Shown here in pieces: positions 1 through 64,000 of a DNA stretch of 64,000 nt. The stretch is from Fodinibius salsisoli. GTDB taxonomy: Bacteria > Bacteroidota > Rhodothermia > Balneolales > Balneolaceae. The stretch is taken from contig NZ_JAGGJA010000003.1 in NCBI RefSeq assembly GCF_026229185.1, positions 248,001 through 312,000 on the forward strand. The letters run 5' to 3'. How positions within the stretch are numbered: position 1 is the first letter of the stretch; the number at the start of each line of letters is the position of its first letter. The notes beneath the pieces were generated by a model. It worked only from the letters and a program-made list of their open reading frames with translations, ran no database searches and was not told the DNA's origin. Both the position numbers and the translations under genes were made by a program.

Positions 1-463
1 CTTTATTAAACAAGTAGATATGAGGCGTCCGGGTAGCACCAAAGGCGGTAGCCAGCTTGCTCCCCTCATCCAGCGCATAGGGAAACTGGTAATTACTTTT
101 TTCAGCACGCGCTTTCATATCCTCCAGGGACTCTCCATCGTCGCGAATAGCAGTATTCGGGTTCAGGGCAATAACGCCGATACCATGCTCTTCCGCCAGC
201 TCGGCAATAGGATTGTAGCGATCTTCCCACCGGCTAACCCAAGGGCAAGTGTTGCAAGAGAAGTTTACTAAAAGGCCGTTCTCCTTTGCTACCTTTTGTA
301 AGGTGAGCATCTCCCCGGAAACATCTTCGACTTCATGGTCAACCATCGGCGCCTGGGCCCCAATAGCAAGTTCATCCATAGCAGTATTTTCTGAGGGCAG
401 AAATCCATATAAAGCGACTCCTACCATTGCAATAAAAGCAAATGCTGCATATTGTTTCTTCAT
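1..463 (-). CDS. thioredoxin-family (redoxin) protein, C-terminus cut by window edge
   Basis: About 154 codons of the N-terminal part are visible; the gene runs off the left edge. The start at 463 opens with a short hydrophobic signal segment (residues about 6-20), so the protein is probably exported. A redoxin fold follows, with a C-x-x-C motif in SCNTCPW at about residue 70 and a cis-Pro-like TRTPH later. The CPW-x-SRW context and the DEGSKLATAFGATRTPH pattern match the thioredoxin-like/AhpC-TSA branch often annotated 'thioredoxin family protein' in Bacteroidota. It lies 6 bp downstream of a second thioredoxin-fold gene on the same strand, so the two are probably co-transcribed and act on thiols in the periplasm. 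The substrate is unknown. Confidence 0.85.
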   Translation of the reverse strand, partial: MKKQYAAFAFIAMVGVALYGFLPSENTAMDELAIGAQAPMVDHEVEDVSGEMLTLQKVAKENGLLVNFSCNTCPWVSRWEDRYNPIAELAEEHGIGVIALNPNTAIRDDGESLEDMKARAEKSNYQFPYALDEGSKLATAFGATRTPHIYLFNK

Positions 464-469
464 GACAGT

Positions 470-1006
470 TTATTGGTTAATTGCTGTTTTAACGTGACGT
501 TCAAACTTAGTATATGTGGCGGACTGTTCCCAACTGGCTACCACTTCTCCGTCTATTCCTATTACCTTGGAAAAGGGAAGCGCCCCGGTCCAGTTTGGAG
601 AAACAGATTCAATGAACTCCTGATCGTCACCGGTTTTAAAGTAGGTGGTCCAGTCTACCTCCTGCTTCTTAAGGAAGGCTAACGCACGGGCCCGCGCATC
701 CGGGAAGTCTCCTGAAATAAAGATGACCTGCAGTTTCTCTGGGTATGCCCGCTGCAACTTTACTATTTCCGGAAATTCTTCTACACAGGGTGCACACCAA
801 GTAGCCCAAACATTGATAAGTACTGCTTTCTTGCCCTGGTAGGAATCCACTATTTCTTGCAGTTCAGATCCTGTAACATTCTTGAGCAGCGGGTCACTGG
901 CGGGGCTCTCCTTTTGGTGAGTAAGATCTATAGGTACAAAGGCCATCAGCAGTATCATTACCGTTGCGAACAACCCGATCTCCAGTCTTTTGTTAGATAT
1001 TATCAT
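470..1006 (-). CDS. TlpA/ResA-like thioredoxin-fold protein
   Basis: 178 residues from the ATG at 1006. An upstream in-frame ATG at 1093 would overlap the preceding gene by 68 bp, so I prefer 1006, which leaves a 19-bp gap. An N-terminal membrane anchor (about residues 8-25) is followed by a TlpA-like domain with VWATWCAPC as the redox site, then a typical VIFISGDF strand. TlpA/ResA proteins are membrane-tethered reductants facing the periplasm, used in cytochrome c maturation or repair of oxidised thiols. Its neighbour at 1-463 is another redoxin, which suggests a small redox operon. No cytochrome maturation gene is visible, so the exact role is open. Confidence 0.88.
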   Translation of the reverse strand: MIISNKRLEIGLFATVMILLMAFVPIDLTHQKESPASDPLLKNVTGSELQEIVDSYQGKKAVLINVWATWCAPCVEEFPEIVKLQRAYPEKLQVIFISGDFPDARARALAFLKKQEVDWTTYFKTGDDQEFIESVSPNWTGALPFSKVIGIDGEVVASWEQSATYTKFERHVKTAINQ

Positions 1007-1025
1007 AAATAACGATCTGTCCTTA

Positions 1026-1340
1026 TCACAATTTATTATTTGGGTCCCACTGGTGGGCTTCCAGCTTAACGCGGTATTCATCCACAAATACAACGCCTTC
1101 TTGCTGCAGACGCTCTCGCATCGTGTCGCCCGGGAAATGAGCCCGACCCGTTAATTCTCCATTTCTGTTTACAACACGATGCGCGGGGATATTCGTTTCG
1201 GCGGAATTATTTAGCGCATGCCCCACCATGCGTGCCGCCGAAGCAATACCTAAATAACGGGCAATGGCGCCATAGGTGGTCACTCTTCCCTCCGGGATCT
1301 GTGCTACTACCTCATACACCCGCTCATAATAGTTACTCAT
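1026..1340 (-). CDS. alkyltransferase-like protein (ATL, MGMT family)
   Basis: 104 residues covering only the DNA-binding domain of O6-alkylguanine DNA alkyltransferases. The alkyl-acceptor motif PCHRVV is PAHRVV here (P52-R55), so the reactive cysteine is alanine. That defines the ATL branch, which binds O6-alkylguanine without repairing it and hands the lesion to nucleotide excision repair. The YGAIARYLG helix and the SAARMVGHAL recognition helix with its arginine finger are intact. uvrC also lies in this window (30317-32170), so the expected partner pathway exists. The gene heads the redox pair downstream, but a functional link is not obvious. Confidence 0.92.
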   Translation of the reverse strand: MSNYYERVYEVVAQIPEGRVTTYGAIARYLGIASAARMVGHALNNSAETNIPAHRVVNRNGELTGRAHFPGDTMRERLQQEGVVFVDEYRVKLEAHQWDPNNKL

Positions 1341-1359
1341 TGCACAATTAATCTTTACA

Positions 1360-1377
1360 GAGATTTTGCAAAGCCTC
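1360..1377. repeat. TTTGCAAA-centred imperfect palindrome
   Basis: GAGATTTTGCAAAGCCTC, an imperfect palindrome centred on TTTTGCAAA, just upstream of the ATL gene. It belongs to the same family as the elements at 16785-16806 and 21951-22009. The rest of the 1341-1592 gap holds only a CATCGGATGAATAATAAA stretch near 1443, related to the palindromes at 7235 and 35664. Confidence 0.45.
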
Positions 1378-1592
1378 TTCCAGTATTAGCATAAATCAAC
1401 ATAATATTGATCAAACTTGCCGATTAAATATACATACTTAGCCATCGGATGAATAATAAAAACTAAATTTTATTAAGGGAGATCTATCATTCATCTGATG
1501 ACTCAAATCACAACCCATGACATCTGATAGCTGAGTTAAAAAAGGTGGACTGCAGTATCTTTATTTGCTCAAAATTGCAGTATCCTTCTTCC

Positions 1593-2459
1593 CTATCGCA
1601 ATACTTCTTTAAGCTCCACAGCTGTTTCTTCATCTAAATAACCTGATGACTGGGCCAGAGCCACTGTTTTTCTGCCGAGATTACAATACAGGCTCCGCAG
1701 TTCCGGCTGGTTGTTCAACAAGGTTAAATGATCCTCAATCGTCTTCACATCCCCTCGCTTTATCGGTCCGCTGAGGGCTTCCGGCAACGCCTGTCCTTTT
1801 GCATTCTTAAGCGTAGTCTGCACGAGCGGCAGCAAGGCTTCTTTGACGTTCTGTTCCGAAAGTCCGGCGGTGGATGCCGTTTCGGTAGCAGCCTGCAGCA
1901 GCGTAATCAAATAATTGGAGGCAAAGACGGCCGCGGCATGCAGATCGGCTTTCTGTTGGGAAGTGACCTCCATGGTATGAGCACCCAGCTGTTGAGCAAT
2001 GCGTTGCAGCATTGGAAATACGTTACTATCGCCATGCAGGCTGAAATAAATATCCTCAAAATCAGTGGGACCAGATGCCGAGGTAAAGGTCTGCAAGGGA
2101 TGCATGGAGGCAATGTGGGCGCCTCGATCGCGCAGGGGATGCAGTATATCCGCAGGCTCATTACCGGAACAGTGAATGACCGTCATACCGGATAAGTCAT
2201 CATCCAGCTGTACAAGATGGCGGGTAACCTCCGGAATTGCGCTATCAGAAACCGTAATAAAAACCAGGGAAGCCAGCTCAGACCGTGCCTTCGGGCGGGC
2301 CGATGCTATGGCAATGTCATGCTCATCCGCAAGAGATTCAGCATCTTTTTCAGTACGATTAAATATACTTTTAACGAGGATATGCTGCGCAGAAAAAGCG
2401 CGTATCAAGGCCGTACCCAAGGCTCCTACTCCAATAACCGTAACCTCAGGGGTCTGCAT
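1593..2459 (-). CDS. Rossmann-like plus DUF2520 domain oxidoreductase
   Basis: 288 residues. The N-terminus has the nucleotide-binding signature VIGVGALGTALIRAF and a short NADP-binding domain of the ProC/F420-oxidoreductase type. The second half is helical and matches DUF2520, with ASMHPLQTFTS linking the two (the conserved HP motif). These proteins are annotated 'Rossmann-like and DUF2520 domain-containing'; their substrate is not known to me. It starts 6 bp after the stop of the Memo-like gene on the same strand, so it is likely co-transcribed with that gene and with the phosphopantetheinyl transferase upstream. Confidence 0.85.
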   Translation of the reverse strand: MQTPEVTVIGVGALGTALIRAFSAQHILVKSIFNRTEKDAESLADEHDIAIASARPKARSELASLVFITVSDSAIPEVTRHLVQLDDDLSGMTVIHCSGNEPADILHPLRDRGAHIASMHPLQTFTSASGPTDFEDIYFSLHGDSNVFPMLQRIAQQLGAHTMEVTSQQKADLHAAAVFASNYLITLLQAATETASTAGLSEQNVKEALLPLVQTTLKNAKGQALPEALSGPIKRGDVKTIEDHLTLLNNQPELRSLYCNLGRKTVALAQSSGYLDEETAVELKEVLR

Positions 2460-2465
2460 AAGTGA

Positions 2466-3236
2466 TTAGCTAAAGAATACGTGTTTACGATCGGCATAGG
2501 CCGTCAACAGGCTTCCGCTGTACTGGTCGTACTCCGACTCAAGGAATCGAAGGTGGAGATCCCATTTATGAGCCACGATGACTCCGGCAATAAAGGTTGT
2601 TGCCCCTTTGATATGCGACTCTCCGCTGTTCAGGTAGTGTAACAATCCGGAATGGTTGCCTTGTTCTACCATCTTTCGAACATTCTGGAACTCCTGTTTA
2701 AATTCATTATCCAGCTCGCAGCAGAACACCAGCAGAGCGCTGCGTGAGGCAAGCACTTCTTCGAGCACGTAGGCCAATTCTTTGACAATCGCGGGATTGG
2801 TATCGGCAATCTGCACGCTTACCGCCGAAAAGTCATCCGACAAGACCTGCAGAAACATCAGCTGTTGGAACAGGCTGATATCTTTATTAAAAGCTTCATC
2901 ATAGATATAAAAGTCATCATCCTCATCGCAAAACTCATTCCGCATGTAATCATTGACGGGAACCTCGCCGAGCGGCGTCTCAAAAAAGGACTTGGACGCC
3001 ATCGGAAGCTTCTTATCCAAGGTCTCATTGTGGGACTCTACCACAACCACCGTCTCGTAACTTGACAGGTCCACACGACTGTAGATATCGCATGCACGAT
3101 TAAAATTGTTATCATTAATTACTTCCGGGGCAAAAAGGAGCCGTATATCGGATTTATCCTTACCGTGCCGCTGCTCTGCCTTTTCAATTCCCTTCTGTAT
3201 CTGGTCCCGGGAATACGATGTAATATTCATATGCAA
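2466..3236 (-). CDS. Memo-like protein (AmmeMemoRadiSam protein B family), degenerate metal site
   Basis: 256 residues with a Memo-type pattern: ETVVVVESHN (cf. the GP-x-H strand), FETPLGEVPVN (cf. the conserved TPLGxVPVD segment), ISLFQQLMFLQ (cf. EHSxEVQLPFLQ) and a C-terminal SLLTAYAD segment (cf. VVGYA). The early PHAGY motif appears replaced by APEVI (36-40), the EHS histidine is gone (DIS, 119-121), and SSDLSHY reads CCELDNEF (172-179); only His69 is kept. So this looks like a Memo fold without its usual metal ligands. It may start at Met3 (3230). It sits between the PPTase and the DUF2520 gene. The family call rests on motif spacing, not a search. Confidence 0.6.
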   Translation of the reverse strand: MHMNITSYSRDQIQKGIEKAEQRHGKDKSDIRLLFAPEVINDNNFNRACDIYSRVDLSSYETVVVVESHNETLDKKLPMASKSFFETPLGEVPVNDYMRNEFCDEDDDFYIYDEAFNKDISLFQQLMFLQVLSDDFSAVSVQIADTNPAIVKELAYVLEEVLASRSALLVFCCELDNEFKQEFQNVRKMVEQGNHSGLLHYLNSGESHIKGATTFIAGVIVAHKWDLHLRFLESEYDQYSGSLLTAYADRKHVFFS

Positions 3237-3257
3237 ATGTGCTGATCTACTCTGAAT

Positions 3258-3890
3258 TTATAGATAAAACGCTATCGATAACCAATTATCCTGATAGCTA
3301 AAACTACAAATTTTAGCTTTTTTATCATCATCTAATTTCACCAGAAAATGATCTTGCTGCGACTGTACATACACATCATTCATATTCAGCCGCAGCCCCT
3401 CTCCCCTAAGTTTAATGTAGGCTTCCTTAATAGTCCATAGCTGTATTGTTGATACTTCCAGCTCCTCTTCCTTCTCGGTGGGATGAAGTATCCTTGTGCG
3501 CAGCCGTCCGGATACGTCACGATTCATGGGCTCCAGGTCTACACCAATGGGCTCTGTTCGTGTAAGTCCACAAAAGACCTCCTCCTTGGTATGGGCTATA
3601 CTAATTTCGTATCGATCGTCTCCTACCTCAGCAAAAGGATTGCCCAACTCGTTTTTGGCAACAACAAAATTAGCCGTATCAAGGTCCCATTCATCAGCCA
3701 GCTGCTTCAGCAAAAGTCGGGAGGTAACGAATTCACGCCTTCGCTCATCATTGGTGAAAGTAGCTAATTCTGAACTCTCTTTCTCATTTAACTCAGCCAC
3801 AATCTTGGGCGAAAGTGCTAAAATTCTTTTGAGGGCAAAGTTGCCGGCAAAGGGTAATGAATCGATAACTGCTGAAAGTGCTGTATTCAT
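3258..3890 (-). CDS. 4'-phosphopantetheinyl transferase superfamily protein (Sfp-like)
   Basis: 210 residues. Signature motifs of Sfp-type transferases are present: ISIAHTKEEVFCGL, then IGVDLEPMNR (Mg-binding Asp and Glu) and the WTIKEAYIKLRGEGL helix. The enzyme moves phosphopantetheine from CoA to a serine of a carrier protein. No carrier protein, NRPS or PKS gene lies in the window, so the target is elsewhere in the genome, and fatty-acid ACP activation is possible. It is the first gene of a minus-strand run with the Memo-like and DUF2520 genes. Its start faces lysS, about 170 bp away on the other strand. Confidence 0.9.
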   Translation of the reverse strand: MNTALSAVIDSLPFAGNFALKRILALSPKIVAELNEKESSELATFTNDERRREFVTSRLLLKQLADEWDLDTANFVVAKNELGNPFAEVGDDRYEISIAHTKEEVFCGLTRTEPIGVDLEPMNRDVSGRLRTRILHPTEKEEELEVSTIQLWTIKEAYIKLRGEGLRLNMNDVYVQSQQDHFLVKLDDDKKAKICSFSYQDNWLSIAFYL

Positions 3891-4060
3891 TCAAATAATA
3901 AAATGACTCTTTAACATATAACCCCTAAAAATCTCCAAATTTATCCAATTAACAAACTATTTAAACGACTACAGAAAAAACTGACAATTTTGTAGCAGAA
4001 TCTTTATTTTTAGCGACTTGATACTACCTGTTAACTTTAGACCAAGCTTAATCTTTTCCA

Positions 4061-5596
4061 ATGAGCAATACTGAATCTTCAGTAAGTGAACAACACAAAA
4101 TTCGCCTTGAAAAACTGCAACAACTACGCGAGATGGAGGCGAACCCTTATCCCCATTCTTTTGATGTTTCTCATAACAGCCAGTACATCCTTGATCATCC
4201 TGAACTTATCAAAGAAGATGAACAGGAGCTTGAGGAGGTAGAGCGCGTTTCGGTGGCGGGACGTATTATGACACGCCGCATCATGGGTAAATCTACCTTT
4301 TTTAACCTGCAGGACTCTAAGGGAGAAATCCAGGTGTACATCCGACGTGATGATGTTGGAAAAGAGAACTACAACAAGGTCTTTAAGAAACTGACCGATA
4401 TTGGTGATATCGTAGGTATTAAGGGCTATGTTTTTAAGACCGGCACTGGTGAGACGACCGTTTATGCCGAAGAATTTAAGCTGTTAAGTAAAACGCTGCG
4501 CCCCATCCCCATTCCCAAAGAAGTGGAAACAGAAGACGGGGAAACCAAAACCTACGATGCTTTCACGGACAAAGAGCAGCGCTACCGGCAACGGTATCTG
4601 GATTTGGTAGTCAACCCGGAAGTACGGGATGTTTTTCAGCAACGTACGTCCATGGTGCAAGCCATGCGTAACTTCATGAACGATAAAGGCTATATGGAGG
4701 TTGAAACCCCCATCCTGCAGCCCATTTACGGGGGTGCTTCGGCCGAGCCTTTTGTTACACATCACAATGCACTGGATATGAAACTGTATCTGCGTATTGC
4801 CAATGAGCTTTATCTGAAGCGACTGATTGTTGGCGGATATGACGGCGTCTATGAATTTTCCAAGGACTTCCGTAACGAGGGACTTTCCCGTTTCCATAAT
4901 CCAGAGTTTACCCAGGTTGAGCTTTATGTAGCCTATAAAGATTACAACTGGATGATGGACTTTGTGGAAAAGATGGTGGAGCACGTCGCCAAAGCTCTAC
5001 ACGGTTCTACCACGGTGCAGGTAGGCGACCAAGAGATCGACTTTAAGCGTCCCTGGCCACGCATCCCGATGTTCGAAGCTATTGAAGAAGAAACAGGTAA
5101 AGATCTGTATGGCAAAGACTTAAGCGAACTTAAAGAAGCGGCCGAAGAGTTAAATATTGAGCTGGAAGACAGCTTTGGCAAAGGCAAAATCATTGATGAA
5201 ATATTCGGTGAATATGTGGAACCTAACCTCATTCAGCCGACCTTCATTACTGATTATCCTATAGAAATGAGTCCCCTTGCGAAGAAGCATCGTGAGAAGG
5301 AAGGACTCGTAGAACGTTTCGAATGCATCTGTAACGGCAAAGAAATTGCCAATGCGTTCTCCGAACTTAATGACCCGGTTGATCAGCGCGAACGTTTTGA
5401 AGAGCAGGCTCGCCTGCGTGCCGACGGTGATGAAGAGGCGATGACGCTTGATGAAGACTTCCTGCAGGCCCTGGAATACGGCATGCCTCCCACGGCCGGA
5501 TTAGGGATCGGCATCGACCGGTTGGCCATGATCATGACGGACTCAGAGTCCATCCGGGATGTCTTATTCTTCCCTCAGATGAAACCTGAGAAGTAG
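4061..5596 (+). CDS. lysS: lysyl-tRNA synthetase, class II
   Basis: 511 residues, full length for the family. The N-terminal OB-fold anticodon-binding domain (about 60-170, [21 protein letters not shown]) is followed by the class II catalytic core. Motif 1 surrounds [21 protein letters not shown], split here at the limit; motif 2 is [19 protein letters not shown]; motif 3 is [12 protein letters not shown] near the C-terminus. It charges tRNA-Lys with lysine in the cytoplasm. The gene stands alone on the plus strand, divergent from the PPTase gene. No T-box-like leader is visible upstream. Confidence 0.98.
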
Positions 5597-5898
5597 TTAT
5601 TTGCTAATTGTTATTTGTTGGCATCGAGAAATTCCAAGGCCCAGTAACAATTTACTATTAACTAATAACACGTTTACCGGTTGAGATAACGGTTGGAGAG
5701 CTATTAGGATCAGTCAATCTCCCTAATCCCTCTTCTCCAAGAGGGACTCTTTGGTTATTGGCTCTAAATATTCTGAGTTATCTCCATATTTAAAAATAAG
5801 TTCCTCCTTGGAGAAGGAGGACAGGAGGATTGAATGGCTATAACCTATAACTTAGAATTAACGTTAACCGATAAAGGAGTTAACCAATAACCAAACAA
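5597..5898. other. intergenic region holding an inverted-repeat element
   Basis: 302 bp between lysS and the permease gene. The centre is occupied by the inverted-repeat element at 5714-5833. Its flanks, ACCGGTTGAGATAACGGTT on the left and TTAGAATTAACGTTAACCG on the right, partly recur around the second copy near 9700-9945. No open frame with coding character is seen. Confidence 0.6.
5714..5833. repeat. dispersed inverted-repeat element, copy 1
   Basis: About 120 bp. The left arm starts TCAATCTCCCTAATCCCTC and continues into TTCTCCAAG; the right arm is the near reverse complement (CTTGGAGAAGGAGGACAGG ending in GGATTGA). The arms are roughly 30 bp with a few mismatches. The middle is A/T-rich and has no gene. 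Copy 2 is at 9738-9900. Confidence 0.75.
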
Positions 5899-7125
5899 AT
5901 GAACTTTGAGTGGTATCTGGCACTTAGATATTTCAAGGGCAGGCGGAAAGACTCGCGCTTTCTCAGCTTTATCAAGGCCATGGCCATTACCGGAGTGGCG
6001 GTGGGCTCAGCCGGGTTGCTGATCGCCCTTTCCATCGTTCATGGCTTTAAATCAGCTATTGATAATAAAGTGCTGGGCTTTGCTCCGCATATCACGATCA
6101 GCACCTTCAGTGACGATCCCATCATGCGTTCTGATACCCTGCTGAAGGATCTGCAAACGTATCCACAGATAGACCAGGCTCAAGCCGTTATTAACGGCCA
6201 GGCCATGCTCCAGTCTTCGGAAGAAGTAACGGGTATTCTTTTTAAAGGCGTTGATGAGCAGGGTGATGTTACGGATATCAGACAGTACATCACAAAGGGC
6301 ACATATGATCTAACAACGGACAGCACGGGCTTGCCAGGCATGGTCGTAGGATCCAAGCTGGCGCAGTCGCTCAATGCGGATGTCAGCTCCGTCCTGACGG
6401 CCTATACCATCGAGGGACTCCCCTCGCCCCTGAGTTCGCCTGAAATACAGCAGTTCCGCCTGCAGGGGATCTACCAGACCGGTATTGGTCAGTTCGATAA
6501 TATCTTTGCCCTTGTGGCTCGTCCCCATGCTCAAAACCTCTTCCAGGTGCCGCCCGAACAAGCCTCGATGATGGAAATCAGGCTCAATGACTATACCGCT
6601 ATTTCATCCGTAAAAGAACAGCTACGCGATGATTTAAGCTTCCCTTACTTCACCGAGAGCATCTATGAAAAATACAGCAGTATCTTCGCCTGGGTAGATC
6701 TCCAGGAACAGACCATCCCATTTGTCATAGGAGTAATGATTATTGTTGCGGCCTTTAACCTGATTGGCACTATCCTGATGATGGTACTCGAACGTACACA
6801 GGATATCGGCATCCTAAAAACCATGGGGGCTAATGATAGCAGTATCCGCAAAATATTTATCCTGGAAGGTCTGTTTGTTGCAGTGGTAGGTCTGGCGATT
6901 GGTGTTGCCCTTTCGTTACTCTTTGCATGGCTGCAGTCCACTTATCATCTCATTCCCCTCTCCGAACAAAACTACTATATGGCTTATGCACCAGTAGAGC
7001 CTCACGGACTTGATTTTGTGATCGTTGCTGCCGTAACGTTAGTCCTCTGTACGCTTTCCTCTTACCTCCCTGCCCGTACAGCAGCTAATACCGATCCGCT
7101 TAAAGTTATCGCTTATGGACGGTGA
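5899..7125 (+). CDS. LolC/LolE-like lipoprotein-releasing ABC permease (FtsX family)
   Basis: 408 residues. The topology is that of LolC/E: an N-terminal cytoplasmic start (WYLALRYFKGRR), a first membrane helix (about 28-48), a large periplasmic MacB-PCD-like domain (about 50-265), then three membrane helices in the FtsX domain, the first near QTIPFVIGVMIIVAAFNL and the last ending near PARTAANTDPLKVI. The coupling-helix region ERTQDIGILKTMGAN is typical of LolC/E and contacts the LolD ATPase. It would extract lipoproteins from the inner membrane for delivery to the outer membrane. No lolD is adjacent. It is the last plus-strand gene before a convergent minus-strand locus. Confidence 0.88.
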   Translation: MNFEWYLALRYFKGRRKDSRFLSFIKAMAITGVAVGSAGLLIALSIVHGFKSAIDNKVLGFAPHITISTFSDDPIMRSDTLLKDLQTYPQIDQAQAVINGQAMLQSSEEVTGILFKGVDEQGDVTDIRQYITKGTYDLTTDSTGLPGMVVGSKLAQSLNADVSSVLTAYTIEGLPSPLSSPEIQQFRLQGIYQTGIGQFDNIFALVARPHAQNLFQVPPEQASMMEIRLNDYTAISSVKEQLRDDLSFPYFTESIYEKYSSIFAWVDLQEQTIPFVIGVMIIVAAFNLIGTILMMVLERTQDIGILKTMGANDSSIRKIFILEGLFVAVVGLAIGVALSLLFAWLQSTYHLIPLSEQNYYMAYAPVEPHGLDFVIVAAVTLVLCTLSSYLPARTAANTDPLKVIAYGR

Positions 7126-7234
7126 GTTTTGTTATTGGTGTATTAGTTGGTTGGGTTAAGTATTCGTCTTTAAGGCTATTGGAAACAGAAAGGAGATAGT
7201 GTAGCTTTAGTGTAAAAATTAGGGTCCCCAAAAT

Positions 7235-7304
7235 ACTCATCGGATGAGTACCAAGAGATTTGAAGAAGTACTGAGCAAAACCACTCATCCGATGAGTGAT
7301 ACCA
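7235..7304. repeat. two CTCATC-GATGAG palindromes
   Basis: ACTCATCGGATGAGT at 7235-7249 and ACTCATCCGATGAGT at 7283-7297, 48 bp apart, each with 7-bp arms around a single central base. The second copy continues with GATACCA, and this whole 22-bp stretch recurs exactly at 35664-35685. The 1-nt centre makes a stable RNA hairpin unlikely, so a protein site or DNA repeat is more plausible. Confidence 0.7.
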
Positions 7305-7393
7305 ATTAAATAAGGTTTAACAGAACGGGCCGGATATGGGTTCATTCAGACGCTTCAAACAGTTTCAAGTTTGTAATTTGGAAAGTATTGCTA

Positions 7394-7429
7394 AAAACAT
7401 GGTGAAATTTTAAAACCTTGCCATGTTTT
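7394..7429. terminator. probable hairpin between convergent genes
   Basis: AAAACATGG and its exact complement CCATGTTTT, separated by 18 nt that include an AAATTTTAAAA stretch. It sits between the permease (ending 7125) and the aldo/keto reductase (ending 7487) and could stop transcription from either side. There is no clear U-tract, so the call is tentative. Confidence 0.4.
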
Positions 7430-7486
7430 GGAGTTTCTATTTAATCCCCAATAACCATTATACCAATTCTCCAATAACTAATTCCC

Positions 7487-8476
7487 CTAATAACGCCCGC
7501 GAATATTGGGACGAATCTCCTTGTCATACAGCTCGCGGAGCTCTTTGTGGGTTTCACTGGGAATAGGATCAAGGGAACTTGCCGATGTATTACTTATCAC
7601 GTGCTCCCTTTTGGTGGCTCCGGGGATAATCGTTGTGACTTGGGGATGATCCAGTATCCAGCGTAAGGCCAGTTGTGGCATTTCCTTATCCGGCATTATT
7701 TGTTCGGTCTTGCGGACGAGCTCAAGTCCTTTGTCGAACTGAATGCCAGAAAATGTTTCTCCCACATTAAAAGCTTCTCCGTCGGCATTAAAATTCCGAT
7801 GATCACCTTTTGGGAAAGTAGTGTTTTTGTCAAACTTTCCAGTCAGCATTCCACTTGCCAGCGGTACACGGACGATCAGGGCAACGTCTTTTTCTGCTGC
7901 TTTTTCAAAAATTTCATCGGCAAGGTGTTGTCGAAACAGGTTAAAAATAATCTGAAGTGAGGCTATCCCCTCCTGTTCCAGGCAGATGAGCGCCTCCTCG
8001 GTTGTTTCTACACTGGCGCCCCAATGCTTAATGAGTCCCTCCTCCTGAAGTTTTCTAAAATGATTGAAGACGTCTCCCTTCTCCAGCTCTTCTTGCGGAA
8101 TACAATGAAACTGATCCAAAAATAACTGCGATAAGCCCAAATTGCGAAGAGAACTTTCTACATGCTCACGCATTGTTTTATAACTAAAGTTTTGTGGCCA
8201 TCCGTAGCCATTATCTTCCCGGCGACCCAGCTTCGTTGCTACATGGATCTTCCGATCAGTTTCCAGCTGATCAAGAAAGCTTCCTATGGTCTTTTCACTG
8301 AGGCCCATACCATAGATATCAGCGGTATCTATAAAGTTGCCCCCCTGCTCAACATAGGACTGCAAGATAGAAAGCGCCTCTTCTTCACCTACTGAACCCC
8401 ATTCGCTGCTGCCCAGCTGCCAGGTTCCAAGGCCAATTTCTGCGACGGATGTTCCTTTAAACGATCTGTAATGCAT
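7487..8476 (-). CDS. aldo/keto reductase
   Basis: 329 residues. AKR motifs are present: IGLGTWQLGSSEWG at the start, NFIDTADIYGMGLSEKTIG (catalytic Asp and Tyr), VATKLGRR (Lys), and RWILDHPQVTTIIPGATKR near the C-terminus for NADPH binding. These are cytoplasmic NAD(P)H-dependent reductases of sugar or other carbonyl compounds. It is the last gene of the minus-strand run starting with SusC at 16116, 51 bp after the GH10 xylanase. That position suggests work on sugars released by the locus, for example xylose-type aldoses, though the substrate is not readable from sequence. Confidence 0.92.
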   Translation of the reverse strand: MHYRSFKGTSVAEIGLGTWQLGSSEWGSVGEEEALSILQSYVEQGGNFIDTADIYGMGLSEKTIGSFLDQLETDRKIHVATKLGRREDNGYGWPQNFSYKTMREHVESSLRNLGLSQLFLDQFHCIPQEELEKGDVFNHFRKLQEEGLIKHWGASVETTEEALICLEQEGIASLQIIFNLFRQHLADEIFEKAAEKDVALIVRVPLASGMLTGKFDKNTTFPKGDHRNFNADGEAFNVGETFSGIQFDKGLELVRKTEQIMPDKEMPQLALRWILDHPQVTTIIPGATKREHVISNTSASSLDPIPSETHKELRELYDKEIRPNIRGRY

Positions 8477-8527
8477 AAAAATATACGTTTTAAATAACTT
8501 TATAATTACAGGCAGCGAAGCTACCTA

Positions 8528-9640
8528 TTAATGCTGTAAATCTATAAGTGCCTTTAAGGCCGGCTTGGGATTGTACTCCCGATCAAAAAGTAGAGGATAA
8601 TTGGTACGCCCTGCAACAGGAAAATTATTGAGCCATGACTGGCCATCATTGAGTCCCCAGAATGTAACCCGGTCTATGTTGGTACTATGTTTTTTGAACA
8701 GCTTAAAAAGTTCAACATACCTTTCCGTAAGCTTTTGCTGGACTGAGTCGGGCAGCCCTTCGGAATATGGATTTAGTTCCAAACTGTTAGCCGTAGCTCC
8801 TTCCTCTTCATCGGGAAGCACATCGATATCTAATTCTGTGATCATTACCTTTACTCCCAGCTTAGAAAAGGCTTCAATGCTTTCTTCAACCTTACTTACT
8901 GGCGGATGCCTGAGTCCCAAATGAGCCTGCATGCCTATTCCCTGGATTGGAATATCCTTCGCCTGCAGTTGCTTTACAAGTCTAATAACCTCCTGGCGCT
9001 TTTCTGTTTTCCACAAATTATAGTCATTATAATAGAGCTCTGCGCTTGAGTCTGCGGCATGGGCATACTCAAATGCTTTAGCAATATAGTCGGTCCCCAG
9101 GATCTTGTACCATGGAGAGCCTCGCATGCCGCCCTGATCAAGCACCGCTTCGTTAACCACATCCCAGCCATCTATTTGACCTTTATAGCGACCAACCACC
9201 GTGGATATGTGCTCTTTCATACGCTGCAAGAGCCTATCGGATGATAAGGTATTACCCTTCTTATCCTCAAACACCCAGCCAGGCACCTGATTATGCCAAA
9301 CCAAGGTATGGCCGACAATAAACATATCGTTCTTCTCTGCGAACGAAACGTATTGATCAGCGGGGTCAAAATTATATTCTTCTTCCCGGGGATGCACCGA
9401 CTCCCATTTTAACAGATTTTCAGGAGTGGCGGAATTAAAGTGTTTGGCAATCAGAGATGTCGCTTCTGGAATTTCGCCCGATACCTGGGACGTATTCAAG
9501 GCTACTCCCACCTTAAATTCCTTTTCATAGGCTTTTGACAGCGAACCAAGATTCCCATCTCCGCTGGTTGATTGTTGGCTTTGACAACCACAGAAAAGAA
9601 ATACCACTACTATAACACTGATTTTATGATACAGTAACAT
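8528..9640 (-). CDS. GH10 endo-1,4-beta-xylanase, lipoprotein
   Basis: 370 residues from the ATG at 9640. I prefer this start to one 66 bp upstream because it gives a standard lipoprotein signal: MLLYHKISVIVVVFLFCGCQ with the lipobox cysteine at 19. The GH10 barrel follows; the acid/base is Glu164 in WDVVNEA and the nucleophile Glu269 in MITELDIDV. Other family marks are HTLVWHNQVPGW and YYNDYN. It cuts internal beta-1,4-xylan bonds, probably anchored at the outer membrane, feeding the SusC/SusD pair upstream. The gene is downstream of the TIM-barrel gene, separated by an inverted-repeat element. Confidence 0.96.
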   Translation of the reverse strand: MLLYHKISVIVVVFLFCGCQSQQSTSGDGNLGSLSKAYEKEFKVGVALNTSQVSGEIPEATSLIAKHFNSATPENLLKWESVHPREEEYNFDPADQYVSFAEKNDMFIVGHTLVWHNQVPGWVFEDKKGNTLSSDRLLQRMKEHISTVVGRYKGQIDGWDVVNEAVLDQGGMRGSPWYKILGTDYIAKAFEYAHAADSSAELYYNDYNLWKTEKRQEVIRLVKQLQAKDIPIQGIGMQAHLGLRHPPVSKVEESIEAFSKLGVKVMITELDIDVLPDEEEGATANSLELNPYSEGLPDSVQQKLTERYVELFKLFKKHSTNIDRVTFWGLNDGQSWLNNFPVAGRTNYPLLFDREYNPKPALKALIDLQH

Positions 9641-9979
9641 CGGTAATATACTTTCTTTTCGTGTTGAAGATATAGTCGCAGAAGCGATTAGCATATAAAG
9701 TAACACATTTTACCAATTCGAGAAACGGTATGAGCAGTCAATCTCCCTAAATCCCTCTTCTCCAAAGCCTGTCCCGACCATTGTCGGGGAGGGACTTCTA
9801 ATGACAGCTCCTCAAAAAATGTACAACTTCCATCTTCATCAACGAGTTCCACCTTGCGTGTCCCGAGCAATTCGGGGGAGAAAGAGGACAGGAGGATTGA
9901 ATCATTAGGACCCATACCTTAGAATTTGTGTTTACCGGCAAGCACGTTAAAGTACTAAATAGTTAAACATGCAAAGCTG
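9641..9979. other. intergenic region with second inverted-repeat element
   Basis: 339 bp between the xylanase and the TIM-barrel gene, inside what is otherwise one polysaccharide locus. It is mostly filled by the inverted-repeat element at 9738-9900. A short reading frame across it is a by-product of the repeat and is not called. Confidence 0.6.
9738..9900. repeat. dispersed inverted-repeat element, copy 2
   Basis: About 163 bp. It begins TCAATCTCCCTAAATCCCTC and ends GGACAGGAGGATTGA, the same ends as copy 1 at 5714-5833. Inside are two further small hairpins built on TCCCGA...TCGGGG (GTCCCGACCATTGTCGGGG near 9770 and TCCCGAGCAATTCGGGG near 9861). The element splits the locus between the isomerase-like and xylanase genes and may separate their transcripts. 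Confidence 0.75.
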
Positions 9980-10906
9980 TTACATAAAACTGTCAGCTTC
10001 TTTGTAGGCATTGATAAGCGCTTGTTCACCTTCTTTGCCATCCATAGAGTTACCATGTTCCATCCCCATAATCCCACGATATCCCTTTTCATAGATATGG
10101 CCAAACACATTTTGGAAATTGATTTCGCCCGTTCCCGGCTCATTACGGCCCGGATTGTCGCCCTGCTGAAAATAGGCAATCTCATCCCAGCATAAATCAA
10201 TATTGGTAATAAGGTTCCCCTCGTTTTTCTGCAGGTGATAAACATCATAAAGAATTTTACAGGAAGGGCTATCCACTGCTTTACAGATCATATGGGTCTG
10301 TGTGGAGGTGCGCAAAAACAGGTCCGGTGTATCGCTCAGTGGTTCTAACACCATCACTAAATCATGCGGTTCAAAAATTTCTGCCGCCCTTCGCAGTGTT
10401 TCAATCACATTGCCGGTCTGTATATCTATGGGTAAATGCCGGGTAAAGTTGCCCGGAACGACTGTCATCCACGTAGCATTTACCCGCTTAGCTACTTCTA
10501 CAGCCTCTTTGCAGGCATCCAGGAATATCTGGGTATATTCCTCATTGCCGGCCGTAAATGAATTTGCACCATTTCCTCCTTTATCAATGACAAAGACGCC
10601 CATTTCCATCCCTGATTTCGCCAGCTGTTGACCAATCTTTTCCTGCATCTCCGGAGAGCGTCCCATAAGACCATTATCCTCAAGGCCATTAAATCCCGCT
10701 TCAGACATAAACTTTAGCTGATCGATGAGATCATCACCGGCGTGGTGGCGGAACATGCCGAAATGAGGGGCATAATTTAAGTTGAAGTCCGCCGCTTCGT
10801 TTTGGGAATTCATATTTGATTTTATAGAACCAAAAGTTGCCGAAGCGCCGGTCAGTGCTGTTGCTCCCGTCAATAAACTGCTCTGTAAAAATTTCTTTCT
10901 ATCCAT
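9980..10906 (-). CDS. TIM-barrel sugar isomerase/epimerase-like protein with export signal
   Basis: 308 residues. The N-terminus DRKKFLQSSLLTGATALTGA resembles a Tat-type signal, although the twin arginine is R-K here. An AP-endonuclease-2/xylose-isomerase-like TIM barrel follows, with VMVLEPLSD, ILYDVYHLQ and a C-terminal GMEHGNS providing likely metal ligands. Related proteins are annotated hydroxypyruvate isomerase or 'TIM barrel protein'. Within this locus it probably acts on a sugar or sugar acid from xylan. It is 130 bp from the terminator after susD, so it may have its own promoter. Confidence 0.85.
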   Translation of the reverse strand: MDRKKFLQSSLLTGATALTGASATFGSIKSNMNSQNEAADFNLNYAPHFGMFRHHAGDDLIDQLKFMSEAGFNGLEDNGLMGRSPEMQEKIGQQLAKSGMEMGVFVIDKGGNGANSFTAGNEEYTQIFLDACKEAVEVAKRVNATWMTVVPGNFTRHLPIDIQTGNVIETLRRAAEIFEPHDLVMVLEPLSDTPDLFLRTSTQTHMICKAVDSPSCKILYDVYHLQKNEGNLITNIDLCWDEIAYFQQGDNPGRNEPGTGEINFQNVFGHIYEKGYRGIMGMEHGNSMDGKEGEQALINAYKEADSFM

Positions 10907-11024
10907 AATTTTGTCATAGGTTATAATAATTAAATAAGTCCAACACCTTTAAACACCCAATTTTCTATCAAAACTAATAAACTAAAGAAAAAAGGTGCAA
11001 AAGCATTTGCCAAGACCTAAAATA

Positions 11025-11059
11025 AAAGCGGAGAGAATATGTTAAATTCTCCCCGCTTT
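11025..11059 (-). terminator. Rho-independent terminator of the susCD unit
   Basis: 14-bp arms AAAGCGGAGAGAAT and ATTCTCCCCGCTTT, one mismatch, 7-nt loop. Read on the minus strand it lies about 30 nt after the susD stop and is followed by TTTTATTTTAG, a good U-rich tail. It should end the SusC-SusD transcript before the TIM-barrel gene. Confidence 0.85.
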
Positions 11060-11087
11060 ATACTGTTTTATTTATCTATAATTACTC

Positions 11088-12890
11088 TTAGTAATTCGGG
11101 TTTTGAATCAAATTATCATTTCGATTCATCTCTTCAAAAGGAATGGGTTGGAAATACATTTTGTCCTCCCATGCCCTGTTACCCGGCACTTGTGAACGTA
11201 CCTCGTAGTTATAGTTGGTATAGCTACTACGGTCAGCCTGGCTTGCAGCCTCTGCTGTAATGTAAATATTTTGTGCCTGTTCATTCATTACGTCAGGAGC
11301 AATCATCCAGCGGCGAACATCAAAGTAGCGTTGTTCTTCAAAGGCCATTTCAATGCGCCGTTCGTTGCGATACTCTTCCATAAGCTCATCTCCGGTTACG
11401 GAAGCATCGAATGTGGGCATTCCGGCACGGGTTCTTATTCTGTTGAGCTCCCGGCGCGCATCAGCAAAATCGCCAAGTTCAATAGACGCTTCCACGTAGT
11501 TCAGCAAGACTTCGGTGTACCTGAAGAAGATCCAGGATCCTTCCTGCTTATTACTTGAACCGTGCTGCATGTCATTGCGGATAAACTTTTTCATGTAATA
11601 CCCGGTGTAGCTTCCGTTCCAGTCTTCGATAGGTCCGTCACGGGTATCGACGCCAGGCACTACACTTCCATCAGAAAGTTCAAGTTCTTTGAACGTTTGA
11701 ATAACGTTCTCACCATCATACTGTACGGCATCAGGTGGACGCTGGACCCATTCAGAACCATCATGAAGGATAGAAGCTTCCAGTCGGGGGTCACGGTCTT
11801 CATAAGGAGAAGCAGCGTGATCAGGATTATCCCAGCTAAATTCAGATCCATCCTCCATTTCATAGTCATCCACTAAGTTTTGGACAGGCGTATTCCCAGC
11901 CCAGTTGTGATACCCATTGGGACCGTTATCCAAGCCCGGGTTATGGCCATCATCACGCGTTTCTATATAGTAACGCTCCATGATGGTTTCCGGGTTGGCA
12001 GGCTTCTCCGTAAGGAACAGCTGATAGTAATTCTCGCCGGCTTCCTCAGGAGTTGCCGGATTGGGCCGGTAAAGTTCATACGCTCCCAAATCCATTACCT
12101 CCTGAGCTGCAGCTTTGGCATCTTGCCACATTTGCTGTTGGTTTGCTCCACTATAGCCGGTCACATCCATACCACTTGGATTTTGGTGATATAGATCACT
12201 GGCGGCAAACAATAAAACACGAGACTTCAGCGCCATTGCTGCTCCGGCACTGGCCCGCCCTAAATCATCTCCACTTTGTTCAACCGGAAGTAGGGTTGCT
12301 GCTGCATCTGCTTCCTGAACGATAAAGTCAACGGTTTCAGCAAAGCTATTGCGCGCAGGGGTAATATCCTCATCATCTAAAGAATTGGGATCCTGAATAA
12401 TGGGGACTCCTCCATAAATGCGAAGCAGATTATGATAGAAATAGGCTCGCAGAAAATGAGCCTGCCCATTAAAAGAATCGAGCAGTGCCTGATCTTCAAT
12501 CGTTGTTTCTTGCATTTCAGCCAGCAGGGTATTTACCTGCTGAATGCGAAAATACAAGTCCGCCCAATCCCAATGGTTAAAGTCTCCCCGGCTTCCAAAA
12601 CTTCCCCTGTTACTTGGAGAAACATTAGATTCTACAATCTCGGGAATGCCATAGCCATGAGTAAAATGAGCCTCATCGGTGGTCGAAGCTAACATTACCT
12701 CATAGAGCCCATGGCCCATACCGAGGTAAATATCATTCAGATACGCCTCAACAAGCGCCGGGTCGTCCCAGACCGCTTCTTCAGAAATCTGATCAACCGG
12801 CTCCTGGTCTAATACGCTCTGCACATCGCAGGCCGTAACAGCCAGTAACATTACACAAAGTAACGTTGATATATAAGTTAAATTTTTCAT
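11088..12890 (-). CDS. susD: SusD/RagB family glycan-binding lipoprotein
   Basis: 600 residues. A lipoprotein signal ends in LLAVTACD. The SusD pattern is clear: YFRIQQVNTLLAEM and FLRAYFYHNLLRIYGGVPII in the N-terminal TPR region, RYTEVLLNYVEASIELGD later, and the C-terminal RRIEMAFEEQRYFDVRRW block. SusD proteins sit on the cell surface, bind oligosaccharides and form a lid on SusC. It starts 22 bp after the SusC stop, so the two are one operon; the xylanase nearby points to xylan-derived ligands. Confidence 0.97.
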   Translation of the reverse strand: MKNLTYISTLLCVMLLAVTACDVQSVLDQEPVDQISEEAVWDDPALVEAYLNDIYLGMGHGLYEVMLASTTDEAHFTHGYGIPEIVESNVSPSNRGSFGSRGDFNHWDWADLYFRIQQVNTLLAEMQETTIEDQALLDSFNGQAHFLRAYFYHNLLRIYGGVPIIQDPNSLDDEDITPARNSFAETVDFIVQEADAAATLLPVEQSGDDLGRASAGAAMALKSRVLLFAASDLYHQNPSGMDVTGYSGANQQQMWQDAKAAAQEVMDLGAYELYRPNPATPEEAGENYYQLFLTEKPANPETIMERYYIETRDDGHNPGLDNGPNGYHNWAGNTPVQNLVDDYEMEDGSEFSWDNPDHAASPYEDRDPRLEASILHDGSEWVQRPPDAVQYDGENVIQTFKELELSDGSVVPGVDTRDGPIEDWNGSYTGYYMKKFIRNDMQHGSSNKQEGSWIFFRYTEVLLNYVEASIELGDFADARRELNRIRTRAGMPTFDASVTGDELMEEYRNERRIEMAFEEQRYFDVRRWMIAPDVMNEQAQNIYITAEAASQADRSSYTNYNYEVRSQVPGNRAWEDKMYFQPIPFEEMNRNDNLIQNPNY

Positions 12891-12912
12891 AGTGATCTAA
12901 TATTTTTGGTGC

Positions 12913-15900
12913 TTAAAATGTTAAAGAAATTCCGGCATTTATTACCCTCTTCTGTGGATAATAGGAACCTGCACCGTTTTGTGTCTCAGGGTCCATAAGA
13001 CCGAAAGAATCCCAGGTAAACAGGTTAAACCCATTGAGATATATGCGCATATTCTGCATCCCCAATCTACTGGTCAGGTTTGTGGGCATATTATAGCCAA
13101 TCTCCAATGTTTTAAGTCGCACATAATCCGTATTCCTGAAGAAGTAGGTATTGCCATTAGCAATCCAATACTCTTCGGTACGTTGGAATGCACGGGGACC
13201 TTCCGCATGGTCTTGATCCGGGTGCTGCATCATTGCGTTATCGGGATCAGGTCTCCATCGCTTCTGGGCGAACTGGTTAAAGTAGTTACCAAAATCGCCA
13301 GATTCCGTCTGGATATATTGCGATGCCCCTGCAGCGCCCTGGAAGAAGGCGGTGAAGTCGAACTGCTTATAACTGGCTTGGAAGGTAATTCCTCCCGTCC
13401 ATTCGGGCACATCATTTCGGTCTGATCGAACACGGTCATCAGCGGTAATTTCGCCGTCACCATCAATATCCTTGAATTTAATATCGCCCGGCCGTACGGC
13501 ATCTCTGTCTCCTGCCCAGTAGGCTCCATATTCATCAATATCTGCCTCATTCTGGAAAATGCCGTCAGCAACATAGAACAAACCGGTATCCATTTTAGAA
13601 CCGGTTGACTGTTGCCACTCGGGGGCTCCTGCGGGTTCATCCCAATAATTAATTTCATTGGTAGCCCAGCCCGCATTGAGTGAGATATTATAAATCAAGT
13701 CTTCATTCACCTGATCGCTCCAGTTAATGGAACCATCCACCCCATAACTCGACACTTCACCTATATTTTCTTCCGGCAGACTCAGTCCAGAAGTTTGAGG
13801 AATAGAAGCATTTCGCTGGGTAAGAATATCGGTTCTCAGGTAGTCGAAATAATCCATCTCAATCGAGAGACGGTTGTCGAGCATAGAGGCTTCGATACCA
13901 ACATCAAACTGATTAGCAACCTCCCAGGTAATGTTGGGATTGGGCGTCCGGGTCTGGTACATGCTGGGCACTTCCGTACCACCACCGAAGATGTATCCAC
14001 CTCCGAAACCATAACTGGCCAGGTACTGGTAAGGATCAATACGGTCGTTACCGGTTTGTCCCCAAGAAGCCCGAAGCTTAAGGTTATCAAAGAATCCTAC
14101 ATTATCAGCAAAGAAGTCTTCTTCGGACAGCCTCCACCCTACAGATACCGCCGGGAAGAATCCATAACGAGAACCTTTGGGGAATATGTAGGAGCCGTCA
14201 TACCGACCAACCAACTCTAGCAGGTATTTGCTTTGGTAATCGTAGTTGATGCGACTGAAAAGACTCTGCCATACGCCCTTGTTACCACTGCCGTTATTGG
14301 CCCGTTGCTCTTCACCACCGGCAAATAACTGGTCAATAGCGGGGGAAATATAGTTACGTCGGAAGGCATTGAACCAAGCATTGGATCCTTCGCGACGCTC
14401 CGCTCCACCAATAAGACTTATGGAATGATCCTCAAAATCACGCTGATATTGAACCACGGCATTTATTAGGATACTGGAACTATCCGCACTGAATTGGGAT
14501 AAGGTAGGTTCCTGACCAGATGGTCGTGAAGCACCGGTTAAATACTGGGCCGGATCACCGCCATTAGCGCGATATCCATCGGCATCAAAACCGTAAAGGG
14601 TCCATGGCGTCAACCATACTTTCTGTTCCTGCAATCGCTTGTTATAGGAGAAAGTTCCACGAACATTTAACCCTTCCACGCCAGGAATTTCAATATCAGC
14701 GACGAGGTTAGCATTAAGAAAGTATCGGTCATCCTGGTTATAACCGGTAGCGTCTGTTCCGGTAACCACAGGATTCTGACCATTTTCAATATCTGGTCCC
14801 GGCAATCCATTGGGCCAGTAGGCCGGAAGCTGTGGCTTCCCTCGCATAAGCATACGGAAAGTTGCTCCTGCCCCCTGTGTCGGAAAGTTACGATCTTCAA
14901 AGCGACCGCTTACATCAAACTGCAAACTAATATTGTCATTAACCTGCCCATCAATATTACTTCGGAAGTTATACTGATTGTATCCGGTAGCACTGTTTTC
15001 ATAATATCCATCTTCGGTGAGTGCACCTAAAGAGAGACGATACTGCATGTTTTCAGTACCTCCAGACATCGCAACATCAGCCCGGGTTTGATAAGAGACC
15101 GGCTTTAAAGCTTCGGCAAACCAATCGGTATCGTGATAGAGCCATGGATCCTCCGCGCCAATATTCTCATGCTTCTGTATTTCTTCTTGGGAATATCGGG
15201 GATCATTGCCTCTGTACATATCCACTTCATTCAGCATTTGAAGATAGGTGGGAGCATCCGCCATATTTGGAATGCGGGTCGGCTGGTTAAAACCCTGGTT
15301 AAAGTCTATTTGCAACTGAGGAGCTCCCCCTGTTGCACTGCCTCGCTTGGTTTGTACCAGGATTACTCCATTTGCTGCCCGTGAACCGTAGATAGCCGCT
15401 GAAGCATCCTTCAGTACGGTCATATCCTCAATATCACGTGGATTTATACGATCAAGAGCACCAGCTTCAGCGGGCACCCCGTCAATCACGATCAACGGAC
15501 TGTTATCGTTTAAGGTATGCTGGCCACGAATACGAATAGTAGACCCATCAGAACCGGGTTCTCCACTCGAGGTAACGCTTACCACACCGGGTAGCTTACC
15601 ACCAATAGAGTTAGAGGTATTGGTGACCGGTGTTTTCTGGAGCTCTTCACCACCTACTGCACTTACCGATCCTGTCAGTGTTTCCTTTCTCTGTGTTCCA
15701 TAGCCGACAACGACCATTTCTTCACCAGAATAGGTTTCCTGAACCATCTGAATTTCAATAGTTTCACGGCCGTTTATTGGCACTTCTTGCCGCTGGAAAC
15801 CAATGAAGGTAAAGATTAAGGTATCCTGTAAAGAAGCCGTCAATGAGAATGCACCGTCACTGTCGGTTGATGTACCTGTAGAGGTACCTTTAACCAGAAT

Positions 15901-16116
15901 ATTAACGCCGGGCAGCGAGCTTCCTTGGTTATCAACTACTGTTCCGGATATTTCTGCATCCTGTGCCTGAACCTCCATAGCACTTACTGCAATGAGCAAG
16001 CCGGTGACTAACAACATCTTCGCAGATGGTATTCTAAACCAGTTGCCCCTCCAACTTTTTTCCAGAACTCTGCCTTTAAGCATAGCTCTGATTACATCTG
16101 TCACTTTTTTGTTCAT
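12913..16116 (-). CDS. susC: SusC/RagA TonB-linked outer membrane transporter
   Basis: 1067 residues. After an extended leader (the hydrophobic signal is at about 32-50, ending near VQAQD) come a carboxypeptidase-regulatory-like domain (about 55-130, ISGTVVDNQGSSLPGVNI), a plug with the SusC signature KDASAAIYGSRAANGVIL, and a 22-strand barrel ending in a typical SLTF. It imports oligosaccharides across the outer membrane using TonB energy. The long leader recalls SusC-like transducers that carry an extra N-terminal part, but no STN domain or anti-sigma gene is present next to it. It is the first gene of the locus and has nearly 1 kb of non-coding DNA upstream. Confidence 0.97.
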   Translation of the reverse strand: MNKKVTDVIRAMLKGRVLEKSWRGNWFRIPSAKMLLVTGLLIAVSAMEVQAQDAEISGTVVDNQGSSLPGVNILVKGTSTGTSTDSDGAFSLTASLQDTLIFTFIGFQRQEVPINGRETIEIQMVQETYSGEEMVVVGYGTQRKETLTGSVSAVGGEELQKTPVTNTSNSIGGKLPGVVSVTSSGEPGSDGSTIRIRGQHTLNDNSPLIVIDGVPAEAGALDRINPRDIEDMTVLKDASAAIYGSRAANGVILVQTKRGSATGGAPQLQIDFNQGFNQPTRIPNMADAPTYLQMLNEVDMYRGNDPRYSQEEIQKHENIGAEDPWLYHDTDWFAEALKPVSYQTRADVAMSGGTENMQYRLSLGALTEDGYYENSATGYNQYNFRSNIDGQVNDNISLQFDVSGRFEDRNFPTQGAGATFRMLMRGKPQLPAYWPNGLPGPDIENGQNPVVTGTDATGYNQDDRYFLNANLVADIEIPGVEGLNVRGTFSYNKRLQEQKVWLTPWTLYGFDADGYRANGGDPAQYLTGASRPSGQEPTLSQFSADSSSILINAVVQYQRDFEDHSISLIGGAERREGSNAWFNAFRRNYISPAIDQLFAGGEEQRANNGSGNKGVWQSLFSRINYDYQSKYLLELVGRYDGSYIFPKGSRYGFFPAVSVGWRLSEEDFFADNVGFFDNLKLRASWGQTGNDRIDPYQYLASYGFGGGYIFGGGTEVPSMYQTRTPNPNITWEVANQFDVGIEASMLDNRLSIEMDYFDYLRTDILTQRNASIPQTSGLSLPEENIGEVSSYGVDGSINWSDQVNEDLIYNISLNAGWATNEINYWDEPAGAPEWQQSTGSKMDTGLFYVADGIFQNEADIDEYGAYWAGDRDAVRPGDIKFKDIDGDGEITADDRVRSDRNDVPEWTGGITFQASYKQFDFTAFFQGAAGASQYIQTESGDFGNYFNQFAQKRWRPDPDNAMMQHPDQDHAEGPRAFQRTEEYWIANGNTYFFRNTDYVRLKTLEIGYNMPTNLTSRLGMQNMRIYLNGFNLFTWDSFGLMDPETQNGAGSYYPQKRVINAGISLTF

Positions 16117-17090
16117 AGTAACCCCTGATATACAATTTTAAGGTTTGAATTAATTTATCCATAAATAAGTGTTTTCGATAACATAGAAAGGCCGCTGATT
16201 CGCTTAACTTACTATCCCATCCACCTTAGCTACTTGCTTTAGCTGTTATACAAACACTTATCCCTTTCTTTAAGTATCAAATATGATGGATAATTATGCA
16301 AATATTTTTATTACTTAGAATATTATTACACAATATTTTTTTGTGACTTATTTTTGCTGCACAACAATTCAATAATTCTAACAGCTATAAATAAGGACTT
16401 GTCTTTTTCAGGATTTAATAACGCCTCTAAATTCTCTTTTAGAGATGAAACTATAAGAAGACCAAGCTCACTAAAAAACCGTTCTCAAAGCAAAACAAGC
16501 TGCATACTGAAACAATAAGAACTTCATATTTAGAATATGACAATGGGCTTCGCTTTAAAATTCAACCTCCTGCTGAAGCAATTAAAGGGGTACTTAACCG
16601 GATACTTTAAAGTTAACATCGTACTAACGAACTTTACTTTTATTGGGACATAATCATCTCTCAATTTCTTTGAATAATTATTTTTAACCTAAAAATATAG
16701 TCCAATCTGTGCGAGCCGCAGTCAAATTTCAAATTCAATTCAAGTTTATGCAAATATATTTCACATCAATGGTTATTGATTCTAAGAAGGCTTTGCAAAG
16801 CCTTCTCTAAATAATCATAAGAACCCAATAGTTTACTCAGGCTATGCTGACAAAAGACTCTACAACTAAAAGAAAAGCTGGTACTTCCCCGGCACTCTAA
16901 AAGAGATTCGTCTTGGTTATCTTAATGTGGTTAAAAATTGGTGTACTAAACAAAGTACCTCTGGCTTTTGCTATAAGATACTCATCGAGGTTTCTCTTAG
17001 AAAAGATGGATAGGGAGATTGAACTGTTACCTGAAGATCTTTAATTCTGTCTCTAACTGCTAAAGACGTTACTAATATGACTCTTAAACC
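16117..17090. other. long A/T-rich intergenic region upstream of susC
   Basis: 974 bp without a gene. The first 150 bp before susC contain an AAGTGTTT (16168-16175) and an AAACACTT (16252-16259) in inverted order, possibly regulatory. A 22-bp perfect palindrome lies at 16785-16806. A stop-to-stop frame at 16449-16610 gives a tail ending in LRFKIQPPAEAIKGVL that could be a decayed gene remnant. No RNA gene is recognised. Confidence 0.5.
16785..16806. repeat. perfect 22-bp palindrome centred on TTTGCAAA
   Basis: Each half reads AGAAGGCTTTG and the two halves are exact reverse complements with no spacer. It lies about 285 bp downstream of the glycosyltransferase stop codon's far side, in a gene-free stretch. 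It is the best-conserved member of the family also seen at 1360 and 21951-22009. Confidence 0.75.
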
Positions 17091-18224
17091 TTAAGAAAGG
17101 GATGGGGTGATATCCATATCAAGGCATTCTTCAAACATAGCATCGTACTCCTCAATCCTTTTTGACCAGTCAAGATGCTTATTAATATTCTGCAGCGAGG
17201 CTTTGGGCAGAGGATCTGTTTGATTCGTCAGCAGGTCTTTCAAGTAATGAAACAGGTCATCTTCTGTTTCATAAAGCACCGGGGCATGTAATAACGGTTT
17301 ATGCAGGCTCTGGGGAACCAATTCTGGGTAATGTAACCGGTTGGGTACCAAGGGGTGGCAACCGCAATATATGGCCTCCATAATAGCGACGCAGAAAAAT
17401 TCATAGGTGGCTGTAGACACAACAATATCTCCCCGGTGCAGCAGTTTGCTGTAATTTTCTTTGTTTTCTACATATCCAAAGTGGGTAATATGCCGACCAT
17501 AACGCTTCCAGGCCTTTTCGAACTCTTCAGGCTTTTCGTGCTGTGTATCCCCGGCCAATATCAGGTCAAAGGTTAAATCGATATCGTTTAGGCGATTCAA
17601 AACCCGAAAGAACATGGCCGGATTTCGATCAAACTGCCAGCGTTGATTCCAAACAATAACAGGATTATCGTTAGAACTTCGGATATCTGGCTGGGCATCA
17701 AATCGTTGAAGGTCAAGACCCGGGTAAAGCACCAAGCTCTTTTCGGCAATTTTGTCTACCGGGTAATAATATTTGTCATCCGGATAATTGGCCAAAAAAT
17801 CCGGAAGGGCCTTCAGAAAGTCGCTGCGATGAAATTTAGAAGAAAAAATCAGCCGGTCAGCCGATAACATACTCAAATAGTTCAGGTAGCAATAGGTTTG
17901 ATCTCGCTCCTCTCCTTCCGGCATGGGCTGGGTAAACTGGTTTTCATGCATATACATCACTTTCGGGATGTTGGCAAACCGTGGACTGGTCAACGACAAA
18001 AAAGCAGGCAAATTCGTCATACTGCTAACCAGCAGAAGATCAATCTCCTCTTCAACCTCTTGAGCCATACCGGCCAGTACTACGGAGTTACCATGCATTC
18101 GCCATTTCTTCCCCTTATAACTTAAATTAACAGGAATAATATGATGGCGAGAATGCTTCTGAAGTCCTTGTAAAAATGCTTTATGCGAACCGCTGTAAAA
18201 AGGTTCAACCGCCAGAATGTTCAT
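17091..18224 (-). CDS. tRNA-queuosine alpha-mannosyltransferase-like glycosyltransferase (DUF3524)
   Basis: 377 residues. The N-terminus NILAVEPFYSGSHKAFL and the segment VSSMTNLPAFLSL followed by VMYMHENQFTQP are the hallmarks of the DUF3524/GTDC1 family, whose animal member mannosylates queuosine in tRNA-Asp. The C-terminal half is a GT-B glycosyltransferase domain with VSTATYEFFCVAIMEAIYCGC, the usual nucleotide-sugar-binding Glu region. In bacteria the role is less settled; modification of queuosine or a related nucleoside is the natural guess. It lies 92 bp downstream of mutL on the same strand. The family call is firm; the activity is inferred. Confidence 0.85.
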   Translation of the reverse strand: MNILAVEPFYSGSHKAFLQGLQKHSRHHIIPVNLSYKGKKWRMHGNSVVLAGMAQEVEEEIDLLLVSSMTNLPAFLSLTSPRFANIPKVMYMHENQFTQPMPEGEERDQTYCYLNYLSMLSADRLIFSSKFHRSDFLKALPDFLANYPDDKYYYPVDKIAEKSLVLYPGLDLQRFDAQPDIRSSNDNPVIVWNQRWQFDRNPAMFFRVLNRLNDIDLTFDLILAGDTQHEKPEEFEKAWKRYGRHITHFGYVENKENYSKLLHRGDIVVSTATYEFFCVAIMEAIYCGCHPLVPNRLHYPELVPQSLHKPLLHAPVLYETEDDLFHYLKDLLTNQTDPLPKASLQNINKHLDWSKRIEEYDAMFEECLDMDITPSLS

Positions 18225-18241
18225 GGGAGAAATTGATTGGT

Positions 18242-18313
18242 TGAATTGTTGAATGAATATTTATTGATTGAAGTAAACTAAAAAATAAGAGAATTCATTA
18301 ATTCAACAATTCA
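18242..18313 (-). terminator. inverted repeat just after mutL
   Basis: 13-bp perfect arms TGAATTGTTGAAT and ATTCAACAATTCA with a 46-nt, A/T-rich loop, starting 4 bp past the mutL stop. It could act as a weak terminator or mRNA 3' end between mutL and the glycosyltransferase. The long loop makes the role uncertain. Confidence 0.4.
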
Positions 18314-18316
18314 TTC

Positions 18317-20161
18317 TTACCTGAAGCGAGCTTCAATATCTTCAAGAGGTATATATTCTAATGTAGGCTTGTTCAGCGGATCTTTGTAGGGTTCATCGCA
18401 AGCAAATAACTGATCCAGCAAATTCTCCATCTCCATATCGGTAAGCTTCTTGCCTTTTGGAATGGCCGTCTTAGAAGCGAAAGCAATGGCTAATTTCTTG
18501 CGTTCATCAAGCTCTACTTTGCCATCAAGTTCCCGATATTGATGAAGCATGGCCTTTAGCACTGAATGTTCATCTCCGACATCGATATCGGCAGGCACCC
18601 CGCTTATCATTGCCGTATTTCCGCTCAAAAGCTGAACATTAAATCCCATTCGCTTTAAAATGGGATGCAATTCTTCCAAGAGTGAAAAATCAGATGCCGA
18701 AAACTCTATATTCTGTGCAAATAACAGCTGCTGAGTACTTGGAATAGCCTCTTCAGTTGCGCTCAGTGCTTTCTCATATACAATACGCTTGTGGGCCGCA
18801 TACTGGTCAATCATGCACAATCCAGAACGCGTCTGAGTAAGAATATAGCAATTATGCAGCTGCCAAAACCCTCGTTCCCCCATACGCTCCGGAGGGGTAT
18901 CTTTGCCTCCCTGCTCTTCCTGTTTGCGACGTTCAGACTGTTCATCAAAACTATACAGCTGGCGAGAAAACCCTTGTCCCTCCCCCTTGGGCTTAGACTT
19001 GGACTGGTCAAAATTGATGCGAGAAGGAAATTTTACCGGTTTTTTCTTAGGAGTGGATTTTTGCGTTGTTCCCCCGAAACTAAAGTCCGAAGAAAATCCA
19101 CCGGATCGCGAGCTCCTACCTTGAGAGGTCGGAACCTCAGGAACTAAAAACTGTTCATTGAGTGCTTTTTTAACCACCGATTTTGTCAACTTGATCACCC
19201 CTCGCTCATCCTCAAACTTTACCTCCTCTTTAGCCGGGTGAACGTTTACATCCACCTGGGAAGGGTCAACGCTTAGGAAAATAGCATAAAAGGGATATTC
19301 CTTTTCTCCGGTCCAGGTATCGTAAATATTTAGTATGACGTGCGTAAGATAGCGATGCTGAAAAGGCCGACCATTAACAAAGAGAAACTGCTCGCCCCGG
19401 CTTCTTTTGGTCAATTTGGGATCCGCTAATATGCCGCGTACCGAAAGATAGCTGGTTTCCTCTTCAAACTCGATAAGGCTGGCTTTGTAGCTTTTTCCAA
19501 ACATCTGGGCCACACGCTCTTTCAGCGGCTGCTCGGCAGGCAAGTCATAAATTGAGTCGGTATCAGCAATCAGTTCAAAACCAAGCTCCGGATTAGCCAA
19601 CGCAGCCTGTTGAACGGTCTTCAGGATATGGCGAAATTCTGTTGCGTCGGTCTTTAAAAACTGGCGGCGGGCACGCACATTATAAAACAGGTTTCGGATG
19701 GCTACCGACGTCCCTATATCAACAGCGGCAGGTTCAAACGATTTCTCCTTTCCACCCCAGATCTCATATTTATACCCCATGTCATCACCGGGACGCTTCG
19801 TCTTAAGCGTAACTTGCGCTACTGAAGCGATAGAAGCCATCGCCTCTCCCCGAAAGCCAAGGGTTCTTACACGGAACAGATCATCCATGTCATGAATCTT
19901 GGAGGTTGCATGCTGCTTAAAGCAGAGCCGTAGATCTTCCTTCCCCATCCCGCAGCCATTATCCACGACTTGGATAAGCGTGCGTCCGGCATTCTGAATA
20001 ATAATTTTGAGCTGGTTTGCTCCTGCATCGATGGCATTATCCAGCAACTCCTTGACCACTGAGCTGGGTCGTTGGATGACTTCGCCGGCAGCAATTTTGT
20101 TTGAGATTTCGGGAGGCAGCTCGTGTATAATCGAATCTTGGGAATCCGTTTCCTGAGTCAA
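18317..20161 (-). CDS. mutL: DNA mismatch repair protein MutL, endonuclease motifs degenerate
   Basis: 614 residues. The GHKL ATPase is intact: IAAGEVIQRPSSVVKELLDN, DNGCGM, TLGFRGEA and NVHPAKEEVKF. A low-complexity linker (about 340-430) leads to the C-terminal dimerisation domain. In endonuclease-type MutL that domain has DQHAxxExxxxE, ACR and CPHGRP; here they read DQYAAHKRIVYE (452-463), ASKTAI and DPLNKP (594-599), so the metal-ligand His, Glu and Cys residues are replaced. The protein should still couple MutS to downstream steps but may not nick DNA itself. It is followed by a queuosine-mannosyltransferase-like gene. Confidence 0.96.
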   Translation of the reverse strand: MTQETDSQDSIIHELPPEISNKIAAGEVIQRPSSVVKELLDNAIDAGANQLKIIIQNAGRTLIQVVDNGCGMGKEDLRLCFKQHATSKIHDMDDLFRVRTLGFRGEAMASIASVAQVTLKTKRPGDDMGYKYEIWGGKEKSFEPAAVDIGTSVAIRNLFYNVRARRQFLKTDATEFRHILKTVQQAALANPELGFELIADTDSIYDLPAEQPLKERVAQMFGKSYKASLIEFEEETSYLSVRGILADPKLTKRSRGEQFLFVNGRPFQHRYLTHVILNIYDTWTGEKEYPFYAIFLSVDPSQVDVNVHPAKEEVKFEDERGVIKLTKSVVKKALNEQFLVPEVPTSQGRSSRSGGFSSDFSFGGTTQKSTPKKKPVKFPSRINFDQSKSKPKGEGQGFSRQLYSFDEQSERRKQEEQGGKDTPPERMGERGFWQLHNCYILTQTRSGLCMIDQYAAHKRIVYEKALSATEEAIPSTQQLLFAQNIEFSASDFSLLEELHPILKRMGFNVQLLSGNTAMISGVPADIDVGDEHSVLKAMLHQYRELDGKVELDERKKLAIAFASKTAIPKGKKLTDMEMENLLDQLFACDEPYKDPLNKPTLEYIPLEDIEARFR

Positions 20162-20256
20162 AGTACGTACTTATTTTCGATTTTGCATTATTCTTCCACA
20201 GCATCGAGCAGTTTAGGGTACCCATGCTGATTAATCATCGGATACGAAGATAAAAC

Positions 20257-20457
20257 TTATAGCAGATACATGATATACAAGATCATTGACAAGCCCAGCG
20301 CATACATCAATACCGATCGCCCTTGATGATATTTTTTGTGGCTTCTTCTAATCTTCATTCGCTCCTTTCTGCTCTTATCTTCTTCAGGATTATAATGGCG
20401 AAAAGGGTAATTAAATTTTCTGGGTTTGGGGCGATGCCCGAACATTGGTTTAATCAT
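20257..20457 (-). CDS. small basic protein with C-terminal membrane helix
   Basis: 66 residues. A positively charged, His/Arg/Lys-rich N-terminal half (including FGHRPKPRKFNYPFRHYNP) is followed by a single hydrophobic helix at the very C-terminus (about 49-66). An AAAGGAAG ribosome-binding-like stretch precedes the ATG at a good distance. The P-R-K-F-x-Y-x-P-R-x-Y-N-P pattern resembles a small uncharacterised protein I associate with Bacteroidota, placed upstream of mutL here. Tail-anchored membrane protein is the most I can say; no function is assigned. Confidence 0.7.
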   Translation of the reverse strand: MIKPMFGHRPKPRKFNYPFRHYNPEEDKSRKERMKIRRSHKKYHQGRSVLMYALGLSMILYIMYLL

Positions 20458-20627
20458 GGCAGCTTCCTTTCATAATAGATAGAAGTTTTCCATTAGCTGA
20501 TATTAATATAACCAGAATATTCATCAAAATGCAGTCATTTCACAGGCTGGTATTTTGGCATGCACCTGCGATTTTTTTTTGGTATACTTAAAGGCAAATT
20601 TAATTCAAATATATTGCTGAGATTCTC

Positions 20628-21875
20628 ATGAGTTATGACAAGATTACGCCCCCGGAAAAGGGCACCAAAGTTGAAAAAAAGTCCGATGGTTCACTAAAAA
20701 TAGGTGATGATCCGATTATTCCATTTATTGAGGGTGATGGTATTGGCATCGATATTACGCCGGTCATGCGCAATGTTATTGATAGTGCGGTCGAAAAAGC
20801 CTATGACGGTCAAAAAGAAATTAACTGGTTTGAAATTTATGCCGGCGAAAAGGCCGTCGACTTCTATGGTGATGGAGAGTGGTTGCCAGAAGACACCTTA
20901 AATGCCATTGAAGAATATAAAATTGCTATTAAGGGCCCTCTTACAACGCCCGTAGGTGGAGGAATTCGTTCACTGAATGTAGCTATTCGTCAGAAAAAAG
21001 ATCTTTATGCTTGTGTTCGCCCGGTAAAATATTACCAAGGCACCCCAAGTCCGGTTAAGCATCCCGAGAAAACAGATATGGTTATCTTCCGGGAAAATAC
21101 CGAAGACATTTACGCTGGTATTGAATATCAAACAGGCACTGAAGAGAATGAGAAGCTTAAGAACTTCTTGATTAATGAAATGGGAGTCGATCAGATTCGA
21201 TTCCCGGATACTACTTCCCTGGGTATTAAGCCTATTTCTACTGAAGGCACGAAACGCCTGGTCCGTTCAGCTATCGATTATGCTCTCGAAACCGGCCAAG
21301 ACAGCGTTACGCTGGTTCATAAGGGTAATATTATGAAATTTACCGAAGGTAGCTTTAAGGAATGGGGCTATGAAGTTGCTCGTGAAGAATATGATGCCGA
21401 AGTTATTGGTGAAGGTCCCTGGTGCAAGCTTCCAAATGGTCTCGTTGTAAAAGACGTCATTGCTGATGCCTTCTTGCAACAGATCCTGACGCGTCCCGAT
21501 GAGTATGATGTTATAGCCACCATGAACCTGAACGGTGACTATATTTCAGATGCTCTTGCTGCCTGTGTGGGTGGAATTGGAATTGCGCCCGGTGCAAACA
21601 TCAATTATAACACTGGTCTTGCTGTTTTTGAAGCTACGCACGGTACGGCACCCAAGTATACCGGACAAGACAAAGTAAATCCGGGATCTCTGATCCTTTC
21701 TGCGGTTATTATGCTCCGATACATGGGCTGGAATGAAGCCGCTGACTTGGTCGAGAAAGGCATTGAGGCTTCCATTAATCAGAAGCAAGTAACCTATGAC
21801 TTTGAACGCCTGATGGAAGGTGCTACCCTTCTGAAGTGTTCGGAATTCGGTGAGAAAATCGTAGAGAATATGTAA
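20628..21875 (+). CDS. icd: isocitrate dehydrogenase (NADP+), E. coli type
   Basis: 415 residues, full length. It converts isocitrate to 2-oxoglutarate in the TCA cycle. Seen motifs: [28 protein letters not shown] (with the substrate-binding serine that AceK phosphorylates in enterics), [24 protein letters not shown] and [18 protein letters not shown], where K-Y marks NADP preference. It stands alone on the plus strand with a strong terminator after it. Divergent from the small membrane protein gene at 20457. Confidence 0.97.
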
Positions 21876-21906
21876 TTCTTTCTCTCGTTTCTTCTCCACT
21901 TTTTCA

Positions 21907-21943
21907 AAATCCGCAGCGTCCAAAAGGCGTTGCGGATTTTTTT
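21907..21943 (+). terminator. Rho-independent terminator of icd
   Basis: 12-bp stem AAATCCGCAGCG/CGTTGCGGATTT (one G-U pair), 9-nt loop, followed by a run of seven T. It starts 32 bp after the icd stop codon. Confidence 0.93.
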
Positions 21944-21950
21944 ATTCCTA

Positions 21951-22009
21951 TGAGACTTCGCAAAACCTCATTCTGTCAAAAACTCCGAAAAGGTTGCAAA
22001 CCCTTTCGG
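21951..22009. repeat. two TTTGCAAA-type palindromes in tandem
   Basis: TGAGACTTCGCAAAACCTCA (21951-21970) and a 25-bp imperfect palindrome at 21985-22009 (CCGAAAAGGTTG on one side, CAAACCCTTTCGG on the other). Both are centred on a TTGCAA-like core, like 16785-16806. They sit between the two terminators of convergent genes. Confidence 0.55.
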
Positions 22010-22086
22010 TCTTTAGAGTCATTCAAACTATTTCAATTTTAAAGAGGAAAAATAAACCTTTTATCTGAGAGCTTGACATAGATAGA

Positions 22087-22119
22087 AAACCCGCAAAGAA
22101 TTGGAACCTTTGCGGGTTT
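22087..22119 (-). terminator. terminator-like hairpin after the Oar-like receptor gene
   Basis: 12-bp perfect stem AAACCCGCAAAG/CTTTGCGGGTTT with a 9-nt loop, 36 bp past the receptor's stop codon. Read on the minus strand it is followed by TTTTCT, a short U-run. It may act in both directions since icd converges here. Confidence 0.8.
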
Positions 22120-22154
22120 ATAAATCCACCTAAAATAAAGAGAGCAATCAGGCC

Positions 22155-25100
22155 TTAGTTAAAGGAGTATCGAAGGCCAAACTGTACTCGCCAACGAGAT
22201 TCCAATCCAAATGTATTGACATAAGTATTATTTAAACTGGGATCAAAGCTGTAAACGGGTCCCTCGCTTGGATCAGCCACATTAATACCAACAGGCTGAC
22301 TGTTCGTCGGATCTTTCCGGACACCCCATTCTGAATTGAGCAGGTTGCCAATATTAAGAACATCAATACTGAATTCAATGGAGTTGTTGCCGAGATTCAG
22401 TTTCTGAAGCACTCGCAGATCATACTGACTGTACCACGGACTCAATACCGCATACTTTTCGGCATATTGCCCCCTTCGGCTGCTTAAGTAGTCGTCTTGG
22501 GCAATAAATTCACTGAATGCCTGGCGCTGAGCCTCCTGCTCTTGCCCGCTCCCCGTAAAGGAATAGGTCTGGAGCTCAGACTCTGTAGGAATGTAAATCA
22601 GATCATTCAACCCAGAACCGTCACCGTTTGCATCGCCGGAGTAGGTATAACTGAATCGTCCGCCCTTGGCATATTCAAAGAAGAGCGAGAAGGTAGTAGC
22701 CCATCGGCTGTCCTGCCCATAGCGAAAGGTTTTATTGGCCGTCCCTACAAAACGATGCTTGTTGCCATAAAGCGATGGGGATAGGTTCGGCGTATTTACA
22801 TTTCCAAGCGCCGGATTTCTTGCAAAAGCATCACTTGAAATTTCAGCTTCAATAGAATTTACATCCTGCGCATCCAGGTAGTTATAGGCCAGCGAAGTAA
22901 AGAAGTTTTCACCAAATCGCTTTTTGACCTCTACCGTCCAGTTAAAACTCCGTCCTTTATCCGTATTTGTGAAGACGTAGGCATTTTGAGCAGGTCCCCC
23001 GAATGCTCCTACCTGGTTACCATTCGGATCTTCGGCATAGTCATCAGTTGTGTAATAGGCCCTGTTATCAACCCCGTTTAAGGTGCCGGATGGCGGTTTT
23101 AATCCAAAGTTCTTAACCAGCACACCATTTACATCTTTGGTAAAGATGAAATCTGAGGAAAGTAACCAGCCGCCCTTAAATCGCTTTTCAACACCTATGT
23201 TTGAGCGCCAAACCTGGGGAAATTGGAAATCAGGGTCCGTGACCTGGTAAAATGAAAATCCTGTATTAGCAACCTGGTTGCCCACCCAAACAAATGGGAA
23301 GCGCCCTGTGAAGAGGCCTGATCCACCTCGAAGCTGTAGTGTCTGATTGCCCATGGGATTCCAGTTAAAACCAATACGTGGCGAAAGAATAGGCGTCTGC
23401 TCGGGAAGCTCTGTACTACTGAATTGCACCGGATTTCCATCCTCATCGTAGTAGGTTAAATCAGGAGCATAGGTGCCGCCTTCATCCAGGGTGCCCCCCT
23501 TTCGTTCAATATTCTCCCGGATCTTTTCTTTTGTATTAAAGTAGAGCGGCATATCCACGCGCAATCCATAGGTAAAGGTAAAGTCGTTGTTTATGGTCCA
23601 CTTATCCTGTGCATAAATGGCCCATTGACCGACGTTCGTCTCAGCCAGCGCCCAGCTGTCATTAGCATTATTATTATCAAAAACCTGTTGAGCATTTTCG
23701 ACTGCAGCATCAAGCCCACCGGAATTAACCAGATCTACGAAGTTTTCCATTGGGATACCTGCCCCGGAAAATACTCCACCCGGTTGCCCGATGTAGTACG
23801 CCCCAAGGTTAAAAGAGTTATCAAATTTGAAGGCTTCGAATGATGTACCTATGGTGATGGTATGGTCCCCTGCAAAAATGTCGAAATTGTTGGTCACCTG
23901 GTATACCTTCTGGTCGAGACGATTGTGGATAGAAAACGGCTCGTGTCCTGCAACGATATATCTGATACCATTTTTTGAAATGTTAACCGTGGGGAAAGGC
24001 GAACTAAAGGGATCCCGGCTGTCATCAAAATGGGTATACCCTACCTGCAGCTTATTCGAAAACTTATTACCAAGCAGTGACCGTAATTCTACGATACCGG
24101 ACTGTATCTTATTATTGATACGGTAGCCGGAATTATGAAACTGTAGTGTGGTCTGATCCGGTCCGCGACGGCCAATAGCCGAGGGATGTGCATTCTGCTC
24201 CCGAAAAGCATCCAGAAAGTTATAAGTAGCCGTTAAAGAGTGATTGTTATTGATGTTCCAATCGAGCTTAAAAATACCCTTGTTGTTATCAGTATCGTGC
24301 GAATAGCGTTCATAGGCGCCGGTACTGTATCCGTAACGATCGGCCAGTGCATTACTAACGGTCATCAGATCCTCTTCTTCTACCCGCGAAACATTGCCCC
24401 CGGATCGACTGGAATTATTGGCCAGGAAGTTACTTCCAAGGTCATCACGAAGATCAAGTTCAAAGTTGGCAAAGAAAAAGAGCTTATCTTTGATAATAGG
24501 TCCACCCAGGCTTAATCCCGTCTGGAACTGTGTAAGATCCGGCACAAAGATATCATTTCCTTCCACTTTGGATCCGGTAAAATCCTCATTTCGGTAGAAC
24601 CCAAACACCGATCCCTTAAACGTATTGGTTCCACTCTTGGTAACGGCATTGACGGCAGCACCGGTAAAACCAGCCTGTGTGACGTCATAGGGAGCTACCG
24701 ACACCTGAATCTGATCGATGGCATCCAGCGAGATGGGCTGAGCGTTGGACTGTCCCCCGGGCGTAGCGGCATCTAATCCAAAGGGATTATTAAAGATAGA
24801 GCCATCCAGCGAAAAGTTATTAAACTGGTCATTACGTCCGGCAAAGGAATTCCCATCCGAAGAAGGCGCCAGCCGGTAGATGTCTTCTGCAGAGCGGGTT
24901 ATAGTTGGTAACTGCTGAATTTCCGCATTGTCAATGGTAGTAGCAGCCCCGGTACGGCTTTCGTTGATATCCTCATCCCCTCCTGCCGTAACGACGACTT
25001 CGTCAAGACCTTCGACGTTTTCTGCCAGCTGAAAATTTACGGTTTGGGTTTTGCCCAGTGATAAGGTGATATCTCCCTGGACTTGTTTTTCGAAACCGAT

Positions 25101-25367
25101 GAAGGTTGCGGTAACGGTATAAGGCCCTCCAATACGAAGATTGGGCAGGGTAAATCGCCCGTTAGAACGAGTGGATACGCCCCTTTGTGTGCCCGACGGC
25201 TCATGTACCACAATTATATTTGCACCTGCTAACGGCTCTCCACTTTCATCAGTCACCTGCCCTTCGATGGAGGCAGTGGTAACCTGTGCATAACTTGTGT
25301 TAACTGTTAGTAGGGTACACAAACAGATTAACACAGCTCCTATTACTGCTTGTAACAATTTGGCCAT
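22155..25367 (-). CDS. Oar-like TonB-dependent receptor with carboxypeptidase-regulatory domain
   Basis: 1070 residues. A signal peptide (about 1-27, ending SYAQ) precedes a carboxypeptidase-regulatory-like domain (about 32-120, SIEGQVTDESGEPLAGANI), a plug with DINESRTGAATTIDNAEI and SLDGSIFNNPFG, then a long barrel ending in GLRYSFN. The SGTNTFKGSVFGFYRNEDFTG segment is typical of Oar/OmpA-related TonB receptors, which transport or secrete large ligands rather than act as SusC partners. The substrate is unknown. Its 5' region holds the 22-bp periodic repeat at 25644-25744, and a terminator-like hairpin follows the gene. Confidence 0.93.
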   Translation of the reverse strand: MAKLLQAVIGAVLICLCTLLTVNTSYAQVTTASIEGQVTDESGEPLAGANIIVVHEPSGTQRGVSTRSNGRFTLPNLRIGGPYTVTATFIGFEKQVQGDITLSLGKTQTVNFQLAENVEGLDEVVVTAGGDEDINESRTGAATTIDNAEIQQLPTITRSAEDIYRLAPSSDGNSFAGRNDQFNNFSLDGSIFNNPFGLDAATPGGQSNAQPISLDAIDQIQVSVAPYDVTQAGFTGAAVNAVTKSGTNTFKGSVFGFYRNEDFTGSKVEGNDIFVPDLTQFQTGLSLGGPIIKDKLFFFANFELDLRDDLGSNFLANNSSRSGGNVSRVEEEDLMTVSNALADRYGYSTGAYERYSHDTDNNKGIFKLDWNINNNHSLTATYNFLDAFREQNAHPSAIGRRGPDQTTLQFHNSGYRINNKIQSGIVELRSLLGNKFSNKLQVGYTHFDDSRDPFSSPFPTVNISKNGIRYIVAGHEPFSIHNRLDQKVYQVTNNFDIFAGDHTITIGTSFEAFKFDNSFNLGAYYIGQPGGVFSGAGIPMENFVDLVNSGGLDAAVENAQQVFDNNNANDSWALAETNVGQWAIYAQDKWTINNDFTFTYGLRVDMPLYFNTKEKIRENIERKGGTLDEGGTYAPDLTYYDEDGNPVQFSSTELPEQTPILSPRIGFNWNPMGNQTLQLRGGSGLFTGRFPFVWVGNQVANTGFSFYQVTDPDFQFPQVWRSNIGVEKRFKGGWLLSSDFIFTKDVNGVLVKNFGLKPPSGTLNGVDNRAYYTTDDYAEDPNGNQVGAFGGPAQNAYVFTNTDKGRSFNWTVEVKKRFGENFFTSLAYNYLDAQDVNSIEAEISSDAFARNPALGNVNTPNLSPSLYGNKHRFVGTANKTFRYGQDSRWATTFSLFFEYAKGGRFSYTYSGDANGDGSGLNDLIYIPTESELQTYSFTGSGQEQEAQRQAFSEFIAQDDYLSSRRGQYAEKYAVLSPWYSQYDLRVLQKLNLGNNSIEFSIDVLNIGNLLNSEWGVRKDPTNSQPVGINVADPSEGPVYSFDPSLNNTYVNTFGLESRWRVQFGLRYSFN

Positions 25368-25969
25368 ATTTTCTACACTTTTTAATTATATGATTACAAT
25401 TCATTAAAAGTTATTTAAATTTTGGGTAAATAAGTAGTCAAGGCATTCATAAGTTATATTCAGTGGAGATCACTTTAGTAAGGGGAGCACTTTGAAGCAA
25501 ATTCCTGTTGTCTAAATCCATACAAGCTTCAAGCTTAATTCGGTTTGAGATCCCCCGACAACATGGTATAGTTAAATTCTCTCAATAAGATCAACAGGTT
25601 GCATGCGCTCCCCCATTCTATTTGTTATATGGATTGGTCTGATATCCTTACTGTTTGTACCAATAATCCTTACTGTTTCCGCGGTACATCCTTACTGTTT
25701 CCGCGGTACATCCTTACTGTTTCTACACCATAAACAGTAAGGATTTTCGAATAAGGTACGGGGAGCCCGGCTGATTGCTAAGTGATTGAACACATTATTT
25801 CCTCTTTTAAGGAAACCTATGCCTGGGCTTAAAATATTGAAAGGAAGGTAAGTCGCCTTGTATATTCTATAATAGTGCGAACTTTTACTTGCACCATTGA
25901 TAGCAACAAAGCCAAAAGGCAGGACTCATGATCAAATTGAATAAGCTTTATAAAGAAACAGCAGTTGTA
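25368..25969. other. intergenic region with periodic repeat
   Basis: 602 bp between the LPP20-like lipoprotein gene and the Oar-like receptor, both on the minus strand. Apart from the array at 25644-25744 I see no gene or RNA. The receptor's promoter must lie here. Confidence 0.6.
25644..25744. repeat. 22-bp-period array of ATCCTTACTGTTT, last copy inverted
   Basis: Copies start at 25644, 25666, 25688 and 25710, each exactly 22 bp apart; the middle two units are identical over the full 22 bp (core plus CCGCGGTAC). A fifth copy, AAACAGTAAGGAT, begins at 25732, again 22 bp on, but inverted. The last two form a perfect 13-bp hairpin with a 9-nt loop followed by TTTT. The array is about 280 bp upstream of the receptor start. 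A regulator-binding array or a multi-state RNA hairpin are the two readings. Confidence 0.85.
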
Positions 25970-26533
25970 TTAAAAGCTGGAAAAAGCATCAGAGTTTACC
26001 AAGCTATTCCACGCCTCCTGGTGAGCGGATAACTGCTCCCCCATTCGTTCAATAAGCTCAGCCCGGTCTGCCTGAACTTCGGCAAACCCCAAAGAACTGG
26101 ATTGCCCTTCTACGCCTTGGGTATTGGTTTGACTGCTATTAGCCACCTCATTAACAACACGGTCCGCTTTACGAAGAGCAATCAAAAAGCCCGGCGTATC
26201 AAGTCCCGAGTCACTTCCCAGCTCTTTAAGAGCATCGTTGCGGACGGATTCAAGCCGGTTTGAAACGGACTGCCTAAGCAAAACACTGGCCCGTTCTACG
26301 GCCTTAGATACCGCTGAAACCGAATCGGGGCCAATAGCAGTGGCATAACTACTGATTGTTGAACCTTCAAAAGCTACTTCTTCCTTATTAAACCATGTGG
26401 GTGTTGACTGAGACTCCGCAGAAACATCATTTTGGGCATTGGCAGAGGGAGAAACCGTTTGTGATGTGCTTGAACATCCTGCAAAAGCACTTGCAACTAC
26501 GATGATTGTAAGTAAAGAAAATAAGCGGTTCAT
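25970..26533 (-). CDS. LPP20-like lipoprotein
   Basis: 187 residues. A lipoprotein signal ends in ASAFAGCSS. The mature part has PTWFNKEEV, then SSYATAIGPDSVSAVSKAVERAS, the 'P-x-W-F ... Y-A-x-G ... A' arrangement of LPP20-family outer membrane lipoproteins. The remainder is predicted helical and rich in Ser, Asn and Gln. No function is established for most members. It stands alone downstream of htrA, with about 260 bp between them. Confidence 0.7.
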   Translation of the reverse strand: MNRLFSLLTIIVVASAFAGCSSTSQTVSPSANAQNDVSAESQSTPTWFNKEEVAFEGSTISSYATAIGPDSVSAVSKAVERASVLLRQSVSNRLESVRNDALKELGSDSGLDTPGFLIALRKADRVVNEVANSSQTNTQGVEGQSSSLGFAEVQADRAELIERMGEQLSAHQEAWNSLVNSDAFSSF

Positions 26534-26796
26534 AAATCTATATAGTTTCCTGTTTAATATTTATTCTGGATATCAGATAACCTTAAAATTCTTCTAAAGA
26601 TCAGCGGATCATTACTTAAAGAAAAAGCTATGTCGTGGCATTGTACTTATAATGAAGCGGGCATATTCAACCTTCTTCTCATCAATGATAATGAGTCCCG
26701 GGAAAGATCCTTTAAAGAATACATACTTTCAACTGTCGTATGTGTTCCGCGCTCACTTTGGGAAAGGTGTATTTCTCTACCTTAGAGCAACTCCTT

Positions 26797-27987
26797 TTAT
26801 TGATTTTCGGAGGAATTTACCGTCTCCAGTTTCCCAAGCTTTAAAGTTTTGGACAATTCCTCTCCGTCTCGCCAAATTTTAAGAGATACCCTATCACCAG
26901 GATGCAAAACGGCAATCTTCTGTTGCAACTGGTTAGATTTGTTCACGACCTGTCCGTTAACACTTAAGATAACATCGCTGCTTTGCAGTCCTGCCTCGGC
27001 TGCCGCTCCACCAGATGATATATTCGTGATGAGCACACCTTTAATTTGATCCATCTCCAACTCTTCAGCAAGGTTAGCATCAACCGTTCGGATAACGACC
27101 CCCAATAATGCCCGATGCACCTCGCCATATTCAATAAGATCGCTGGCTACCTTCATTGCAAGGTTAGAAGGGGCCGCAAATCCATATCCCTGATAGCTTC
27201 CACTCAAGGAGGCGATAGCGGTGTTTACCCCAATAAGTTCTCCACTGGTATTCACCAAGGGTCCCCCGCTGTTCCCCTTATTGATGGCGGCATCCGTCTG
27301 TATAAAACTTTCCACCCGCATCTGATCTCGTATAATCTGCATATCGCGACCTAAGGCGCTTACAATACCCGCTGTTACCGTTGAGCGCAACCGGAAAGGA
27401 TTGCCAATAGCCAATACCCACTCGCCCACTTCTACATTATTAGAGTTGCCAATAGTGATAGCCGGCAAATTTTGTGCATCTATTTTCATGACAGCCAAAT
27501 CGGTGGTTGGATCTTGCCCTACAATACGTGCCGAATAAGTCCGGCGGTCATTTAGGGTCACTTCAATACCATCCTCCGTGGCGCCGTCAATTACGTGGTT
27601 GTTTGTCAGGATGTATCCATCGCTGCTAATGATAATGCCCGAACCTACCGTCCGTGCCCGACGTGGAAAAATATGTCCCCAGAAATCCTCCTCTTCCTGA
27701 TGAATATCATCCTCCGGCATGTCCTCTTGAGAAAAGGGGACTTCTGATTCTATATATACCACCGTGGGATTTACCCGGTTGGCGATTTCTTTGAAAAGAA
27801 AACGGTCATCCAGCTGTTGTAATTCTTTATCGGTGAAAATAGGCCGGGCGCTATGTTTTATTTCTGTAACTTTTACATCTGCCCGATCATCAACCCGATC
27901 TTGCTGATAAAAAGCGAATAAAGTTCCCACTAAAATACCAATGAGCAATAATAATATGCCTGAAAGATATCGGTCCCGTGTCCTCAT
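26797..27987 (-). CDS. HtrA/DegP-like serine protease with one PDZ domain
   Basis: 396 residues. An N-terminal membrane anchor (about 8-28) is followed by a trypsin-like domain with the triad His131 (TNNHVID), Asp163 (TTDLAVM) and Ser240 (GNSGGPL). One PDZ domain covers about 290-385 (GVLITNISSGGAAAEAGLQ). It degrades or refolds damaged envelope proteins in the periplasm; anchoring suggests a DegS/HhoA-like arrangement, though DegS-type signalling is not shown. The first 4 bp overlap the end of recO (ATGA), so the two are translated as a unit. Confidence 0.95.
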   Translation of the reverse strand: MRTRDRYLSGILLLLIGILVGTLFAFYQQDRVDDRADVKVTEIKHSARPIFTDKELQQLDDRFLFKEIANRVNPTVVYIESEVPFSQEDMPEDDIHQEEEDFWGHIFPRRARTVGSGIIISSDGYILTNNHVIDGATEDGIEVTLNDRRTYSARIVGQDPTTDLAVMKIDAQNLPAITIGNSNNVEVGEWVLAIGNPFRLRSTVTAGIVSALGRDMQIIRDQMRVESFIQTDAAINKGNSGGPLVNTSGELIGVNTAIASLSGSYQGYGFAAPSNLAMKVASDLIEYGEVHRALLGVVIRTVDANLAEELEMDQIKGVLITNISSGGAAAEAGLQSSDVILSVNGQVVNKSNQLQQKIAVLHPGDRVSLKIWRDGEELSKTLKLGKLETVNSSENQ

Positions 27988-28727
27988 AATGACTCCTGTA
28001 ATATTTGTTCAAAGATGGCATCTGAGGTACGATCCTTTAATCCCTCAACATGGAACTTGAGATACCGATCTAATTTATCTATCAATGCCTTTAGCTCTCC
28101 CCTTTCAAATGGTATATCAAATAATTTAGAACTTTTTGACTGGAGCGCAATAGCTAAAAACCTAAATTGATTAGGGGTTAACTTGTATGCGTGTGATGAA
28201 ACACTCTCCGTAGTTATTAAACCCGATTCGAGGTTTAAATAGTTCATTTTATCCGAACGGCCGGCATGGTCTACCTGCAGGCCAATACCAACAAGGGTAG
28301 CTAATCGAATCTGTAGGTAGGGGAAAATAAGCGGCGGATGAATCTCGGTTTCATCCAGCCAGTGCAACATTTTTTGGGAGAAGTTGAAGAGGGGTTTATT
28401 GACTTCGTTTTCGTGCAGCAGCTGGCTGATAAGCTCAATTGCGGAAGTCATTGTCGCCATCTTCTCAAAATCAATGCGCAAGTTCATCAACTTTTCGAGA
28501 TAACTCGCCTCCGAAAGTATCTGTACTGAACGAGAAGATTTATAGTAGTAAATGACATCCAGCAGATTGCCTATTTCAATGAGCCCGGAAAATTTATTCT
28601 TGGGCTTTTTAGCACCACGAACCATCAGCGCAATTTTACCATGTTCACGAGTGAACATGGTAACAATCTTGCTTGATTCCTGGTAGTCTACCGTTTTAAA
28701 TATTATAGCCTCGGTATGCGTAATCAT
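27984..28727 (-). CDS. recO: DNA repair protein RecO
   Basis: 247 residues. The N-terminal OB fold shows the RecO pattern: TEAIIFKTVDYQESSKIVTM, FTREHGKIALMVRGAKKPKN and LLDVIYYYKSSRSVQIL. The C-terminal helical part lacks a clear zinc-binding Cys set. RecO loads RecA on SSB-coated single strands with RecR in the RecFOR pathway. It overlaps the HtrA gene by 4 bp. Confidence 0.95.
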   Translation of the reverse strand: MITHTEAIIFKTVDYQESSKIVTMFTREHGKIALMVRGAKKPKNKFSGLIEIGNLLDVIYYYKSSRSVQILSEASYLEKLMNLRIDFEKMATMTSAIELISQLLHENEVNKPLFNFSQKMLHWLDETEIHPPLIFPYLQIRLATLVGIGLQVDHAGRSDKMNYLNLESGLITTESVSSHAYKLTPNQFRFLAIALQSKSSKLFDIPFERGELKALIDKLDRYLKFHVEGLKDRTSDAIFEQILQESL

Positions 28728-28804
28728 TCCTTTTCTTATTCATGGCATTAATAATCCATCTACAGAAAAGGAAGTATAGTACCGGTAGAAATGCAACAAC
28801 AATT

Positions 28805-29440
28805 TTAATTTCCGGTACCCGTCAACTGTATCGATTTAACCGGCCTGTTATTTAACGCAGAGTTATTGATCGGCTTCAGTTTTTGAGTTGACTCCTGGAT
28901 GAGGGCCTCAAAGTCGCTGTTATTCATTTGGTCTTCAAAATGGATAACATTTTCTCGATCAACCCACGGTGTTACCTTTTTCGCGGCTGCAGAAGTAACT
29001 TTGAGAGCTTCGAAATTAATATTATTCAGCTGGAAATCGCTACTGCCGGAGGCAACTTGCGATTGTGAAGGAGCAGCCGATATCCTTGATCTGCGAGAAT
29101 CGTCGGTTACACTACCGCCCATATAAAACCATGTGCCTCCTGCCCCAATCGTCAATGCCAGCGTAGCTGCCACTGCGTACTTGAAAACAGGGTTAAGAGT
29201 TTTCTGGGACTCTCGATTTTTTTCGGCCTGCTCAGCAGCCTGTTTTAAAATATTGTTCGAGAGCTCAGATGGAGGGTCCTTGCGGGGAAGCTTGTCTAAT
29301 TTTTTTAGCGTCTGCCGCATACTTTCGACCTCGATTAGAAGGTTTTCGTCCTCCATCATTGCTCGTTCCATCAGTAGCTCCTCAGAAGGATCCATCTCCT
29401 TCATCAGATACCGAATGCAATCATTATCCTCGTTGCGCAT
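28805..29440 (-). CDS. anti-sigma-factor-like membrane protein, partner of ECF sigma
   Basis: 211 residues from the ATG at 29440, which overlaps the sigma gene by 17 bp; an in-frame ATG at 29473 would overlap by 50. The N-terminal cytoplasmic part (MKEMDPSEELLMERAMMEDENLL) resembles short zinc-less anti-sigma domains. One membrane helix is at about 100-117 (AVAATLALTIGAGGTWFYM), followed by a periplasmic part with no family I recognise. Position right after an ECF sigma gene is the main evidence that it holds the sigma inactive. Confidence 0.75.
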   Translation of the reverse strand: MRNEDNDCIRYLMKEMDPSEELLMERAMMEDENLLIEVESMRQTLKKLDKLPRKDPPSELSNNILKQAAEQAEKNRESQKTLNPVFKYAVAATLALTIGAGGTWFYMGGSVTDDSRRSRISAAPSQSQVASGSSDFQLNNINFEALKVTSAAAKKVTPWVDRENVIHFEDQMNNSDFEALIQESTQKLKPINNSALNNRPVKSIQLTGTGN

Positions 29441-30071
29441 AGTTTTGTTCTTCTTGTTCTTTTTCTTTATCAAAAAGTTTTCGAAGATTTATCAACGCAT
29501 ACCGCATTCTTCCGAGTGCAGTATTGATGGATACGTTCGTCAAATCAGCAATTTCCTTAAACGGCATTTCATAATAATGACGCAGCATTACTACTTGACG
29601 TTGTTCCTCAGGAAGATCACTTATATGTTTCATCAGACTATTTTTAATTTCATCTTTTTCAAGCTGTTCCTGTGCGCTGACAAGATCTTCATCAGGCAAA
29701 CGATCATAGAAATCAGTGTTTGATTCCTTGTCGTAGTTAGAACTAACGTCCACGAACCGTTTTTGTTTTCTTAAATAATCAATTGTTGCATTATGGGCTA
29801 TTCTCATCACCCAGGCAATCCATTTACCCTGCTCATTATAGGTGTCATCCATCTTAGTAATGACCTTGGTAAACGTCTCCTGGAAGATGTCATCAGCCTT
29901 GCCGGCACTACCTACCATACTGTAGATATAGGAATAAATCTTCGTCTGATGACGATTCATCAACTCGCTGAATGCCTGTTCGTCCCCATTTTGGCGATAA
30001 AAACGAACCAGATCCTTATCATCCAGCTGTTTATATTTCTTACTGATATGTTTGGATTGTTCAAGCTTCAT
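29424..30071 (-). CDS. ECF-type RNA polymerase sigma factor
   Basis: 215 residues. Region 2 carries DDIFQETFTKVITKMD and WIAWVMRIAHNATIDYLRKQKR; region 4 has LPEEQRQVVMLRHYYEMPFKEIADLTN and SINTALGRMRYALINLRK. This is a sigma-70 family ECF factor for envelope or stress genes. It is followed immediately by its putative anti-sigma. No SusC/FecR-type transducer is next to it, so it is probably a general stress type. Confidence 0.95.
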   Translation of the reverse strand: MKLEQSKHISKKYKQLDDKDLVRFYRQNGDEQAFSELMNRHQTKIYSYIYSMVGSAGKADDIFQETFTKVITKMDDTYNEQGKWIAWVMRIAHNATIDYLRKQKRFVDVSSNYDKESNTDFYDRLPDEDLVSAQEQLEKDEIKNSLMKHISDLPEEQRQVVMLRHYYEMPFKEIADLTNVSINTALGRMRYALINLRKLFDKEKEQEEQNYAQRG

Positions 30072-30316
30072 AATTTCCTCACGCCTGATTTAAGAATTTT
30101 TAGTCTTCGATGCAACTAATTTTTGCAATTAGACGCATTATATTGACCTCATCTTACTTTCAGAACAAATTTTACTGCTGTTATGATTCATCTGTTTAAT
30201 TGTATCACTAATGAATACGTATAACATCCAATATTGTTCCGTTTCAGTCAATGTCTATTTCCATTGTATGTAATGAACAACTCGATGTATATCACATGAT
30301 GATGTGATGCCGACAA

Positions 30317-32170
30317 TTAGGCCTCTGTGTGAAAGTAATCATACACCCGTTGACCCATTTTATTCCCAACTTCCTCTTGTAATACGTCAATATCTGCTTT
30401 TTGGATTGATTTTACGGATCCAAATTTTGTTAACATTTTTTGAGCAGTTTTTTCTCCAATGCCCTTAATTTGGGTTAATTCGGTCTGTATGGTTCGTTTT
30501 GAGCGTTTATTTCGGTGGAAAGAAATCGCAAAGCGGTGTGCCTCGTCTCTCACACGCTGCAATAGCTTCAGGGCCGATGATTTTTTGGGAATCATAATGG
30601 ACTGCGAGCGCCCCGGTACAAATACTTCCTCGAGTCGTTTGGCCAGCCCAATAATCTCACACTGCCCGTAAAAGCCGATCTCTTTTAATGCTTCTACCGC
30701 ACTGCTAAGCTGCCCCTTGCCCCCATCCACGACAATTAAATCGGGAACTTGCTGCTTTTCGTTCATAACCCGCTTGTAGCGCCGGCTAAGCACTTCTTTC
30801 ATGGAGGCAAAGTCGTCGGGGCCTTCCACCGTTTTGATATTAAACCGCTTGTATTCGCTTTTTCTTGTTCGCGCATCCACAAAACAGACCATGGAAGCCA
30901 CCGGATCACTGCCCTGCAGGTTCGAGTTATCAAAACATTCAATGCGCCGTGGCAGCCGATCCAGGTCGAGATGCTCTTTCAGTTCTTTTACAGAATGCGG
31001 GATACGCTTTCGGGCCGCTTTTTCCTTTTCCAGCTTACGCTCTCCCAGCAAGAGCTTGGCATTCGACAGGGCCATCCGAATCATTTTGGCCTTTTCTCCA
31101 CGCTGTGGGCGGTGGATCCGTACTTTTCGTCCACGTTCTTCCCAGAGATATTGGGCAAGAGGTTCATCATTCACAAGGTCGTCGCTTACGTACACTTCAT
31201 CTGGTATTCCACCCGCATGTTGCCCTGTGTAATAATCTTCTACAAATGACTGCAACATCTCTCCTTTCTCCAGATGCTTGATATTCTTAAGGAAGCGGTG
31301 GAATTTACTAATCAGCTTTCCTTCGCGTACTTTAAATAGCACACCACATGCTTCCGATATTTCTTCATCTACTTTAATGGCAAAGAGATCACGGTCTACT
31401 TTTTTATCGGCCACCATCTTCATCTTACGGCTGTATTTTTGTACCGCCCGGAGGCTATCCCTGATACGCGCAGCCTTCTCAAATTCGAGGGCTTCGGATG
31501 CTATCGACATCTCTTCTTTGAGGTCCCGGATCAAGGCATCCGTCCGGCCGTTCAACATCCGCTCCACTTTATAAATCGTCTCTTGGTATTCTTCCATGTC
31601 CCAATCACCGGAACAGCTTTCCAGATAATCATCAAAGCAAGAATGCCATTGGGGGGCGCCTTTAGTCCGGTCTACATTTTTTCGGGAAACGGCGCATGTA
31701 CAGAGCCCAAAAGCTTTTCGCATCGTTTCCAGCATCCGCTTCATGTGCATAACGCTGTCGTAGGGACCGAAATACTTACTGCCATCATTGATGACGGTTC
31801 GCGTTGGATAAACCCGGGGACGATCGTCATTGGTCACGCAGATATATGGATAGGATTTGTCGTCCCTATACATCACGTTATAACGAGGCTGATGTTCTTT
31901 AATCAGGTTATTTTCCAAGATTAAAGCCTCGGCCTCAGAATCCGTCACAATGACTTCCAGATCCTTGATCTTTTTCACCATTACACGAATGCGACCGTCG
32001 TGCCCCCCCGATTCCTGAAAATAAGATCGCACCCTGTTACGCAGCCGCTTGGCTTTGCCAATATACAATCGCCGATCCTTACGATCTTTAAACATATATA
32101 CACCCGGCGAAAGCGGCAGATGGTCTACCTTCTCCTTCACATCTATGTTTGCAGAACTTGTGCTCATCAA
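30317..32170 (-). CDS. uvrC: excinuclease ABC subunit C
   Basis: 617 residues. GIY-YIG nuclease at about 17-95 (SPGVYMFKDRKDRRLYIGKAK), UVR motif at about 205-240 (EALEFEKAARIRDSL), an RNase-H-like second nuclease domain (RRIECFDNSNLQG and VVDGGKGQL), and a C-terminal helix-hairpin-helix pair (TQIKGIGEKTAQKML). It makes both incisions in nucleotide excision repair. The start could be Met2. It is divergent from the GH16 gene, with a hairpin between them at 32213-32249. Confidence 0.97.
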   Translation of the reverse strand: MMSTSSANIDVKEKVDHLPLSPGVYMFKDRKDRRLYIGKAKRLRNRVRSYFQESGGHDGRIRVMVKKIKDLEVIVTDSEAEALILENNLIKEHQPRYNVMYRDDKSYPYICVTNDDRPRVYPTRTVINDGSKYFGPYDSVMHMKRMLETMRKAFGLCTCAVSRKNVDRTKGAPQWHSCFDDYLESCSGDWDMEEYQETIYKVERMLNGRTDALIRDLKEEMSIASEALEFEKAARIRDSLRAVQKYSRKMKMVADKKVDRDLFAIKVDEEISEACGVLFKVREGKLISKFHRFLKNIKHLEKGEMLQSFVEDYYTGQHAGGIPDEVYVSDDLVNDEPLAQYLWEERGRKVRIHRPQRGEKAKMIRMALSNAKLLLGERKLEKEKAARKRIPHSVKELKEHLDLDRLPRRIECFDNSNLQGSDPVASMVCFVDARTRKSEYKRFNIKTVEGPDDFASMKEVLSRRYKRVMNEKQQVPDLIVVDGGKGQLSSAVEALKEIGFYGQCEIIGLAKRLEEVFVPGRSQSIMIPKKSSALKLLQRVRDEAHRFAISFHRNKRSKRTIQTELTQIKGIGEKTAQKMLTKFGSVKSIQKADIDVLQEEVGNKMGQRVYDYFHTEA

Positions 32171-32212
32171 TTACTATTTATTTTTATCATTCTTTCGTCC
32201 GAACATTAACAA

Positions 32213-32249
32213 AAAGATAAAACCATGCAATCCACGCGGTTTTATCTTT
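32213..32249. promoter_or_regulatory. 12-bp inverted repeat between uvrC and GH16
   Basis: AAAGATAAAACC (32213-32224) and its exact complement GGTTTTATCTTT (32238-32249), 13-nt spacer. It lies 25 bp before the GH16 start and 42 bp before the uvrC start on the other strand. It could be an operator for one of the genes or an attenuating hairpin in the GH16 leader. Confidence 0.55.
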
Positions 32250-32274
32250 ATCGTAACTAATAGCCACTGAATCT

Positions 32275-33132
32275 ATGTCAATACAGTCGATTATTCAATG
32301 GATGATGATCGGTATTTCCATTGTTTTACTTTCTGGTCAGTCTGCAGCTAATTTACAAAATAGAGGGATGTCCTTACAACCTGCAACTCCGGATAATTAC
32401 GAATTGGTATGGTCTGATGAGTTTGATTATGAGGGCTTACCGGATGATTCGAAGTGGAGCTATGATGTCGGCGATGGGTGCCCCGATTTATGCGGTTGGG
32501 GAAATAATGAACAACAGTATTATGCCCAGAACCGGCTTGAGAATACACGGGTACAAGACGGGCATCTCATCATCACTGCTCGCAAAGAATCTTACAAAAG
32601 CGCAGCTTACACTTCAGCACGGCTGTTGACTCGCAATAAAATGGCCTGGACCTATGGACGTATAGAGGTCAAGGCCAAGCTCCCTTTGGGCCGAGGAACC
32701 TGGCCCGCAATCTGGATGCTCCCGGAAGAATGGGTTTACGGCGGATGGCCTTCAAGCGGAGAGATTGACATTATGGAGCACGTGGGACACGAACCTAACC
32801 GTATTTATGCAACGGCTCACACCGAGGCCTTCAACCACAGCGATGGTACCCAAAACACGGATACCCTCCGCGTGCCGGATGCCGAGCACCGTTTTCACCG
32901 GTATGCTATTGAATGGACCCCGGATGCCATCACCTGGTTTGTTGATGACAAACAGTATGCGGTCTTTAAAAATCGCCGGCAGACTTATAAGGAATGGCCC
33001 TTCGACCAACCCTTTCACCTGATTCTCAATATTGCGGTCGGCGGCAACTGGGGAGGTCAGGAAGGTATTGATGATACGATCTGGCCCCAAGAGATGGTTG
33101 TTGACTACGTTCGCATATATCAAAAGGAATAA
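32275..33132 (+). CDS. GH16 endo-beta-glucanase (laminarinase-like)
   Basis: 285 residues. A signal peptide (about 1-25) is followed by a GH16 domain starting ELVWSDEFDYEG. The active site GEIDIMEH gives Glu163 as nucleophile, Asp165 and Glu168 as acid/base; the extra Met between is the 'beta-bulge' form typical of laminarinases. WTYGRIEVKAKLPLGRGTWP and the C-terminal VVDYVRIYQ also fit. It likely cuts beta-1,3 or mixed-linkage glucan outside the cell. A transporter operon follows 85 bp downstream, so its products may be taken up there. Confidence 0.95.
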   Translation: MSIQSIIQWMMIGISIVLLSGQSAANLQNRGMSLQPATPDNYELVWSDEFDYEGLPDDSKWSYDVGDGCPDLCGWGNNEQQYYAQNRLENTRVQDGHLIITARKESYKSAAYTSARLLTRNKMAWTYGRIEVKAKLPLGRGTWPAIWMLPEEWVYGGWPSSGEIDIMEHVGHEPNRIYATAHTEAFNHSDGTQNTDTLRVPDAEHRFHRYAIEWTPDAITWFVDDKQYAVFKNRRQTYKEWPFDQPFHLILNIAVGGNWGGQEGIDDTIWPQEMVVDYVRIYQKE

Positions 33133-33217
33133 ATCCACTCAAATATTGATAGCCACCAAAATTATATTTTACTTAATTTTTTGATAAGCGAATGGGATAG
33201 ACGGGAAATAAAGTGCC

Positions 33218-33430
33218 ATGACGAACAGAAAACGTATATTTGTGTGCCTCTTGCTGATTATTCAGGCAGGACTCATCTGGCCGGTATATGCTATCTTTAG
33301 TGGCATAAAACCCATGATCCTCGGCCTTCCCCTCTCCTTTGCCTGGATCATCTTCCTCCTGCTCTCTTCTTTTTTCCTGCTCCTCTGGTATCATTTGAGT
33401 GAACCTTCCGACTCTACTGGTGAGCGCTGA
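33218..33430 (+). CDS. DUF3311 small membrane protein
   Basis: 70 residues with two membrane helices (about 7-25 and 35-60). The segment FSGIKPMILGLPLSFAW matches the DUF3311 pattern (P-x-x-LG-x-P). These proteins are nearly always encoded just before a sodium/solute symporter, as here, where the stop and next start share one base (TGATG). It is thought to be a small accessory subunit of the symporter. Confidence 0.85.
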   Translation: MTNRKRIFVCLLLIIQAGLIWPVYAIFSGIKPMILGLPLSFAWIIFLLLSSFFLLLWYHLSEPSDSTGER

Positions 33431-34908
33431 TGGAAAGCTGGATTATCATTTTAATTATTTGCGGCATCTATCTGGCTATCACGCTGGCCATGGGTATCAT
33501 TCCCGGACTAACGGTTTCAGAAAGTGTAACTGGATTTGTGGCTGGCGACCGAAGCATGAATCTGCTCATTCTCTATTTTGTGATGGGCGCTTCCATCTTC
33601 TCTTCTTTCGCCTTTCTGGGCGGACCCGGATGGGCTTATTCGCGCGGAGCAGCGGCTTTTTACATTATCGCTTATGGCACCACCGGCATGATCCCCATCT
33701 ACTTTTTTGGTCCGAAGGTACGCCGCCTGGGCGAAAAGTATGGATTCGTGACCCAGGCAGAGATTCTAAGCGATCGTTTCAACAGTAAGACTCTCTCTGC
33801 TCTGTTGGCCATACTGAGCATCATCGTATTTATTCCCTATCTGACCCTGCAAATGAAAGGTGCTGGCTATGTGATCACCACTATCAGCGAAGGAGCCATT
33901 CCCCAGTGGATGGGCGCAGGTATTGCCTATCTGGTAGTCCTTATGTATGTCTATTTCAGCGGGGTCATGGGTGTTGGATGGACCAACACTTTTCAGGGTA
34001 TTTTTATGATGATTATTGCCTGGTTTCTGGGCTTATATTTGCCGTACAAGCTATTTGGTGGGGTTGGAGAAATGTTTACTCAAATAGCAGAAAATCCCGA
34101 TGTTACCAAAGCCATGCTCCAGGCTCCGGGACTCACGAACAGCGGCGAGCCCTGGAACTGGTGGGGATACAGCTCAGCCGTGCTGGTTTCCGCGGTTGGA
34201 TTCTCCGTTTGGCCCCATCTTTTTATGCGCGCCTTTGCCGCCGACAGCGATCGCACGATGAAGCTGACCGGGGTACTGTACCCTACCTTTCAACTTTTTT
34301 TGGTACCGATCTTGATTATCGGCTTTACAGCTATCCTTGCCTATCCCGGCGTTAGCCCGGCGGATACCATCCTGCCTCATGTACTTACGCAGCTGGACCT
34401 GCCGGTCATTATCATCGGACTGGTATGTGCAGGCACGCTGGCGGCCTCAATGTCATCCGGAGATGCCATTCTGCATTCAGCAGCTTCTATCGGCGTGCGT
34501 GACGGCCTTTCACTCTTCCTTCCCGACCGATTGACAACCGATAAAAAAGAACGATTTCATATTCGCATTTTGGTTATTCTCATTAGCCTGGTAGCTTACT
34601 ATTTTGCAGTCATTTCGGATATCCCCATCGTAAATTTGCTGCTGGGTTCGTACGGCGGAGTCGCCCAAATATTTCCGCTGGTCTTTTGCATGTTTTACTG
34701 GCAGAGAGCGAACAGGTTAGGCGCCCTGGCCGGTCTCGTCGGCGGTATTGCCACCACTATTTTCTTCCTCTTGTATCCTGAACTACGCCCTGTTCCCATG
34801 CATGAAGGCATTTATGGGCTGCTTGTCAATATTCCCTTGCTTGTTGGAGTCAGCCTGATGACCCCGCCTGAATCGAATCAACGCCTTAAACGTTATTCCA
34901 ATATCTGA
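33430..34908 (+). CDS. sodium:solute symporter family (SSS) transporter
   Basis: 492 residues, about 13 membrane helices. SSS features include VAGDRSMN and the GPGWAYSRGAAAFYII segment in the first helices, then YFSGVMGVGWTNTFQGIFM, and a later AGTLAASMSSGDAILHSAAS in which S/A/S residues line the sodium site. It co-transports an organic solute with sodium. The overlap with the DUF3311 gene on one side and with the pseudouridine synthase gene on the other (both TGATG) indicates one operon. The solute is not readable; the nearby GH16 enzyme is a weak hint of sugar. Confidence 0.93.
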   Translation: MESWIIILIICGIYLAITLAMGIIPGLTVSESVTGFVAGDRSMNLLILYFVMGASIFSSFAFLGGPGWAYSRGAAAFYIIAYGTTGMIPIYFFGPKVRRLGEKYGFVTQAEILSDRFNSKTLSALLAILSIIVFIPYLTLQMKGAGYVITTISEGAIPQWMGAGIAYLVVLMYVYFSGVMGVGWTNTFQGIFMMIIAWFLGLYLPYKLFGGVGEMFTQIAENPDVTKAMLQAPGLTNSGEPWNWWGYSSAVLVSAVGFSVWPHLFMRAFAADSDRTMKLTGVLYPTFQLFLVPILIIGFTAILAYPGVSPADTILPHVLTQLDLPVIIIGLVCAGTLAASMSSGDAILHSAASIGVRDGLSLFLPDRLTTDKKERFHIRILVILISLVAYYFAVISDIPIVNLLLGSYGGVAQIFPLVFCMFYWQRANRLGALAGLVGGIATTIFFLLYPELRPVPMHEGIYGLLVNIPLLVGVSLMTPPESNQRLKRYSNI

Positions 34909-35591
34909 TGAAAACAACCCAGACTACGCCCGACATACCAATCGTCTTTGAAGACCAACACCTGCTGATTGTAAATAAACCTGCCAATATGCTCTCGCAG
35001 GAGGATCACACCGGCGATCCGGATGTGCTCAACCTCTGCAAAGAATATCTTGCCCGCTCCAATCCGCGTAGCGGGATCCCCTTTCTTGGGTTAGTCCACC
35101 GGCTCGATCGTCCGGTTAGCGGACTCATGCTGCTGGCCAAAACGGGCCGGGCCGCCCAAAACCTATCGAAACAGATACACGACCGCACCATCCAGAAGAC
35201 GTACCAGGCCGTGGTAGAAGGCAACCCGCCGCCCAACGGTGTGCTCACGCATCACCTGTTTAAAGATCGGGACAAAAATATGGTTAGTGTTGTTGCTGCA
35301 GATCTTAAGAAAGCCAAGGAAGCTACGCTGTCATTTGCTAAAATTGCGGAGTCTGGTGGCCTCAACCTTCTGTCCATTCACTTGCAAACCGGCCGACCCC
35401 ATCAAATTCGCGTGCAGCTTGCCGAAGAAGGCTATCCCATTTGGGGCGACTATCGATACGGATCTGACCAGCCGGATGGCCGGGATATCGCCTTGCGGGC
35501 TGTTGAGCTTATTCTGAATCATCCTTCCCTCGGCGAACAGATGCAGTTTGAAGTGACGGCTCCCGACGAAGAACCCTGGAGCAGATTTTGA
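34908..35591 (+). CDS. RluA-family pseudouridine synthase
   Basis: 227 residues. The catalytic motif VHRLDRPVSGLMLLAKT contains the active Asp; it is followed by KTYQAVVEG and LQTGRPHQIRVQLAEEGYPIWGDYRYG, both RluA marks. It lacks an S4 domain, like the short RluA/TruC type. It isomerises uridine in rRNA or tRNA. Its start overlaps the symporter stop by one base (TGATG), an operon link without an obvious functional one. Confidence 0.94.
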   Translation: MKTTQTTPDIPIVFEDQHLLIVNKPANMLSQEDHTGDPDVLNLCKEYLARSNPRSGIPFLGLVHRLDRPVSGLMLLAKTGRAAQNLSKQIHDRTIQKTYQAVVEGNPPPNGVLTHHLFKDRDKNMVSVVAADLKKAKEATLSFAKIAESGGLNLLSIHLQTGRPHQIRVQLAEEGYPIWGDYRYGSDQPDGRDIALRAVELILNHPSLGEQMQFEVTAPDEEPWSRF

Positions 35592-35663
35592 AGAAACTAC
35601 TGTTAATAAAAAGTCCATTACTAGCTCGGGAACTCATTATCGCGGCTAAGCGGGGCACACCAT

Positions 35664-35685
35664 ACTCATCCGATGAGTGATACCA
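35664..35685. repeat. CTCATC-GATGAG palindrome, same as 7283-7304
   Basis: ACTCATCCGATGAGT followed by GATACCA, identical over 22 bp to the copy at 7283-7304. Both are in convergent intergenic regions. Confidence 0.75.
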
Positions 35686-35986
35686 GCCTATTTTCCATTT
35701 AAGCCTCTTGTCACAAGCTCCTCTGAGTGACAGAGATCGATAAAGAAATAAATTCTTCCTACATGTCTCTGATCTGATTGATACTCCTTTTTCTTCATTC
35801 TCCGTTCCCTGAATCCTCATCGGATGATTTATCCAGGCAATATCTACTTAACTTTTTGTATAAGGTGCAGGCCAGTTTAAAAGTGGTCCAGGCCGCCTAG
35901 ATATAGTCAGCTGTCGTAAGTATCTCGCTAGTAACAATACATTAGCACGATCGGACGCTCGCGCCATTGGCCCATGGAGATCTTAA

Positions 35987-36015
35987 ACTGTTCCAAGTCA
36001 CAAACTTGAAACAGT
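35987..36015. terminator. hairpin ACTGTTCCAAGT/ACTTGAAACAGT
   Basis: 12-bp arms with one mismatch and a 5-nt loop. Located between convergent genes, 128 bp past the clc stop. Part of it (ACAAACTTGAAAC) recurs inverted at 7362-7374. It may be a terminator for the clc transcript, but there is no strong U-run. Confidence 0.4.
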
Positions 36016-36143
36016 AGGTTACTGCTAATTCCCATCCTAAAATCTTAGCACTTTGGACTTAAGGCTTTTAACATTCCAATTCCTATTTTTTCATTCTTAA
36101 TTCTTTAATCCCTAAACCTACATCTTGGACCCTGAATGTTTAT

Positions 36144-37955
36144 TCACCCCCTGCTTCGGGACATCGCCTGCTCATATTTCAAAAGGAATTCCCGTTCGCT
36201 GAGTACCCCTATAAACTGATTTTCGGACCCTGGCCGGAGGATGGGCAGCTCCGGTTCTCCCGACTCCCTGAAATAGTCCAGCGCTGTGCTAAATGAATCG
36301 TTGAGCTTTAACAGTTTGGGAGGCACCATGATATCAGCGGCAATAATGACATCGCCCACCTCTTTTTGGAGCAGCATCCGTACATCATAAAGTGAAATCA
36401 TCCCAATGATATCGCCGTCATCGTTATCTACGGGCAAAATGAGAGAGTCGGCCCTAGAAAATTCATCCAGGATTTGGCTGGCACGCCAACGGTGGTTAAT
36501 CACCGGCATATATTTAGCTTTTTGGAAGGCCGAGCGCACCTTCAGATGCTGCATGACTTCACTGAGAAAGTCATCGCGATAGGAAGTAGACGAAAACCGG
36601 TTTTCCAGCTGCTGCTTATAGATACTCCAGCTTTGCGCTCCAAGATAAGCAACGGCGCTCGCAAAAATAAGCGGCACAATCAATCCATAGCTTTTACTCA
36701 TCTCAGATATCAGGATGGTGGATGAAACGGGGACATTAGCTACCGCAGAGAAGAAAGACGCCATCCCCACCAGCACAAAAGCTTCCGGGCTGGTGATGGT
36801 TCCGGGAGCAATCATTTCAATAGTGTAACCCAGAACGCCCCCCAATAGTCCCCCGATGACCAAGGATGGTCCAAAAACCCCTCCGGACCCTCCTGACTGT
36901 ATTGTGAAAGAGGTTGCGACCATTTTTAGAACCACAAGGGTGAGCATAAACGGGATCGTCAGGTTTCCATGCAACGCTGCCTGCAGAGAACCGTAGCTTG
37001 TACCCAGCACTGCCGGAAAGAAAAAACCGATGATCCCAACCAATAAACCGCCCACCATCGGTTTGAGGTAGAAAGGCAAACTCACCTTATCAAAAAGTGT
37101 CTTTATTCCATTGAATATTTTAGTATATAAAATGCCGGCAACCATAACGATAACGGCCAATAAGATAAACAGAGGCAACTCATAGGGATTGCTGAAACTT
37201 ACCGGCTGAAAAGAAAAAATTGACTCCCATCCGGTAACCGAAGCGTAGACCGAATAACTGATGATTGAAGAAATGACACCGGCGACCAAGCCCTCACTTT
37301 CAAAATCACTGCGATATAATACTTCTGAAGAAAATAGCGCGGCGCCAATTGGAGCTTTAAATATTGCCCCAATACCGGCTGCCAGACCAGCCATCATAAA
37401 TATACGGCGTTCACGGACTCCCATATCCAGTTTCTTGCTCACATACGACCCAATACCCGCTCCAATCTGGGCAATGGGTCCCTCCTTACCGGCACTGCCA
37501 CCTGTTCCGATGGTAAAAACTGATGCCAACAATTTTGTGAAAGGAATGTTACTTTTGAGGTCCACTGAACTATGATAAGCTTCGATCACGGCATCGTTAC
37601 CGTGCCCCCTGGCCTGCGGAGCAAACTTATAAACAATCAGTCCCGAAATAAGACCACCCAAGGCGGGCAGAAAAAATAGCAGCCAAGGCTGCTCTATGGC
37701 AAAGAAATCCAGCGGTAGAATGAAGTCCTCAAATATGCGCTCATTATCGGGATGTGTAATAACAGTCCCCGCCAGCTGATGGATCGCAACCTCCTGAATG
37801 AGCTCGAATAGAAAATTAAAAAGAAGTGCAAAAAGTCCCGCTAAAATTCCGATAATGACACAGTAAAACAGCCACCGGCCCGTGATGATCATATTCACTG
37901 CCTGGCCCAGATCGTGAAGGTTTGTCCTGAGTTTTCTGGAGTTTATACTAAACAT
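36144..37955 (-). CDS. ClC-family chloride channel/exchanger with CBS domains
   Basis: 603 residues. A voltage-gated ClC membrane domain (about 25-440) carries GTGGSAGKEGPIAQIG, whose Glu158 matches the gating glutamate, so proton-coupled exchange is possible. The usual filter motif GSGIP is GHGND at about 117-121. GSGGSGGVFGPSL near 370 is the third signature. Two CBS domains (about 470-590) follow for ligand sensing. It moves chloride across the inner membrane, which suits a salt-adapted cell. It is divergent from the methyltransferase gene 67 bp away. Confidence 0.95.
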   Translation of the reverse strand: MFSINSRKLRTNLHDLGQAVNMIITGRWLFYCVIIGILAGLFALLFNFLFELIQEVAIHQLAGTVITHPDNERIFEDFILPLDFFAIEQPWLLFFLPALGGLISGLIVYKFAPQARGHGNDAVIEAYHSSVDLKSNIPFTKLLASVFTIGTGGSAGKEGPIAQIGAGIGSYVSKKLDMGVRERRIFMMAGLAAGIGAIFKAPIGAALFSSEVLYRSDFESEGLVAGVISSIISYSVYASVTGWESIFSFQPVSFSNPYELPLFILLAVIVMVAGILYTKIFNGIKTLFDKVSLPFYLKPMVGGLLVGIIGFFFPAVLGTSYGSLQAALHGNLTIPFMLTLVVLKMVATSFTIQSGGSGGVFGPSLVIGGLLGGVLGYTIEMIAPGTITSPEAFVLVGMASFFSAVANVPVSSTILISEMSKSYGLIVPLIFASAVAYLGAQSWSIYKQQLENRFSSTSYRDDFLSEVMQHLKVRSAFQKAKYMPVINHRWRASQILDEFSRADSLILPVDNDDGDIIGMISLYDVRMLLQKEVGDVIIAADIMVPPKLLKLNDSFSTALDYFRESGEPELPILRPGSENQFIGVLSEREFLLKYEQAMSRSRG

Positions 37956-38022
37956 ATGCTATCTCCACTGATAATGGAAAGCAATCTAATCATTATCTTT
38001 CATTAATTATACATCCAATTGC

Positions 38023-38916
38023 ATGAACGCTGACCAGCTTAGCCAATCGGCGGCCTTTATCGCCATTAAGTTCTATGGGCTTACCCGAAATCCAGACTTC
38101 CGGGGTCTGTTTGATGAGGAAACCATTCGGTTCTATGAATCGATAGTACAAACTTTACCGCGCCCTCTCTCTTACTATCACTATTGGCTACAGTTCGATT
38201 GGATACGCGCCCTGTATATTAAATCAGAAGAATTACTGTTACCCGGCGACTTGATGCATATTCTTGCCCGCAAGTGGTATATATCCAAGATGCTGGATGA
38301 ATTACTTAACCAAGGCTATCAGCAACTCCTTGTTCTCGGTGCAGGATTTGATCACACGGCTTACTATTACAGACAACGAGGTATCCCAGCGCTCGAGCTC
38401 GACAGCCCGAGGATGGCAAAACTAAAAAAAGACTTTTTCCAAGAAGTCTACCCCAGTTATCCCCATCCTTCTATTCTTGCAGCTCAGCTCCCCGAACATT
38501 CGTTATCAGACATTTTGGAAAACCAGGAAACGATTGCCCCCCAAGAAAAAACAGCAATCATTTCAGAAGGATTCTTTGACTATTTAACTTCCCAAGAGGT
38601 AAGCAACGTTCTATCTACATTGCATAATTACTTTATACAACCTGCCCTTCTAAGCACCCATTTTGCGTTGGATGAGCTCCCCCCTCACCATCGATTAGTG
38701 TTCCGTTCAAGCTTAAACCTGGTAGGAGAAAAGCTACAGTTTGATACTTCCATGAGTGACTTCAAATCTCATTTATTGAAACATGGATTTATGATAGACC
38801 GATGCTACAGGCCAGAAGAAATGGCAGACCAATTTGTTGCCCCTCTGGATACCAAATTAGATATCCTGAACGGATTTTATATTATATCTGCCAAGGGTAG
38901 CCTGCCCTCTCTGTGA
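38023..38916 (+). CDS. LCM-type SAM-dependent methyltransferase
   Basis: 297 residues. The SAM-binding site LLVLGAGFDHTAYYYRQ, the acidic strand ALELDSPRMAKLKKDFF and the IISEGFFDYLT motif match leucine-carboxyl-methyltransferase-like enzymes (the 'O-methyltransferase in polyketide biosynthesis' group). Bacterial members methylate carboxyls or small molecules; the substrate is unknown. It is divergent from the ClC gene and is followed by a small anti-sigma-like gene. Confidence 0.85.
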   Translation: MNADQLSQSAAFIAIKFYGLTRNPDFRGLFDEETIRFYESIVQTLPRPLSYYHYWLQFDWIRALYIKSEELLLPGDLMHILARKWYISKMLDELLNQGYQQLLVLGAGFDHTAYYYRQRGIPALELDSPRMAKLKKDFFQEVYPSYPHPSILAAQLPEHSLSDILENQETIAPQEKTAIISEGFFDYLTSQEVSNVLSTLHNYFIQPALLSTHFALDELPPHHRLVFRSSLNLVGEKLQFDTSMSDFKSHLLKHGFMIDRCYRPEEMADQFVAPLDTKLDILNGFYIISAKGSLPSL

Positions 38917-39005
38917 ATATGATGGAACATTAAAACAGATCTGTATGTTGATGAGATGTAACATGCCAACCTAATGCTCTAACATTTTAGGGCTTTCAAA
39001 AGATT

Positions 39006-39248
39006 ATGTACGAAAAAGAGCTTACGAAATATGAAGCGCTTGAACTCATTACCCCTATTGTAGATGATGAGGTAAGTGAAAAAAAACGCGAGGCATTCTT
39101 CAAATATATTGCGCAGCATAAGGATGTACGCAAAAAATATGAGTCTGCAAAAAATATCAAGTCGCTCATCAGTAGTCGCTGCCCTTCTACCCGTGCTCCC
39201 GAAGGCTTACGAAACCAGATACTACAGCTAATCAAAGACGAGAAGTAA
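39006..39248 (+). CDS. small anti-sigma-like protein (no partner sigma nearby)
   Basis: 80 residues, charged and helical. The pattern IVDDEVSEKKREAFFKYIAQH, then KDVRKKYESAKNIKSLI and a C-terminal APEGLRNQILQLI is that of N-terminal anti-sigma domains, in which a Cys/His set normally binds zinc. Here the zinc residues are largely absent (one His, one Cys). There is no membrane segment and no sigma gene adjacent. It could bind a sigma encoded elsewhere. The family call is tentative. Confidence 0.6.
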   Translation: MYEKELTKYEALELITPIVDDEVSEKKREAFFKYIAQHKDVRKKYESAKNIKSLISSRCPSTRAPEGLRNQILQLIKDEK

Positions 39249-39268
39249 ACCTCCAGATAATTACTTCC

Positions 39269-40624
39269 CTACCCCTCTTCTTTCTCCAGCTGAGGTTGAT
39301 CAGTAAGCTCATCGGGCAATGATGAATTGGCATTGGCGCCCAGTTCTTTCAGCATCTCTACCTGTCGCACCAAGTTGCCACGCCCCGTACTTAACCGGGT
39401 CATCGCCTGATCATAACTTTCCTGGGTTTGACGAATACGCTGACCAATTTCCTGCATGCTTTCCGCAAAAAGTCGAAACTTTTCGTACAGTGCCCCACCC
39501 CGATCAGCTATCTCCTGCGCATTCTTATTCTGATACTCCTGCTTCCATACACTGTCTATGGTCGCCAATGTTGCCAGCAACGTAGAGGGACTTACGATTA
39601 CAATATTCATCTCGAAAGATTCATGATAAATACTTGTATCATTCTGCAGCGCAATCCCAAAGGCCGGTTCAATTGGAATAAACATTAACACGAAATCTGG
39701 ACTGTTGCCCCCGTACAGCTCTTGGTAATTTTTATTGCTTAGTCCTTTCACATGGCTGCGGATAGAACCGAGATGGTCCCGCAATGCCGCCTGTTGCTCC
39801 TGCTCATCCTCGGCCGAAGCGTACCGCTCATAGGCTGTCAATGAAACCTTAGAATCGATAATCAGGCGCTTCTCATCCGGCAGGTGCACCACCACATCCG
39901 GGTGCAGGCGGCGGCCGTCGTCGGTGGTGTGGTACTCCTGTGTCTCATATTCACGTCCTTTGGTGAGCCCCGACTTCTCCAGGATGCGCTGCAGGATCAC
40001 CTCGCCCCAGTTGCCCTGGGTCTTCGACTCGCCCTTCAGGGCCTTTGTCAGGTCGTTGGCCTCCTTCGCCATCTTCTGGTTAAGCTCCATCAGGTTTTTG
40101 AGCTCCTGTTTCAGCGAACCCCGGGCCTCTACTTCATCTTTGTGGGTCTCCTCCACTTTCTTCTTGAAGGCTTCCATCTTTTCACCCAGCGGTTTCAACA
40201 ACTGGTCCAGCTTCTCCTTATTCTGCTCAGTAAACTTCTTGCTCTTTTCTTCGAGGATCTTATTCGCCAGGTTCTCAAACTCATCCTTAAACCGCTCCTG
40301 CAGCTGCTGCATTTCCTCTTTCTGCTCGCTGAGCCGCTCCTTCAGGTTCCGGTAGTCGGCATTTAGTTCGGCCAGCTGCTTTTCTGCTTCATTAGCGCGC
40401 CGTTCGCTTTCCTTTTGTTCTCGCTCCGTCGATTCCAACTGACGGGCGATATTCTGGTTGCGTTCCTCCAGCCGGGATACCTGCTGTGCGGCCTGCTCGC
40501 GTTCCAGCTCCAGCGCATCGGCCTCTTCTTTACTTAACGCCTGGCTGCTTTTATACCTGAAATGCGCAATGGCGTAGCCGAGAATGAGTCCAACGAGGAT
40601 AAAAAGGATTGCAGTCAATTCCAT
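39269..40624 (-). CDS. rmuC: DNA recombination protein RmuC
   Basis: 451 residues. N-terminal membrane helix (about 4-21), a long coiled coil (about 28-200, rich in Glu, Lys, Gln), then the RmuC nuclease-like domain: GNWGEVILQRILEKSGL, LHPDVVVHLPDEKRLIIDSKV with the D-x-K pattern, and FIPIEPAFGIAL. RmuC limits inversions between short repeats and has been linked to phage defence. It lies just downstream of the Gabija-like pair on the same strand; the 182 bp between them hold no gene. Confidence 0.95.
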   Translation of the reverse strand: MELTAILFILVGLILGYAIAHFRYKSSQALSKEEADALELEREQAAQQVSRLEERNQNIARQLESTEREQKESERRANEAEKQLAELNADYRNLKERLSEQKEEMQQLQERFKDEFENLANKILEEKSKKFTEQNKEKLDQLLKPLGEKMEAFKKKVEETHKDEVEARGSLKQELKNLMELNQKMAKEANDLTKALKGESKTQGNWGEVILQRILEKSGLTKGREYETQEYHTTDDGRRLHPDVVVHLPDEKRLIIDSKVSLTAYERYASAEDEQEQQAALRDHLGSIRSHVKGLSNKNYQELYGGNSPDFVLMFIPIEPAFGIALQNDTSIYHESFEMNIVIVSPSTLLATLATIDSVWKQEYQNKNAQEIADRGGALYEKFRLFAESMQEIGQRIRQTQESYDQAMTRLSTGRGNLVRQVEMLKELGANANSSLPDELTDQPQLEKEEG

Positions 40625-40806
40625 AGTTTGTAAATGAAAAATAGTTCAGTGAAAAATTTAAAAATAGAGCACTGGTGGCAAATAAAACTAACTCTGCCAA
40701 GATTTGGACAGTGCCAACAATATCAGAGTTCTGTCGTCCAGTTTCCAGTGTGGATTGTATAACTTTAAGATATAGAGGGGGGATGACAGCGTAGTGGCAG
40801 AGTAAA

Positions 40807-42771
40807 TTAATTTTTTATTAAATCTTCAATATTCCAACCTGCATTGTCAAGCTCTTCAATGTCGTCATCGGTAATATTTTCCTTGTACATTGCAAGACAA
40901 AGCAAATATTTAGGTCTCGTCATGCCTACAAATATGTTTCTCATTCTTTGCTCTTTTCGCTTTTTAACTTTCTCTCTGTTCCCTTTGAGTGACTCTACTA
41001 ATTTTGATAAATCATGACCATGCATATAAGTTTCCAAAATTAATGTAGCGTCATGCGTCTCACCTTTTATTGAATGTATTGTAGATAAATCTACTTGGAT
41101 GCTCAATTCATCATTCGAATAGCTGTAGGTATTTAAATCTTTCGTACTACCGTCTGCCAATTTAGATACATCAAAACTACTTTCATCAAGATACTTTACA
41201 AATTCTTTCACTTCACCCTTATTATCCCCAGTCAACAAAATTCCAATAATTTCGAATATTGAACTAACTATTTCTTCCCAATTTTCCTTATTCAACTCCA
41301 AAGATAATTCAAGACAATCATAGAAGATTTTATTTAATAACTGGTGTTTCCCAACATCATTTAACCATCTAATAAAACTTCTTTTACTATATCTTTTACC
41401 TTCTTCTGTTTTTGACCCACTTTTACTTAAAATTCTTAAAACCCCTTTTAAAAGAAGATCATAGCTTTCTTTAAACTCATTGTCTTTTTTTAAGAGGTAT
41501 CTACTGAGAAATACATAGTCAATTAGATAAGAAATATTAATATTGGACGTCGTTATTTCTTCGTTGAAATCAGCAAAGTAATCATTGATTAGATATGGGA
41601 AATTTTTGTTTTGCTTAATTTCTTCTTGACTTCTTGAGTCTGACTTTCTTAATCCTATAGCTTTTACTGTATGGCTTTTACTTTCTAGTTTACCAAACTC
41701 ATCAATAACTAATTCACAAAAAGACGGAAGTACTTCCGCGATTGAATTTTTATCGAATAAAAAGATGGTATTTTTAAAATTATTTCGCTCATCAAAACCT
41801 ACTAATTGTTGAGGGTTAATTGCAGTAAAGTAAGAAGCTGAATTTGCAATCTTGTTCCCAAATCTTTTAGAAGTTTTAACCTCGATCTTTTTTTCTTCAT
41901 AAGGAAAATCTTCTAATAAACTTCCTTGGTTACCCGAATATATTGACTGATTGATATCACCAAGTTTTTGAACAGTAGAACCTTCTGAAAAGATATCCTT
42001 TAGAATTTTATCCTGTTGGAAATTTGAATCCTGAATCTCGTCAATAAATACTAATGGGAACCTGGTATTTATTACATTTTTGATTGAAGGAAATTTTGCC
42101 AAATAGTATTCAGAAAAGGCATACATATCATTGAATCGCAAAATTCCTTTGCGAAGTAATTCTAACTTTATCTCTTTAAGTTCTTGATAGGTTTCTATGT
42201 CTTTTCCCCAAGGAAGCTGTTTCCTACCATATCTGGATATATAAGTTAAATCTAACTCTGATCCTTCGAATTCTAAAGTACTGGCGATCCTTTCCCCGTT
42301 GTATTTATGACTAAGAGTTCTTCGAGCATTGTATTTATACTGAAGCAATTCTAAGGCATTTTCTGAGAAAATTTTATTATCAATAAAGCTGATTTCAATC
42401 CCTTTATTCCTTAAAAGTGGGAGAGCGAAATAATTATTGATAAATGATTGTATTGTACCTATAAAATGCGGATAGCCCAATAGATCTAAACCTCCTTCAA
42501 TTTTTGAAAGCCGTTTTTCAATTTCTTCTCTGGCAACGTTCGTATGTGACAATACACAAATTCCTCGATCAGACCACTTCCATTTCTGTGCTAGAATAGC
42601 AAGTTTAGCAACCAATAGAGTTGTTTTTCCACTACCTGGTCCAGCTTGAACATCTAAATTACTTAAACTTTTTAATACCTCATCTCGATTATCTTCGGTA
42701 AAGCTAAAACCAAATATTTTCTCAATTGATGCTATATCCTGATCACTGATATTTAAATCGTTGTCAATCAT
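40807..42771 (-). CDS. gajB: UvrD-like helicase of a Gabija-like system (GajB)
   Basis: 654 residues. Superfamily 1 helicase motifs: Walker A AGPGSGKTT (44-50 for the loop), motif II FIDEIQD (Asp244, Glu245, Asp248), motif V TIHSIKGETHDATL and motif VI FVGMTRPKYLL. It overlaps the OLD-family gene upstream by 4 bp (ATGA). In Gabija, GajB associates with the GajA tetramer and is required for phage defence. The protein is longer than the prototype of about 490 residues. The DNA is clearly A/T-richer than its neighbours, which suggests horizontal transfer. Confidence 0.85.
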   Translation of the reverse strand: MIDNDLNISDQDIASIEKIFGFSFTEDNRDEVLKSLSNLDVQAGPGSGKTTLLVAKLAILAQKWKWSDRGICVLSHTNVAREEIEKRLSKIEGGLDLLGYPHFIGTIQSFINNYFALPLLRNKGIEISFIDNKIFSENALELLQYKYNARRTLSHKYNGERIASTLEFEGSELDLTYISRYGRKQLPWGKDIETYQELKEIKLELLRKGILRFNDMYAFSEYYLAKFPSIKNVINTRFPLVFIDEIQDSNFQQDKILKDIFSEGSTVQKLGDINQSIYSGNQGSLLEDFPYEEKKIEVKTSKRFGNKIANSASYFTAINPQQLVGFDERNNFKNTIFLFDKNSIAEVLPSFCELVIDEFGKLESKSHTVKAIGLRKSDSRSQEEIKQNKNFPYLINDYFADFNEEITTSNINISYLIDYVFLSRYLLKKDNEFKESYDLLLKGVLRILSKSGSKTEEGKRYSKRSFIRWLNDVGKHQLLNKIFYDCLELSLELNKENWEEIVSSIFEIIGILLTGDNKGEVKEFVKYLDESSFDVSKLADGSTKDLNTYSYSNDELSIQVDLSTIHSIKGETHDATLILETYMHGHDLSKLVESLKGNREKVKKRKEQRMRNIFVGMTRPKYLLCLAMYKENITDDDIEELDNAGWNIEDLIKN

Positions 42772-44675
42772 GCTAAGTCTTCGAACTCTTTATTACGTGT
42801 TACGTATTTAATTGCATCAACAATGTACTCTGGCAAATCATCTTCTAAACTTCGATCATACTCTTCTTCCAAATAGTGAGATAATTCTTGAGCAACAACT
42901 GTTTTAGAAAGATTGTGCTCGAAGAATTTGTTATAAATTAAATCAGCCTCATCTTCTTGTTGGGAAATAAGAGCATCATATTCATCTTTTGAATTAGAAA
43001 TAATTTTTTCTTTTTCGTCAGCTAAATCTGAATCTTCATAATTCAGATCATTTGCTAAGTTTATTGCAGTAAGCATTTCCAATCCCAAACCACTTTTGAT
43101 CAGATCATACTCGAGAGTCCAATTTTCTGCAACAAACGTATAAACTGGTTTACCATCGTTCTCTTGCAAACTTTCCTTCTTTTCAGATCGATCCTCATCA
43201 CTGTAATCTCTTTCTGTTTTTTTGTAGTGTTTATCTGCATCATTATTTCCTTCAGAAAAAAAGTCAGATGGAATATCAATATCAGCAATACATGCTACCC
43301 TAATCGGCATTTCTTTATCCTCCTCACACTGTTGAAATATTCTTGAATATCGAAATAAACCTGTATGACCTACATTGACTATTGAAATACCATTTTTTGA
43401 AAAAGAACAACCGATCAATTTTGCAAGTGTTGGTATAAGCAAGTTTTCTGCATCCCCCTCTACAATTACAACCCCTTTTGCAAAAAACAGATTCGCCTTT
43501 GTCACATCTAAAAACCTTTTTAAAAATTGATAGTCTTCCTCTGATAACTTCGTTTGGTCATTTTTTAAACTGTAAGCATTACCATCACCAACCATTATCA
43601 GATTTTGAGGATTAACCTTAGAAGATATATTGGGACTATGTGTTGAAGTTATTATTTGTAGGGATTGATCTGTTAAACCTGCTTTTTCTTCAAGAAAATC
43701 CATTAATCGAACCTGCATTGGGGGATGCAAGTGTGCCTCTGGTTCCTCAATTAATAATAATGGCATTCCAAAGTCGCTTTCACTACTAAGCAAAAGCAAC
43801 TCAGTAGCCATAAATAATATATTATTAATTCCTAGGCCTCTTTTGGTTCGAATTTCTTTATCATCTTCTGGCCTAATCCAAAGTTCAAATTTTTCTAAAA
43901 TTTCTCTTAAAGAAGCTTTTTTGGATATTCCCAATTCACCACTAATTGTATCATCCCCAATTGAAAATTCATTTAAATAGTCTTGATTTATTTTACTCTC
44001 TGAGTCCTCTATATAATCATTATTTTTGATTAGGTACTCTGCCTGCCTCATTATATCAACAAGTGTTTCGGGCTCAAAGTCATTTGGATTTTCATCATCA
44101 AAGTTATCATTCTGTTGTTCTTTGCTATCAGGATGCGCTTCTAAAATCTGTGATAAACGTGACCTCCGACCTGAACTCATTTCTGATTCAGCATCTCTCA
44201 ATGGTTTTAAATAAGTTGTCTTTAAAAATTCCCTTATATCACCTTCAATAGCTTTACCCTGTCCATTTTTTCCTGATCTATAGTTTACTGAAATCCTTCT
44301 GCGATAATTCTTAACATCTCTGTTAAGTGTTGCCTCAAGATTGACAATCAAACATTTTTCTCCATCTACCAAGCTTAACCATTCTAAATATCTTGCAGCT
44401 TCTTCTTTTGTTAAATCTGTAAACGTGCATGAAATTTGAAGGTTTGTTTTTCTTTGATCACCAACTATATGAAAATCCTCTTCAGTAATGCGATGATATT
44501 CATCACTTGTAGTCCATAAAACATGTCTTATAGCATCAATAATTGCAGATTTACCAGAATCATTTTCTCCTACAAGTAAATTTAAGCCTTCCTGAAAATC
44601 TATCTCAAGATGATTATTGTTCTCTTTAGAACCGAATGTTCTGTAATTTTCAATAATAAGATTGGATAAATACAT
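42768..44675 (-). CDS. gajA: OLD-family ATPase/TOPRIM nuclease of a Gabija-like system (GajA)
   Basis: 635 residues. An ABC-type ATPase with Walker A GENDSGKS (36-43), a signature-like RGLGINNILFMATELLLL, and Walker B LLLIEEPEAHLHP (306-318) is followed by STHSPNI. The TOPRIM nuclease has VIVEGDAE (Glu406) and IADIDIP (Asp465, Asp467), the acidic metal set. GajA nicks phage DNA when nucleotide pools fall, in the known Gabija mechanism. An OLD-type gene followed directly by a UvrD-like helicase is the Gabija layout. An acidic insert at about 180-245 and the greater length make 'Gabija-like' safer than 'Gabija'. Confidence 0.82.
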   Translation of the reverse strand: MYLSNLIIENYRTFGSKENNNHLEIDFQEGLNLLVGENDSGKSAIIDAIRHVLWTTSDEYHRITEEDFHIVGDQRKTNLQISCTFTDLTKEEAARYLEWLSLVDGEKCLIVNLEATLNRDVKNYRRRISVNYRSGKNGQGKAIEGDIREFLKTTYLKPLRDAESEMSSGRRSRLSQILEAHPDSKEQQNDNFDDENPNDFEPETLVDIMRQAEYLIKNNDYIEDSESKINQDYLNEFSIGDDTISGELGISKKASLREILEKFELWIRPEDDKEIRTKRGLGINNILFMATELLLLSSESDFGMPLLLIEEPEAHLHPPMQVRLMDFLEEKAGLTDQSLQIITSTHSPNISSKVNPQNLIMVGDGNAYSLKNDQTKLSEEDYQFLKRFLDVTKANLFFAKGVVIVEGDAENLLIPTLAKLIGCSFSKNGISIVNVGHTGLFRYSRIFQQCEEDKEMPIRVACIADIDIPSDFFSEGNNDADKHYKKTERDYSDEDRSEKKESLQENDGKPVYTFVAENWTLEYDLIKSGLGLEMLTAINLANDLNYEDSDLADEKEKIISNSKDEYDALISQQEDEADLIYNKFFEHNLSKTVVAQELSHYLEEEYDRSLEDDLPEYIVDAIKYVTRNKEFEDLA

Positions 44676-45711
44676 CCCCTACTAAATAATTAATTGAAAG
44701 TTAAAATATAACTAACTAAAAAAATCACTTAGCTCATAAGTTTTTAATTTCGTTCATTTTAAATAATCAAAAACAGCTTAATCTCACACAAATTTGAAAA
44801 AGTTACACGGCACCTTACTACCCAACCATTCTCTACCCTTACTTACTCAGTCTCCTTGATATTATAATCCCGGACACTACGAGATACTAAGCTTATAACA
44901 CTCTGAGATATACTTCTCTGTCCGACCGAGCCAATACACCCTGAGATAAGCTTCTGTACTTAAAACAGCCTTAAGGATAAAAAGGCACTGCCAAACAGTT
45001 CTTTGATTTTGTGTATTCGATATCTAATATCAATTAATATGGCAAGTGATATTTAAGTCCCACTTCTACTTAAAACGTAAAAAGCTATGCGACATCAATA
45101 CTGGCAGTATCCAAAATACAATCACGGGGAATTTGAAACGGGAGAGGTTTCCGGGACGGGTGTTATTGTATAAGAGGTGATTTATTTGAGAAGTTATGAA
45201 CAGCCTATACCAATCGCCCCACCACAAAACCAGTGAGGGGACGAGCACAAGACCTCATCGTGCATCTAGGCTTGATGTGCGATGAATAAATGAGTTCGTT
45301 AGTTATCCATTCCTACCGCGACAAAAACAGTCGCAGCACGAATATAACACCTCATCGGTCCCGATTTCTCGGGATCCGGTGAGTGAAAAGCCCTTGCTCT
45401 CTCCCAATCGTCCGACTTAAAACCAGAAGCCGAACGAAAGTCCAACCCTCATTAAGAATCCACATTTAATGTGCGGTGAATGAAATTGCTCCTTTCCATT
45501 TGCCAACATACTCCATGTCTTTCACAAGGTTTTTTGGCTTTGCAAGGTGCAAATTTTCAAGAGGGCTGCTAATTTTTGTTTCAATGTCCTAAATTCACAA
45601 CCAATAGTTACTCCAGCACTTTTGAGTGTAATAAAATATACGAGACTCTTAATTTCTGATTCCCTGGCTTCACCCACATAGCTCTTGAAATACAATAAGA
45701 TCTATAAAATT
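44676..45711. other. gene-poor region upstream of gajA with repeats
   Basis: 1036 bp. The first 120 bp are very A/T-rich and must hold the promoter of the Gabija-like pair. Three related ACACTCTGAGATA-like boxes lie at 44874, 44898 and 44936. The hairpin array at 45222-45485 follows. A conserved-looking box at 45602-45642 resembles one before the next lipoprotein gene (46290-46330). I see no RNA gene or transposase. Confidence 0.55.
45222..45485. repeat. three hairpin-bearing units at a 97-bp period
   Basis: CCTCAT boxes start at 45253, 45350 and 45447, 97 bp apart each time. Each opens an inverted repeat closing in C-G-R-T-G-A-R-T (for example CTCATCGTGCATC with GATGTGCGATGA; CGGTCCCGA with TCGGGATCCGG). 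Each is preceded by a block like AAAACCAG, 19-20 nt, then A-C-C/ACC. The loops and stems differ between units while the ends are kept. Confidence 0.65.
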
Positions 45712-46119
45712 ATGAAGCGAACAACAACCATTACTCTCATCCTGTTCTTATCAGCATTGATCTCCTGTTCATTATTAGACAATAACTCACACGCATCAAA
45801 AATTATCGGTCAGTGGCAATGGGTTCGATCCAGTGGAGGATTTGCGGGTGAGGTTACAACACGAGATTCCGCGGGAGTGCCTGACCGTCATTTTAACTTC
45901 AAGTCCAACGGTGCCTTTACATTCTACCGGACCGATACCCTGGTACAAGCAGGAAAATATTCTTTACAGAAAAAAGAAGGAGATGTGATTATAAGTTATG
46001 ATACAGGACAAAAGGACTTCTTCTTTGATCAAAGAGTAACCTTCAAAGGGAAAGATACATTGATATTATCCGATGAATGCTATGACTGTTATATTCATAC
46101 CTATATTCGAGCTCAGTAA
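45712..46119 (+). CDS. small lipoprotein, function unknown
   Basis: 135 residues from the ATG at 45712; a TTG 27 bp upstream would also be in frame but gives a poorer signal sequence. The lipobox is LISCS at residues 15-19. The rest, with IGQWQWVRSSGGFAGEV, FNFKSNGAFTFYR and GKDTLILSDECYDC, looks like a lipocalin-like 'W-x-W' beta-barrel domain common in Bacteroidota lipoproteins. Two cysteines near the C-terminus may pair. No function can be given. It is in the accessory region beside the Gabija-like pair. Confidence 0.8.
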   Translation: MKRTTTITLILFLSALISCSLLDNNSHASKIIGQWQWVRSSGGFAGEVTTRDSAGVPDRHFNFKSNGAFTFYRTDTLVQAGKYSLQKKEGDVIISYDTGQKDFFFDQRVTFKGKDTLILSDECYDCYIHTYIRAQ

Positions 46120-46411
46120 ATCCGTGGGAGAAACTTATCATTCAATTATTTTTCTCTTCCCAAAGCTCTGCGTTAGAATGTGCAAGAGTTCAATAGATCG
46201 CTGAGCAACGACATTTCTAGAACCGGACACCTATTCTTTACGAGAGAATAGCTCTACTCCTGACATGAAAGATAGGTGCAATATTTCTTCAATAGTTATT
46301 CCCTTGCTCCCGGGTGTAATAGAATGTAGGCCTGAACAGCGAAAATAAGTTGTTGAAACCTACACCTGTATTTATATTTCTCTTAACTATCAAGTAAAAG
46401 GTCCGGATGCC

Positions 46412-46930
46412 ATGTCACTTATCCATCGTTTATACCAGCCAGCAATTCCTTTCATTATGGCCTTCTTGCTGATTATTCTCTCTTTGCCGGCCTGCTCGCT
46501 CTTTGACGGCAATGACCGTAACAGCGCCGATTCCAGTTTCAGAGAAAATCATCAAAAATGGCAGGCAATGGATTATGCTGAATATACCTTTACCCTCGAT
46601 CGATACTGCTTTTGTGGCGGTGGTCTGTATCCTGCTAAAGTAGTCGTTAAAGCAGACACGATATTTAGTGTGCTGGATCCCCATTCCCAAAAGCCTGTCT
46701 CCATCGATTCCACGCTAACCTACGAAGATGTTTATCCCACTGTTGAAGATCTTTTCGATTTAATCAAAGACGCTATGGAAAAAGATGCCGACCGCCTTGA
46801 TGTTGAATACAATAATTTTTCTGGTTTTCCCTGGCGTATCGATATTGATTATAGCAAACAGATCGCTGATGAAGAAATCAGATATGAAATAACTTCCTTC
46901 TCGGGTTCATCACATTTATATCCTGTTTAA
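46412..46930 (+). CDS. DUF6174-like lipoprotein
   Basis: 172 residues. The signal ends in LSLPACSLF. The mature protein has W-x-x-M-D-Y-A-E-Y-T-F-T-L-D-R-Y-C-F-C, the conserved Y-x-F ... R-x-C-F-C block, then VVKADTIFSVLD and a DRLDVEYN strand, which match DUF6174. These are secreted or surface lipoproteins with no known role. It sits 23 bp before the DUF6940 gene and may be read with it. Confidence 0.82.
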   Translation: MSLIHRLYQPAIPFIMAFLLIILSLPACSLFDGNDRNSADSSFRENHQKWQAMDYAEYTFTLDRYCFCGGGLYPAKVVVKADTIFSVLDPHSQKPVSIDSTLTYEDVYPTVEDLFDLIKDAMEKDADRLDVEYNNFSGFPWRIDIDYSKQIADEEIRYEITSFSGSSHLYPV

Positions 46931-46952
46931 TTTAATACCCCAGCTATAATAA

Positions 46953-47543
46953 ATGATGTGGAAACCTATAGAAATTGCATCAAATGATCACTTCCAATCT
47001 TTTGGCATACAGGAGGATGGAGAAAAAATAAACAACCGCCTATTTCTCTATCTGCTGCGTGACTCTTCGGCATTTAGAAATTTTTATAGCCAACTTTTGG
47101 TAGATTGTGACTTTGAAGCCTTCCTGTGGGAAAACAAACCGATGGCTGAAGGGAACATGGATCAGCCCTACGAATGCACGCTTGTGCATAACAGCTATCT
47201 CTCTCGCTGCTCGCCCGACCAGCATACCTTTCGACAATATTTTGACCCTGACCGGCAAGCCGTCTCCTTCCCTAATCTCGGCGGCGATGCCCAATTGATT
47301 GCTCCCTGTCCCCACCAGTCCCCTGAATGCTATACTCATATCGGATCGTTTGTCCGAAATGCAGAACCTGAGCAACAGGATGCATTGTGGTGTATCGCGG
47401 CCGAAGAAATGCTAAATGCTATTGGTAAATCTCCACGCTGGCTCAGCACCAACGGACTGGGCGTCTCCTGGCTTCACCTTCGCATCGACCGGCGACCCAA
47501 ATACTACCAGACCCAAGAATATCGATCATTTTCATCCGAATAA
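46953..47543 (+). CDS. DUF6940 family protein
   Basis: 196 residues, cytoplasmic by sequence (no signal). Matching blocks are FPNLGGDAQLIAPCPHQ, SFVRNAEPEQQDALW and the C-terminal GLGVSWLHLRIDRRPKYYQ, which I associate with the DUF6940 family, also found in eukaryotes. The function is unknown. Start could be Met2 (46956). It lies 23 bp after the DUF6174 gene and 12 bp before an outer membrane protein gene, so an operon is likely. Confidence 0.75.
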   Translation: MMWKPIEIASNDHFQSFGIQEDGEKINNRLFLYLLRDSSAFRNFYSQLLVDCDFEAFLWENKPMAEGNMDQPYECTLVHNSYLSRCSPDQHTFRQYFDPDRQAVSFPNLGGDAQLIAPCPHQSPECYTHIGSFVRNAEPEQQDALWCIAAEEMLNAIGKSPRWLSTNGLGVSWLHLRIDRRPKYYQTQEYRSFSSE

Positions 47544-47555
47544 TACCTTGTCATT

Positions 47556-48272
47556 ATGAAACGACTACTACTTTACCTATTTCCCTTATTCCTCGCCTCG
47601 GCTGCCAGTGCCCAGAGCACCGAATTCTCTGCCCATTTAAACTCAGGCTTATTTTCGTTTGGTGGAAGTTCTGCTACCCATAATTCTTTTATTATTCTCA
47701 GTGATGTAGCCTCTCAAACCAGCTACACCAATAATCCCTATGGAACCCAGAATTCCGTTTCTTATGGATTGGCTTTACAATTGCAACGCATAACCAGCGG
47801 AAATCTCATTTTGGGTACACAGATGGGTTTTGAGCGATTGCGTAGTGAAGTAGAGATTACCAGAACAATTGGAGAAAGAAAGCCGAATGCTCTTTATCCA
47901 TCATTTTCAGGCGAAACACACCTTATCCATCATTTTGTAAATCTTTACCCCTATTTGGGGCATCGGTTTAAGTTTCCTTCTTCCATGGATCTGGATATAA
48001 CTTTGGGGGCGGATATTGCCTTCAATACCAGTAGTCGAGAGAAAGGCGAAGCCAAAGCAGGAGGCAATGATAATATTATAACCACCGACAAAGAACAGAA
48101 TAGCCCCGGCACCGATATCAGGCTGCGGGGGCAGGCTACTTTCTACTATCAACAGTGGGGCTTTTCTGCCGGATATTCCTACGGACTACATAACTATACC
48201 AGCGACTATGTTGGAATCGATGCAGAAACCTATGCCCGGTTCATTCGAATGGGGATTACATATCGATTCTAA
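47556..48272 (+). CDS. outer membrane beta-barrel protein
   Basis: 238 residues. Signal peptide 1-19 (ASAAS-AQS). Alternating-residue strands through the length and a C-terminal MGITYRF, an outer-membrane insertion tail, indicate a small barrel of about 8-10 strands. No closer family is recognised. It probably forms one transcript with the DUF6940 gene, 12 bp upstream. Confidence 0.8.
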   Translation: MKRLLLYLFPLFLASAASAQSTEFSAHLNSGLFSFGGSSATHNSFIILSDVASQTSYTNNPYGTQNSVSYGLALQLQRITSGNLILGTQMGFERLRSEVEITRTIGERKPNALYPSFSGETHLIHHFVNLYPYLGHRFKFPSSMDLDITLGADIAFNTSSREKGEAKAGGNDNIITTDKEQNSPGTDIRLRGQATFYYQQWGFSAGYSYGLHNYTSDYVGIDAETYARFIRMGITYRF

Positions 48273-48284
48273 AAAGCCGCTGGC

Positions 48285-49460
48285 CTATTCTGTGATAAAA
48301 TGATGCCGACAATCCTTGGGAGCACTCACCGGGTTACAGCGACCGGATCCCGTTGCACCGGGTAAGGTGACTTTATAATCCGACCCAAACGAACTGACTT
48401 CCGGAAAGTCTGTACTGATAAACTGGGCCCCGCTTTGCAGGGCCGCGTCTCTCCGGGTGGTATCTCCGGTCCGCGCCTCTTCCAAGGGAATATCCGCCCG
48501 GGTGCGAATGATGTACCCGGCGGCTGCCCGTTCCTTTATCGATTGCCTATCCGACAACACATCATTCATCTTGATAAATCCAGCCGTAGGATGACCAGGC
48601 TCTGAACTTACAAACAAGGCCCCTCCCTCCAAGTTGGGCCTATCAGCCAGGTAGGCCTTTTTGACTTTTCCGGTATTATCTAAAGCAAACAGGACCTTTC
48701 CTCTGCTTTCTGCGAGGGTCGGCCAACCTTCAGTTAGGATAGCTTCTTCAAGTGATGCGAAACGACCTCGCACCTCATCCGGCGTCATCACCTGATCGCT
48801 GGAAAACGCCTGCCATATCTCTTTGTCAATTTCTTTAATATTGGATGCATTAACAGGGACCGGCTTAACGAAACTATGATTCCCTGAGGAAAATTGTCCT
48901 GCTACTCCCTTGTCTTTTACCTCCAGCAAAACCATAATAGGTAAATGGTTGGGATGCCCTGAGGACCAGTCGTTAATTTCAGAAAGGCATGCGGTCAGCG
49001 TGAGGCATTGCGAGCGGTAGTCCACATCCGGTACGTGAAGGACCTTGAAGCCCGGCCGCATCATTTCCTCCTTCCTGAGATACGCTTTGTCGCCGGTCTG
49101 GATCGCACCAAGGGGTTCAGCAAATAATCCTCCCTGTGGATCGGCAAAAATATCCAGCTCAAATTGTCGGATCCCCAATCGCTCAAGCTGCTCTTTAAGC
49201 GGATGATGAGTATATTGCAGATTTTTAGCCCAGCCCGGCCTCTTCCCATTAAACAACGCTACTGTTTCTGCTGTTGGAGCTTGGTGATAGCTGTTGTGCG
49301 TGCCCAGTAGTTGGATCTGGTTCAGTCGCAGGCAATCATCAACATTAGCTTTCGTTATATCTTCGCACTTGGGGGAGGCTGTTTGCTGTGCGGCTGTAGT
49401 ACCAACAAAAATTGATGCTAATAGCAATAGACTACAGAAAAAAGGAAGAAGTCGGAACAT
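48285..49460 (-). CDS. Ca2+-dependent phosphatidylinositol-specific phospholipase C-like protein
   Basis: 391 residues. A signal peptide (about 1-24) is followed by a PLC-X-like TIM barrel: LLGTHNSYH holds the first catalytic His, then FELDIFADPQGG, FKVLHVPDVDYRSQCLTL with a second His, and MVLLEVKDKG. FISTDFPEV ends the barrel. Related bacterial proteins are annotated 'phosphatidylinositol-specific phospholipase C1-like, Ca2+-dependent'. It would act outside the inner membrane on a phosphodiester head group; the real substrate is unknown. It converges with the outer membrane barrel gene (12-bp gap). Confidence 0.9.
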   Translation of the reverse strand: MFRLLPFFCSLLLLASIFVGTTAAQQTASPKCEDITKANVDDCLRLNQIQLLGTHNSYHQAPTAETVALFNGKRPGWAKNLQYTHHPLKEQLERLGIRQFELDIFADPQGGLFAEPLGAIQTGDKAYLRKEEMMRPGFKVLHVPDVDYRSQCLTLTACLSEINDWSSGHPNHLPIMVLLEVKDKGVAGQFSSGNHSFVKPVPVNASNIKEIDKEIWQAFSSDQVMTPDEVRGRFASLEEAILTEGWPTLAESRGKVLFALDNTGKVKKAYLADRPNLEGGALFVSSEPGHPTAGFIKMNDVLSDRQSIKERAAAGYIIRTRADIPLEEARTGDTTRRDAALQSGAQFISTDFPEVSSFGSDYKVTLPGATGSGRCNPVSAPKDCRHHFITE

Positions 49461-49564
49461 ATTTAAAGGGAATCAAAAATTTTTGTTAAATACTGAATGT
49501 TTTAATCTTCAATTTGATTAGCATATCTAACGATTAAACATAACCGAATTTTTACGATAGTATT

Positions 49565-50269
49565 ATGAAAATAGAAATATGGTCCGACATTATGTGTCCC
49601 TTCTGTTACATTGGCAAACGAAGGCTGGAAAAGGCGCTGGATCAATTTGATCATTCCGATGATATCGCTTTGGAATGGAAAAGCTATCAGCTTAACCCGG
49701 ATATGAAAACCGACGCTGATGCCAATATTAACGAGTATCTGGCTCAAACAAAGGGTTGGTCCGTTGCACACGCCCAACAGATGAATCAACGTGTTACCGA
49801 TATGGCGGCCGCAGAGGGATTGGAATATAATATGGATGAAGCAGTCGTAGCCAATTCTTTCCAGGCACATACGCTCATCCAGTACGCCAAATCCCAAAGT
49901 CTGGGTGACGAAGCTGAAGAAGCTCTGTTTGAGGCCTACTTTATTAAATCCAGAAATATTGACGATACCGAAACGCTCCTCGACATCGCCGTTCAAGTTG
50001 GACTGGATCCTGATGAATCACATAAGGCACTTTCCAGCGATACCTATGCTGAAGCTGTTAAAGCAGACATCCAAGAGGCCAGAAATATGCGGGTTCGGGG
50101 CGTACCTTTCTTTTTACTTAATAAAAAATATAGCATTTCCGGTGCGCAGGATACGGACATCTTTTTACAGGCTTTGAACAAAGTATGGAAAGAATGGAAT
50201 GAGCAACAAGATACCGTTGAACTTTCCGAACAAAGCGATGCTGCCTGTGATGTTGATGGCAACTGTTGA
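49565..50269 (+). CDS. FrnE-type DsbA family oxidoreductase
   Basis: 234 residues without a signal, so cytoplasmic. The redox site CPFC is in IWSDIMCPFCYIGKRRLEKAL near residue 12; the cis-Pro loop is RGVPFFLLNKKY. FrnE-like proteins are 2-hydroxychromene-2-carboxylate isomerase/DsbA relatives that protect thiols under oxidative stress. The C-terminus ends in ACDVDGNC, two extra cysteines that could serve as a second redox pair, as in Deinococcus FrnE. Divergent from the PI-PLC gene. Confidence 0.93.
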   Translation: MKIEIWSDIMCPFCYIGKRRLEKALDQFDHSDDIALEWKSYQLNPDMKTDADANINEYLAQTKGWSVAHAQQMNQRVTDMAAAEGLEYNMDEAVVANSFQAHTLIQYAKSQSLGDEAEEALFEAYFIKSRNIDDTETLLDIAVQVGLDPDESHKALSSDTYAEAVKADIQEARNMRVRGVPFFLLNKKYSISGAQDTDIFLQALNKVWKEWNEQQDTVELSEQSDAACDVDGNC

Positions 50270-50328
50270 CTAAAAGGGCCGAAATCAATACTATCATTTT
50301 TTCTTAATTGTTAATTACCCCACAACTT

Positions 50329-51015
50329 ATGTTCAAGGAATCATCCCTTCTCCTCTGTTTATTAGTTCTTGTAGCGTTCCTTTCCGTAAAAGGTCAGCAA
50401 ACGGTCGATGACCCCGATCCTCAGCGGTTTGAATCTGAGATCGAGCAATTCAGGAGTTGGGATGAGAAAAACAGTATTCCTTCCGATCCTATCCTGTTTG
50501 TGGGCAGCTCCAGCATCCGGTTTTGGAAGACGGCCGAGGCCTTCCCCGAATTTGACGTTATCAATCGGGGCTTTGGCGGCTCCCATATTTCGGACGTGCA
50601 GCATTATTACCATTCGGTGATTGGCAAATATGATCCCGAGCTAATCGTATTTTATGAGGGCGATAATGATATTGCCGCCGGAAAACCGGTTGACCAGGTG
50701 CTGGGCGATTACAAACAGCTGATTGAACGTATCCTGGCCGACAAGCCGGACGTCCATTTCGCCTATGTTCCCATAAAGCCCAGTAGCAGCCGGTGGGATT
50801 ACTGGCCCAAAATGAAGGAAGCCAATCAGCGTATCAAGGCCTATAATGCTCAAAACGATCGTCTGCACTACGTGGACCTCGCTACTCCGGTGTTAAATAG
50901 TGAAGGAACGCCCGACGACAGCCTGTTTCTCGATGACTTGCTGCACCTTAATGAAAAGGGCTATGCCAGGTGGAATAGTGTGTTGCGACCTGTGATGGAA
51001 GAATTGGTTGAATAG
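50329..51015 (+). CDS. SGNH/GDSL-type hydrolase, exported
   Basis: 228 residues from the ATG at 50329; an in-frame TTG 21 bp upstream is less likely. Signal peptide about 1-22. SGNH blocks: FVGSSSIRFW (Ser), NRGFGGSHI (Gly), YEGDNDIAAG (Asn) and DDLLHLNEKGY (Asp and His). It hydrolyses esters, perhaps acetyl groups on polysaccharides. It is 59 bp after the DsbA-like gene on the same strand. Confidence 0.9.
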   Translation: MFKESSLLLCLLVLVAFLSVKGQQTVDDPDPQRFESEIEQFRSWDEKNSIPSDPILFVGSSSIRFWKTAEAFPEFDVINRGFGGSHISDVQHYYHSVIGKYDPELIVFYEGDNDIAAGKPVDQVLGDYKQLIERILADKPDVHFAYVPIKPSSSRWDYWPKMKEANQRIKAYNAQNDRLHYVDLATPVLNSEGTPDDSLFLDDLLHLNEKGYARWNSVLRPVMEELVE

Positions 51016-51350
51016 TCTTTACTTGGGATTAATGTAGGGGGGTAGTTTTTGCATCGTTTTGATTCTATTATTCATTTTTTGTGACCCAGAAAGTCTCGGG
51101 GAATCGCAGATATTGTATTAGATAAAATGATAAAAACAGGGAGTGCTCTTTAACGTTAGTCATTATACAAAATAATTTTTCCCGCTATTCACCCCGCTCC
51201 CCGGTTTAAAAATCCCCTAAAGTTAACGCTAATAACCATCCTCATTGGATAAAGAAATATAGTCATTCGTTCTGGGAAATTATTTATCCCTTATCAAATT
51301 CTTCCCTATTTTAGGGCGACACTGAAATCAGACTCAAATTCAAAGTTTTC
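51016..51350. other. intergenic region, nothing recognised
   Basis: 335 bp between the SGNH hydrolase and the VOC protein, same strand. I find no palindrome of note, repeat or coding frame; a promoter for the VOC gene is expected but not identified. Confidence 0.5.
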
Positions 51351-51797
51351 ATGTTTTCGCTCTTACTGCTTAGCTCTTCCATGCTCTTGGTATCGCTGGC
51401 CGCCTCCAAACTTACCTTTGACCATTATTCCATCACTGTTTCTGACCTGCAGACCAGTGCATCATTTTATAAAAATATTATGTCGCTTCCCGAAATTGAA
51501 AATAAGACCGAAAAGGAATACATCCGCTGGTTTAGTATGGGCCAAAATATGGAGCTCCACCTTATCGAGGGCGATACCGATGAAATCAGTATGATTCAGC
51601 GTATTCACCTGGCCCTGAAAAGCAATGATCTGGATGGACTTATGGAGCGCCTTGATGACAATGACATCTATTATGCCAGCGCCTATGGTAAGCCAAATAC
51701 CTTTAATGTGCGTCCAGACGGTATCCGCCAAATTTATTTCCAGGATCCGGATGGCTATTGGCTTGAAGTAAATGACGTAAAGGCTCCAGAGAAATAA
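51351..51797 (+). CDS. VOC-family (glyoxalase/dioxygenase-like) protein with N-terminal anchor
   Basis: 148 residues. A hydrophobic N-terminus (about 1-19) suggests export or a membrane anchor, unusual for the superfamily. The VOC fold shows FDHYSITVSDLQTSASFYKNI at the start and IRQIYFQDPDGYWLEVND at the end, with His24 and a terminal Glu as the likely metal ligands. The reaction is unknown. A hairpin follows that separates it from the convergent channel gene. Confidence 0.85.
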   Translation: MFSLLLLSSSMLLVSLAASKLTFDHYSITVSDLQTSASFYKNIMSLPEIENKTEKEYIRWFSMGQNMELHLIEGDTDEISMIQRIHLALKSNDLDGLMERLDDNDIYYASAYGKPNTFNVRPDGIRQIYFQDPDGYWLEVNDVKAPEK

Positions 51798-51847
51798 GAA
51801 TTACCCTTAACCAGTACAAGGCACAAAAGGTAGCCCCGAAATTCTAG

Positions 51848-51877
51848 ACTATGAAAGGGTTCTAAGCCTTTCATAGT
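51848..51877. terminator. bidirectional terminator-like hairpin
   Basis: Perfect 11-bp arms ACTATGAAAGG/CCTTTCATAGT with an 8-nt loop, between the convergent VOC and potassium-channel genes. A TATTTT follows on the plus side. Confidence 0.75.
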
Positions 51878-51902
51878 TGATATTTTAAAAAGATATTGAT
51901 CT

Positions 51903-52724
51903 TTAATTGAGAGCTTCTCCGCAATATTTACAGTACGTAGCATCTCGGTCGTGGCCTTCTTTTGAGCAATATGGACAAACTTGGGTAGAATGCCTTCTTT
52001 CACGTTCTACTTTATTCAACTCTACGGTAACAATACCGGTAGGCACGGCGATAATTCCGTAGCCCATAATCATGATAAGTGCCGACATCATCTGCCCCAA
52101 GGGCGTTTGGGGAGAAATATCACCGTAGCCAACCGTAGTGAGTGTAACGATGGCCCAATATATGCCTTTGGGAATGCTGCTAAATCCATTTTCTGAGCCC
52201 TCGACCACATACATCAAAGAACCCACGATAACGGTTATCGTAATCACCGTGAAAATAAAAATGGCAATCTTACGGCGCGAGGCAACCAGGGCTTTCTGAA
52301 GGTATTCCACTTCGACGATATATTGCGTAAACTTCAATACTCTGAAAACACGTAATACACGCAGTACCCTGATGACCAGGAAATATTGACTCCCCGGCAA
52401 CAACAAGCTGACATAAGTGGGAAGGATAGAAAAGAGATCCACTAAGCCATAAAAACTAAAGATATAGCCTGACTTTTTCTCAACAGTGAGAATCCTAAAG
52501 ATGTATTCAATAGTAAACAGGATCGTAAAAAACCACTCCAGCTCATACAGCAGCTCTCCGTATGCATTACGATAACTGACAATACTATCCAGCATTACCA
52601 CGATAACACTGAGTATAATGCTGGCAATAAGGACAACATCAAAAACCTTACCTGATCGGGTATCGGCCTCAAAAATAATTTCGTGCAGACGCCCTTTCCA
52701 ACCTAATGCTTGATGGTCCTCCAT
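51903..52724 (-). CDS. voltage-gated potassium-channel-like ion transporter with C-terminal zinc ribbon
   Basis: 273 residues, six membrane helices. The S4 voltage sensor is the Arg-rich run VIRVLRVLRVFRVLKF (about 117-132). The pore filter TVGYGD is at 197-202. The last 25 residues hold CPYC (250-253) and CKYC (265-268), a two-knuckle zinc ribbon on the cytoplasmic side. It conducts K+ across the inner membrane. The zinc ribbon is a small regulatory tail I cannot place in a named family. It lies 9 bp after the PLD-type gene, on the same strand. Confidence 0.93.
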   Translation of the reverse strand: MEDHQALGWKGRLHEIIFEADTRSGKVFDVVLIASIILSVIVVMLDSIVSYRNAYGELLYELEWFFTILFTIEYIFRILTVEKKSGYIFSFYGLVDLFSILPTYVSLLLPGSQYFLVIRVLRVLRVFRVLKFTQYIVEVEYLQKALVASRRKIAIFIFTVITITVIVGSLMYVVEGSENGFSSIPKGIYWAIVTLTTVGYGDISPQTPLGQMMSALIMIMGYGIIAVPTGIVTVELNKVERERRHSTQVCPYCSKEGHDRDATYCKYCGEALN

Positions 52725-52733
52725 AAAAATAAC

Positions 52734-53900
52734 CTAAATCTCTTGCTTGAATGGTTTGCTAATCGTTTCTAATGCCCGTTGCCACATGCTTCTGCGCTCC
52801 CATTGTCCCTTTGTCACCTGCTCGCAAGAAGTTAAATCATCTTCAAAATGTCTCAACAAAACACTGGCCAATGCTTCATTATTGGCAATCAAATTGATCT
52901 CATCATCTTTAAGCATTGAGCGGTGATTAAAGTTTGCAGAACCGATACAAGAAATAACATCATCAACAATCATTACTTTTGCATGAAGCATCGTCTTCTG
53001 ATAAAACCAGATGTTGATACCGCATTGCAGCAGTTCATTAAAGCGGTCGCTCCCTGCTATGTTTGCTACCCGCTGGTCGGTATGCTTACCGGGAATCATA
53101 ATATCAATTTCAACCCCACGTTCGGCGGCTTTACACAACAACTCAACCATGGGCTGATTAGGATTAAAATAGGCCGTAGTGATTTTAATATTATCCTGGG
53201 CCTGTACGATTAACGTCTGGTAGAGAATCACGATATCACTCCAGCGTACGGAAGCCGAAGTTCTCACCACCTGCAATGCCACATCCCTAATCGCTTGCTC
53301 TCTGTCACTGAAACGTTCCCCGTTATACTGATGCCGGGGAAGCCGGCTGTCAAGTTGATGTCCGGCTTCAATCCAATTTTCCAGAAAGGCTGACTGCAAT
53401 CCCCGAACCGCAGGACCCTCAATGCGAAAATGCGTTTCCCGGTATTCGGAGGGATCCCGTGCATCTCCCTCCCACTCTTCTGCGATGCCTACACCGCCTG
53501 TGAAAGCAACTTTGCCGTCACAAATTAATACCTTGCGATGCGTACGGTTGTCAGTTTTCCAAATTTTCCACTGCTTAAAGGGACGGAACCAACTGATTTC
53601 AACCCCACTCTCCTCCATCATTTCGGTTAACCCATCCGTCATAAAGGCGGCCCCGTAGCTGTCTAAGATGACTCGAACCTCCACGCCTTCTTCAGCTTTT
53701 TTTGACAAACTGTGTGCCATACGCTGAGCGATATCTCCCTTCCAATAGACAAAAGTTAGAAAATCGACACGATGTTGAGCTTCCTGGATGGCCTGAAGCA
53801 TAGCTGGAAATATTTCGACCCCATTTTTTAGCACCTCGACCGTATTCCCGGAAGTGAATGGAATTCCAACCGTGCTTTCCAGTATTTCCTGATAGGCCAT
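52734..53900 (-). CDS. cardiolipin synthase-like phospholipase D protein
   Basis: 388 residues. Two HKD motifs: HRKVLICDGKVAFTGG at about 141-156 and HAKVMIVDDVISCIGSANFNHRS at about 306-328 (split here at the limit). No N-terminal membrane helices, like ClsB/YbhO. It joins phosphatidyl groups to make cardiolipin. The Kv-channel gene follows after 9 bp, so they share a transcript. Confidence 0.92.
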   Translation of the reverse strand: MAYQEILESTVGIPFTSGNTVEVLKNGVEIFPAMLQAIQEAQHRVDFLTFVYWKGDIAQRMAHSLSKKAEEGVEVRVILDSYGAAFMTDGLTEMMEESGVEISWFRPFKQWKIWKTDNRTHRKVLICDGKVAFTGGVGIAEEWEGDARDPSEYRETHFRIEGPAVRGLQSAFLENWIEAGHQLDSRLPRHQYNGERFSDREQAIRDVALQVVRTSASVRWSDIVILYQTLIVQAQDNIKITTAYFNPNQPMVELLCKAAERGVEIDIMIPGKHTDQRVANIAGSDRFNELLQCGINIWFYQKTMLHAKVMIVDDVISCIGSANFNHRSMLKDDEINLIANNEALASVLLRHFEDDLTSCEQVTKGQWERRSMWQRALETISKPFKQEI

Positions 53901-53998
53901 AGCATATTACCTTTCATTAATTTACAAACACCTTCTCTCTTAGCCTGTGACCTTTTTACATTTTATAGAAAAAGACCAAGAGTAAAAAAATGGATACT

Positions 53999-54436
53999 TT
54001 ACTTCACATTGTCTAATGCCGGGTGTTTATACGTCCCAGCTATAGCAAGAACAGCAGCCAAGAAGAGGATACCCGGTGCCAACAACGGATTTGACCCTTT
54101 TATGGCCGGCCATACCGCTTCCATTGCCGAAAAAGAGGGGTTAATTTCTTGGGTAAAACTGTAGTTACTGGAAAAATGGAGATACATCCCATAAATGCTG
54201 GCTAAGGCTGTAATCACCATCAGCCATCGAAGAGTGGCCAATACCTTAGGCCCCGGATACTGCCATGCCGTTACAGTTACCATAAATCCCACAGCTGATA
54301 AGATAATGGGAATCCACTGTTGGGCTTGCTCAAAGTGATCGAGCAAATACAATTCTGCGACATTGCCTATAAAAATAAAGGCAGCAACTCCCATCAAGAA
54401 TGATCGAAGTTGCTGCGCCGTAGTTTTCTGAGTCAC
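53999..54436 (-). CDS. four-helix membrane protein, unknown
   Basis: 145 residues with four predicted helices (about 11-29, 42-60, 66-86 and 116-134). No domain is recognised. It is encoded 4 bp after the helix-hairpin-helix lipoprotein, so the two are probably co-transcribed. Function unknown. Confidence 0.8.
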   Translation of the reverse strand: MTQKTTAQQLRSFLMGVAAFIFIGNVAELYLLDHFEQAQQWIPIILSAVGFMVTVTAWQYPGPKVLATLRWLMVITALASIYGMYLHFSSNYSFTQEINPSFSAMEAVWPAIKGSNPLLAPGILFLAAVLAIAGTYKHPALDNVK

Positions 54437-54440
54437 GCTA

Positions 54441-54959
54441 TTATTCAGACTTTAAATAAGTTTTAGCAATGGCAAGTTCTTCCTCGTTCACCAAAGACGT
54501 CAGTGCATCTACAAAAGCCTCGTTAGAATCATAGGGACGTCCGTCAACCAACTGTTGTGCTTCGTTCTCATGAACACCCGGCAGCTGTTGTAAAGAAGCG
54601 GCATCGCTTTCATTCGGGCTGACAGGAACATAAATAAAGTTCTCATAAGCAGCTACCTGCTCTTCATCCACGTATTTACCAATCTCTTTGCGAAACTGTT
54701 GGATACTAACATAAGGACGGTACTCTTCAAACTCATGAACCATCTTATCCCCAACAGCCGGAATAGTACGAAAATCTTCTTCGGATGCGGTGTTTATATT
54801 AAGCTTGGCCTCAGGCGCCTGAGCAGTGATGGTTTGTTCAGTGCTGGGGGCCTCTTCCATCGTCTGGGATGAAGCCTCCTGTTCACCTTCTTGGCTCCCA
54901 CCGCAGGCTATAACAACTATTGTTAAAAGTGTAATAAGTAAGCCAGATAGATATTTCAT
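54441..54959 (-). CDS. helix-hairpin-helix lipoprotein (ComEA-like fold)
   Basis: 172 residues. The lipobox is VVIACG. After a low-complexity linker (about 22-50) comes a ComEA-type helix-hairpin-helix block with LNINTASEEDFRTIPAVGDKM, then a second similar block SLQQLPGVHENEAQQLV. HhH repeats bind DNA non-specifically, and ComEA in other bacteria takes up DNA across the envelope. Here it is tethered outside the inner membrane with a membrane protein gene next to it. DNA binding at the surface is inferred. Confidence 0.85.
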   Translation of the reverse strand: MKYLSGLLITLLTIVVIACGGSQEGEQEASSQTMEEAPSTEQTITAQAPEAKLNINTASEEDFRTIPAVGDKMVHEFEEYRPYVSIQQFRKEIGKYVDEEQVAAYENFIYVPVSPNESDAASLQQLPGVHENEAQQLVDGRPYDSNEAFVDALTSLVNEEELAIAKTYLKSE

Positions 54960-55246
54960 TGTATTTAAGTAGGTTTGTTATTGAATTATAAATGCTATAA
55001 TAGTTCCTCTAAGAATAGCATAAATATAAAGCTTATATCAATAGAGGCCACATTTTTCTTTATGGCCATTATTCCGCCTTCTATAAGTAAAAAGCAAGCG
55101 TCTTTCATCAATTTGAATAATGACCCTGATAGATAATAACAAAAACTTAACAGCCCTTTTTGTTTAGGCTGGTTGAAATAGTCCGTACCTTTGGCCCCTT
55201 AAAGCGAGAGCAATCGTCAATTTATAGCTCCTTACTATTTTAAGCC

Positions 55247-56458
55247 ATGCGAAACTATCTGCAGTTTGTCCTGAAAGAACGACGCCTGCTGTCATTTGGA
55301 CTTACCTTTACTTTCTTCTCCAGCTTTGGACAAACGTTCTTAATCTCATTATTTGTTCCCTTTTTTCTCGCTACCTTCAATCTTTCGAATGCCAGCTTTG
55401 GATCGCTTTATTCTCTGGCAACACTGAGTAGCGCCCTTTCCCTTCCGTTTATTGGTAAATGGATTGATCACCTGCCCCTTAAACGGTTCAGCCTTATGGT
55501 CGCTATGGGGCTCATGCTCGCAGCATTCACCGTCTCTGTCTCTTGGCATATAGCCGTCTTATTCATCGGACTTCTTTTGCTCAGATTATCCGGGCAGGGA
55601 TTAAGTGGACATACTGCACAAACAGCTATGGCCAAATTTTTTAAATTTCAACGGGGTAAGGCATTAAGCATTGCTAACCTGGGCTATCCCATTGGAGAAG
55701 CTATATTGCCGCTTATTATTACCGCTCTGATACCTATCCTGAGCTGGCGGGGTGCCTGGGGCAGCATTTCTCTTACCATTGGCATTCTTTTAATTCCATT
55801 TGTCCTGAGCATCTTGAGTGGCGAAACAGCGGATAAAACAACTCCAAAGGCACTGGATGATAATGAAGACTCTTCGCCTGGTAACTACAGCATGGTTTTA
55901 AAGGACAAACGGTTCTACCTGCTGTTACCAGCTGTTTTACTCCCTCCTTTCTGGGTAACCGGACTTTTCTTGTACCAGGTTAACATTGCCGAAAAATTGG
56001 GATGGTCTGCAACCCTTATCGCTTCGGCTTTTGTTGCTCATGCCATTGCTCGTATTATAAGCTCCCTGTTTGTAGGCCCCGCTATCGACCGCTTTAGTGC
56101 CCGACAACTCTTTCCATACCACCTTATCCCCATCGGCCTTGGCTTTCTGGCAGCTTATTTTCATCCGGGCTGGTGGTCAGCTTTTGCTTATATGTTCTTG
56201 ATGGGTATGACCATGGGCATAAGCAGCAACCTGAAGTCGGCACTCTGGGCAGAAATGTATGGAGAAGATTCAGTTGGCACCGTCCGAAGCTTATTCGCTT
56301 CAATTATGGTTTTCAGTACGGCCCTCAGTCCCTTTTTGATGGGTTGGCTAATTGATCATCAGGTTCCTATCACTAGTATTCTGTTATGTGCCATCACGAC
56401 GGTTGTTGTTGCAACAGGGCTTGCTACCCTTGCTTTTCGTAAGGAATTGTGGAAGTAA
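55247..56458 (+). CDS. major facilitator superfamily transporter
   Basis: 403 residues, 12 helices. MFS features: GKWIDHLPLKRFSL between helices 2 and 3, then RLSGQGLSGHTAQTAMAKFF and RGKALSIANLGYPIGEA in the first half. The repeat in the second half is VGPAIDRFSARQLFP. The substrate is unknown. It is divergent from the HhH lipoprotein and converges with the DUF3307 gene (24-bp gap). Confidence 0.92.
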   Translation: MRNYLQFVLKERRLLSFGLTFTFFSSFGQTFLISLFVPFFLATFNLSNASFGSLYSLATLSSALSLPFIGKWIDHLPLKRFSLMVAMGLMLAAFTVSVSWHIAVLFIGLLLLRLSGQGLSGHTAQTAMAKFFKFQRGKALSIANLGYPIGEAILPLIITALIPILSWRGAWGSISLTIGILLIPFVLSILSGETADKTTPKALDDNEDSSPGNYSMVLKDKRFYLLLPAVLLPPFWVTGLFLYQVNIAEKLGWSATLIASAFVAHAIARIISSLFVGPAIDRFSARQLFPYHLIPIGLGFLAAYFHPGWWSAFAYMFLMGMTMGISSNLKSALWAEMYGEDSVGTVRSLFASIMVFSTALSPFLMGWLIDHQVPITSILLCAITTVVVATGLATLAFRKELWK

Positions 56459-56482
56459 TTGACTGAAATACAAGTATTGTGT

Positions 56483-57232
56483 TTATAGTACCGCTTTTAC
56501 TCCCCAGCCAATAATTAAGGCCAGCAAGGTGGAAAGTAAAGTTCCAATCAGCACATATTCAGCAAACGGACGGTCATCTTTAAAATTATTGAATCGGGTC
56601 ACTCCCTTGGCTGCCAGGATAAATCCAATAGCACTATATTGATTAAGGAGTACGAAAATAAAAATAAAGATACGTTCCAATAAACCAATAAGGCGCCCCA
56701 TACTATACTCTTCCTCACTTACCTTTACCGTATCCTCTTGGGCGCCAACTGATTCAAGTCCCATAGCCTTGAGGATATATCGCAGCAAAATGTTCATCTC
56801 ATTAATGACCAATAACAATCCTGCAACTGCTACCTGAACTACTATCACAGTACGTAGGGCTATTTGTTGGCCGGGAACAAACATCCAGCTCAAAAAGTGC
56901 ATCACTTTTTGGGCCAGCCAATTGCTGCCAAGATTCAATAATGGACTACACAGAATAGCCGCTATCAAAATATGCCAGAGCAGTGTAAGTGACCGATTTC
57001 TGTTTAATTTATGAATATTCCCCTCAGTCCATTTCATTAGGAAGGGATAACTAATCAGATGAACGGTGAGCAAAAGCCAGCTCCAGTTAAACTGTACAAA
57101 AGGCAAAATAAGAAGTGGCAATAGCCCAATAATCACTAAGTCTTTCCCGGATGCCCCCTGATCTCGGAATATCAGCCGAAGGCGCGCGATCAATACCAGG
57201 TTTAGGATGCTCAAAAAGATGGCGTAATTCAT
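56483..57232 (-). CDS. DUF3307 membrane protein
   Basis: 249 residues with several membrane helices: one at the N-terminus, a long hydrophobic block at about 30-65, and two near the C-terminus, which is short and cytoplasmic. The pattern matches DUF3307, usually encoded next to SatD, as here, where the start overlaps the SatD stop by 4 bp (ATGA). Function is unknown; with SatD it may form a membrane/cytoplasm pair. Confidence 0.8.
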   Translation of the reverse strand: MNYAIFLSILNLVLIARLRLIFRDQGASGKDLVIIGLLPLLILPFVQFNWSWLLLTVHLISYPFLMKWTEGNIHKLNRNRSLTLLWHILIAAILCSPLLNLGSNWLAQKVMHFLSWMFVPGQQIALRTVIVVQVAVAGLLLVINEMNILLRYILKAMGLESVGAQEDTVKVSEEEYSMGRLIGLLERIFIFIFVLLNQYSAIGFILAAKGVTRFNNFKDDRPFAEYVLIGTLLSTLLALIIGWGVKAVL

Positions 57233-57870
57233 GATACTAATTTTTGATTAATAATCGCTGATATATGATTAGTCAGGTTACGGATAACCTCCAATGCTCC
57301 CGCTTCCTTATTCTTATAAAAAGCTGGCTGTGATATATCCAATTTATCTGCAATCTCTTTGTAATTATATCCCTCCTGCAATAAATAAAAAATTGATAAT
57401 CGATTTTGCCTCCACTTCTGCACTTCGTGAGACAATAACTGCAAACTGTCATTGATAAGGTTCACTTCCGTATTTGTTCCCTCTTCGAGGTATATATTGA
57501 ATAGAAATCCGCTTTCTTTTAAGGCTTCCATTCCCTCTCGGGCTGCATGAAAAGCCGGACCATCCATGCCAATAGCCTGCTCTTCATTTATGGGAGTGGC
57601 AATACTGCCAATACCCAATGAGAAACGGACTCGAACCGGATACAACAACGCTAATATCCGAAAACAATGCTTAAAAAGTCCATCAGCGTTTTGAAAGACC
57701 GCCTGAAATTCATCACCCAGCGTAATCGTATATGGAGAAAGAGGACGCTGATCGGTTTCATTCAGCTGCTTTAATTCATCCTGCAATTTATCTTGCAAAA
57801 CTTCCCGATCCTCTTCTTTAATCTCCTTGGATGACTCTATATCCGCAATTAATACCAGTGCCTGTTCCAT
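57229..57870 (-). CDS. SatD family protein with C-terminal helix-turn-helix
   Basis: 213 residues from the ATG at 57870, which has GTGAGG just upstream; an earlier ATG at 57900 would overlap the operator boxes. The SatD domain (about 1-145) includes ADIESSKEIKEEDREV and ITLGDEFQAVFQ. A helix-turn-helix (YKEIADKLDISQPAFYKNK, about 168-186) follows. SatD is named from a streptococcal acid-tolerance/secretion operon; its function is not clear. The three near-identical boxes at 57895-57968 suggest that the protein controls its own operon. Confidence 0.85.
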   Translation of the reverse strand: MEQALVLIADIESSKEIKEEDREVLQDKLQDELKQLNETDQRPLSPYTITLGDEFQAVFQNADGLFKHCFRILALLYPVRVRFSLGIGSIATPINEEQAIGMDGPAFHAAREGMEALKESGFLFNIYLEEGTNTEVNLINDSLQLLSHEVQKWRQNRLSIFYLLQEGYNYKEIADKLDISQPAFYKNKEAGALEVIRNLTNHISAIINQKLVS

Positions 57871-57894
57871 AATTACCTCACTTTTTCCATATAT

Positions 57895-57968
57895 AACCAA
57901 AACAGTTTAAAAAAACAATTTTTAACTATAATGGTTAAAAAATAATTTATTTAACCATAACAGTTTAA
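57895..57968. promoter_or_regulatory. three operator-like boxes exactly 29 bp apart upstream of SatD
   Basis: AACCAAAACAGTTTAA at 57895, AACTATAATGGTTAAA at 57924 and AACCATAACAGTTTAA at 57953. Boxes 1 and 3 agree in 15 of 16 bases; all fit AACYAWAAYRGTT, an imperfect palindrome. They lie 25-98 bp before the SatD start, on the same operon promoter. A dimeric regulator, most simply the HTH of SatD, could bind. Confidence 0.7.
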
Positions 57969-58203
57969 AAGTAGCCTATGGGTACTTTTTCTTAGGTGAC
58001 GGCTCCCCTTCCCTGGTTCCCTTATGGGCAAGCACCTGAAGAAAAGTGTTAGCACGGTAAATCCAACTCCTTTTCATTTTATGTACTCCCATTACAAAAA
58101 CTGATACTTGCATTCTGCTTTCTGTAAAAAGCTTACTATCTTTTATGACTTGTCATATAGCCACGTTGGCCATACTAATGTCTGAATATCTCGATAAAAA
58201 ATT

Positions 58204-60924
58204 ATGAACCGTATTTTCAGTTCTTCAAATATATTATTCCGTGTTGTCCTCTTCGCCCTAATATCACTTTTTATTATTGGTGGCTTTTCCGATTGGATTG
58301 TAGAGTGGCTCTGGCTCGATAATCTCGGCTACGAAGAGGTCTTTTGGACGATAAAAACAACACAAGCCCTGTTATTAATCGGGGCTTTGGTAGTGGCTTT
58401 GGCGTATGTCTTGCCCAATATGAGTGCCATTGGTAAACGATTTGGTACCATGAACTTCGGGAACTCACCTCTGGCACAATTGAACCTGAACAAGATCAGT
58501 ACCAAGAAGATCCGCAACATATTCTTGGGCCTGGGATCAATATTTAGCCTCTTTTTCTCACTCGCCTTTTTTATGCGCTGGGACACCTACTTTCGTTTCC
58601 ACTGGGATGAAGTCGTAGGACAAGTGGATCCGATTTTCGGCCATGACATTGGCTTTTATCTCTTCCGCCTGCCCTTTATTGAGCTGATCCAGAACAGCAT
58701 GGTTTCCCTGGTTTTCTTTGTCACCCTCATTACCCTTATTCTATACATATACTCAGGTGCCATCTCGCTGCAGTCTTCTAAGAGGATCAACGCTGCCAGC
58801 GGTGTAAAAAAACAGATTAGCCTTAATCTTGGTTTATGGTTTCTGTTACTATCCTGGGGATATTATCTTGACCGATATAATCTGCTTTATAGCGACGGCG
58901 GTGCTGCCTATGGAGCAAGTTATGTGGACCTTAATGTAAAGCTCCCCGTATTATGGATCGTCTGCCTGCTCTGCTTTGGTTTAGCGCTACTATCATTCTT
59001 CCAGCTTTATAAAACCAAACTCAAATGGCTTGCTCTCAGCGGTGCGGCAACGCTTGTTATTGGGGGAATTGGCCTCAACATTTTGCCGGGCGCAATCCAA
59101 AAATTCTCCGTTGATCCCAGCGAGCTACAGCTGGAAACCCCGCACATCAAAAACAGCATCAGCCAGACGCGCGAAGCTTATGGGCTTGATGAGATGGAAA
59201 CCCAGCCGTACAGCGTTAAGCCTCCGCAGAGAATGTCATGGTCCATGGTGCAGCAGAATGAAGAAACCATCGAGAACATCCGGCTTTGGGATCCCCGGCT
59301 ACTGATCCAGACCTATCGGCAGTTACAGGAAATCCGCCTGTACTATCAATTTTATAACGTAGACGTGGACCGATACCACACTAATGAGGGCTACCTGCAA
59401 ATGATGGTAGCAGCCCGGGAACTCTCCGAGGAATTACCTGAACAATCCGATACCTGGGTGAACCGGCGGCTGCAATACACACACGGCTATGGAATGGTTA
59501 TGAGTCCTGTTGCCCAGGAAGGCTCGCAGGGCGATCCCCGGATGGTCATCAAAGATATTCCGCCCGTCAGCGACATCAACCTAAAAGTTGACCAGCCGGC
59601 TATCTATTATGGCGAGCATAATTCCGATTACAAAATCGTAAATACCAACGTTCGCGAACTGGATTACCCGAGCGGCGATAAAAATATCTATACGAACTAC
59701 CAGGGCAGCAGTGGTGTCTCCATAAACAATCTTTTCGAGCAGTTGCTGTTCTCTTGGCAGTTCGGAGATATCAATATCCTGCTAACGGATTACATCAATG
59801 AGAACAGTAAAATTCTTTTTTGGAAGCAAGTTCAAGAGCGTGTCAAACGGATCGCTCCTTTTCTGAGGCTGGAAGATGATCCCTATCTCGTATTAAATGA
59901 TGGTAAGCTCTATTGGATTCAGGATGCCTACACAACATCAGCGGACTATCCCTACTCTGCTCCATATAACAACCAGTACAATTATATTCGGAATTCAGTA
60001 AAAGTAGTGGTTGATGCCTACAACGGTTCCGTAGATTTCTACACATCCGATGAGCAGGATCCCATCCTAAAAGTATATCGTGATATCTTCCCAGATATGT
60101 TTAAGCCACTGAATGCTATGTCGGATGGCCTCCGCTCCCACCTGCGGTATCCCATCCATATTTTCAAAGCCCAGATGGATCGATATAACAAGTATCACAT
60201 GACGGACCCGCAGGTATTCTATAACAACGAGGATCTCTGGACACGTCCGAATGAGAAGTATGAGGGCCGTTCTATAAAAATGGAACCTTATTACGTGCTG
60301 ACCAAATTACCCGGACAGCAAGAACTTCAATACCTGTTGATAAGTCCGCTGACGCCCAATAACCGCGACAACATGATTGGATGGATGGCGGCCAACTCGG
60401 ATTTCCCCAATTATGGAGATATCTCTGTCTTCGAGCTCCCCAAAGACCGGCTTATCCTCGGACCGGCCCAAATTGAGGCGCGAATTGACCAGGATACCGA
60501 AATATCCCGGCAGCTGGCCTTATGGGATCAGCGGGGTTCAAGAGTCATTCGGGGTAATTTGATGATCATCCCGATTCAGGATTCGTTTATTTATGTAGAG
60601 CCGGTATTCTTAATTGCTGAAGGGGTAGACATTCCTCAACTACAACGCGTCATTGCCACCTCCGGAGATAAAATTGCTATGCAGCCCACACTGTGGGAAT
60701 CTATAGAAGCTCTGTATGGCCAACAACGGCAACCTATTGCTGCGCCTACCGATACGTCTACCGTACCCTTGCCTCAAGTGAACATCCCTGCTGGTTCTAC
60801 AAACCAAACACTATCTCAGTTGCAAACCCTCTGGCAGGAAGCCCGAGAAGCTCTCTCAGAAGGTGATTGGACCCTTTATGGCGAAAAGATGAATGAGATT
60901 GAAGAACTGCTCAGTGATAATTAA
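58204..60924 (+). CDS. UPF0182 family membrane protein
   Basis: 906 residues, the usual length. Seven or so membrane helices in the first 300 residues (first at about 10-30, WIVEWLWLDNLGYEEVFW), then a large extracytoplasmic part with YGLDEMETQPYSV and NIRLWDPRLL, and the C-terminal SEGDWTLYGEKMNEIEELL that ends many members. The function is not established. It converges with the PAS kinase gene 3 bp away. Confidence 0.95.
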   Translation: MNRIFSSSNILFRVVLFALISLFIIGGFSDWIVEWLWLDNLGYEEVFWTIKTTQALLLIGALVVALAYVLPNMSAIGKRFGTMNFGNSPLAQLNLNKISTKKIRNIFLGLGSIFSLFFSLAFFMRWDTYFRFHWDEVVGQVDPIFGHDIGFYLFRLPFIELIQNSMVSLVFFVTLITLILYIYSGAISLQSSKRINAASGVKKQISLNLGLWFLLLSWGYYLDRYNLLYSDGGAAYGASYVDLNVKLPVLWIVCLLCFGLALLSFFQLYKTKLKWLALSGAATLVIGGIGLNILPGAIQKFSVDPSELQLETPHIKNSISQTREAYGLDEMETQPYSVKPPQRMSWSMVQQNEETIENIRLWDPRLLIQTYRQLQEIRLYYQFYNVDVDRYHTNEGYLQMMVAARELSEELPEQSDTWVNRRLQYTHGYGMVMSPVAQEGSQGDPRMVIKDIPPVSDINLKVDQPAIYYGEHNSDYKIVNTNVRELDYPSGDKNIYTNYQGSSGVSINNLFEQLLFSWQFGDINILLTDYINENSKILFWKQVQERVKRIAPFLRLEDDPYLVLNDGKLYWIQDAYTTSADYPYSAPYNNQYNYIRNSVKVVVDAYNGSVDFYTSDEQDPILKVYRDIFPDMFKPLNAMSDGLRSHLRYPIHIFKAQMDRYNKYHMTDPQVFYNNEDLWTRPNEKYEGRSIKMEPYYVLTKLPGQQELQYLLISPLTPNNRDNMIGWMAANSDFPNYGDISVFELPKDRLILGPAQIEARIDQDTEISRQLALWDQRGSRVIRGNLMIIPIQDSFIYVEPVFLIAEGVDIPQLQRVIATSGDKIAMQPTLWESIEALYGQQRQPIAAPTDTSTVPLPQVNIPAGSTNQTLSQLQTLWQEAREALSEGDWTLYGEKMNEIEELLSDN

Positions 60925-60927
60925 GAC

Positions 60928-63390
60928 TTAATATTCAATCGTAAAACGAAGCTTAAACGCTGTCCCGGGATGCGCATTACTGAATTTTGCGCTCCCCTGA
61001 AGCTGATCTGCCAAGGTATTAATGAGCTGTATACCTAATGAATCAGGGTTTTCGAGGTTAGGTGCATCTGACATCCCCTTGCCATTGTCTTTGACAAGCA
61101 GGGTTACCACATCCTCCTCTTGTGTAAAAGAGACCAGGATCTTCCCCTTTCGCTGATCCTCAAAAGCATGCTTATAAGCATTGGTGATAAGTTCATTCAA
61201 AATAAGTCCACAGGGTATGGCCTGCCCTACTGTAAGGTGAACCGAAGCTGCCTCAATATCTATCTGTATCTCTTGCTGGTTAGTTTGCAAGGAAGAAACA
61301 ATAACATCCATGAGCTGTTTGATATATACATCAAATGAAATTTCAGAAAGATCTTCTTTCTGGTATAGCTTTTCGTGAATCAAGGCAATAGAATTGATGC
61401 GCATTTGACTTTCCTTGAGCACTTTGGAAGCTTCGTCAGAGGTGGTATTGAACGACTGAAGCTCCAACAATCCCATAATAACCGCCAAATTATTCTTAAC
61501 CCGATGGTGGATTTCCGAAAGCAGCACTTTCTTCTCTTTTAGTGACTGTTTCAGTTGGTTTTCGTTTTTCTTGCTCTCCGTAATATCAATATATAACCCA
61601 TAGATGGCGATCGTTTTTTCTTCCACAATAACAGGAACGCCATAGATAAGCACATTAATGATACGTCCATCTTTATCTTTTCTGAGTCCCGAAGTACGAG
61701 CTGTTTTTCCATCAAAAATCTTCTCTGAAACTTTATAAGCCATCGACTTTTCCTCGTCTGGTACAATTACCTCATCAATATTCTGACCCTGAATTTCATG
61801 CGTCTGATAACCAAAAATATTAGTAAAAGACTCATTTACCTGTTGTACCATGTGGTTGCTATCCATCAGGGCAATAGCAATAGGAGCGTTCTGAAAGAGC
61901 TGGCGAAACATCTCTTCACTCTTGCGCATCTGCTCCTCGGCTTTATACCGTTCACTAATATCACGGGCAATTGTTATCATGGCATCTTTGCCGAAAAATT
62001 TGGCTGGATTTATAATCACCTCCAGCGGAAAGCATTCACCATCTTTGTCCTTTCCCCACCATTCAAAATGGGGTGAGTGGCCCTTCATGGCCTCTTGGGC
62101 ATATTTCTGAATTTTATCCAAATCGACTTTTTCCCCGTCAGAAAGCATGTGCGGACTTTCTCCTATCAGTTCATCACGGTGATAGCCATACATTTCCTCC
62201 ACAGCCTTATTCACTTCCAAGAACTCACCTTCTTCGCCCTGGATAAAGATAGCATCGCTAATGGAATCAAAAAGATCCTGATAACTTTCCAGACTCGCTT
62301 TATACTGTTTAATTATTTTATTGTTGCGGGTAATATCAACCAGTGTTCCTACAATAGCTTTCGAGCCGCCATATTCAATTACAGAACCATAGACATGAAC
62401 ATGAATCGTTTCTGCATCTTTGGTAATACAACGAAATCCATATTCAACTGAATCCTGGTCCCCTTCAATTCTAATTGACAGGTTCTTTTTCACTCTATCT
62501 CTATCATCCGGATGTGTTAATTCTACAGGACCAACCTTTCCTTCTATCTCCTCCTCTTTATATCCAAAAATCTCTGCAAATCGTGGATTTATGTATTTAA
62601 AAATCCCATCCTGAATTAAATAGACACCAACCAATGATTCTTCTGAAAGCGCTCGAAATAAATCCTGTGATTCTTTTCGCTTTGTTATATCACTGATAAG
62701 GGAATGCACCGAAATAAGATTGCCCGATGTACCATAAAGCATCGAGTTGTACGACTTTCCATAATAAACATTACCGCTTTTAGTGATAAATTGTCCTTCA
62801 GCGGTATAATAGCTTTTTCCTTCATCAACAATCTTATTCAATCGTTTCTGAGCGGCACGATACTTATCCTCAGGTAGAATTCGTTGAATAATACCAGCCT
62901 CCCCTAGCACTTCTTCTTCAGACCAGCCGAAAAGCTCTTCTGCTTTTTCTGACCAATGAGTGATTTCTAAGTTTTCATCAAAACCCACCTCAGCCAGGGG
63001 ATAATTTATATTGTGACTTTTTAGGCGTGGATATTTACTGCCTCTTTCTTCCCGATGTTCGATTTGCTCTGTCACATCATGAATAACCGCAAACTTGGCT
63101 GGCTTGCCCTCATAGTTAAATCGATGATGGGTAAACTGAACATACAACACCTCTCCGCTTTTTTTCTGGTGATGCCAAATGTTATCGGTCGCCCCACCAC
63201 CATTCTGACTAATCAGTTCAGCACGTTTTCTTTTGGTACCCAGATCGTGCACACTCATGTGACAAAGCTCATCATAGCAATAGCCATAAAGCTGCAACGC
63301 CTGTTCATTGGCATCTAATATTTGCAGGGATTGATCATCTAAGATAAAGATTGCCGTCTTTGACAAATATGAAGTTCCATTCTTTGCCAT
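60928..63390 (-). CDS. multi-PAS sensor histidine kinase (HisKA_2)
   Basis: 820 residues, soluble. Five PAS repeats are seen, near residues 10-100, 145-235, 245-350, 365-480 and 490-600 (for example FKYINPRFAEIFGYKEEEIEG and VQQVNESFTNIFGYQTHEIQG, split at the limit). The kinase core is HisKA_2: SEIHHRVKNNLAVIMGLLELQ, then GLILNELITNAYKHAF and DNGKGMSDAP. No receiver domain or response regulator gene is next to it. Likely a cytoplasmic sensor of redox, light or small ligands; the signal is unknown. Confidence 0.95.
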   Translation of the reverse strand: MAKNGTSYLSKTAIFILDDQSLQILDANEQALQLYGYCYDELCHMSVHDLGTKRKRAELISQNGGGATDNIWHHQKKSGEVLYVQFTHHRFNYEGKPAKFAVIHDVTEQIEHREERGSKYPRLKSHNINYPLAEVGFDENLEITHWSEKAEELFGWSEEEVLGEAGIIQRILPEDKYRAAQKRLNKIVDEGKSYYTAEGQFITKSGNVYYGKSYNSMLYGTSGNLISVHSLISDITKRKESQDLFRALSEESLVGVYLIQDGIFKYINPRFAEIFGYKEEEIEGKVGPVELTHPDDRDRVKKNLSIRIEGDQDSVEYGFRCITKDAETIHVHVYGSVIEYGGSKAIVGTLVDITRNNKIIKQYKASLESYQDLFDSISDAIFIQGEEGEFLEVNKAVEEMYGYHRDELIGESPHMLSDGEKVDLDKIQKYAQEAMKGHSPHFEWWGKDKDGECFPLEVIINPAKFFGKDAMITIARDISERYKAEEQMRKSEEMFRQLFQNAPIAIALMDSNHMVQQVNESFTNIFGYQTHEIQGQNIDEVIVPDEEKSMAYKVSEKIFDGKTARTSGLRKDKDGRIINVLIYGVPVIVEEKTIAIYGLYIDITESKKNENQLKQSLKEKKVLLSEIHHRVKNNLAVIMGLLELQSFNTTSDEASKVLKESQMRINSIALIHEKLYQKEDLSEISFDVYIKQLMDVIVSSLQTNQQEIQIDIEAASVHLTVGQAIPCGLILNELITNAYKHAFEDQRKGKILVSFTQEEDVVTLLVKDNGKGMSDAPNLENPDSLGIQLINTLADQLQGSAKFSNAHPGTAFKLRFTIEY

Positions 63391-63552
63391 CTTGATCCTT
63401 TACTAAAATTACTGCTGTGAATTTTTATAGCCTAATATATTGCGATTGTATTAAAAATAAAGTAAAAATCGGCCTGTCTCTCTTTTCTAATTTTTTTATC
63501 TTAAGGGGCTAGAAATCAAAGCAATGAATTGAATAAGTTTAATTTTCACTGA

Positions 63553-64000
63553 ATGCCTGAACAAATTACGATTACCTTTCCCGATGGAACTGAAAAACAA
63601 TTTCCCAAAGGAGTCACCGGACGTGAAGTCGCCGAGTCCATTTCTAAAGGATTGGCACGAGAAGCACTGAGCATTACCCTTGATGAAGAAATTATGGATC
63701 TCAGCCGTCCTATTGAAAACGATGGTTCCATTACAATAAACACCTGGGATACGGATGACGGAAAGTATACGTTTTGGCATTCTTCTGCCCACTTGCTGGC
63801 CGAAGCAGTCCAGGAGCTGTACCCGGAAGCAAAATTTGGAATTGGTCCTCCTATCGAAAATGGATTCTACTATGATATCGATTTTGGTGATCAGACGATC
63901 AGCCAAAACGATTTTGAAAAGATTGAAAACAAAATTATCGAACTGGCCCGCAATAAGTCAGAGTTTGAACGGAAACCGGTCTCTAAACAAGAAGCACTGG
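63553..64000 (+). CDS. thrS: threonyl-tRNA synthetase, N-terminal part (cut by window edge)
   Basis: 149 codons are visible. TGS domain at about 3-65 (ITFPDGTEKQFPKGVTGREV), then the start of the editing/SAD-type domain with FWHSSAHLLAEAVQ and FGIGPPIENGFYYDID. The catalytic core lies past the edge. The gene is divergent from the PAS kinase. The ATG at 63553 fits; no strong ribosome-binding site is seen. Confidence 0.95.
   Translation, partial: MPEQITITFPDGTEKQFPKGVTGREVAESISKGLAREALSITLDEEIMDLSRPIENDGSITINTWDTDDGKYTFWHSSAHLLAEAVQELYPEAKFGIGPPIENGFYYDIDFGDQTISQNDFEKIENKIIELARNKSEFERKPVSKQEAL

Follow-up and report, generated by a model that had tools for sequence, protein, structure and literature searches.

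IHF recognizes a single loose consensus, and in the REP/RAYT systems a gene is accompanied by adjacent palindromic repeats and by further, dispersed repeats. The clades of HU/IHF proteins were reportedly described by Burroughs and others in 2017. The RIB/RIP and BIME repeats of E. coli are bound by IHF and lie at the 3' ends of transcription units, according to the title of a 1993 EMBO J paper cited in PMC12306157. HU is a general DNA-bending protein with little sequence preference, and together with REP325/naRNA4 it acts in nucleoid condensation via repeat-derived RNA and cruciform DNA (PMC6907758). TDE_2259 of Treponema denticola is a protein with PF14848 and PF14734 domains, whose neighbor by locus tag is lrrA, a leucine-rich-repeat gene; the section of the paper that describes it does not mention a repeat array (PMC12724145).

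We analyzed a 22-bp-step array, A4, which belongs to a family of tandem arrays linked to genes for proteins with an HU-type DNA-binding domain and an Ig-like domain (HU-Ig genes). As in the RIB/BIME-IHF pair (cited in PMC12306157), repeats at the 3' ends of transcription units go with a protein of the HU/IHF superfamily; unlike that pair, most HU-Ig genes possess their own array with its own sequence, the period is 22 or 23 bp, the protein has an added Ig-like domain, and binding is predicted. The system shares with HU and REP325 an HU-family protein and extragenic palindromes in DNA organization, and differs from the RNA- and cruciform-based mode described there (PMC6907758) in that no covariation was detected between the arms of the HU-Ig arrays.

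Searches of the open-licence literature found no description of an HU-Ig gene and an array as a module, nothing on DUF4469, and nothing joining HU-like proteins, Bacteroides and palindromic repeats. Among the matches listed in that literature for BVU 2165/4FMR, HU-HIG, the HU superfamily and CCDC81, none was relevant by title, and CTTACTGT was not found mentioned in it together with iteron.

Array A4 and its sister arrays

The genome comprises 4,847,776 bases in 43 contigs, and the window, i.e., the whole 64,000-bp stretch of DNA analyzed, corresponds to C33:248001-312000. The core of A4, ATCCTTACTGTTT, occurs in exact form on the forward strand at 25644, 25666, 25688 and 25710, with an inverted copy at 25732-25744; sequence search thus reproduced exactly what inspection had first shown, five copies spaced strictly 22 bp apart, the last of them inverted. 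A4 has the top Tandem Repeats Finder score in the window (period 22, score 116; runner-up 92). The window also contains imperfect tandem repeats at 57890-57970 and 42299-42360 (periods 29 and 30, scores 92 and 71). The features of the locus and the sister arrays are as follows.

25622..25634, reverse strand: position of the left inverted copy, weak (6/13 letters match by eye), recognizable in A1-A3 and hardly in A4
25644..25656, forward strand: direct copy D1, ATCCTTACTGTTT, then spacer GTACCAATA (from the sequence)
25666..25678, forward strand: direct copy D2, then spacer CCGCGGTAC (from the sequence)
25688..25700, forward strand: second exact D2 unit, a 22-bp tandem duplication absent from A1-A3 (from array comparison)
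25710..25722, forward strand: direct copy D3, then spacer CTACACCAT, which varies at most in its first letter across the four arrays
25732..25744, reverse strand: terminal inverted copy, then TTT (from the sequence and array comparison)
25644..25744, no strand: orphan 22-bp-step array A4 of the HU-Ig-linked array family (from sequence comparison)
22155..25367, reverse strand: Oar-like outer-membrane protein gene, context only (Pfam OMP_b-brl_4 and CarboxypepD_reg)
25970..26533, reverse strand: 187-aa lipoprotein-like gene with its 3' end towards A4, context only ('lipoprotein' by eye; no Pfam match)
C2:41695-41773: array A1
C2:91137-91215, reverse strand: array A2
C33:247542-247620: array A3

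The two Pfam matches, OMP_b-brl_4 and CarboxypepD_reg, bear out the earlier call of an Oar-like receptor gene.

The 13-mer ATCCTTACTGTTT has 15 exact copies in the whole 4.85-Mb genome, all inside the four arrays, and none of the 11 one-mismatch 13-mers outside them has a partner (at most 3 mismatches) 22 or 44 bp away. In each array the units are spaced 22 bp apart, and one end carries an inverted copy. In canonical form the element consists, in order, of a degenerate inverted copy, three direct copies and a final inverted one; the degenerate copy is present before the first direct copy in three of the four arrays (CTGTAAGGAT in A2) and barely recognizable in A4. The four arrays agree fully in D1, D2 and the last inverted core; D3 is altered in A1 and A2, and the inverted core carries no matching change. 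Since the spacers are also partly conserved among A1-A4, the last one almost fully, the arrays are copies of one element. The matches extend over 104 bp between A1 and A2, 106 bp between A2 and A3, 82 bp between A1 and A3, and 82-86 bp between A4 and the others, and the flanks are unmatched. A4 contains one exact 22-bp unit, the second, more than its three sisters, in agreement with the earlier suggestion that the number of units changes, here in the course of evolution.

Association of the arrays with HU-Ig genes

Array A2 lies ~90 bp past the stop of an HU-Ig gene (C2:91328-92041, 237 aa), whose product matches PF14848 (HU-DNA_bdg, E 3.4e-29) and PF14734 (DUF4469, an Ig-like domain). A structure model built from 21 homologues (mean pLDDT 88.1, pTM 0.53) has 4fmr as its nearest solved structure (E 1.7e-17; Z 15), a Bacteroides vulgatus entry titled as a putative DNA-binding protein. 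An HU-type DNA-binding domain is indicated by the PF14848 match, together with model residues 24-117, which align with chains of the HU family, the Hbb-DNA complex among them (Z 7.5 and 7.1, values at which the likeness may be limited to a common arrangement). Residues 125-234 resemble the Ig/TIG domains of cyclodextrin glycosyltransferase, TonEBP, NFAT1 and EBF1 (Z 7.7-11.4); the arrangement of the domains in the model is poorly fixed (rmsd about 15 for the whole chain).

Homologues of this gene were found in 6 of the 12 searched genomes of the genus, 24 genes with the seed included (25 rows, two of them for one broken gene). Their flanks were evaluated by a period score, S, for three successive dyads within 420 bp after the stop at each period from 15 to 40 (26 periods), with 12 dinucleotide-preserving shuffles for each flank. 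The best period is 22 or 23 in 18 of the 24 3' flanks vs 2 of the 24 5' flanks, chance being two in 26 periods. All 18 positives score above all 12 of their shuffles, one of them narrowly (L075, 34 vs 32). The seed (A2, L010) is among the 18, and without it the count is 17/23. The six misses are L076, L081, L164, the broken genes L163 and L165, and the contig-end fragment L156. With corrected 3' ends, which are not included in the 18/24, the best period of L163 becomes 23 (S 40), and L165 remains a miss at period 21 (S 34).

Strong 22/23-bp arrays (S at least 41) follow 16 of the 24 HU-Ig genes vs none of 262 control genes from 31 loci of relatives, for which 22 or 23 is the best period in 23/262. 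A scan of 771 kb, in loci partly chosen for their HU-Ig genes, revealed 18 places with S of at least 43, a threshold that A1 does not reach. The period is 22 bp in 7 and 23 bp in 9 of them, and the other two, of 20 and 33 bp, fall on a single further spot. Eleven of the 18 lie at the 3' ends of HU-Ig genes, which leaves 3 orphans, 3 places in one plasmid-like locus and 1 unexplained. No place at this threshold was found in the 16 loci of relatives without HU-Ig genes (L082-L097). A4 belongs to this family as a copy of the gene-linked array A2 with the same 22-bp step. A possible further 22-bp dyad array (S 44) occurs in this genome at L029:11929 (C6:81.9k), and a gene that looks patatin-like by eye follows the HU-Ig gene and array in L074, L075 and L157 (G001, G009 and G004).

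We also built a covariance model from the four arrays and searched 128 genomes of the order under strict filters. It matched only two other genomes, G008 in two places and, doubtfully, G074. Both G008 matches are modest (E 0.0017 and 0.0041). Each is an array at a 22-bp step whose core, ATCCTTACT(A/G)GAT, is related to that of A1-A4, one of them located 3' of that genome's closest homologue of the A2 HU-Ig gene (64% identical). The G074 match (E 0.017) was rejected, as the 22-bp repeats are missing by eye.

Distant HU-Ig homologues were identified by tblastn on a Treponema saccharophilum plasmid, in six plasmid-named records of Parabacteroides distasonis (TSDC17.2-1.1) and on two phage-labelled gut contigs, some of which may be chromosomal pieces despite these labels. 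Four were found with the A2-side protein, to which they are 25-28% identical; the others are 23-35% identical to a Parabacteroides protein. The best period in these nine 3' flanks is 23 bp in seven, 24 in one and none in one, compared with 23 bp in one of nine 5' flanks, at shuffle level; L175 and L180 exceed their (mononucleotide) shuffles narrowly (42 vs 38 and 39). The link between the gene and the 3' period therefore spans at least Bacteroidota and Spirochaetota. A search of IMG/VR for HU-Ig homologues gave 22 pattern matches, none of which was confirmed. On the T. saccharophilum plasmid pTS2 (L171), a hypothetical and a leucine-rich-repeat gene follow the HU-Ig gene and array, which resembles the lrrA neighbor of TDE_2259 (PMC12724145). 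In one Parabacteroides record (L178), the HU-Ig gene and its array interrupt an ABC-transporter gene cluster and run opposite to it, which gives the appearance of an insertion.

Array units and their turnover

An HU-Ig array typically has some 3-7 units, and the unit length is 22 or, more often, 23 bp. Clear dyads are present in most arrays, e.g., TATCCCTATAGGGATA, TAACACGTCGTGTTA, CCTTATAAGG and CATGATAGCTATCATG. The units of the genome studied here are poor dyads: in A2 a single unit has at least 5 pairs, and the symmetry of A1-A4 comes mainly from the inverted end copies. The earlier impression that the repeats look like sites of a DNA-binding protein at a constant step is supported. The accompanying statement that 22 bp keeps the sites on one face of the helix is only roughly right for A4; at 10.5 bp per turn each step adds a turn of ~34 degrees, and most arrays of the family have a 23-bp period.

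The dyad sequence varies from gene to gene, with the period and the 3' position retained. The fraction of shared array 6-mers is 0.56 for L077/L073 (proteins 86% identical), 0.35 for L074/L075 (90%) and 0.17 for L010/L071 (63%), and ranges from 0 to 0.11 for the other protein pairs at 57-75% identity. Protein identity and array similarity are not significantly correlated by rank (Spearman 0.07, p 0.37; 18 genes, 153 pairs); the Mantel r of 0.36 (0/5000 permutations) rests on the closest protein pairs. This fast change of the dyads may reflect either changing specificity of the proteins or drift of a loosely recognized site.

Proposed function of the HU-Ig genes and arrays

From sequence comparison, we consider it on balance probable that A4 is a trans copy, separated from the gene, of an array that serves as the predicted binding target of the HU-Ig protein encoded at C2:91328-92041. 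Genes of this family usually have an array downstream of the stop whose sequence is specific to the gene in question, and copies of the array alone would have spread to other intergenic places, A4 among them. HU-Ig dimers may each bind one 22/23-bp unit, side by side, and the bound dimers could bend or bridge DNA, thus forming a nucleoprotein platform at the ends of transcription units. By analogy, the array is probably a REP/RIB-like DNA-organizing platform.

It can be speculated, more tentatively, that HU-Ig genes and 22/23-bp dyad arrays make up an undescribed two-part system present in at least Bacteroidota and Spirochaetota, in which each protein has its own fast-changing array, arrays multiply in trans at intergenic sites, and chromosomal places within one genus are marked by many parallel pairs of protein and site, each distinct from the others. 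If true, the HU fold would here underlie a labelling system that diverges rapidly and resembles centromeres or insulators. Independently of this, an HU-Ig family in which most genes lie beside their own tandem dyad array would provide a natural set of proteins labelled by their own sites, with sequences that change quickly. The PF14848/PF14734 family would gain a testable target, and a class of 22/23-bp intergenic arrays would be explained.

Orphan arrays and their genomic context

Orphan arrays carry the sequence of a gene-linked array without the gene. The genome studied here has four of them, A1, A3, A4 and a 22-bp array at C22:182.5k (L151:8537-8620), which lies between ferritin-like and rpiB-like genes (by eye); on visual comparison, its TAACACG..CGTGTTA dyads correspond to the array of the G004 HU-Ig gene. 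G008 has an orphan array at C11. One Parabacteroides orphan is 88% identical over 42 bp to an HU-Ig-linked array in another record of the same strain, and is located between convergent genes; three other Parabacteroides arrays searched in the same way have no relative in another record. No convincing HU-Ig remnant was detected near the orphans (nine matches, E 0.04 to 0.87, in six sequences searched).

In agreement with the 3' intergenic position of RIB/BIME repeats, A1, A2 and A3 each lie between convergent genes. For A2, these are a DUF6602 gene and the 237-aa HU-Ig gene. The neighbors of A1 are, judging by their sequences, SIMPL-domain and amidohydrolase genes, and those of A3, on the same basis, RND efflux and TlpA-like genes. 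A4 is only slightly nearer to a 3' end, because it lies ~225 bp past the stop of the lipoprotein-like gene and ~276-277 bp upstream of the Oar-like start codon. In two relatives that have the same two A4 neighbor genes (G001 and G002), the gap is ~190 bp and contains no array. The SIMPL-domain and TlpA-like genes are convergent neighbors in G004 and G009 (with a queD-like gene between them in G004), and are found here on different contigs (L009 C2:41.7k and L011 C33:247.5k), beside A1 and A3. The synteny break at A1 and A3 could be a rearrangement with the element at both ends. The partner junction of a reciprocal A1-A3 recombination, RND efflux next to amidohydrolase genes, was not seen in the examined flanks of six relatives each.

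The distribution of the copies bears on a different explanation, namely that A4 is a mobile REP- or MITE-like repeat, a ~105-bp array transposed by an unidentified enzyme, and that its nearness to HU-Ig genes results from a shared preference for 3' intergenic insertion. It is consistent with arrays that share only themselves (104 bp in A1-A2, 106 bp in A2-A3, no flanks), with the position of A1 and A3 at a synteny break, with the eight Y1_Tnp genes of the genome, and with the absence of the palindrome from 11 other genomes of the genus and, at the stringency used, from 91 other genomes of the family. The exact palindrome was likewise not found in the 84,980-species collection, from which the genome studied here was possibly left out, or in IMG/VR. 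However, none of the eight Y1_Tnp loci (L021-L028, about 3 kb each) contains an array, and a shared insertion preference would not be expected to place arrays of one period but many unrelated sequences beside HU-Ig genes. The likeness to REP/RAYT, i.e., a gene, adjacent palindromic repeats and dispersed copies, is limited by the lack of arrays at the Y1_Tnp loci and by the tandem order of the HU-Ig units at a fixed 22/23-bp step. We consider the mobile-repeat explanation unlikely, and favor the target-site array of an HU-Ig protein.

Folding, arms and predicted terminators

A further explanation regards the array as an RNA element, with tandem hairpins acting as a bidirectional terminator or attenuator in 3' untranslated RNA; the earlier note had proposed alternative RNA hairpins with a terminator for A4. 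On either strand, the folding of all four arrays of the genome is more favorable than that of shuffled sequences (z -4.0 to -7.9), a T-run follows the inverted copy, the right end of A2 is also terminator-like in the terminator scan, and many arrays of the family come directly after stop codons, all of which favors this view. An intrinsic terminator is predicted after the array in four loci (L074, L075, L157 and L158). However, it is predicted between the stop and the array in six loci (L010, L071, L072, L073, L077 and L159), and none was found in several others. Since terminators are variously located before or after the arrays or not found, the position of the arrays relative to the mRNA is not constant.

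If the units formed hairpins, arms within a unit should fit each other better than arms taken across units. In 24 arrays (21 gene-linked and 3 orphans; A1-A4 not included), with period and register chosen without pairing information, 617 of 990 pairs within dyads are Watson-Crick vs 624.4 +/- 8.5 in permutations, i.e., no within-dyad covariation was detected; the power of this test is limited because the units of one array are often alike. The dyad and arm tests omit L076, L081, L163, L164, L165, L156 (array not called), L176 and L179, and the arm test further omits the seed L010 as well as L155, L159 and L173 (fewer than 3 complete dyads in the block). Given arms that do not covary, symmetric half-sites of a protein fit the dyads better than hairpins do. 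Compensatory change is likewise absent between the altered D3 and the inverted copy of A1 and A2, both neighbors of A4 are encoded opposite to the strand that bears the T-run, and the five Rfam matches obtained are all far below their gathering scores. The RNA explanation is quite improbable, and putative protein-binding dyads are favored over the hairpin and terminator proposal. A single hairpin close to the element core, CAGTAAGG..CCTTACTG, occurs elsewhere in the genome at L033:1030-1070 (C22:195.1k), adjoining an apparent rho 3' end (by eye).

Similar repeats near replication genes and in other genomes

Plasmid iteron origins (Rep_3, RepA_C) resemble the HU-Ig loci in having tandem 22/23-bp units beside the gene of a DNA-binding protein, and A4 itself shows the 22-bp step and tandem direct repeats within the range of about 20-22 bp. 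This raises the question of plasmid-type iterons left on the chromosome, or of decoys for a Rep protein. A looser direct-repeat pattern matched 10 genome loci and no viral loci. Its core, CCTTACTGT, is present in arrays beside Rep_3 genes in two Vagococcus records, a Kurthia and a Carnobacterium record; the Rep_3 assignment comes from a family search on these four proteins only, and the other six loci have no rep-like gene by eye. As 10 matches are near the number expected by chance for an 18-base pattern (about 7.5), the shared core is perhaps a coincidence. The genome also has its own RepA_C gene followed by 23-bp repeats of another sequence. In contrast to iteron origins, the units of HU-Ig arrays are mostly dyads, their orphans are on chromosomal contigs, and the array family follows HU-Ig genes rather than rep genes. 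The genome has no Rep_3 gene above the cut-off (best 17.9 bits vs 22.4; the assembly is 98% complete, so a missing plasmid is possible), and on this ground the iteron reading was dropped as highly improbable.

The earlier proposal that the array controls the Oar-like receptor, as an operator or by phase variation, is equally improbable. The array starts 277 bp upstream of the Oar start codon and has one unit more than its sisters, a difference between paralogous arrays of one genome; the sisters, which have the same core, are all three flanked by convergent genes, and one is 3' of an HU-Ig gene. The probable origin of A4 as a copy of an HU-Ig target-site array is retained.

DNA searches of A4 against plasmids and of A3 against phages gave weak matches; the best of these, to Dulem virus 39 (E 8e-4), looks by eye like AT-rich coding DNA and was discarded. 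A plasmid-like region of the genome (L152:7259-11210, C8:49.2k-53.2k) contains the RepA_C gene, three 23-bp repeats CACGCATACTAAGTACAC, and MobC-like, relaxase and ParA-like genes (MobC and ParA by eye). Marinilabiliaceae JC017 has two 22-bp repeat blocks with cores like CTTTACTGTCC and CCTTACTGTCC (L130:2511-2655 and 3497-3633), near which no rep gene was seen by eye. Finally, in Prevotella RUG515 (L127:170-270) two copies of CCTTACTGTCG lie within a long inverted repeat, 3' of an elongation factor G-like gene (by eye).

What the first reader, a model, noticed from the sequence alone, without database searches (positions are those of the whole stretch)
40807..44675. Gabija-like anti-phage pair with long GajB and an acidic GajA insert
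An OLD-family ATPase/TOPRIM gene overlaps by 4 bp a UvrD-like helicase gene, the layout of Gabija. Motifs of both enzymes are intact (GajA Glu406, Asp465/467; GajB DEIQD). Both proteins are longer than the prototypes I know (about 578 and 494 residues), and the DNA is A/T-rich against its neighbours. It may be a divergent Gabija subtype.
Basis: partly seen in the sequence, partly recalled or inferred. Interest (0 to 1): 0.6.

Follow-up and report, generated by a model that had tools for sequence, protein, structure and literature searches.

The report
Ordinary long-form Gabija anti-phage pair
This is a complete, apparently horizontally acquired Gabija anti-phage defence operon (a nuclease plus a helicase-like protein) of a long form that is already catalogued and widespread in bacteria and archaea; nothing about it is unusual except a rather acidic amino-acid make-up that it shares in part with its host's genus.

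Summary
In detail: an OLD-family ATPase/TOPRIM gene (44675-42768, 635 aa) overlaps by 4 bp a UvrD-like gene (42771-40807, 654 aa), in a 32% GC island between 46% and 44% GC flanks. Both proteins match PADLOC Gabija models over their full length (GajA PDLC00099 E=4e-208; GajB PDLC00147 E=4e-169), far ahead of any other defence family. Catalytic residues are intact. The 'divergent subtype' idea fails: PADLOC's best models are themselves 626 and 637 positions long. Among 69 close GajA relatives from public genomes and viral contigs the median length is 648 aa, 68 have an adjacent GajB (median 646 aa), and the window's GajA nests inside that clade. The 'acidic insert' is not an insert: the segments are as long as in relatives but richer in Asp/Glu, a bias shared by Gabija of two genus-mates. 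The pair is absent from the same site in eight genus relatives read, so it is an accessory, probably laterally acquired system. Verdict: a new member of a known kind; low interest.

The parts
42768..44675 (-). gajA: class 2 OLD-family ATPase/TOPRIM nuclease, 635 aa; Walker A 36-43, E406, D465, D467, E522, K591
   Evidence: ORF; PADLOC GajA E=4e-208; Pfam AAA_15 and OLD-like_TOPRIM; invariant residues 100/100; fold
40807..42771 (-). gajB: UvrD/PcrA-like SF1 protein, 654 aa; Walker A 43-50, DEIQD 244-248, R303, K569-G570, R619
   Evidence: ORF; PADLOC GajB E=4e-169; Pfam UvrD-helicase; fold
42768..42771 (-). 4-bp overlap of gajA stop and gajB start (translational coupling, inferred)
   Evidence: coordinates; same 4-bp overlap in L066 and L067
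40625..44950 (.). A/T-rich accessory island holding the pair, next to core gene rmuC (39269-40624)
   Evidence: GC profile; absent from the rmuC site in 8 genus relatives

Best explanation
The pair is an intact Gabija system of the common long-protein clade, acquired horizontally into a variable interval next to rmuC. By homology, four GajA form a tetrameric core with GajB bound at its ends; GajA's TOPRIM site (E406, D465, D467) nicks or cuts phage DNA, gated by its ABC-type ATPase domain, and GajB is needed for defence. The trigger is probably linear phage DNA that the host RecBCD does not occupy, as proposed for the Pseudomonas PA14 Gabija; this host does encode RecBCD-type genes. Shown here: gene layout, family, intact catalytic residues, predicted fold, accessory distribution. 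Inferred: assembly, DNA cleavage, trigger and phage protection.
For: Full-length best hits to GajA and GajB profiles. TOPRIM catalytic set matches BcGajA E379/D432/D434 (paper PMC10781630; alignment) and is invariant in 100 homologues. Predicted GajA (pLDDT 90.5) has B. cereus GajA as its top Foldseek hits (8u7i_A E 8.8e-22) and Z about 20 over 416-491 residues. 68 of 69 close relatives carry an adjacent GajB. Tree places GajA inside a 74-row long-form clade, SH-aLRT 100. Patchy in the genus, at different sites in the two genus-mates that have a close homologue. RecB, RecD and RecC-like genes in the host. Gabija-RecBCD model from PMC12407980.
Against: No phage test. Sequence identity to the solved B. 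cereus proteins is only about 20% on structural alignment, and the GajB model resembles UvrD/PcrA (Z 24.5) more than BcGajB (Z 16.8, rmsd 7.8), so mechanistic details may differ. Whether the genes are expressed is unknown.
Confidence: 0.94

Rival explanations
1. A divergent new Gabija subtype, with an acidic GajA insert and enlarged GajB giving new function.
For: Both proteins exceed the B. cereus prototypes; GajA is the most acidic of 100 homologues compared (D+E 0.198 vs median 0.143) and GajB of 93 (0.154 vs 0.120).
Against: Lengths are at the clade median; the acidic segments are not longer than in relatives; PADLOC already holds 626- and 637-position models that match end to end; genus-mates' Gabija proteins are acidic too (GajA 0.191 and 0.182) and 37% of the window's ORFs of 180 aa or more have pI under 5.
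Confidence: 0.03
2. A different OLD/helicase defence or repair pair (retron Eco8 effector, PARIS AriA, Septu PtuA, stand-alone Old) rather than Gabija.
For: Weak cross-hits to AriA, Old, retron Eco8 and PtuA models.
Against: Those score 47-102 bits against 691 bits for GajA, and the adjacent gene is a full-length GajB.
Confidence: 0.01
3. A degraded or inactive remnant of Gabija.
For: Remnants do occur: in genus-mate G001 gajB has lost its N-terminal half.
Against: Here both frames are open over the full length and all catalytic and helicase-motif residues invariant in the family are present.
Confidence: 0.02

Closest known systems
Gabija GajA/GajB, PADLOC clusters PDLC00099 (GajA) and PDLC00147 (GajB)
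   Same: Full-length match of both proteins; adjacent genes
   Different: Ordinary sequence divergence; more acidic composition
Long-form Gabija on plasmids: Rhodococcus opacus pR1CP1 (L066), Aeromonas salmonicida pS44-1 (L067), Cupriavidus pMTS3 (L068)
   Same: GajA 625/670/690 aa followed by a UvrD-like protein of 645/636/664 aa, with a 4-bp overlap in the first two; 40-42% identity in GajA
   Different: Plasmid-borne; no special acidity of the window's degree
Bacillus cereus VD045 Gabija (solved structures 8sm3, 8jqb, 8u7i)
   Same: Same two-domain GajA fold and TOPRIM catalytic residues; SF1 GajB
   Different: 578 and 494 aa against 635 and 654; about 20% identity on structural alignment; BcGajB lacks several UvrD elements (PMC10681800), whereas the window's GajB aligns best with full UvrD/PcrA

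Membership tests
Gabija | GajA: ABC-type ATPase domain with C-terminal TOPRIM domain, hitting GajA profiles above other OLD families | tested here: met
   PDLC00099 691 bits; best non-Gabija families AriA 102 bits, Old 98 bits; AAA_15 and OLD-like_TOPRIM over Pfam cut-offs
Gabija | TOPRIM catalytic residues (BcGajA E379, D432, D434) | tested here: met
   E406, D465, D467 present and invariant in 100 homologues
Gabija | Adjacent GajB, UvrD-like SF1 protein hitting GajB profiles | tested here: met
   PDLC00147 562 bits over 7-651; 4-bp overlap
Gabija | Fold of GajA like solved GajA | tested here: met
   AlphaFold model pLDDT 90.5; top four Foldseek hits are GajA; Z about 20
Gabija | GajA4:GajB4 assembly | not testable with these tools
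   Complexes were not modelled
Gabija | Phage protection requiring both genes | not testable with these tools
   Needs a plaque assay
Gabija | Accessory, patchy distribution | tested here: met
   Close homologue in 2 of 11 genus-mates (43-44% identity), at other sites; absent from the rmuC site in 8 genus relatives
   635 and 654 aa against clade medians 648 and 646; segment lengths normal

The most novel reading that the evidence does not exclude
The long-form clade's GajB, whose model aligns with complete UvrD/PcrA better than with B. cereus GajB, may be a working helicase or translocase, so that long-form Gabija would act differently from the B. cereus prototype, whose GajB showed no helicase activity.
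Probability: 0.15. Interest if true: 0.4.

Novelty: new member of a known kind. Interest (0 to 1): 0.1.

Why it matters
Little on its own: it adds one more intact long-form Gabija operon.

Tried and rejected
A scan of genome contigs with the single GajA sequence found nothing; the alignment-based scan then gave 79 loci. Looked for flanking direct or inverted repeats marking a mobile element around 40500-46000: only short imperfect pairs of the kind A/T-rich DNA gives (no shuffled control was run); no tRNA in the window. Two large ORFs beside rmuC in genus-mates gave no PADLOC hit. A literature search combining Gabija, GajA, subtype, phylogeny and clade returned five papers, none with a Gabija subtype scheme in title or abstract.

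Full report
Observation. All quoted motifs are present at the quoted residues. The stretch has GC 0.320 against 0.462 and 0.443 in the 4-kb flanks and 0.437 in the window.

Identity. Against PADLOC, protein 1 matches GajA model PDLC00099 over 1-629 (E 4.2e-208, 691 bits) and protein 2 matches GajB model PDLC00147 over 7-651 (E 4.0e-169, 562 bits). The nearest non-Gabija models (AriA 102 bits, Old 98 bits; RTasHel 75 bits) are far behind. Pfam gives AAA_15 plus OLD-like_TOPRIM, and UvrD-helicase. NCBIfam has no model over its cut-off. Among solved sequences GajA hits class 2 OLD nucleases and B. cereus GajA, and GajB hits UvrD, PcrA and B. cereus GajB.

Is it a divergent subtype? No. The best PADLOC models are 626 and 637 positions long, so the long form was already modelled. 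An alignment-based scan of GTDB species genomes and viral contigs gave 69 GajA with a blastp score over 250 bits to the window protein: median 648 aa (range 578-738), 68 of them with a GajB next door, median 646 aa (some of the shortest GajB frames are cut by contig ends or broken). Three plasmid examples were read. In a tree of 112 GajA, the window lies inside a 74-row clade (SH-aLRT 100) that includes Pseudomonadota, Bacillota, Bacteroidota, Actinomycetota, Chloroflexota and a methanogen; its nearest rows are actinobacterial and proteobacterial, not the copies of its two genus-mates G001 and G009 (quick method, support near the window 90-94, so its exact sister is unsure). That is what lateral transfer between distant hosts would give.

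The acidic 'insert'. The variable segments after D467 (44 aa), at 176-225 (49 aa) and at 540-616 (76 aa) are about as long as in 99 homologues (medians 52, 46, 75), but have the highest or joint-highest Asp/Glu content (about 0.30 against medians 0.16-0.18). The whole proteins are likewise the most acidic of those compared: GajA D+E 0.198 (median 0.143), GajB 0.154 (median 0.120). Gabija GajA of the two genus-mates is acidic as well (0.191 and 0.182), and 37% of the window's ORFs of 180 aa or more have pI below 5. The simplest reading is a composition bias of this lineage, perhaps salt adaptation (inference); it is not a new module.

Catalytic integrity and fold. K42, E310/E311, H346, E406, D465, D467, E522 and K591 are invariant in 100 homologues; E406 and D465/D467 correspond to BcGajA E379 and D432/D434 (PMC10781630). 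GajB keeps Walker A, DEIQD, the GD..Q motif, R303, KGE and R619. The AlphaFold model of GajA (pLDDT 90.5, pTM 0.88) has B. cereus GajA as its top Foldseek hits and Z about 20 to GajA chains over 380-490 residues, with Thermus OLD nuclease at 23.7. The GajB model (pLDDT 87.8) aligns with PcrA and UvrD (Z 24.5 and 23.0 over 427-429 residues) better than with BcGajB (Z 16.8, rmsd 7.8). BcGajB was reported to lack the gating helix, GIG motif and separation pin and to show no helicase activity (PMC10681800); whether the long form differs was not tested here.

Genomic setting. rmuC, the neighbour at 39269-40624, is in 12 of 12 genus genomes. In the eight rmuC neighbourhoods read, no GajA or GajB lies there; where the DsbA-like gene that follows the variable interval is found (six of eight), the interval between rmuC and it is about 1-7 kb and holds genes with no match in the window. 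Close GajA homologues occur in two of eleven genus-mates, at other places in their genomes. Strain-level comparison within the species was not possible with one genome per species.

Mechanism. By homology: GajA tetramer braced by GajB, TOPRIM cleavage of phage DNA (PMC10781630). A 2025 preprint proposes that Gabija acts on linear DNA lacking RecBCD (PMC12407980). The host has RecB (976 bits, cut-off 696), RecD (585 bits, cut-off 310) and a RecC-like gene of which only part lies in the stretch read (383 bits, below cut-off), so that model could apply; this is inference.

Verdict. A typical long-form Gabija, new member of a known kind, low interest.

Noticed in passing
L055:9770-10636 (genus-mate G001): Genus-mate Gabija whose gajB keeps about 20 N-terminal codons, a stop, and then only the C-terminal part (matching window GajB 386-652): the helicase N-terminal half is missing beside an intact GajA.
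   Followed up: partly
L065:6058-7813 (G125): GajB split into two frames (161 and 404 aa) beside a GajA: probably broken or a frameshift.
   Followed up: no
window 40625-49565: Interval between rmuC and a DsbA-like gene is variable in gene content across the genus (about 1-7 kb where both were found in relatives): a likely integration hotspot. Two large ORFs beside rmuC in relatives (L048:13472-15121, L049:11422-13458) gave no PADLOC hit.
   Followed up: partly
window 16117-17090: A second A/T-rich stretch (GC 0.33) without an ORF of 80 aa or more, between a TonB-linked outer-membrane protein-like gene and a glycosyltransferase-like gene.
   Followed up: no
L068:1760-4933: A Shedu nuclease gene and a phage-type integrase lie directly upstream of the long-form Gabija on Cupriavidus plasmid pMTS3, a small defence island.
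   Followed up: no
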